Source of the DNA: a virus
DNA: 23,354 nt
Strand: one strand, 5' to 3'
IMG/VR virus record: IMGVR_UViG_3300008111_000117
Coordinates: 1-23,354 of that record
The notes under the pieces were generated by a model. It did not search any database and was not told the origin of the DNA. It saw only the letters and a program-made list of their open reading frames with translations. Below are positions 1 through 23,354 of the stretch, piece by piece (within the stretch, counting starts at the first letter, position 1; every line of letters starts with the position of its first letter). The position numbers and the translations under genes were made by a program.

Positions 1-435
1 GAAGATGATCACATCCTCCGCAGGGCTTGTGCCAGCAGGAAAACTGATCTTGATCCGGCCTGTAAAACAAGCGCAATCTTGATCGTTGATCTCAAGATCA
101 GGATCACCAACCAGCACCCAGGTTGTGTCATCAATCGCAACCGTGAACGTACCAGCCGCATCCACGCGATTGGAGATCGTCAAGTTGATGGGAGTCGGCG
201 TCGGCGTGTAGTCGCTCAGGTCAAACGACAGGCCTCTACGGGTATCCTGGAGATTTGAGACGACTCGGCGAACAATCTGAGCGTCTATCGTGCAACCAGT
301 GAGATTGGTTGCAGTGCCGTTGTTCTTAATGGACAGATTCCAATAAATCTTCTGCTGGTAAACCAACTCAGAAGACAGAATCTGATTGTTGAACCCTGAG
401 ACTTGGTTCAGGGTGTTCTGGGAGAAAACTGCCAT
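1..435 (-). CDS. Partial phage structural-type protein of unknown function, cut by left edge
   Basis: An open frame starts at an ATG at 435 and runs off the left end of the window after 145 codons without a stop, so the C-terminus is missing. The start is supported by GGAG seven bases upstream. The protein begins MAVFSQNTLNQVSGF and continues with alternating polar and hydrophobic stretches (YWNLSIKNNG, FTVAIDDTTWVL, GRIKISFPAG), which read as beta strands and suggest an immunoglobulin- or jelly-roll-like virion protein. There is no signal peptide or membrane segment. It is the next gene after the 110-aa gene, 58 bases away, and is probably on the same late transcript. A fibre-associated or decoration role is inference from position and predicted strand content only. 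I do not recognise the family. Confidence 0.75.
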   Translation of the reverse strand, partial: MAVFSQNTLNQVSGFNNQILSSELVYQQKIYWNLSIKNNGTATNLTGCTIDAQIVRRVVSNLQDTRRGLSFDLSDYTPTPTPINLTISNRVDAAGTFTVAIDDTTWVLVGDPDLEINDQDCACFTGRIKISFPAGTSPAEDVIIF

Positions 436-493
436 CCCGGTACTCCGGTTAACCGCCACCTACAGACTTGCAGGCCAGCGAGGCTGATTGATT

Positions 494-826
494 CTATTGC
501 CTTGATCTGATCAAGTCAACGAAGTGCCAAAGGTCTTCTTGTCGGAAGACTCCAGCAGGCTTGTTAGGTGCCCATGATGGATTGGCACTCATCAATTCTG
601 TGTAGTCTAGCTGATCGGCTTTTATTAATTCTCCAGTCATGGAGTTTGTTTGCCCAGGCGTATCACATACAACATAAGACTCATAAGTCTGAGATGGAAA
701 CGGTTGAAAAACTCCATTAACGACTTGTCCCTTGCCAACCAATAATCTGACAAATGAATTTACGTTGTGCTCAAAAGAAATGATGTCTTCAGTAACTGTT
801 TGCTCTGGAATGGTTTGTGTTCTCAT
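494..826 (-). CDS. Hypothetical protein directly downstream of tail fibre (110 aa)
   Basis: The 110-aa frame starts at an ATG with a clear AGAGGA ribosome site five bases upstream and begins nine bases after the stop of the large tip/fibre gene, so it is a genuine gene. The sequence is acidic to neutral and soluble. It has a central segment rich in aromatic and polar residues (VVNGVFQPFPSQTYESYVV) and a C-terminal part with conserved-looking Trp and Pro (SANPSWAPNKP, EDLWHFVDLI). No family is recognised. Small genes immediately after tail fibres often encode fibre-assembly chaperones or accessory tip proteins. That is a positional guess, not shown by the sequence. A 15-base palindrome (501-515) overlaps its last codons but lacks a U tract. 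Confidence 0.75.
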   Translation of the reverse strand: MRTQTIPEQTVTEDIISFEHNVNSFVRLLVGKGQVVNGVFQPFPSQTYESYVVCDTPGQTNSMTGELIKADQLDYTELMSANPSWAPNKPAGVFRQEDLWHFVDLIRSRQ

Positions 827-835
827 GTTGTCCTC

Positions 836-3800
836 TTAAACGTAGCCAGGGAACCAAACGACATCACCGTCATTGGTTGACACTTTGATCCAAGCAGCAC
901 GATTGTTTGGATCAGTTGGTGCAGTATTATTATTTACATAGTAAAGATATTTTCCATTAGTAGTTCCTGATGCAATTTCCACAAATGCCGAGGCGTGTTT
1001 TCCATCTAACTGATCTGCGTTTAGGTTAGTGACCAATGTTGTATTGGTCATCGTCATTGGGCCTTCAACAGAAAGCGCGGTGCCTGAACCTGTGTTTTTA
1101 GCTACAACTCCAATCGCGGCAGATGTTGTTGCTATACCCTGGACACCAACACTTGCTCCAGAACTATTCGTATAACCATAAACACCAAAACTTACACCAG
1201 TTGTCTTGGATTGGCCCAAAACTCCAATGTCAGCGGTTCCTGTTGCATTGGCCTTCATCGCCATAGTCAATGCAAATGCTGTGCTTGTATTACCAGTAAA
1301 TTCACCCGCGCCGTTACAGTAGACATTTCCCGTAACGGTCATTGCCGACCCATCCCAAGTCAAAGATTGAGATGTAGAACCGATTGAGAACTTATATGCA
1401 GCACCTGAATAACCAAGGAAGAAACCAGTTCCTGTGTTGTATGCGGTCTGGCCGCCCTTGATGTGGCCTGACGTATTAATAGTCAGAGCATCTTGAACCG
1501 TCAAAGCTCCGGTGTTCACCGTGATGGCAGAAAGCGATCCAACCTTCAGAGTAGACAGGTAAGGCACATTCCAAACCGTGTTACCTGTTACTGGATCATA
1601 AACGCCATCGCTTTGATAAACAGATTGACCAGCAATAATAGTCGGCGCAGTCGCAACCCAGTTTTGATTTACACCACCAATAGTCGCGCCCCAAGAACCA
1701 GCAGGGGGAAAACTTGTGCTTCCTGATGTAGTGATGGTTGTCGGACTTGAACTTAGAGTCGTTAGGTCTGTTGATGTATAGCAAATACGCGATGATGCGC
1801 CATTAGTCCCATTTGTTCCGTTAGTCCCATTGGTGCCGTTAGTTCCATTGGTGCCGTTGGTGCCAGAATATCCTCTGGCAGTAATTGATGCACTTGTCCA
1901 ATTAAATGATGTGGTTGAATTTGTTGCTGTGTCAGTAATAAATACTGTTGCGCCCCACAATGTAAAACCGACAGACGGGGATGTGCCTGGAGTCAGCGTC
2001 CAACCACCTGAAGGCGCTGAACCAAAAGCACCCGTGCTCCATGTATAAGTTGCGGAGCCTGATGGTCCAGAAGGAATACTTACAGCCCACTGATATACGG
2101 TTGGTTCAGCAGATTGCGTTGCATTGGCTCCGTTAACTCCATTAGTCCCGTTAGTGCCATTAGTTCCTGCGTATCCAACAATATATGCTGTACTTGTAGA
2201 CCAAGTTACCGTGGAGGTTGCTGTTGTATTAGTATCAGAATAAATCTGTTGACAAGCATATAAGTTTTGTCCAGCAGGTCCAACTCCAGGCGTTTGAGTC
2301 CATCCATTTAAGGTTGGATTTGTGAAAGTGCCAGTTGCCCATGTATAAGTAGAACTTCCAGACGGAAATACAGTTGGTGTAGTAGCTGCCCATTGATAAA
2401 CTTCTAATTGTGCAGTTCGAACTCCATTTGTTCCATTTGTGCCGTTGGTTCCATTAGTTCCGTTAGTACCATTTGTGCCATTTGTTCCTGCATATCCAAC
2501 TACGTTTGCAGTAGATGTTGTCCAACTTACCGTAGAAGTTGAAGATGTTCCAGTGTCAGAATAAAGTTGAACGCATGAATAAAGAGTTTGACCTGGACTT
2601 CCTGATCCAGGATTTTGAACCCAACTATTTGGAGTAGATGGCGCAGTAAAAGAGCCTGTTGCCCATGTGTATGCACTTGTTCCAGATGGAAATGTCGATG
2701 GAGTGCTATTCGCCCATTGATAAACCGTTAATTGAGCAGTTCTAGTTCCATTTGAACCATTAGTTCCGTTTGTTCCATTTGTACCATTTGTTCCGGCGGC
2801 ACCGACAACCAATGCTGTGGTCGTAGACCAAGTTACGGTAGAAGTTGCTGTTGTAGCGTTGTCGGAATAGTCTTGGATTACGCTATACAACGTCTGCCCA
2901 GAAGAGCCAGAGCCAGGATTTTGCAACCATCCATTTGCAGTACCTGGGGCTGTAAATCCTCCCGTTGCCCAGGTATATGTACTGGTTCCAGCAGGGAAAG
3001 CAGACGGAGGACTAGATGCCCATTGGAACAACTGCAACTTTGCTGTTCTAATTCCGTTCGTCCCCGGCGCTCCGTTGTCTACAAAAATGAATTGCAACGA
3101 AGAAGCAGAATATTGAGCGACATTACCTGCTGGGTCTTTGTATCGAACAGGAACAGTCAAGACCGCTGGAGTGCTTGTCATTGCCGTGGGAGTTCCCCAC
3201 TGAGCGTAAGTGCCTCCGTCTGTAATGGCCCCTAGAGTCAAGCCACCAGAAGTTGTGATGTCTGTATTTCCAGTTGTGTCACTGGCTCCAATTCGCCAAG
3301 TATTCTCAATAAAAGACAGATCACCATCATCTTGTGCAGTTACAAATTCAACTCCGCCAGCACTGGTTGACCCATAAAGCCTTGGGTTAATTCCAGTAAA
3401 CGAAGGTGTCCCACTTGTACGAGATACAGAAATAGCACCTGGGGCAAAGGTAGCGACAAAAGAAGATGCCGCTATGGTTGCCCAAGAGAATTTGGCGGAA
3501 ATAGTGGATAGTTGAGATGAGCCATATTCGTTAGAAACACTGAACGCAAAATAGTAATCATCAGTGCCAAGTATTACGTCAGTGAATTTAATGGCAGCAC
3601 CAGGACTAAATGGCAAAGAATTTGGAGAAAGTTGTGTAGCCCAAATCTTCCAATCAGTCTGAGTGGGAGATGCTACTGTCGTATAGAAAAGACTTATAGA
3701 TGTGACTCTGCCAGAAGAAGGAAGCTGGCAAGAGACACTGAACGTAGGAGGATTATTTGCTGGAAGCTCATCAGCAAATACTGGGGCCGACAAAGATGGG

Positions 3801-5293
3801 AAATAGAAAACAGAAGCGATTGATGAGTTAGGAGCAGGAGAGAATTGGGTAATGCTCCCGTCGTCATAGACTCCAGAGTTGTACTCACTAGCCTCAATCC
3901 TAGCCCCTAGGTTGCCATCAGGAAGAGAGGCTTCTTGTACCTTGGTAACTCGGAATGGTTTTGCTGACCAACCGTAGTCTGTATTAGTTACGGAGATCAC
4001 ATCTCCCGCGTCTACCTGAATACCAGTGTAAGCAGTAGAGAAGGAAACAATCAGGTCTTCTCTGGCCTGCTCAAGAATACGATTAGCCAAATAGGTGGCC
4101 TGGACAGAATCATTAACCAGATCAAAACTGGTTGAGTATTTGTTTACTGGCTCATTAGGATATAGAAGTCCAGCAGGCGTCTGAAGGAAAACATACTCGG
4201 GTTGGTCTTTGTTGTCCTTGAATGGGAATGAAACTTCGATCTGGTTAATAGAAGACGCCAGATCAACAACAGAGACTTTGATCTCTCCGATGATGTTGGA
4301 GTCATTGAAAGCAAAACTTGTCGATTCTGCTTTGTTGATTACTGGTGCCCACTGACCGGTAGAGGCTTGGTAGGACAGCCAAGAATCAGACGCAGTAAGA
4401 ATCTTGTCTACGTTTTCTAGTACCGATCTTCCGGTATCAATGACGCCATTAACGCGATACCTCGCTTGGGTAGCGGAGCCTCCACCAGAGGGCGTATAGG
4501 AGATCGTAGCGTCCGAGTAGGTGTTTAGAGCGTTGCAGGCAGTCGTATTGACTGAAGCCGCAGGAACAGCCCCTCCGTAGGTTGTAGAGGTCAGGTAGTC
4601 ATAAAGCGCATCCCCAGGCTTTGCAACACCAGTTCCGTTCAGTGCGTGTTTGACCTTGAAGGTGACAGGCTGAAGAGAGGTAGTCCCAGCGTCTCGGTTG
4701 TAGATGAGCTTGACGATGGCAAACGCCAGACCATTCATCTGCCTAGTGCCGGTCCAACGCAGGCCAGAAGCGATGTCGCTCCCACCCATAAAAGTAGAAG
4801 GAGAGGTGCCAGTGACGTTGGTGATTACGCCAGCAGTAGTCGAGGTGTAGAGGTTGATGTAAAGGTTTCCAGAAACCTTTGTATCTACGTTTCCATCACC
4901 ATCAGTCAGAGATATAACTTTAGTTGGATCAGTGCCATCAAAAGCTACAAGCCGATCACCATAATAGAACTTCGTCCGGTCATAAGTAAACTGTCCGTTA
5001 GGCGAGATATTGGAAATCGCCAGGACGTAGTACATCGTTTTTTGATCTGTGGACAGCACTGCATCCACAAACGTACCACCCATCCAGGCGTCACCATAAA
5101 CGACTGGGATTGAGTTAGTAGAACTTGGAGGTACTTGCTGCCTTACTCCGCTATCCGTTTGATCCGGGGACTTCTGACCAAATACTCGCGTGATGATGTA
5201 AGACGCAGCAAAGTTGATCGCAAATGTGGCTACAGCAAGAGCAACCCCAGTAAGTTGCGCCCCAATCGCTGCCAATACTACTGATGCTGGCAT
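836..5293 (-). CDS. Tail tip protein (gpJ-like) fused to repeat-rich receptor-binding fibre
   Basis: The 1485-aa protein starts at an ATG with AAGGAATAAG upstream. Residues 1-40 hold an Ala-rich hydrophobic stretch, as is usual in central tip proteins of siphovirus tails. Residues about 45-480 read as the gpJ/TipJ-type hub body, with VVYGDAWMGGTFVDAV and the later segment QARYRVNGVIDTGRSVLENVD. Residues about 490-600 look fibronectin- or Ig-like. From about 740 to 1164 come four beta-rich modules separated by Gly-Thr-Asn tracts, then a C-terminal fibre region containing NLNADQLDGKHAS, a motif shared by many phage fibres. The role is to close the tail tip, attach to tape measure and hub, and bind the host surface. 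The hub genes lie just upstream and the GNAT gene ends 4 bases away. Tip assignment is confident; the receptor is unknown. Confidence 0.88.
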   Translation of the reverse strand: MPASVVLAAIGAQLTGVALAVATFAINFAASYIITRVFGQKSPDQTDSGVRQQVPPSSTNSIPVVYGDAWMGGTFVDAVLSTDQKTMYYVLAISNISPNGQFTYDRTKFYYGDRLVAFDGTDPTKVISLTDGDGNVDTKVSGNLYINLYTSTTAGVITNVTGTSPSTFMGGSDIASGLRWTGTRQMNGLAFAIVKLIYNRDAGTTSLQPVTFKVKHALNGTGVAKPGDALYDYLTSTTYGGAVPAASVNTTACNALNTYSDATISYTPSGGGSATQARYRVNGVIDTGRSVLENVDKILTASDSWLSYQASTGQWAPVINKAESTSFAFNDSNIIGEIKVSVVDLASSINQIEVSFPFKDNKDQPEYVFLQTPAGLLYPNEPVNKYSTSFDLVNDSVQATYLANRILEQAREDLIVSFSTAYTGIQVDAGDVISVTNTDYGWSAKPFRVTKVQEASLPDGNLGARIEASEYNSGVYDDGSITQFSPAPNSSIASVFYFPSLSAPVFADELPANNPPTFSVSCQLPSSGRVTSISLFYTTVASPTQTDWKIWATQLSPNSLPFSPGAAIKFTDVILGTDDYYFAFSVSNEYGSSQLSTISAKFSWATIAASSFVATFAPGAISVSRTSGTPSFTGINPRLYGSTSAGGVEFVTAQDDGDLSFIENTWRIGASDTTGNTDITTSGGLTLGAITDGGTYAQWGTPTAMTSTPAVLTVPVRYKDPAGNVAQYSASSLQFIFVDNGAPGTNGIRTAKLQLFQWASSPPSAFPAGTSTYTWATGGFTAPGTANGWLQNPGSGSSGQTLYSVIQDYSDNATTATSTVTWSTTTALVVGAAGTNGTNGTNGTNGSNGTRTAQLTVYQWANSTPSTFPSGTSAYTWATGSFTAPSTPNSWVQNPGSGSPGQTLYSCVQLYSDTGTSSTSTVSWTTSTANVVGYAGTNGTNGTNGTNGTNGTNGTNGVRTAQLEVYQWAATTPTVFPSGSSTYTWATGTFTNPTLNGWTQTPGVGPAGQNLYACQQIYSDTNTTATSTVTWSTSTAYIVGYAGTNGTNGTNGVNGANATQSAEPTVYQWAVSIPSGPSGSATYTWSTGAFGSAPSGGWTLTPGTSPSVGFTLWGATVFITDTATNSTTSFNWTSASITARGYSGTNGTNGTNGTNGTNGTNGTNGASSRICYTSTDLTTLSSSPTTITTSGSTSFPPAGSWGATIGGVNQNWVATAPTIIAGQSVYQSDGVYDPVTGNTVWNVPYLSTLKVGSLSAITVNTGALTVQDALTINTSGHIKGGQTAYNTGTGFFLGYSGAAYKFSIGSTSQSLTWDGSAMTVTGNVYCNGAGEFTGNTSTAFALTMAMKANATGTADIGVLGQSKTTGVSFGVYGYTNSSGASVGVQGIATTSAAIGVVAKNTGSGTALSVEGPMTMTNTTLVTNLNADQLDGKHASAFVEIASGTTNGKYLYYVNNNTAPTDPNNRAAWIKVSTNDGDVVWFPGYV
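1802..2794 (-). repeat. Four collagen-like Gly-Thr-Asn tracts encoded by 9-bp repeats
   Basis: Four tracts of tandem nine-base units encode Gly-Thr-Asn: 1802-1864 (seven units), 2123-2167 (three perfect units, then GVN and GAN), 2426-2488 (seven units) and 2750-2794 (four units, then GSN). A single GTN follows GAP at 3056-3064. Glycine at every third residue is the collagen Gly-X-Y pattern, which in phage fibres forms trimeric stalks. There is no Pro enrichment. Third codon positions vary between units (ACT, ACC, ACA; AAT, AAC), so the tracts are kept at protein level rather than being very recent DNA expansions. Confidence 0.9.
1865..3052 (-). repeat. Four tandem ~86-residue beta-rich fibre modules
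   Basis: Four related modules lie at 2795-3052, 2489-2749, 2168-2425 and 1865-2122 (protein residues about 748-833, 849-935, 957-1042 and 1058-1143), each followed by a Gly-Thr-Asn tract. The shared pattern is RTA-L-VYQWA near the start, YTWATG-F in the middle, then W-Q-PG-G-GQ-LY, YSD-T, TSTV-W-TSTA and a closing G-(Y/A)-A. The first three are close by eye. The fourth has diverged (TQSAEPTVYQW, YTWSTG, FNWTSASITARGY) and lacks the FP after the QW block. They are likely folded beta domains threaded along a trimeric stalk. Confidence 0.88.
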
Positions 5294-5296
5294 GTC

Positions 5297-5737
5297 TTAT
5301 TCCTTAACGAATGTCGTTTCGATCTTCTTAAAGCCTGGAAGACTATGCACAGAACTTGTGTGCATGAGCGATGCACATACGATGTCCGCACGTTTTTCTC
5401 GGATCAGTTCTTCCGAGTGCTTCACAAACTCAAAGAATAATCTTCCACCGATTGTGCCCTGTCTGTATTCAGGATGAACCCACCAAGCGACTTCTTTGAT
5501 CTCTGCGACCTGTGGGCACCAGAAGTTAGGCGTAATGATGGCAGCTAACATGCCTCGCATCTGATCATCCAGTAGGACAAATCCTCTTCCGATGATCAAA
5601 GATTCAATCAAGGCTTTTACATAGTCATCGTTCTGTACTTTAGTGTCTCTAAGCGCATCAATAGGCGACTCGCTGGCGTACCTACGCATCATCTCTGTAC
5701 AGGCAGGTACGTCAAACTTAGACGCAAATCGGATCAT
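5297..5737 (-). CDS. GNAT-type N-acetyltransferase inside the tail module
   Basis: The 146-aa protein starts at an ATG overlapping the upstream stop as ATGA. It reads as a compact GNAT fold: an N-terminal strand and helix (MIRFASKFDVPACTEMMRRY), central strands (RGFVLLDDQMRGMLAAII), strand beta4 (AEIKEVAWWVHPEYR), an acetyl-CoA loop at residues 92-98, and a C-terminal ADIVCASLMH strand. The usual R/Q-x-x-G-x-G/A loop is degenerate here (RQGTIGG), as in other phage GNATs I recall with an EVAWWVHP-type strand. GNAT enzymes move acetyl from acetyl-CoA to amines of proteins or small molecules; the substrate is unknown. Its place between hub and tip genes, expressed with late genes, suggests a virion or host-surface target, which is inference. 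The stop lies 4 bases before the tip gene. Confidence 0.82.
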   Translation of the reverse strand: MIRFASKFDVPACTEMMRRYASESPIDALRDTKVQNDDYVKALIESLIIGRGFVLLDDQMRGMLAAIITPNFWCPQVAEIKEVAWWVHPEYRQGTIGGRLFFEFVKHSEELIREKRADIVCASLMHTSSVHSLPGFKKIETTFVKE

Positions 5738-6387
5738 GGTTGCTCTCTAAAGTCTGGCGTCAACTTGTCTTCGCCAGGAGTAGAGACACCACCAGTTTTA
5801 GGAGGTGCTCCAAAGTCAAAGTATTGATTGGAGATAGCAGCAACCCTGTTCATGGATGTATCACTTGGATAGAAGAACTGCCAAGACTTCTGGTTAGTCC
5901 TAAGTCCCGCAATGCGGTTCTCAAGCACCTTCCTCATGGAAGTGCAGGAGATAGTACAAGTAGCTACTCTAGTCCTGGCCTGATCGTTGAAGTCCTCAGA
6001 GATACCTACAGAGTTGATGATCCCTGTGTATCTCTTGAAGAACTGAGTTGACGGGCTGGTAATGATCTGGTTGTTTGAGTCTAGGAAGCCTCGCCAGATT
6101 TCTACGGTGGAGCCTTTGATATTAGAAGACAGGATCAAGCCTACGTTGGTAGGGTCAATACCCGTCAGACTAATAGTGATGTCGTCGGATGTGCTTTTGA
6201 TGTCTTGAGGAATGTCCCCAAGTTGAAGCAGCATCCCAAGGTTAGAGAAAGTGATGCCACTAACCGTGATAGGTGCCGCGGCGTTGCAGAATGAGTAAGT
6301 CGTCGTTACTGGATTGCTAATCTGAAGCCTGACAAACTCAGCGTGTCTTATATTTGCGCTCGAAAGCGCGTTCATTGTCGTACTCAT
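5734..6387 (-). CDS. Tail hub / distal tail-type protein (217 aa)
   Basis: The 217-aa protein starts at an ATG that overlaps the preceding stop (ATGA) and its own stop overlaps the GNAT start. It is rich in beta strands: YSFCNAAAPITVSGITFSNLG, DDITISLTGIDPTNVGLILS, then VEIWRGFLDSNNQII and FFKRYTGIINSVGIS. The order of a flexible N-terminus, strand-rich body, KRYTGII turn and a C-terminal RTNQKSWQFFYPSDTSMNRVA helix resembles DUF2163-like hub proteins and distal tail proteins that sit between tape measure and tip. Placement directly after another tip-proximal protein and before the gpJ-like gene fits this. I recognise the general class from pattern and context, not from a diagnostic motif. 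Confidence 0.65.
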   Translation of the reverse strand: MSTTMNALSSANIRHAEFVRLQISNPVTTTYSFCNAAAPITVSGITFSNLGMLLQLGDIPQDIKSTSDDITISLTGIDPTNVGLILSSNIKGSTVEIWRGFLDSNNQIITSPSTQFFKRYTGIINSVGISEDFNDQARTRVATCTISCTSMRKVLENRIAGLRTNQKSWQFFYPSDTSMNRVAAISNQYFDFGAPPKTGGVSTPGEDKLTPDFREQP

Positions 6388-7034
6388 GGAGCCACGTTCT
6401 CCCTAAACACAAAAGGACCGTCCCAGTTCACGAAAGCACCATTGGTCATTGGAGTCAGAGTGTATGTCGGGCACTGCTCTGCGTACACAGGAAAACTCAC
6501 CGCAGAGCCGACAGCGGTCAGTGTTCCCGTAGAAGGTGTACCAATCACAGGCCGATGGATCGTCGCGTTCACAGTGGCCGCGCCGCCCCTTAGAACGTCC
6601 GCAGTGATCTTGTAAACGTAAGACCCTAGTTGGATGAAGTCTCCCGCCGCCAAGACGACTACAGAGCTTCCTACAGCAGGCAGGTTACCGATAGAGATCG
6701 TCGTTGCGTTAGCCGCGGGCACAGAAGCCAAAGTCAGCGCCGCCGCCTGGGCACCAGATAGTCCACCGCGATAAGCAGTAAACCAAGAAAGATTGCTGCT
6801 CGAAAAAGTGATGTTTGCAGCAGTTTGACGGTCAAGGTTGTCAATCGTCTGGATAACATCTCGGACCTGTGGGTAGTACAGATAGTTATGCGGGACGATG
6901 GTGAACACCCAAGGCACAGCGGTGAGGTACTGAGCAGTCCTGATCTGTCCGCCTCTAGAAACTTGCTGGCCGACAGTACGCCGGTTATTCACAGTCATTG
7001 ACTGCTGAATATCGACTATCGATTGAAACGACAT
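6384..7034 (-). CDS. Distal/minor tail protein (216 aa)
   Basis: The 216-aa protein starts at the ATG of a TAATG junction with the tape-measure stop, so it is translated directly after it. The N-terminal third has SIVDIQQSMTVNNRRTVGQQVSRGGQIRTA and a Trp/Tyr-rich strand (PWVFTIVPHNYLYYPQVRDV). The C-terminal half contains GDFIQLGSYVYKIT, a pattern seen in distal or minor tail proteins that form the ring between tube and hub. There is no membrane segment or signal peptide. Position right after the tape measure is where distal tail proteins lie in lambda- and HK97-like phages. Exact family is uncertain, and the next gene could be the true distal protein instead. Confidence 0.68.
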   Translation of the reverse strand: MSFQSIVDIQQSMTVNNRRTVGQQVSRGGQIRTAQYLTAVPWVFTIVPHNYLYYPQVRDVIQTIDNLDRQTAANITFSSSNLSWFTAYRGGLSGAQAAALTLASVPAANATTISIGNLPAVGSSVVVLAAGDFIQLGSYVYKITADVLRGGAATVNATIHRPVIGTPSTGTLTAVGSAVSFPVYAEQCPTYTLTPMTNGAFVNWDGPFVFRENVAP

Positions 7035-9463
7035 TATGCGCGTCCTCTTCCAATGGCAAGCGACTTGTTAGCGTAGGCATTAGCCGCCCACACCGCAGTG
7101 CTGCTGCCCATGATCCTATCCTCAAAACTCTTTACGTCAATCGCTTGGATGTTGTAGTTGTTAATAACCTGAGAACCACCAACAGAGGATAGAGCGTTAT
7201 TTGGAACAATAGTCCCAGATGTGCGAGGCACAAACATCTCTGGTCCCTTCTCTCCAACCATGTAGGAAGTCCCCGCGCTAACAGCGCCTCCAGAAGCTCG
7301 AGGAATAAGCCCAGAACCTCCGGTGATAGTTCCGCCGCTGGCCGAACCAAATGAGAACCCCATAGACCTCAAGAAAGAGTTGAACAGCATCGTTGCCGAG
7401 GCTTTCAACTGGATCAGGATCAAATCTTGGATGATCGACCTAGCCAAGTCCTTAAACGATAGCTTTCCAGTACGAACAAAGTTCTCTAAAGCTTTCTCCA
7501 TGTTACCGAACACAGCATCATAGACACGCTGGGTGGCCTTCAGAGAGTCCTGCATAGAGATGAACATCTCTTGCATTCCTTGGTTCCTTCGAGCCTGGGA
7601 GACCAATAGATCGCGCTTCTCAGGGCTAAGATCAGGATTAGCCATGATCTCTGCAATCTTTTTCTGGGTATCCAACTCCAGCATGGCAATCTGAAGCGCC
7701 TTATCAGAGGCTCCAATCAAAGAACCTTTGAGTTGCAATTTCTGCATCTCGTACTCAAGGCTTTCCTTTTCTGCCTGCCCAGCCTGAACCAACTGGTTGT
7801 AAATCTGATCCCTACGAGATTGCTCTTGAGCAAGATCATTCATGGCTTCATCAGCAAGTTTCTGACGGTCGGCCATTTCATCTGCGTAACGCTTCTTTGC
7901 CAGTTCACGAATTTGGTTTTGCTTTTCCTGCTCAATTTGAATTAGTTGTTGAGCAAGTAGCTTTGCATTTTGCTCGGCAAATACATCAGCTTCTGCTTGA
8001 TTTTTCTTTGCCATTTCATTTCTGGCAAGGAATATCTTTTCTTGAGCATTCAACTCAATAGTCATCATGTCATTCGCAGTCATCCTGCGAAGATCATATT
8101 GATTCTTGACTATTGCTTGATCAATCTCAAACGCCAGTTGTCGGCGTTTTTCGCCAAACTTAACTTCATCGTTAATTGCTTGCGTATCTTGTTGTGACTT
8201 CTTTGCAGCGGCTTCACCGGCCTGCATCTTGTCAAGGATTGCTTGACGCTTAGATACAAACTCCTGAAAGCTCTGCAACAGTTTCCCGTAATAAACAGAG
8301 TCAGGATTGGCTTTATTAAGTTGGTTTGCAGCAGCAGTGATGAACTGGTTTATCTGATCCAGTTGCTCTTCAAGCGTTTGTGGCCGACCTATATTAAGCA
8401 GCGCATTCCAAGCCGCACTAGCTGCGTTCTTAAGTTTTGTCCATGCGCCCTCAAGAGTTCCAACTTGGCGCTCTTGGTCTTGAAGTTTCTTATTCAGCGC
8501 ATCAGCAGCAACCTTGGCCGCTTCTTGAGCCTTGCCTTGCTTATCAAGCAGAACAATGTGCTTGTATTGCTCAAGCGTGAGGAAATTCATCCTGTCATTG
8601 AGCGACTTAATAGAGGACGCGCCGCCATCAAAAGCAGGGATTAGTTTCTGTGCAACCTCAGTAGCCGTTTCACCAGACAACTTCGTGACGTTGGCAATAG
8701 CCTGGGCTACAGAGCCCATAGATTGATCTGTGAACTTCCCAGACTTAACCAACTCCATCAAAATGTCTTTGGTCTTGCCAATAGACAAGTTGGTCTTTGT
8801 ACTGACCGTGTCGGCCAAATCAAGAAAGGTCTTTTGCGTCAGGTTTGCGTAATTACCCGTCAGGATCAACTGATCTCTGAGTTCTGCCGAATCTCTTGCG
8901 CCTTGATAAAACGCAACACCCAAAACACCAACAGTCGCGGCCAATCCTCCCATTGCGACCCGCATCGGGGTCAGCATGGTTGCAATGGCTTTGAACATAT
9001 TGCCCACGCCACCAAACTGATCCTTCAACTGACCACCCTGCTGGAGCAGAGCAATCATGGCGTTTTGGCCTGATGCGATCTGGGTTACAAGGTCGGTAGT
9101 TTGGTAGGTAATGGCAAGTTTTTGCTGCTCAGACAGAACCCCCATCGTGCGCTTGCCAGCAGCGGCTACTTCGTCATAAGCCTTAGCCTGGGCAAGAAGT
9201 TGCTGCTGAAGAGCAGGAGCCGCGTTCTTGAATCTTCCCGCGGCAATCTCGCGTTCAACCTGCGTTACCTTAGATACTTCTTTGCCGTAGTCCTCGGTAG
9301 CGTATTTAAGAGCAACAATCTCTTTGGCGGCCGCATTAGATTCCCGAGTAATGGCCGCCTTGAGGTTCCTAGTCTCAGCAATAGCCTTGTCAACGTCAGC
9401 AGTAAATGACGCAGTATCAAGACCAAGAACGACACCAAGTCGAGCAATGTTGCTGGATGCCAT
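7034..9463 (-). CDS. Tail length tape-measure protein (809 aa)
   Basis: This is the second largest gene. The start is the ATG of a TAATG junction with the upstream gene. The N-terminal 150 residues are helical (SSNIARLGVVLGLDTASFTADVDKA) and fit the TMP_2 type. Residues about 165-190 are a hydrophobic Gly/Ala/Val segment (GGLAATVGVLGVAFYQG), typical of the part injected into the host envelope. Residues about 370-620 are charged coiled coil, rich in Gln, Glu and Lys. Residues about 645-703 match the lambda tape-measure C-terminal domain pattern (ENFVRTGKLSFKDLARSIIQDL). A Gly-rich linker and a short NYNIQAIDVKSFEDR tail end it. At about 0.15 nm per residue this predicts a tail near 120 nm, an estimate from the family rule. 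Confidence 0.95.
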   Translation of the reverse strand: MASSNIARLGVVLGLDTASFTADVDKAIAETRNLKAAITRESNAAAKEIVALKYATEDYGKEVSKVTQVEREIAAGRFKNAAPALQQQLLAQAKAYDEVAAAGKRTMGVLSEQQKLAITYQTTDLVTQIASGQNAMIALLQQGGQLKDQFGGVGNMFKAIATMLTPMRVAMGGLAATVGVLGVAFYQGARDSAELRDQLILTGNYANLTQKTFLDLADTVSTKTNLSIGKTKDILMELVKSGKFTDQSMGSVAQAIANVTKLSGETATEVAQKLIPAFDGGASSIKSLNDRMNFLTLEQYKHIVLLDKQGKAQEAAKVAADALNKKLQDQERQVGTLEGAWTKLKNAASAAWNALLNIGRPQTLEEQLDQINQFITAAANQLNKANPDSVYYGKLLQSFQEFVSKRQAILDKMQAGEAAAKKSQQDTQAINDEVKFGEKRRQLAFEIDQAIVKNQYDLRRMTANDMMTIELNAQEKIFLARNEMAKKNQAEADVFAEQNAKLLAQQLIQIEQEKQNQIRELAKKRYADEMADRQKLADEAMNDLAQEQSRRDQIYNQLVQAGQAEKESLEYEMQKLQLKGSLIGASDKALQIAMLELDTQKKIAEIMANPDLSPEKRDLLVSQARRNQGMQEMFISMQDSLKATQRVYDAVFGNMEKALENFVRTGKLSFKDLARSIIQDLILIQLKASATMLFNSFLRSMGFSFGSASGGTITGGSGLIPRASGGAVSAGTSYMVGEKGPEMFVPRTSGTIVPNNALSSVGGSQVINNYNIQAIDVKSFEDRIMGSSTAVWAANAYANKSLAIGRGRA

Positions 9464-9945
9464 TACTTCTTCCTTCTATTCAGTCGCTTCGCGTAAGCAG
9501 GGATTATGTAAGCTAACTCGCTCTTCAGTGCGCTAAGTACAGTCTCGACTTGAGCATCCAAAGACGGTCTTAGAAACGGTTGAGGGTTGAGCTTACTTGT
9601 TCCAAACTCCTGCGCCAGTGACACTGAGCTTTTCTTAACCGAAACAATCGCAATAGCAGCATCCGTCTCGTTGACGTACTTGGACATCTTGTCCCTGCCA
9701 TGAGGGATTCTGGCGTCCAGTTTTACCGTGTCTCTAAGATGGATTGGCCCGGTGTTTTCTTCGTCATAGGGAGCAGTCTGCTCAACCCGACGATACACCG
9801 GAACCATAGCATTACGCGCCGCCTTTACGAGGGTGTTCCTCGCAACTAGGTCAGCGCGATAGCCTTGAGCCAAGTCCCGGAGTTGCTGCTCAAACTCAGC
9901 AAATCCCTCTAACTTGACCCCTCGCTCATTGGGTATGTACGCCAA
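9463..9945 (-). CDS. HK97 gp10-like neck/tail-completion protein, TTG start
   Basis: The 160-aa protein matches the HK97 gp10 pattern: KLEGFAEFEQQLRDLAQ near the N-terminus, then VKAARNAMVPVYRRVEQTAPY, a GPIHLRDTVKL turn, and the diagnostic AQEFGTSKLNPQPFLRPSLDAQ block. The family joins the head connector to the tail end. The start is TTG, chosen because no ATG or GTG fits nearby and GGAG lies seven bases upstream; this gives a 20-base overlap with the chaperone extension. The stop overlaps the tape-measure start as TAATG. Position is unusual: this family normally lies just after the head-closure gene, but here it sits between chaperone and tape measure. The basic tail (AYAKRLNRRKK) is clear. 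Confidence 0.85.
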   Translation of the reverse strand: MAYIPNERGVKLEGFAEFEQQLRDLAQGYRADLVARNTLVKAARNAMVPVYRRVEQTAPYDEENTGPIHLRDTVKLDARIPHGRDKMSKYVNETDAAIAIVSVKKSSVSLAQEFGTSKLNPQPFLRPSLDAQVETVLSALKSELAYIIPAYAKRLNRRKK

Positions 9946-10279
9946 ACAACTTCTCCGCGCCTGGGGCCTGAGCCATGAAGGAAATCAGATTGTTGTTGAC
10001 GGCAACCTTTTGTTCCTCTTCCGTCAACGGAGGAACAATGTACTCATGGGTTGAAGGAAGAATATCCTTCATCTCAAACGCTTTGTTCCCTTGTCGGAGT
10101 TTAGCGTTTAGGTTCCCAGTAGCAAAGCCACTTAAGGCTAATAGCATAGCCTTGTTCCCCAGATAACCGTCATGCAGCATGATCTCGATGTTCCGCATGT
10201 CGTCTGCTGGGATGTTGTCAGGACACCCACCGTGAGCCCAGACGTAAGCCCGAGCCTGTGAGTAAGTGTCCCTTAAGAG
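9926..10279 (-). CDS. Frameshifted C-terminal half of tail-assembly chaperone (gpT part of gpGT)
   Basis: This frame has no good start of its own; its first ATG is at 10198 and leaves 75 bases unused. Read in the -1 frame from the slippery site, translation continues without a stop through LLRDTYSQARAYVWAHGG and CPDNIPADDMRNIEI to the stop at 9926. The fusion joins 143 residues of G to 117 residues of T, giving about 260 aa. In lambda-like phages gpGT is made at a few percent of gpG; both bind tape measure and tube subunits to assemble the tail and are absent from virions. The chaperone T half here carries LSGFATGNLNAKL and a C-terminal NNNLISFMAQAPG. The assignment depends on the slippery site, which fits exactly. 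Confidence 0.88.
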   Translation of the reverse strand, partial: LLRDTYSQARAYVWAHGGCPDNIPADDMRNIEIMLHDGYLGNKAMLLALSGFATGNLNAKLRQGNKAFEMKDILPSTHEYIVPPLTEEEQKVAVNNNLISFMAQAPGAEKLFGVHTQ

Positions 10280-10707
10280 TTTTTTCGGGAGTCCCCGTAG
10301 GAAGGCTGGATAGCCTCTTGGATGCCCTTGATCATCTCCAGTTGAACAGTGAAGGGCATTTCCTCTTCAATCTGCTCATAGGTCAGATCATCAAGATTCC
10401 CTTCGATGGGAACCAAGAGCCGGAACATCTCGACAATGCGGTTCTCGACCTGCATAGCAGTGCGTACAAGCTCTTTTGTGGACCGACCATCCACATATAC
10501 GTCCCCGTCTTTTTCCTCGCCTTGTAGGCCCTTTACGGCCTTCTCGTAGCGGGTTTGGAACTTGGACTCATCAACCTGTTCAATCCTGGCTTGCATGTCC
10601 TCCATCTCTTTGGACAGAGGAACACGAACCTTGAAGGTCTTGTTCGCTAGGACAAACGACTTGATGCGAAGGGATGACGTATCCCCGAATGCTTGGGAGA
10701 GCTTCAT
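10273..10707 (-). CDS. Tail-assembly chaperone (gpG-like), zero-frame product
   Basis: The 144-aa protein starts at ATG one base after the preceding TAA. It is acidic and helical (KEMEDMQARIEQVDESKFQ, MQVENRIVEMFRLL, DDLTYEQIEEEMPFTVQLEM), with an N-terminal strand SLRIKSFVLANKTFKVRVPL. That composition and placement between tail tube and tape measure fit the lambda gpG class of tail-assembly chaperones, which keep tape measure soluble and recruit tube subunits. The last codons contain the A AAA AAC slippery site that yields the longer GT product. The family is very variable in sequence, so recognition rests on context, length and the frameshift together. Confidence 0.88.
   Translation of the reverse strand: MKLSQAFGDTSSLRIKSFVLANKTFKVRVPLSKEMEDMQARIEQVDESKFQTRYEKAVKGLQGEEKDGDVYVDGRSTKELVRTAMQVENRIVEMFRLLVPIEGNLDDLTYEQIEEEMPFTVQLEMIKGIQEAIQPSYGDSRKNS
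10279..10285 (-). promoter_or_regulatory. Programmed -1 ribosomal frameshift slippery site, A AAA AAC
   Basis: On the minus strand the heptamer AAAAAAC lies in the zero frame of the G gene as CGA AAA AAC, so it splits as A AAA AAC, the canonical X XXY YYZ slippery heptamer. It is only two codons from the G stop (TCT TAA). A slip of one base back reads CTC TTA AGG and enters the long frame that ends at 9926. This is the expected place for the lambda gpG/gpGT switch. I did not identify a clear downstream pseudoknot by eye. Confidence 0.93.
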
Positions 10708-10708
10708 A

Positions 10709-10930
10709 TTATCTTGGCTTTATGATGTGTTGATAGATGGAATCGTTGACACGAACCGCGAAGTCCACCACTTCCTCGGGGCTCATCGTATTGGCGTGGT
10801 TCTTTGCAATCTCATGGGCAAGGCTCACCGCGGTAAGCCTTTGCTGAGTAAAACCAAACCAATCTTTTCTTGTCTCTGCTTGGGCGATTAAGAACCCAAG
10901 CAGATCATTCGTGTTTTGTATTACTGTCAC
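10709..10930 (-). CDS. Hypothetical small protein between tail tube and chaperone (73 aa)
   Basis: The 73-aa frame starts at GTG one base after the stop of the second tail-tube gene and ends one base before the chaperone ATG, so it exactly fills the space. There is no ATG alternative near the N-terminus. It is predicted all-helical: LLGFLIAQAETRKDWFGFTQ, LTAVSLAHEIAKNHA, PEEVVDFAVRVNDSIYQHI. I do not recognise the family. Position in the tail operon suggests a morphogenesis helper or an accessory partner of the chaperone; this is inference. Initiation is probably by translational coupling because no strong ribosome site is present. Confidence 0.65.
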   Translation of the reverse strand: MTVIQNTNDLLGFLIAQAETRKDWFGFTQQRLTAVSLAHEIAKNHANTMSPEEVVDFAVRVNDSIYQHIIKPR

Positions 10931-10931
10931 T

Positions 10932-11648
10932 TTAGTTGTTCACCCAGTTGTAGAGACCAGCCCTCGGATGGATCGTGAACATAGCTTTTGCTTCTGCTCC
11001 AGGCTGAGAATCAATCTGGAAATTAGAAGCCCGACCAGTAAATGAATAATATACAGTGTTGCTTCCTTCTGTGGCGGCAATCACATAGGTGCGATCAATC
11101 GTACCGCTATAGGCATCTGCCCTCATTTGCAACAAACCGGCATCAGAAGGATTCCAAGTGGCAGTAATGGTCATTGATGTTCCAGCCGCTTGAGTAGGCA
11201 TCTTGTCTGATTGCCTTGCCCCAGCAACAGGGAATGAAACTGACGCATCATCTTGACCAAATGCTGGAATAGTCTGGATGTTCAAAAGATTAGTAGCAAA
11301 TGTAATTGCCTGTACTTGTGCCAGCGTTCCCATCTGCGCTGCGGTCAATGCAGTAGGCGTACCTCCAGCAGACGTATACAGCACAAATGATTGAGTGCCA
11401 GCAGGAGGAGTTCCAGTGACAGTCAATGCGCGAGTGCCACCGTTGTATGAAACGATGGGGTATGAGGTGCCAGCAATAAAAATTGCGCCAGTATAGAAAT
11501 TGGTTACTGCGCTGGCGGTAGTGCCGTCAGTAAAAGTTGCCGGCAAAGTAATTACTGACGCAGAAACAGTACCGCTACCAGTAACTTGGTTGTACTGAAA
11601 ATACATGGATGCCGAGAAACCCGGCAAAACCTTGTTTGGCAGAGCCAT
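10932..11648 (-). CDS. Second tail-tube paralogue with inserted N-terminal domain (238 aa)
   Basis: The protein starts MALPNKVLPGFSASMYF, parallel to MALPNKILPGFSVAMYA in the neighbouring gene, and the C-terminal 95 residues agree at roughly 70% by eye (AGARQSDK, RADAY-GTIDRT, ATEG-N-VYY, QPGAEAKA-FTIHPR). It differs by an insertion of about 75 residues (about 18-93) containing VSASVITLPATFTDGTT, GAIFIAGTSYPIVSYNGG and RALTVTGTPPAG. This reads as extra beta strands, probably an Ig-like domain displayed on the tube. The upstream AAAGGAAAATC ribosome site and first 12 bases match those of the other copy, so the duplication carried its start region. Tube identity rests on the context after the tail terminator and on pairing with the other copy. 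It may be the major tube, a minor one, or a cap. Confidence 0.85.
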   Translation of the reverse strand: MALPNKVLPGFSASMYFQYNQVTGSGTVSASVITLPATFTDGTTASAVTNFYTGAIFIAGTSYPIVSYNGGTRALTVTGTPPAGTQSFVLYTSAGGTPTALTAAQMGTLAQVQAITFATNLLNIQTIPAFGQDDASVSFPVAGARQSDKMPTQAAGTSMTITATWNPSDAGLLQMRADAYSGTIDRTYVIAATEGSNTVYYSFTGRASNFQIDSQPGAEAKAMFTIHPRAGLYNWVNN

Positions 11649-11657
11649 GATTTTCCT

Positions 11658-12152
11658 TTAGGCGTTGTTAGACCAACCGTACTGATTTCCACGGGGATGA
11701 ATCGTGAAAACAGCCTTGGCTTCTGCACCGGGTTGAGCGTCGATCTGCCACTGAGATACGCGACCGTTGAAGGCGTAATAAACGATGTTTGCGCCTTCAG
11801 TAGCGGAGATCACGAACGTGCGGTCAATCGTGCCGTTGTACGCATCAGCACGAAGCAACAGCAGAACCGAGTCAGTCGGGTTCCACGCGGCAGTGATCGT
11901 GAGCGAGGTCGGAGCACTCTGGACAGGAACCTTGTCGGACTGACGCGCACCGGCAACCGAGAAGTTCGCCACAGCGTCATCTTGACCAAACGCAGGCACT
12001 GCCTCGACGTTCATCAAGTTACCAGATACCGCCAGAGGGCTAACGCTTGCAACTAGAGCAAGCTGTGCAGTGGTCAACGGAGTTGGAGTAGCCCCAGGTT
12101 GTGCGTACATCGCAACACTGAACCCAGGCAGAATTTTGTTTGGCAGAGCCAT
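11658..12152 (-). CDS. Tail-tube protein, short copy (164 aa)
   Basis: The 164-aa protein begins MALPNKILPGFSVAMY at an ATG with AAAGGAAAATC upstream. It is beta-rich: NFSVAGARQSDK, PTSLTITAAWNPTDSVLLLL, GTIDRTFVISATEG, VYYAFNGRVSQWQID and AKAVFTIHPRGNQYGW. It sits after the DUF3168-type tail terminator and before a second, larger copy, and the chaperone and tape measure follow. That order is where the major tail-tube gene lies in lambda- and HK97-like phages, and the fold pattern fits. The protein lacks the N-terminal insertion of the second copy. Which copy forms most of the tail, or whether both alternate, cannot be told from sequence. Confidence 0.85.
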   Translation of the reverse strand: MALPNKILPGFSVAMYAQPGATPTPLTTAQLALVASVSPLAVSGNLMNVEAVPAFGQDDAVANFSVAGARQSDKVPVQSAPTSLTITAAWNPTDSVLLLLRADAYNGTIDRTFVISATEGANIVYYAFNGRVSQWQIDAQPGAEAKAVFTIHPRGNQYGWSNNA

Positions 12153-12162
12153 GATTTTCCTT

Positions 12163-12582
12163 TCAAGTTGGGATGTCTAGTGTGCAGTCCAGAAATACCT
12201 GGGCCATCTTTTCTTTGTCGTCATAGGAATTGTATAGCCAAAACACATCCGCCTTGGCAATCCAAAACCCATATGTCGGCCCACCGAAAACCCCGGTGTA
12301 GCCATGCAACGATTGTAGTATCTGGTTACTGATTGTGAAACCGTCTTCCATTCCCTGAGTGAAAATAGAGATTTGGAAGACAGGTCGATCAATACCTTTG
12401 TTCGCTTGGTTTCCACCTGTATAGACTTCTTGGTGGACGTTTCTAAGTTGCCAAGTGAGAAACTTGGGCTCTAAGGCAAAGTTACGGTTGAAAGCAGAAT
12501 AGACAGGAACCGGCGTGACAATGCTAGTCAGGTGCGCCTGAATTGCCCTAGCGTAGTCAACCGGATTCTTTTGTGCTGCCAT
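12163..12582 (-). CDS. Tail terminator / completion protein (DUF3168-like, 139 aa)
   Basis: The 139-aa protein starts at the ATG of an ATGA overlap with the upstream stop. The pattern PVDYARAIQAHLTSI near the N-terminus, then PVPVYSAF, DRPVFQISIFTQGMEDGFTISNQILQSLHGY, and a final QVFLDCTLDIP strand is that of DUF3168-type tail terminator proteins. These cap the tail tube and join it to the head connector. Context agrees: it follows the adaptor and head-closure genes and precedes the tube. A clear AAAGGA ribosome site lies just after it for the tube gene. No odd residues are evident. Confidence 0.82.
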   Translation of the reverse strand: MAAQKNPVDYARAIQAHLTSIVTPVPVYSAFNRNFALEPKFLTWQLRNVHQEVYTGGNQANKGIDRPVFQISIFTQGMEDGFTISNQILQSLHGYTGVFGGPTYGFWIAKADVFWLYNSYDDKEKMAQVFLDCTLDIPT

Positions 12583-12923
12583 CAGACTGCCGTTTGAGGA
12601 TCATTGCGGAAGCACATCAACCGGACATGCTGCCTGCTGTTGTCTGACTTTGCGTCTTCAATCCGCCAAGAATCTCCATCATAGGTGATGGAATAGTTAC
12701 CTGGGTCTTCAACGATAGTTCTGGCGTTTGGAGAGTAGTTAATTTCAAACTCAGTGATGTCGTGATAGTCACGATACTTGTCTGAAATCTTAATTGCACT
12801 GTTGACTTCGTGAATCTTTGCTCTGGTCTTGAACCATAGAGTTTGCGTTACGCCTTGCTCACCAAATGCCGACTTGGTGAAGGAAAGCGTATTGATACTG
12901 ATGGTTTCAAAACGAACTATCAA
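12582..12923 (-). CDS. Head-closure / head-tail joining protein (113 aa), TTG start
   Basis: The 113-aa protein starts at TTG in a TTGA overlap with the upstream gene; GGTG and AAGGA are upstream. The sequence is beta-rich and ends with GNYSITYDGDSWRIEDAKSDN and HVRLMCFRNDP. The pattern of a basic, strand-rich protein with a late W-I-E turn fits phage head-tail joining proteins (the SPP1 gp16 / HK97 gp7 class), which close the portal channel. Position between adaptor and tail terminator supports this. I rate family recognition as moderate because the sequence pattern is not strongly diagnostic. Confidence 0.7.
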   Translation of the reverse strand: MIVRFETISINTLSFTKSAFGEQGVTQTLWFKTRAKIHEVNSAIKISDKYRDYHDITEFEINYSPNARTIVEDPGNYSITYDGDSWRIEDAKSDNSRQHVRLMCFRNDPQTAV

Positions 12924-13540
12924 AGCACCAAGTCCTTGTAAGGCCTGAGCAAAGAAGAAACTCCGAACGGAATCTCTCGCATGATCTTCTCGGTAGTGTT
13001 TGACCTGTTGTTATACAGGTGCATCAGCATCAGAAGACTCGCCTGCTGAACAACAGGATAGTCCGCTAAGTGACTCGCAGCTACGGTGTACTCGCAGTAG
13101 ACCGGACTAGTCCGTCCAGTATTCAGGTCAGTCGGCAGAGTCGCAACAACTACCTTGTTACCAGAATCATCGTAGTAATACTGATTGCTTGCTACGGTTT
13201 GCAACGTGTTTGAGGCATCCCAGTACTTCACCGCATCAACGGTAACAGACTGCGATACCTCGGGAAGATCAAGCGTCAGCGGAGTCCCTGACAGACTGCC
13301 AGCGTTGTAGTAGACCCGATACTGGCAGGGAAACATCGATTGACCGATGTAGTCCTCAATGACCATCCTTGAAGCCAACTCCAACCCATACAGAAGATCG
13401 TCCTGGGACGTATCACCGTACAGGTTAAGCTGGTCAGCAACAGTGGTCAAAGGAATCCATGTGGTCGAGACATCCCGACCAATCTGCTCAACCTTTTGAT
13501 AGTTGAACGGATTTCGATTCCCGCCAGTTTGGTATTCCAT
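12920..13540 (-). CDS. Head-tail connector / adaptor protein (HK97 gp6-like, 206 aa)
   Basis: The 206-aa protein starts at the ATG of a TAATG junction with the upstream capsid stop. It has PLTTVADQLNLYGDTSQDDLLYGLE and a helix MVIEDYIGQSMFPCQYRVYY, a strand block (GTPLTLDLPEVSQSVTVDAV), and a C-terminal IPFGVSSLLRPYKDL, which is the diagnostic tail end of phage head-tail connector proteins (HK97 gp6, PF05135 class). These form a 12- or 13-fold ring under the portal that receives the head-closure protein. Placement right after the capsid genes is standard. The central YYYDDSGNKVVVATLPTD strand region is longer than in the smallest members. Confidence 0.85.
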   Translation of the reverse strand: MEYQTGGNRNPFNYQKVEQIGRDVSTTWIPLTTVADQLNLYGDTSQDDLLYGLELASRMVIEDYIGQSMFPCQYRVYYNAGSLSGTPLTLDLPEVSQSVTVDAVKYWDASNTLQTVASNQYYYDDSGNKVVVATLPTDLNTGRTSPVYCEYTVAASHLADYPVVQQASLLMLMHLYNNRSNTTEKIMREIPFGVSSLLRPYKDLVL

Positions 13541-14544
13541 TACGCACTCATCCGAACGCCAGCAAACGGATCACGCACCGTGGAGACAACCTTCTTCTCC
13601 GCGTACATCGTAATGAAGCCTGGGGCGCTTTGTTCCATCATCTGTACGGAGAACTCGTTGGAGTCGCCAATACACAGGAACCTCGGCCAGTTGGCTAGGT
13701 AGATCGGGAATGCGGCTGACAGGTAAGGATTAGGAATAACAGGCCAACCAAAAATGCGACCAACAGCGCCGCCGTCATCTTCACCCACCTCCAGCAGGAC
13801 AGGAAGACCCTGCAAGTCTTTCATCTCGCGCAGAGACTCAATCATTGAAGGCCGGATGTGCCATGCAGTCCCAGGCATAGCCCAGTACTGTCCCGGCAGG
13901 CGAGTCGTCAGGGACGCGATGTCGTTGTAGACAACGCCACCAGCAGTCTGAGCCTGGGTGGACAAGGAGTGAATGCCGTTCGTAATGGCCGTCCCAGACG
14001 TTCCAAAAGCCGCCGTGGCGGCACTGGTATACATATCCAACCCACGCAGTCCAGCAGTGGCTCCTGTGGCCGTTGTGGTCGATCCTGCTTGGTCGTTGTT
14101 GACTGCCATCGACGCGGCTTCTACCTGACTCCATTCCATCATCAGGTCTTCAACCAGAGCCGCTTCTAGAGCGTTCACATCACTCAAGACAGCAGACCGG
14201 ATGGGAAGAGTGGCCGATACAGACCGAACAGGAAGTTGCCAAATGCTGGTATCCACGTTAGGACTGCCAGCATTGGAGCCTGGGGTATAGCCCCAAGGGG
14301 TTGAACTCAGCGCATTGCCTACCTTAGCGGCAAACAAGGCATCTGAGCCCACAATCGGAAGGGGCCGGTATGCCATCCGAAAAGGATTGACATACCGAGC
14401 CGCTGCAAAAGCATCATCGAAAGTTGTCCGTCCACCTTTGCCGGTGCCAGAACCAGTAAGTGCCGAGGCTTCAGAGATGTCAATCTTGACCCTCCGTTGC
14501 TCATGGATGGATTTCTTGATTCCGTCTAGGACTTTTTCGATCAT
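13540..14544 (-). CDS. Second HK97-fold capsid protein, paralogue of the major capsid (334 aa)
   Basis: The start is the ATG at 14544, with AAAAGGAAAAACC upstream; an in-frame ATG at 14583 (TAATG junction) would add 13 residues read through a hairpin. Clear shared blocks with the upstream capsid are EASALT-G-GKGGRT, DTSIWQ, PIRSAVLSDVNALEA, NNDQ-GST with GLRGLD, and the C-terminal APGFITMYAEKKVVSTVRDPF, against PGSITFFGEKRLGTSVRDPN. Only about 24 residues precede EASALT, against about 98 in the first copy, so it lacks the coiled-coil delta/scaffold region. It probably needs the first capsid and its scaffold to assemble. It may form part of the shell, pentamers, or a minor protein, none of which is shown. 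Confidence 0.88.
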   Translation of the reverse strand: MIEKVLDGIKKSIHEQRRVKIDISEASALTGSGTGKGGRTTFDDAFAAARYVNPFRMAYRPLPIVGSDALFAAKVGNALSSTPWGYTPGSNAGSPNVDTSIWQLPVRSVSATLPIRSAVLSDVNALEAALVEDLMMEWSQVEAASMAVNNDQAGSTTTATGATAGLRGLDMYTSAATAAFGTSGTAITNGIHSLSTQAQTAGGVVYNDIASLTTRLPGQYWAMPGTAWHIRPSMIESLREMKDLQGLPVLLEVGEDDGGAVGRIFGWPVIPNPYLSAAFPIYLANWPRFLCIGDSNEFSVQMMEQSAPGFITMYAEKKVVSTVRDPFAGVRMSA

Positions 14545-14560
14545 GGTTTTTCCTTTTAAC

Positions 14561-14576
14561 GGGGGCCTAAGCCCCC
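14561..14576 (-). other. GC-rich stem-loop between the two capsid genes
   Basis: A perfect inverted repeat on the minus strand, GGGGGC TTAG GCCCCC, has a six-pair GC stem and four-base loop. It lies 6 bases after the first capsid stop and 16 bases before the start of the second. There is no U tract after it (GTTAAAAGG follows), so it is not a standard intrinsic terminator. It may slow or partly stop transcription, protect the upstream capsid mRNA end, or tune translation of the second gene, giving more first than second capsid protein. Confidence 0.8.
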
Positions 14577-14582
14577 TTCCCA

Positions 14583-15914
14583 TTAGGCCGCTGCGGTGGC
14601 AGTCGAGCGATAACGGATCAGTGCGTTGGGGTCACGCACCGAGGTGCCCAAGCGCTTCTCACCGAAGAATGTGATCGAACCTGGGAGAGTCTGGTCGTAG
14701 CGGCGAACCACCATGCTCAGACGATCAATGATGGTGTGGGACTTCTGCCAATCGCCGAAGTACATCGGGTAGCGAGAGACCGTACCCGCGGCAGCGGTCG
14801 TCGGTTGGCTTGGATTGTCGAGGTACTTGTTGACCACCACATCAAAGCCCAGCAACTGGCCCACGATACCGTCAACGCTCAGACCTTCATTGCGATTGAA
14901 GATCGGGGCACCGTTGGTATCACGCAGAGCGCGAATGCCGTTCAGAAGGATCGGGTTGACCATGATCTTGCAAGCCGGGGTCCAGTATTCCTGGGGCAGT
15001 GCGTAGATCATGTTGATGACGTCGGTATAGATGACGCTGTTAGCGCCAACCGTATTGACGTTGGAGGTCAACTGGTCGTAGGTAGCGAGGTTGTGCAGAC
15101 CAGAGGTCGAACCCGTACCAGACGTACCGAAGCCTGCCGCCGAGGTCGTACCACCCGTGAAGGTTGCATTCGCACCAGCGTACTGGTCCAGACCACGCAG
15201 ACCGTCAGCGCCACCAGTGGTCACCGAGGTGCCAGTGCCGCTTTGGTCGTTGTTCTGCACCATCGACTGAGCTTCAGCCTGGGCGAACTCCATCAGCATG
15301 TCGTCAACGACAACCGCTTCCAGACCATCGATGTCGTCCAATGCGGAGGTTCTGATGGGGAATTGGACGTTGATGTCCTTCAGCACGATCTGCCAAATGG
15401 ACGTATCTTCCGTAGTGGAAGCGCCGTTGTTCTGGATTCCGTAGCCCCACTGAACGCCAGCATTGCCGGTCTTCACGCGGAACTGATAGGACGAACCATC
15501 AGTCGTAACCGTGCGAGACAGGCCGCGCATGGGGTTAGCCAGACGCAGAGCAGCAAACACCGGGTCGTAAGCGGTGCGGCCGCCCTTGCCGTCGCCACCA
15601 GCGGTCAGCGCAGATGCTTCCTTCAGGTAGGCATTCATCTGCTCTTCGCTCTGGAACATCACCAGTTCTTTTTCAAACTGGCTCTTGCCGTTGGCGATGG
15701 TCTTCAGTTGCTCACGCACCATCCGGTTCACATCCTGGCGGATCGTCTTGGCAGGGGCCTTGATGATGCCGGGTGCCTGAACAGAGGCGACTTTGGCTTC
15801 CAGTGCAGCAATCTTCTCGCTGACTTCAGCCTTCACCGACTCAACGGCGCTTTCGAGCTTGGCGGTTTGCTGGGCTTCGATCTGATCCAGCTTTTCGAGG
15901 ATAACGGTAGACAT
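14583..15914 (-). CDS. Major capsid protein, HK97 fold with N-terminal delta-like domain (443 aa)
   Basis: Start is the ATG at 15914, two bases after the protease stop, with GAAAGG upstream; a TTG two codons earlier is less likely. Residues 1-98 are a charged heptad-type helix region (VILEKLDQIEAQQTAKLESA and following), the size of the 102-residue HK97 delta domain that acts as scaffold. The conserved EASALTAGGDGKGGRT follows at about 99-114, a reasonable place for cleavage by the upstream protease. The rest contains capsid-typical DTSIWQ, FPIRTSALDDIDGLEA, NNDQSGTG with GLRGLDQY, YWTPACKIMVNP, and the C-terminal PGSITFFGEKRLGTSVRDPN. It makes the icosahedral head. A shorter paralogue follows in tandem. 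Confidence 0.95.
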   Translation of the reverse strand: MSTVILEKLDQIEAQQTAKLESAVESVKAEVSEKIAALEAKVASVQAPGIIKAPAKTIRQDVNRMVREQLKTIANGKSQFEKELVMFQSEEQMNAYLKEASALTAGGDGKGGRTAYDPVFAALRLANPMRGLSRTVTTDGSSYQFRVKTGNAGVQWGYGIQNNGASTTEDTSIWQIVLKDINVQFPIRTSALDDIDGLEAVVVDDMLMEFAQAEAQSMVQNNDQSGTGTSVTTGGADGLRGLDQYAGANATFTGGTTSAAGFGTSGTGSTSGLHNLATYDQLTSNVNTVGANSVIYTDVINMIYALPQEYWTPACKIMVNPILLNGIRALRDTNGAPIFNRNEGLSVDGIVGQLLGFDVVVNKYLDNPSQPTTAAAGTVSRYPMYFGDWQKSHTIIDRLSMVVRRYDQTLPGSITFFGEKRLGTSVRDPNALIRYRSTATAAA

Positions 15915-15916
15915 CT

Positions 15917-16705
15917 TCAACCTTTCAGTTTTTGGGACAGGACGCGGAGCAACTCACGCTCTTCAAGAGCCTGGAGGATTTCCGCTTCATTGGTCACTTC
16001 CGCGTCAGACTCACTCTGGTGCGGCGCAGTAAGCTCCTCTTTCACAGCATCACGCTGTTCCAAGACTTGCTTAAAAGTAGACGCGGCAGTGACCGCATCT
16101 TTTCGGGATAGCCCTGCCTCACGCAGAGCCGACTCCAGAACCTTGAGATCAGCAGAACCGTCAGGCCGGAAGAACTCCAGCTTTTTGACTTCTGCCATCG
16201 GGTTATTTGGGTACATCACTACGGACACCTCCCGCAAACCACCGTTGGTGATCTGGAAGTACCCTTCGCCAATGTCGTCTTGACTGCACATGGAACCGTC
16301 TTCCTTGACCATGCAGTATTCATCTGCATAAGCCCCGACAGACACGCCACCAAACATATTGGGGCTTTCGGTCATGATCTGATACAGGTCAGAGCCACTG
16401 GTGGTGTTGACGAACAACCTGCCACTAGCGTTCATGCCCTCATCATCAAACTCGAAGTTGGTCCACTCGCCAACAGGCATGCTGTCGCTGTTGTGGTTCA
16501 GGAACATAGGCAAAGGCTTGCCCATCTTCTGAAACTCTTGAGCCCAGGCGGAAAAGCCTTCAGGACGGTAGTAAAACTTACGACCGTCTGCACCCTCTCG
16601 GGCTCCCCACGTAGTGACGCGGGCCTCAATCTTTCCGGTCTGCTCCTCGGACTTTTTTTCCGGCAGGTTTAGACTTGCTTCGCAGACCAGTTGGACTTGC
16701 TTCAT
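15917..16705 (-). CDS. Prohead protease, S78 family (262 aa)
   Basis: The start at 16705 has TAGGGG seven bases upstream. The S78 pattern is clear: LPMFLNHNSDSMPVGEW places the catalytic His at about 71, FGGVSVGAYADE holds the catalytic Ser at about 122, and LREVSVVMYPNNPMAEV (about 157-173) is the family block after it. The protease matures the prohead by cutting the delta domain of the capsid and itself. After residue 180 about 80 residues of charged helix follow (KVLESALREAGLSRKD, QALEERELLRVLSQK), a likely scaffold or self-cleaved extension. It lies before the capsid, as usual, but is separated from the portal by five or six extra genes. The stop is two bases before the capsid ATG. Confidence 0.93.
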   Translation of the reverse strand: MKQVQLVCEASLNLPEKKSEEQTGKIEARVTTWGAREGADGRKFYYRPEGFSAWAQEFQKMGKPLPMFLNHNSDSMPVGEWTNFEFDDEGMNASGRLFVNTTSGSDLYQIMTESPNMFGGVSVGAYADEYCMVKEDGSMCSQDDIGEGYFQITNGGLREVSVVMYPNNPMAEVKKLEFFRPDGSADLKVLESALREAGLSRKDAVTAASTFKQVLEQRDAVKEELTAPHQSESDAEVTNEAEILQALEERELLRVLSQKLKG

Positions 16706-16820
16706 TGATTGCCCCTAACTTGATAGCTTGATTATCGTCTTTTATCTTGTGGGCAACAATTTTGGACCTGTTCGCAACTGACGCTGCCAAGATGCGAAGA
16801 TAGTTCACTGATTGCATCAT
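16626..16820 (-). CDS. Possible small basic protein filling the gap before the protease (64 aa)
   Basis: An ATG at 16820 (or 16817) is preceded by AAAAGGTGT, a good ribosome site, and begins eight bases after the stop of the 119-aa gene. The frame continues for 64 residues with many Lys and Arg (VANRSKIVAHKIKDDNQ and a C-terminal LRSKSKPAGKKVRGADRKD). It fills the only notable gap in the cluster but overlaps the protease start by 80 bases, more than any other pair here. I do not recognise a family. It could be a true small gene or merely leader sequence with chance coding. Confidence 0.35.
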   Translation of the reverse strand: MMQSVNYLRILAASVANRSKIVAHKIKDDNQAIKLGAINEASPTGLRSKSKPAGKKVRGADRKD

Positions 16821-16827
16821 ACACCTT

Positions 16828-17187
16828 TTACACCATTGCCAACAATATAGCAAACTCTTCGTCATGTAGATTCTTAGTGGAAGATGTCATCACTTCCCCT
16901 ACATCTGACGCAAGACTGTTTGCGTATAGCCTGCATTCGGCATCTATCCGAATTGCTCCGAGTGCCGAAGGCTTGCCAATGCTTGCCTTCGTTTTGATAG
17001 GTCGAAGCAAAACGCTAGCGTCTTGTTGCTCTTCCTTTTTCTTGGTTTTAGTGTAAGGCTCAATAAAACTGTACGAACCACCACCAGAAGAAACAGATGG
17101 GGCACCTTGAAATAGCAGGCCTGTCGTAGCGACAACAATCGCAACATAACCGATACCTTGTACTGCTATTGCGCGAGGATCAATCAT
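16828..17187 (-). CDS. Hypothetical protein with one N-terminal hydrophobic segment (119 aa)
   Basis: The 119-aa protein starts at the ATG of an ATGA overlap with the repeat protein before it. Residues about 8-28 are hydrophobic (AVQGIGYVAIVVATTGLLFQG), a plausible membrane anchor or buried helix. A Ser/Gly-rich stretch and a basic KTKKKEEQQ follow. The last third (IRIDAECRLYANSLASDVGEV) is mixed. The opening MIDPRAIAVQGIG is one I recall from small genes in head modules of other phages, but I know no function. It may be an accessory head or envelope-associated protein; position is all that supports this. Confidence 0.68.
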   Translation of the reverse strand: MIDPRAIAVQGIGYVAIVVATTGLLFQGAPSVSSGGGSYSFIEPYTKTKKKEEQQDASVLLRPIKTKASIGKPSALGAIRIDAECRLYANSLASDVGEVMTSSTKNLHDEEFAILLAMV

Positions 17188-18314
17188 TGCCGGGTCACCG
17201 TCGTTATGCCTGCAACAGAAGTCAACGATTGAACGACAGGTCCGCTAGAGCGAGATGAGTCAGTAACGATAAGGTTTGAACCAATTCCGTAAAGCGCTGC
17301 AAGTTCTGTAATCATGGTTGCAATATCACTTCCAAGTGATGTTGCAGAAGACGTTGTTTCAATGTTTACCTGATTGCCTTCTTGAGTAACTGTTTGATTT
17401 ACCAAACCAGCTACGCGAGAAGATGGTCCAACCACCAAAGGATTCTGCAATCCATGCAATAAATATACGTTGTAAAGCTCAATCGCTTGCGCTTTTGTAA
17501 TCAGATAAGAATCAGATTCAACAAGTGGTTGGTAGAAAGCATTTGTATTGCTGACCAGTGAAGGAACAACAATACTTGATTCAGTGATCGCTGCGTCAAA
17601 GAACGACTGTGTATTAACAAGTAGACTTGGTAAGAGATTTGTTCCAGCACCTGTGATTGATGCGAAATAAAATTGATTTACGTTATCGTATCTGTTTGCG
17701 GATAAATTAACACTAGATGCTACGCTTCCAGAATAAAACGCATTGGTGTTTTCATATCGCGCAGGATTCAACGCATACGAGACTGAAACTGACGCAGCAA
17801 AAAAGTTTTGCGTATTTGTAAATAATGTAGGTGTTAAGACATAAGTATCACTAACATTAGCGGAATAAAAAGACTGAGAATTACTATAAAGACTAGGCAG
17901 AAGCGTCTGTGATGGAACGCTTTGAGTTATTGTTGCGTTATAAAAATCTTGCGCGTTGTCATATCTTGTGGCCGTTAATGTTTGAGTTGGGCCACTGACA
18001 TTTGCAACTGTTGGACTGTAGAAAGTTTGACTATTTGTATAAAGTGATGGAGCAAGCGCATAACTTGCACTTACTTCCTGACTAAAAAACGATTGTGAGT
18101 TTGTTACAAGCTCAGGAGAGAGCGTAACTGTGCCGCGTGTCAGTGTCGGCGCAAAGAACGATGTAGTGTTGGTATAGAGAGTCGGCGAAAGATTGACCGA
18201 CCCTCTTGTAACCGTAGGCGCAAAAAAAGTCTGATCGTTAACGACCAGAGATGGATTAAGCGCTTGTGTAGTCGGGCCTACCTCTCCTTGCCCAAGAAGA
18301 AGTGGCAGCAGCAC
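17184..18314 (-). CDS. Repeat-rich virion accessory protein, probable head or tail fibre (376 aa)
   Basis: The frame starts at GTG (18314), one base after the upstream stop codon region, with AGGTG about 11 bases upstream. Residues 18-269 are 11 imperfect repeats of 22-26 residues with the pattern L-P-S/T-L-Y-x-N-x-Q-S-F-(Y/F)-S-A-x-V/I. Each probably adds a beta turn to an elongated rod. Residues 270-376 hold two copies of a module LY-GL--NPLVV--SSR--G-V-QT-T, at about 281-318 and 341-376, a type I recall at the C-terminus of small phage structural proteins. There is no signal peptide. A head-fibre or decoration role is inferred from position between portal and protease and from repeat architecture. 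Confidence 0.75.
   Translation of the reverse strand: MLLPLLLGQGEVGPTTQALNPSLVVNDQTFFAPTVTRGSVNLSPTLYTNTTSFFAPTLTRGTVTLSPELVTNSQSFFSQEVSASYALAPSLYTNSQTFYSPTVANVSGPTQTLTATRYDNAQDFYNATITQSVPSQTLLPSLYSNSQSFYSANVSDTYVLTPTLFTNTQNFFAASVSVSYALNPARYENTNAFYSGSVASSVNLSANRYDNVNQFYFASITGAGTNLLPSLLVNTQSFFDAAITESSIVVPSLVSNTNAFYQPLVESDSYLITKAQAIELYNVYLLHGLQNPLVVGPSSRVAGLVNQTVTQEGNQVNIETTSSATSLGSDIATMITELAALYGIGSNLIVTDSSRSSGPVVQSLTSVAGITTVTRQ
17508..18263 (-). repeat. Eleven tandem ~23-residue repeats in the 376-aa protein
   Basis: Units begin with residues such as ALNPSLVVNDQTFF, NLSPTLYTNTTSFF, TLSPELVTNSQSFF, ALAPSLYTNSQTFY and TLLPSLYSNSQSFY. Conserved positions are Leu-2, Leu/Arg-6, Tyr/Val-7, Asn-9 and Phe-13, with Tyr or Phe at 14 and Val or Ile near 18. 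Lengths are 22 to 26 residues because of loop differences in units 4 and 5. Units 5, 8 and 9 share an Arg-Tyr-(Asp/Glu)-Asn variant, suggesting partial internal duplication. Confidence 0.85.
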
Positions 18315-18317
18315 GGT

Positions 18318-18971
18318 TTAGAACACCTCGAAAGTGATCTCGAACGCCAAGTTACCAACCGAGGCCACGGTGCCTTGAACAAACCGCAATCCCGAGTTCT
18401 CACGCACGATCAGGTCCGCGCCCTCATTGCGAATGAACTCCGCACCCAATGTGCCAGCGATACCGGATGGTGCGGATGTCTCCTCGGTGAACACCCAGCG
18501 CTGACCAATCATTGCGCCAGCAGTAGCGCCACCAGCGGGGGCCGACCTTGCCGTTACGTTGGCCGACAATGCTGCATTTGCGGTATCCATTGCACTAAGT
18601 GTGATGGCATTTAGCGCAGTACCGTTTGTCGTCGCAGCGGTGCCACCTGTGCCAACTGCTGAAGTGCGCGTCAGGCTGACTTCAACACCCAACGTACCGG
18701 TGACTGCTGTGTCGTTGTCAACGTAGCAGAACGCCGATAGGATGCGCAGCGATACGCCGCTACCAGTGGCATTGAACAGGTCAAGAAATACCTTGTTTGC
18801 GCCTACAGCTTGGCTAGGGCAAATCAGACGGTATTGAGGCAAGCTGCCTTGGATGTTTCCATCCGGCATTGCCACCATGATGACTTGATACTCTTTGCCC
18901 GAAACCAACTGCGTGGCAACCGTCGCTCCCGTACCTGGAGTGACGTTGATTGAGTCGTTTGGCAGCGCCAT
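18318..18971 (-). CDS. Ala/Thr/Gly-rich virion structural protein (217 aa)
   Basis: The 217-aa protein starts at an ATG with AAGGTAATTT upstream. The composition is rich in Ala, Thr, Gly and Val with few charged residues, typical of structural proteins. Strand-like segments include YQVIMVAMPDGN, LFNATGSGVSLRILSAFCYVDND and LGVEVSLTRTSAVG. The end has GADLIVRENSGLRFVQGTV and LAFEITFEVF, which reads as beta-sandwich strands. I recall similar MALPND-type proteins near heads of other phages, without a known role. A decoration or minor capsid role is inferred from context between portal and protease. Confidence 0.75.
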   Translation of the reverse strand: MALPNDSINVTPGTGATVATQLVSGKEYQVIMVAMPDGNIQGSLPQYRLICPSQAVGANKVFLDLFNATGSGVSLRILSAFCYVDNDTAVTGTLGVEVSLTRTSAVGTGGTAATTNGTALNAITLSAMDTANAALSANVTARSAPAGGATAGAMIGQRWVFTEETSAPSGIAGTLGAEFIRNEGADLIVRENSGLRFVQGTVASVGNLAFEITFEVF

Positions 18972-18979
18972 AAATTACC

Positions 18980-19384
18980 TTACAGTGCAAAGATGCCGCT
19001 TGCGTTCCAAGTCACACTAATATCGCCGCCGTTTGGCGTAACTGGAAGACCAGCAACACCAGAATCGATGTAGGCCACCAGAGGCGAAGTGCCTGCCGTA
19101 CCGGTATCTACATAGATGACCAGCGCTTCCACGGAGTTACCAGTGACAGCGGTATAGGTTACGTCACCACCGTCAAACACACCGTTGGTCACCGACTTCG
19201 TAGCACCGATAGTCTGAGCAGTGCCAACCACGCCGGTCAGCGAGGTAAGAAACTGGTGCGCTGCGTTGTAGGTGTACGTTCCAGTGTCTACCAAAGCAAC
19301 CTTAACCGTGCCGGTCAAAAGATTGGTATTGGTAGCTGCGCCAAGGGTGGTTTCCTTGTACTTGGGATAAATCGCGTTTGCCAT
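18980..19384 (-). CDS. Small beta-rich virion protein (134 aa), possible relative of the next upstream gene
   Basis: The 134-aa protein starts at an ATG with a strong AAGGAG six bases upstream, so it may be highly expressed. The opening YKETTLGAATNTNLLTGTVKVALVDTGTYTY is followed by FLTSLTGVVGTAQTIG, KSVTNGVFDGGDVTYTAV, EALVIYVDTGTAGTSPLVAYI, and PNGGDISVTWNASGIFAL. Proteins with this order are frequent in phage head modules, by recall, but have no assigned function. The overall layout parallels the 132-aa protein encoded just before it (V-ALV/ALY near the start, a central strand pair, LV-Y with a hydrophobic strand, then a G-(I/F)SV ending), which suggests distant common origin. Confidence 0.78.
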   Translation of the reverse strand: MANAIYPKYKETTLGAATNTNLLTGTVKVALVDTGTYTYNAAHQFLTSLTGVVGTAQTIGATKSVTNGVFDGGDVTYTAVTGNSVEALVIYVDTGTAGTSPLVAYIDSGVAGLPVTPNGGDISVTWNASGIFAL

Positions 19385-19394
19385 TTCTTACTCC

Positions 19395-19793
19395 TTAGCC
19401 AATGCTAAACCAGTGTGTTGGGTAGGACACAGAGAACTTGCCGTTGATGCTCTTTGTTGCATTTGGGAAAGCAAACACCGCAACAGCACGATTTTCCTTG
19501 CTTGCGTTATACACAAGACAGCCTTGGGCCTGAATGCTGCAATTCTCCATAACCACATCAGCAAACTTGACCGCGACACCGTGCTGCGTAGGAGTTAACT
19601 GCATGTCCTTTAGGACTACTCCACCGGGCGCATAACCCTGACCAGAGCATTCTCCCATAGGATCATATGCTTTTGTGTCTTTGTTTAGCTTCGCATCGGC
19701 CTTATAAAGTGCCATGCGGTATTCGTCCTTTGATGAATGGATTCCATCCATCAATTCCATGATGAAACTTCTGCAAGTAGCAGAGTTAATCAT
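19395..19793 (-). CDS. Phage virion-associated protein (132 aa)
   Basis: The start is the ATG at 19793, overlapping the portal stop by 8 bases; a GTG ten codons earlier is less likely. The pattern EYRMALYKADAKLNKDTKAYDPMGECSGQGYAPGG, then LKDMQLTPTQHGVAVKFADV, CLVYNASKENRAVAVFAF and GKFSVSYPTHWFSIG matches a widespread phage family I recall with a FKIALY...A.L.....Y and G-GY-AGG layout. It is usually a small virion protein of unknown role. Position directly after the portal supports a structural function. Cys at several sites (residues about 7, 49, 87, 93) is unusual for such a small protein and worth noting. Confidence 0.78.
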   Translation of the reverse strand: MINSATCRSFIMELMDGIHSSKDEYRMALYKADAKLNKDTKAYDPMGECSGQGYAPGGVVLKDMQLTPTQHGVAVKFADVVMENCSIQAQGCLVYNASKENRAVAVFAFPNATKSINGKFSVSYPTHWFSIG

Positions 19794-21360
19794 GCTCGAA
19801 GGACTCCGCGCCAACAACCACACCTTCCTCGTTGCGGATCAGCTTGATTGTCTTGGGTTTTGAGGGCTTGTCCTCTTGCTTCAGGTTCATCTTGATTTCC
19901 ATCGGCTCACTTTTCACAGTGATGTTGGGATTCATCGTGAACTCTGGTTGAAGAGCAATAACCTGTTCCGTAGAGCCGATGTTCATCCTAGACCGCTGAT
20001 TCCCGCCACCGCCTCCAGTGTCTTGAGGGCTTGAGCCTGGGATGGTTTCGTCCTTCTTGTCCTGCACCAACTCATCGCCGCCCTCGATGTTGGACATGCC
20101 AAGATACTCGCGGGCTTCGTTAGGCGTCAGGATGCCACCAGTAACACCGGCCTTGGCAAAGTTCATCTGATCCAGCGGAGCGCCCTTCAGGAAGTCCCGA
20201 GTGTCAAACTCTATGCAAAGGCTAGGGTATTGAGACAGCAGATGCTGCTTCAGCTTTTGTTGGATGTTGACAATGATGGGGTAAATGGCCGACTTGTAAT
20301 ACTCATCCAGCATGGTCTGAGTATTGTTGTACTTGGATTCTCCGATTCCGATCATGGACGGAGGCACACCAAAGATGCCGCAAATCCGCTTCATCGTCTG
20401 GAGTTTCAACTCTCGCGCATCAGCGTCCTGAAGAGTCAGCATCTCTAGCGGCATGTACTTCATGCCTTGATCAAGCAACATGCCCTGACCCGGCTTGGAA
20501 GCATCAGTCCTTTGGGAGCCTGTCATGTTCGCCCAGGCTTCCTTCAGCCGAGCAGCTATTTCCTTGTACTTGCCATCAGGGATAACCGACTCGGTTACGA
20601 ACATGCCCGAGGGTTTGGCCCCATTGAGCATGACGTAGTTGGCGTACAGGTCGATGTCTTGATCAAGTGACACCAATTCCGTCGCCAGGATGCCCTTGTT
20701 AAAGCCCGCGGAGCCCTGCCATGCCATGTCCTTGATGTGCATGACCTGATGTGAGGCCAAAGGTTCTTCCTTAGAGAAACCATACGAAGGAGTAGACAAC
20801 CTGTAGGACGGATACCGCGTAGGAGTTATCTGAACAGCAATCAGAGTGCTGTCTAGGATATACATCTCAATCGGAGTCTGGCTAGGATTTCCCTGATCCT
20901 TTCTCCACCACAGAGTAAAGGCTTCACCAGACAACTCATGCCACATCAACCACTGATACCAGAACTCATATTGACTTTGGAAGGCGTTAGGGTTCTGAAT
21001 CAGGTTCATTACCTGGATTGCTTTGGCCTTATTGCGCTCAGTTACGCCTTTGCCTTCAATAGCGTCAACGTACTTCCCGTCCTCAGTGCGGCACATCACC
21101 CGCAGCGGAAGTTGAGCAATAGACCGAGCTTTAGCACCAATACATGACATAACCGTCGAATTTCTCGACAGCATGGACATATCAACAACTCGACCAGCAT
21201 CATTGACAGAACTGGTCGTTACATACAGCAGTTGGCTGTTTACGACCGAGCCTTGCTTAGTCGCGCCATAGGTGATCTGGTTGCCTAGGGCCGTTTGCCC
21301 AAACAACGTATTGGCTTCTTTTGCCGATGTTTTCTTACGAAATACGTCGAAAATGCCCAT
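19786..21360 (-). CDS. Portal protein, HK97 family (524 aa)
   Basis: The protein starts at an ATG with AAAGGGG upstream. HK97-type portal hallmarks are visible: MGIFDVFRKK at the N-terminus, then SMLSRNSTVMSCIGAKARSIAQLPLRVM (about 62-90), FQSQYEFWYQWLMWHELSGEAF, GSAGFNKGILATELVSLDQDIDLYANYVMLNGA with PSGMFV, and ICGIFGVPPSMIGIGESKYNNTQTM. The portal forms a dodecamer at one vertex, docks terminase and connectors, and passes DNA. The C-terminal 70 residues are low-complexity and charged (PQDTGGGGGNQRSR, MEIKMNLKQEDKPSKPK), probably flexible. Length is slightly above the family average. It is followed by extra structural genes instead of the protease. Confidence 0.95.
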   Translation of the reverse strand: MGIFDVFRKKTSAKEANTLFGQTALGNQITYGATKQGSVVNSQLLYVTTSSVNDAGRVVDMSMLSRNSTVMSCIGAKARSIAQLPLRVMCRTEDGKYVDAIEGKGVTERNKAKAIQVMNLIQNPNAFQSQYEFWYQWLMWHELSGEAFTLWWRKDQGNPSQTPIEMYILDSTLIAVQITPTRYPSYRLSTPSYGFSKEEPLASHQVMHIKDMAWQGSAGFNKGILATELVSLDQDIDLYANYVMLNGAKPSGMFVTESVIPDGKYKEIAARLKEAWANMTGSQRTDASKPGQGMLLDQGMKYMPLEMLTLQDADARELKLQTMKRICGIFGVPPSMIGIGESKYNNTQTMLDEYYKSAIYPIIVNIQQKLKQHLLSQYPSLCIEFDTRDFLKGAPLDQMNFAKAGVTGGILTPNEAREYLGMSNIEGGDELVQDKKDETIPGSSPQDTGGGGGNQRSRMNIGSTEQVIALQPEFTMNPNITVKSEPMEIKMNLKQEDKPSKPKTIKLIRNEEGVVVGAESFEHD

Positions 21361-21382
21361 GTCAGACCCCTTTGGCTACACT

Positions 21383-23062
21383 TTACCACTCTAATGATCT
21401 AAAACCAAATGAATCAGATACAAATACGTTATCTAGGTGGCCGTGAACTGCCATGATCATGGCGATGATACCGTCAACCTTAGCGGATGGGTCCGCTTCG
21501 TTCTTCCTAACCTTAATGTTGTCGTTTACGTCTTTGTAGACCTCGCAGTTTCCTAACTGCCAACCCACAAACGGATTCCCATCGTGGTTAATAGCCTTCT
21601 TCATAATCAACTCTTCTGTGGCCTTACTCGGGCTTGACAGCATTGCCATGCCCTGGCCGACCTTGACCACAGGAAGTCCGTCCGCGTACAGGTTAGCGAC
21701 CAGATTAGCCGCGTTGTACGGGTCGTAATTGATCTGCTTCACCTCATACTTTTCACATAGGTTGCGGATATATTTCTCGATTTCCCCGTGGTCTGTGACG
21801 TTACCCGGAGTGAACTTAAGAATCCCACTAGCCGCAGCTTGTAGGTAGGTAGGTCGGTAGTGATTTGGAACGAGGTCAAGCGACTCTTCTGGCAGGAAGA
21901 ACTGAAACTCCGCAAAGAACTTCTCGTCAGAATACCTGTGTAACGTGCAAATTGCGTTGAGGTCTCTGGAGTGCGCCAAGTCAAAAGCCACAAAGGTGGA
22001 CTCTGGTTTATCAGTTGGTTTGGCGGATACGGATGCATCCCAGAAGCGGCGATCCACCCAAGCAGCGTTTGCAGAGACGTAAACATTCAACTGCTTGCAG
22101 AGGAACTCATTGAGACTCGCAGGTTTCGCTGATGCCTCATCGGCCATATGCTGGATGTGGTCGGTAGACACCGAGACCCCGAGCATAGGGTTCGCCTTCG
22201 CCCAGGTCTTTTGGTCTTGCCAGTTGTCTCCAGCATCGATGGAGTACAGAAGTCCAAACCACCGACCGTTGTCTTCCGCCGCGCCTCTAAGGATCGTCTT
22301 GAAGTAGTTAAGGTCTTCATAGAACTTGGTTTCCTTAGTGAAGCTGGCAGTCGTCAGATAAATCCGAAGAGGATTCTTCCGAGCACCCATGCCCGAATGA
22401 AGAACCTCAATAGACGCTCTTTCAGTGATCTGTGCCGCTTCATCTACCATCGCGCAAGATGGGTTCTTGCCGTCGCCTGTTTTCCTATTCTCGCGGGACA
22501 GGGCTCGGTAGGTGGAAGTCGAGTCGCCCTGCTTCTTGATCTCGTTGCGGTAGACCAGATACTTCGCAGCGAGGTTGGGGTCCATAGACTCCACAATCGC
22601 CTTGGATGAATCAAAGCAGATGGATGCCTGCTCCCGGCTAGTAGCCAGCGTAAAGACTTCAGCGCCAGCATCACCAAACATCAACTCATACAGAGCAATG
22701 ATCGACGCGACCGTGGTCTTACCCGACTTCCGCGGGACATACAGGATTACGTCCGTGACCCATCGCTTACTGTGGTCTGACTTGGCTCGGAATCCATAGA
22801 GCCCACAGAGGAACATGATCTGGAAAGGCTGAAGCTCAATCGGCTTCCCAGCATCCGGTCCCTTAACGTGGTTGCAGAACTTGACGAACTTGAGGATGTG
22901 CTCCGCTTTGGCAGGCACAAACTCGTAAGGCGCGTCCTTGCGTTCCGCCATGTCGAGGAACCGCTGGCAGGCGAGTTGTACGTCCTCGCAAGCCTGGATG
23001 TCGCCTCGGGTTACTCCTGCTGCGTATTGGAATGCAGGCTCAAGCAGGCTGGAATAGTTCAT
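21383..23062 (-). CDS. terL: Terminase large subunit (559 aa)
   Basis: I choose the ATG at 23062; a TTG at 23107 would add 15 residues and has a GGTGAG-like site 12 bases upstream. The ATPase shows Walker A (PRKSGKTT, about 110-117) and Walker B (SCAMVDEA, Asp and Glu at about 207-208). The nuclease has FVAFDLAHSRD (Asp about 361), INYDPYNAA (Asp about 447) and KVDGIIAMIMAVHG (Asp about 530), the expected acidic triad of phage terminases. The enzyme translocates DNA into the prohead and cuts concatemers. With the P27-type small subunit upstream, it resembles HK97-like systems. The gene overlaps terS by 23 bases. Confidence 0.95.
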   Translation of the reverse strand: MNYSSLLEPAFQYAAGVTRGDIQACEDVQLACQRFLDMAERKDAPYEFVPAKAEHILKFVKFCNHVKGPDAGKPIELQPFQIMFLCGLYGFRAKSDHSKRWVTDVILYVPRKSGKTTVASIIALYELMFGDAGAEVFTLATSREQASICFDSSKAIVESMDPNLAAKYLVYRNEIKKQGDSTSTYRALSRENRKTGDGKNPSCAMVDEAAQITERASIEVLHSGMGARKNPLRIYLTTASFTKETKFYEDLNYFKTILRGAAEDNGRWFGLLYSIDAGDNWQDQKTWAKANPMLGVSVSTDHIQHMADEASAKPASLNEFLCKQLNVYVSANAAWVDRRFWDASVSAKPTDKPESTFVAFDLAHSRDLNAICTLHRYSDEKFFAEFQFFLPEESLDLVPNHYRPTYLQAAASGILKFTPGNVTDHGEIEKYIRNLCEKYEVKQINYDPYNAANLVANLYADGLPVVKVGQGMAMLSSPSKATEELIMKKAINHDGNPFVGWQLGNCEVYKDVNDNIKVRKNEADPSAKVDGIIAMIMAVHGHLDNVFVSDSFGFRSLEW

Positions 23063-23354
23063 CGACTGAGGTAGGCTTATTAACCATCTTGGGGCGGCCG
23101 CGGGCAACTAGAGCAAGCTCACCAAGAATCTTGATGATCTTGTCCGTTGATTCGTTCCTGATCTTTGTCCAAGGGCTCGTAGCGATACCAGACGGATAAA
23201 CCGAGGTCTGACCATTTTCAAGAATCTGCATATGGGCCTCCAGCAAGGCTTCCATTTGCATGATCAGCGTCCCGATCAAAAGCTCATCACTGGGAGAAAT
23301 CGGACCAGTTGAGTTTTCGATCTCTGCGCGAATGGCAGTCTCAAAAGCCATTGC
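23040..23354 (-). CDS. terS: Terminase small subunit, P27-like, probably cut by right edge
   Basis: The frame has an ATG at 23351, but the codon before it is open to the edge, and the visible 103 residues match only the central and C-terminal part of a P27-type small subunit. The recognisable pattern is ISPSDELLIGTLIMQMEALLEA, then ILENGQTSVYPSGIATSPWTKIRNE, and DKIIKILGELALVARGRPK. P27-type proteins bind packaging-site DNA and recruit the large subunit; they usually carry about 50 more N-terminal residues. The stop overlaps terL. The family is well supported, the true start is not. Confidence 0.85.
   Translation of the reverse strand, partial: AMAFETAIRAEIENSTGPISPSDELLIGTLIMQMEALLEAHMQILENGQTSVYPSGIATSPWTKIRNESTDKIIKILGELALVARGRPKMVNKPTSVDELFQPA

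Follow-up and report, generated by a model that had tools for sequence, protein, structure and literature searches.

A tandem pair of tail-tube genes, the second with a predicted inserted beta domain, in an uncultured siphophage group

A siphophage tail is usually described as a single tube protein repeated in every ring. In phage T1, the tube protein gp41 combines a beta-sandwich (residues 2-15, 95-113, and 135-218) with an Ig-like decoration domain at residues 16-94 (PMC11945409). Plain and decorated subunits occur together in one tail in phage SPP1, where gp17.1 and gp17.1* are mixed 3:1 by frameshift and the decoration is dispensable (PMC7666168), and in the lactococcal 936 phages, whose MTP/TpeX system adds host-binding modules to the tube by frameshift (PMC6669499). 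Siphophages of actinophage clusters AM, AU, AW, BI, CC, DJ, and EL have two genes annotated as major tail protein (PMC11080557). A literature search on mixed tail tubes returned only frameshift systems, annotation notes, and contractile injection systems.

The DNA analyzed here (the window), 23,354 bases long, makes up an entire IMG/VR record; it is a fragment from an uncultured siphophage group and part of the genome of a freshwater bacterial virus. Its minus strand carries a siphophage head and tail module: terminase, portal, S78 prohead protease, two capsid proteins, connectors, tubes, tape measure, and tip. The two tube genes occupy the position expected of tail-tube genes, with connector and terminator-position genes upstream and the tape measure downstream. 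The features used below are as follows.

7034..9463, minus strand: tape measure protein, 809 aa (TMP_2 and Tape_meas_lam_C matches; PHROG tape measure)
10932..11648, minus strand: tube B, decorated tail-tube paralogue, 238 aa (ORF, BLASTP, AlphaFold model, Foldseek)
11181..11270, minus strand: tube B hinge loop, residues 127-156, loose in the monomer model and with interface residues mismatched with tube A
11373..11594, minus strand: beta-domain insertion in tube B, roughly residues 19-92 (BLASTP, alignment, AlphaFold model, dN/dS; insertion site as for the T1 gp41 Ig-like domain)
11649..11659, minus strand: ribosome-binding stretch AAAGGAAAATC of tube B, directly before the ATG and overlapping the tube A stop
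11658..12152, minus strand: tube A, undecorated tail-tube protein, 164 aa (ORF, BLASTP; homologue in phage P19250A; fold assigned through homology with the modeled tube B)
11907..11996, minus strand: tube A hinge loop, residues 53-82 (PAFGQDDA...QSDK), putative ring-to-ring contact by analogy with the lambda, T1, and JBD30 hinge loops
12153..12163, minus strand: ribosome-binding stretch AAAGGAAAATC of tube A, directly before the ATG
12163..12582, minus strand: gene in tail-terminator position, 139 aa (by position; directly upstream of the pair in relatives)

The terminator-position gene has no family match in Pfam or PHROGs. Elsewhere in the module, genes for HK97-type major capsid proteins of 445 and 347 aa lie side by side (13540-15920, minus strand); their products are 36% identical, both match PF05065, and may form a two-protein capsid. 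This capsid pair recurs in 65/65 related loci that extend far enough upstream, as well as in the Methylophilaceae phage P19250A (KX815270), where the second copy is annotated as hypothetical; because phages with a single tube gene carry it too, it looks older than the tube pair. A 376-aa protein built from repeats about 25 residues long, of the LSPTLYTNTQSFF type (17184-18314, minus strand), has no match in Pfam. The 1485-aa tip protein (836-5293, minus strand) contains collagen-like GTNGTNG runs, with weak Collagen and Phage-tail_3 matches. Promoter and terminator scans yielded nothing above chance, and a comparison with Rfam gave no match.

The two tube proteins are paralogues, with 62% identity across 152 residues (BLASTP, E 1e-71, from a single comparison). 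An earlier interpretation of the letters and ORFs (the sequence-only reading) had described near-identical starts, a common ribosome site, and about 70% agreement over the last 95 residues. All three descriptions hold: the N-terminal 18 residues are 78% identical by BLASTP, AAAGGAAAATC precedes both start codons, and 67/95 C-terminal residues (71%) are identical. Tube A and tube B are separate ORFs, each with its own start and ribosome-binding stretch, which rules out a programmed frameshift of the SPP1/936 type. In those phages plain and decorated subunits share a tail, as they may in the window virus. There, frameshifting of one gene gives the decorated form a C-terminal extension, whereas here that form would come from a second gene with an internal insertion near the N terminus. 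The actinophage clusters resemble the window virus in having two tail tube genes per genome; they are known here as annotation, and the passage of PMC11080557 concerned describes neither a plain/decorated division nor covariation.

Tail-tube identity is supported by fold and gene position together, as the sequence-only reading had proposed. The AlphaFold model of tube B (mean pLDDT 77) consists of strands, a helix at 170-181, and a loose hinge at 133-152. Its best PDB match by Foldseek is the T1 tube (9l0f_G; E 1.7e-6, prob 1.00), followed by FCWL1 and lambda gpV; further matches are the SPP1, T4, and pyocin tubes, and tube proteins are also matched in BFVD. At the sequence level, tube A scores 15.4 bits against Pfam Phage_tube_2 (E 0.015), below the curated cut-off of 27, and tube B has no match to that family; neither protein matches a PHROG, and filing the pair under Phage_tube_2 or the PHROGs tail families was therefore rejected. 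A PDB sequence search with the tubes gave nothing above cut-off, and no sequence similarity to T1 gp41 was detected.

Tube B exceeds tube A by 74 aa, and the surplus falls at about residues 19-92. The sequence-only reading had placed an insertion of about 75 residues, seen as extra beta strands, near the N terminus of the second protein; tube B is indeed second in the direction of transcription on the minus strand, and structure prediction renders the insert as six beta strands, mostly at pLDDT 70-90. The likeness to T1 gp41 (PDB 9l0f) covers the beta-sandwich tube, the hinge hairpin, and a beta decoration inserted near the N terminus (residues 16-94 in T1, 19-92 in tube B). Every T1 tube subunit is decorated, however, whereas the window virus encodes an undecorated paralogue beside the decorated one. 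By this analogy the insert is most likely an exposed decoration domain that probably projects from the tail surface, and the earlier prediction of surface display is strengthened by the matching decoration position. The full-length structural alignment of tube B with T1 (rmsd 9.5) is too loose to establish the insert domain as Ig-like. Searches with the insert found nothing above cut-off in Pfam, PHROGs, or PDB sequences, and no match in the phage collection by tblastn.

The 238-aa form is confined to the window and five near relatives (L004-L008; six contigs of one lineage, with L008 truncated where its contig stops). The insert of L006 differs from that of the window by 14 synonymous and 3 nonsynonymous changes (dN/dS about 0.07), a ratio that marks the insert as a selected protein domain. 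A second insert, of about 65 aa, lies at a different place in the tube B of another relative (L023, 4206-4790), namely in an 8-residue loop described below, on a contig that ends inside the gene; it is apparently independent of the window insert. The two inserts show a similarity of E 0.006 in a single comparison, and with the L023 model at pLDDT 54, too poor for fold comparison, we do not claim a common origin. Among the related contigs, inserts occur only in tube B and in no tube A.

Scanning viral contigs with tube A, tube B, and mixed alignments yielded about 240 loci, reduced to 177 distinct tube regions once duplicates were removed. Tandem tubes are present in 129/177; a lone A-type tube occurs in 20/177 and a lone B-type tube in 12/177, counted where the tube lies well inside the contig, and the remaining regions are cut by contig ends or incomplete. 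The search for the pair in other phages that had been suggested thus returned a widespread arrangement, and two tube genes are less unusual than the sequence-only reading had supposed: most relatives have them, two such genes are also annotated in several actinophage clusters (PMC11080557), and mixed tubes are made by frameshift in SPP1 and the 936 phages. Five MAG contigs also carry members, with labels that are mostly Beta- or Gammaproteobacteria. The hosts of the tandem-tube phages are probably freshwater Betaproteobacteria. Tube A is 164-166 aa long almost without exception in these loci. Ordinary tube B is 172-173 aa almost throughout and has two features absent from tube A, an extra 8-residue loop (IVGTAANGTGA) and W16. 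In one relative (L020, 733-1267), a frameshift splits tube B, which is either a broken gene or a sequencing error. A-type and B-type proteins form the two main groups of the tree, and the tandem arrangement is therefore old.

Single-tube cases were read directly in four instances: P19250A, L012, and L050 are among the A-only phages, and L132 is among the B-only phages. Because both kinds exist, one subunit suffices for a tail. P19250A, the sole isolate found for the group and the single match among 50,697 phage records, shares the gene order and tandem capsid genes of the window, and its tube is 64% identical to tube A; it differs in having a single tube gene without the insert.

A clean exchange separates the window from its close relatives at tube B. 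Over 3.9 kb ending near codon 10 of tube B, relative L014 is 92% identical to the window in DNA, and its tube A is 99% identical to that of the window. Past that codon, L014 carries an ordinary tube B and a small ORF where the window has the decorated form, and identity resumes at 97%, 10 nt past the window B stop. The small ORF (about 50 aa; 4420-4573 of L014) lies between ordinary tube B and the next gene, inside the swapped segment, and is absent from the window. Three further relatives (L016, L018, and L019) show a break identical to that of L014. Since the flanks match while the B body differs, the second tube slot has had its allele exchanged for the decorated B. Evidence on the source group of this allele is mixed: the best 17 non-self BLAST matches of window B are without exception A-type tubes (up to 71%), and both the B-specific loop and W16 are missing from it, whereas a tree test of its placement does not reject B membership (p-AU 0.67). 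We therefore assign it to neither type.

We favor, at a probability of roughly 0.6, a tube encoded by two genes, the second of which supplies a decorated subunit that can be swapped, with A and B built into one tube. Under this reading, tube A and tube B would be two tail-tube subunits of a noncontractile siphophage tail, descended from an old tandem arrangement that most relatives retain. The two would use a common hinge loop for stacking as they polymerize around the tape measure to give one tube. In the window lineage, the second gene would have been replaced by recombination from its conserved start to its stop codon, the incoming B being an A-like tube subunit with an extra beta domain near its N terminus. 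As in phage T1, that domain would face outward from the tube, and the tail would then be decorated only at B subunit positions; the domain may help weak binding to the host or to surfaces.

The argument for a shared tube comes from covariation across 75 distinct ordinary A/B pairs. At position 63 the pairs are NN in 38 cases, SS in 33, and SN in 4, with the same residue in 0.95 of comparisons within a genome vs. 0.49 across genomes. We defined the ring-ring interface from descriptions of JBD30 and T1 as the hinge (53-82) and the receptor loops (106-111 and 138-147). The median within-genome excess is 0.28 in interface columns vs. 0.03 elsewhere (P = 0.0003), in a test that was not blind, the strongest columns having been seen before the interface was defined. 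Independent contrasts on a tree of the terminator-position gene give agreement against disagreement of 24.4 to 2.3 for interface columns, compared with 28.1 to 15.1 for the rest, with counts that are small per column and columns that are not independent. The covarying residues include 57, 61, 63, 77, 79, 108, 133, and 140. The hinge also contains a conserved GQDDA, which by analogy recalls the lambda aspartates D61/D62 required for ring stacking (PMC8718954).

The strongest competitor, which we nevertheless regard as doubtful, traces the covariation to old gene conversion between neighboring copies instead of physical A-B contact. Adjacent genes this similar can recombine, the excess in columns 48-93 forms one block, and synonymous sites are too diverged to reveal old events. 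Beyond column 94, however, covarying and noncovarying columns alternate, and the longest identical A/B DNA tracts within a genome barely exceed those between genomes (median 17 vs. 14; maximum 29 vs. 38). The synonymous codon similarity excess is smallest where the amino-acid excess is largest, with its minimum in the hinge block (+0.015); this speaks against recent conversion, which the codon identity test found to be a weak candidate cause. Covariation with no matching synonymous signal suggests that A and B share one tube. The earlier proposal of two tube subunits in one tail is accordingly plausible and gains support from covariation at the putative ring-ring contacts. For the window phage itself, a fit of A and B is less certain: its pair agrees at only 5-6/12 covarying columns, at the cross-genome level (6.4) and below the minimum of 7 among the 75 ordinary pairs. 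Such a mismatch would be expected if its B is an imported newcomer.

It is unlikely that B is instead a specialized ring or short segment, by the terminator or the distal tip, decorating one end of the tail only. A role of this kind would suit the conserved loop and W16 of ordinary B and the old separation of A and B into distinct groups, and one-ring specialists with the tube fold, such as the distal tail protein and the terminator, are standard in siphophages (PMC11945409). Against it, the hinge and receptor loops of tube B are as conserved as those of tube A, and both faces of B covary with A, where a terminal ring would need just one tube-compatible face. B-only phages indicate that B-type proteins can build a whole tube, and the terminator position is already filled by the 139-aa upstream gene.

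Less probable still is that the two genes are alternatives, with one used per virion at a time or a spare kept since it recombines into variants. The sequence-only reading had set alternative alleles, found separately in related phages, against its own proposal, and this was borne out in part: some relatives have only A or only B, and the same slot holds either ordinary B or its decorated allele, exchanged as a cassette. The usual state is nonetheless both genes together, as the 129 tandem regions attest. The common ribosome-binding stretch, the gap of 9 nt between the tube A stop and the tube B start, strong purifying selection on both genes (dN/dS 0.02-0.08), and the covarying interfaces likewise weigh against a role as alternatives. 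An assembly or recombination artefact without function, to which the rarity of the insert might point, is most improbable: an assembly artefact is refuted by the in-frame presence of the insert in six separate contigs, some about 92-94% identical to the window in DNA, and its low dN/dS also weighs against this reading.

The novelty of the two-gene tube lies in a large group whose members usually have two tube genes, apparently coevolving, and in a decorated version that fills the second slot. We hold more tentatively, at somewhat below even odds, the fuller proposal of a tube made from two gene products with coevolving ring-ring interfaces, whose second gene is an exchangeable slot open to decorated subunits of other lineages; the tail surface could then be swapped by gene exchange while the core subunit stays constant. 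If two coevolving tube genes are the usual state, the questions become whether a helical tube tolerates a mixture of subunits and what sets their order; the alignment of 75 distinct ordinary pairs points to candidate residues for testing. A second slot that takes decorated versions would show how a tail surface can change without touching its essential core.
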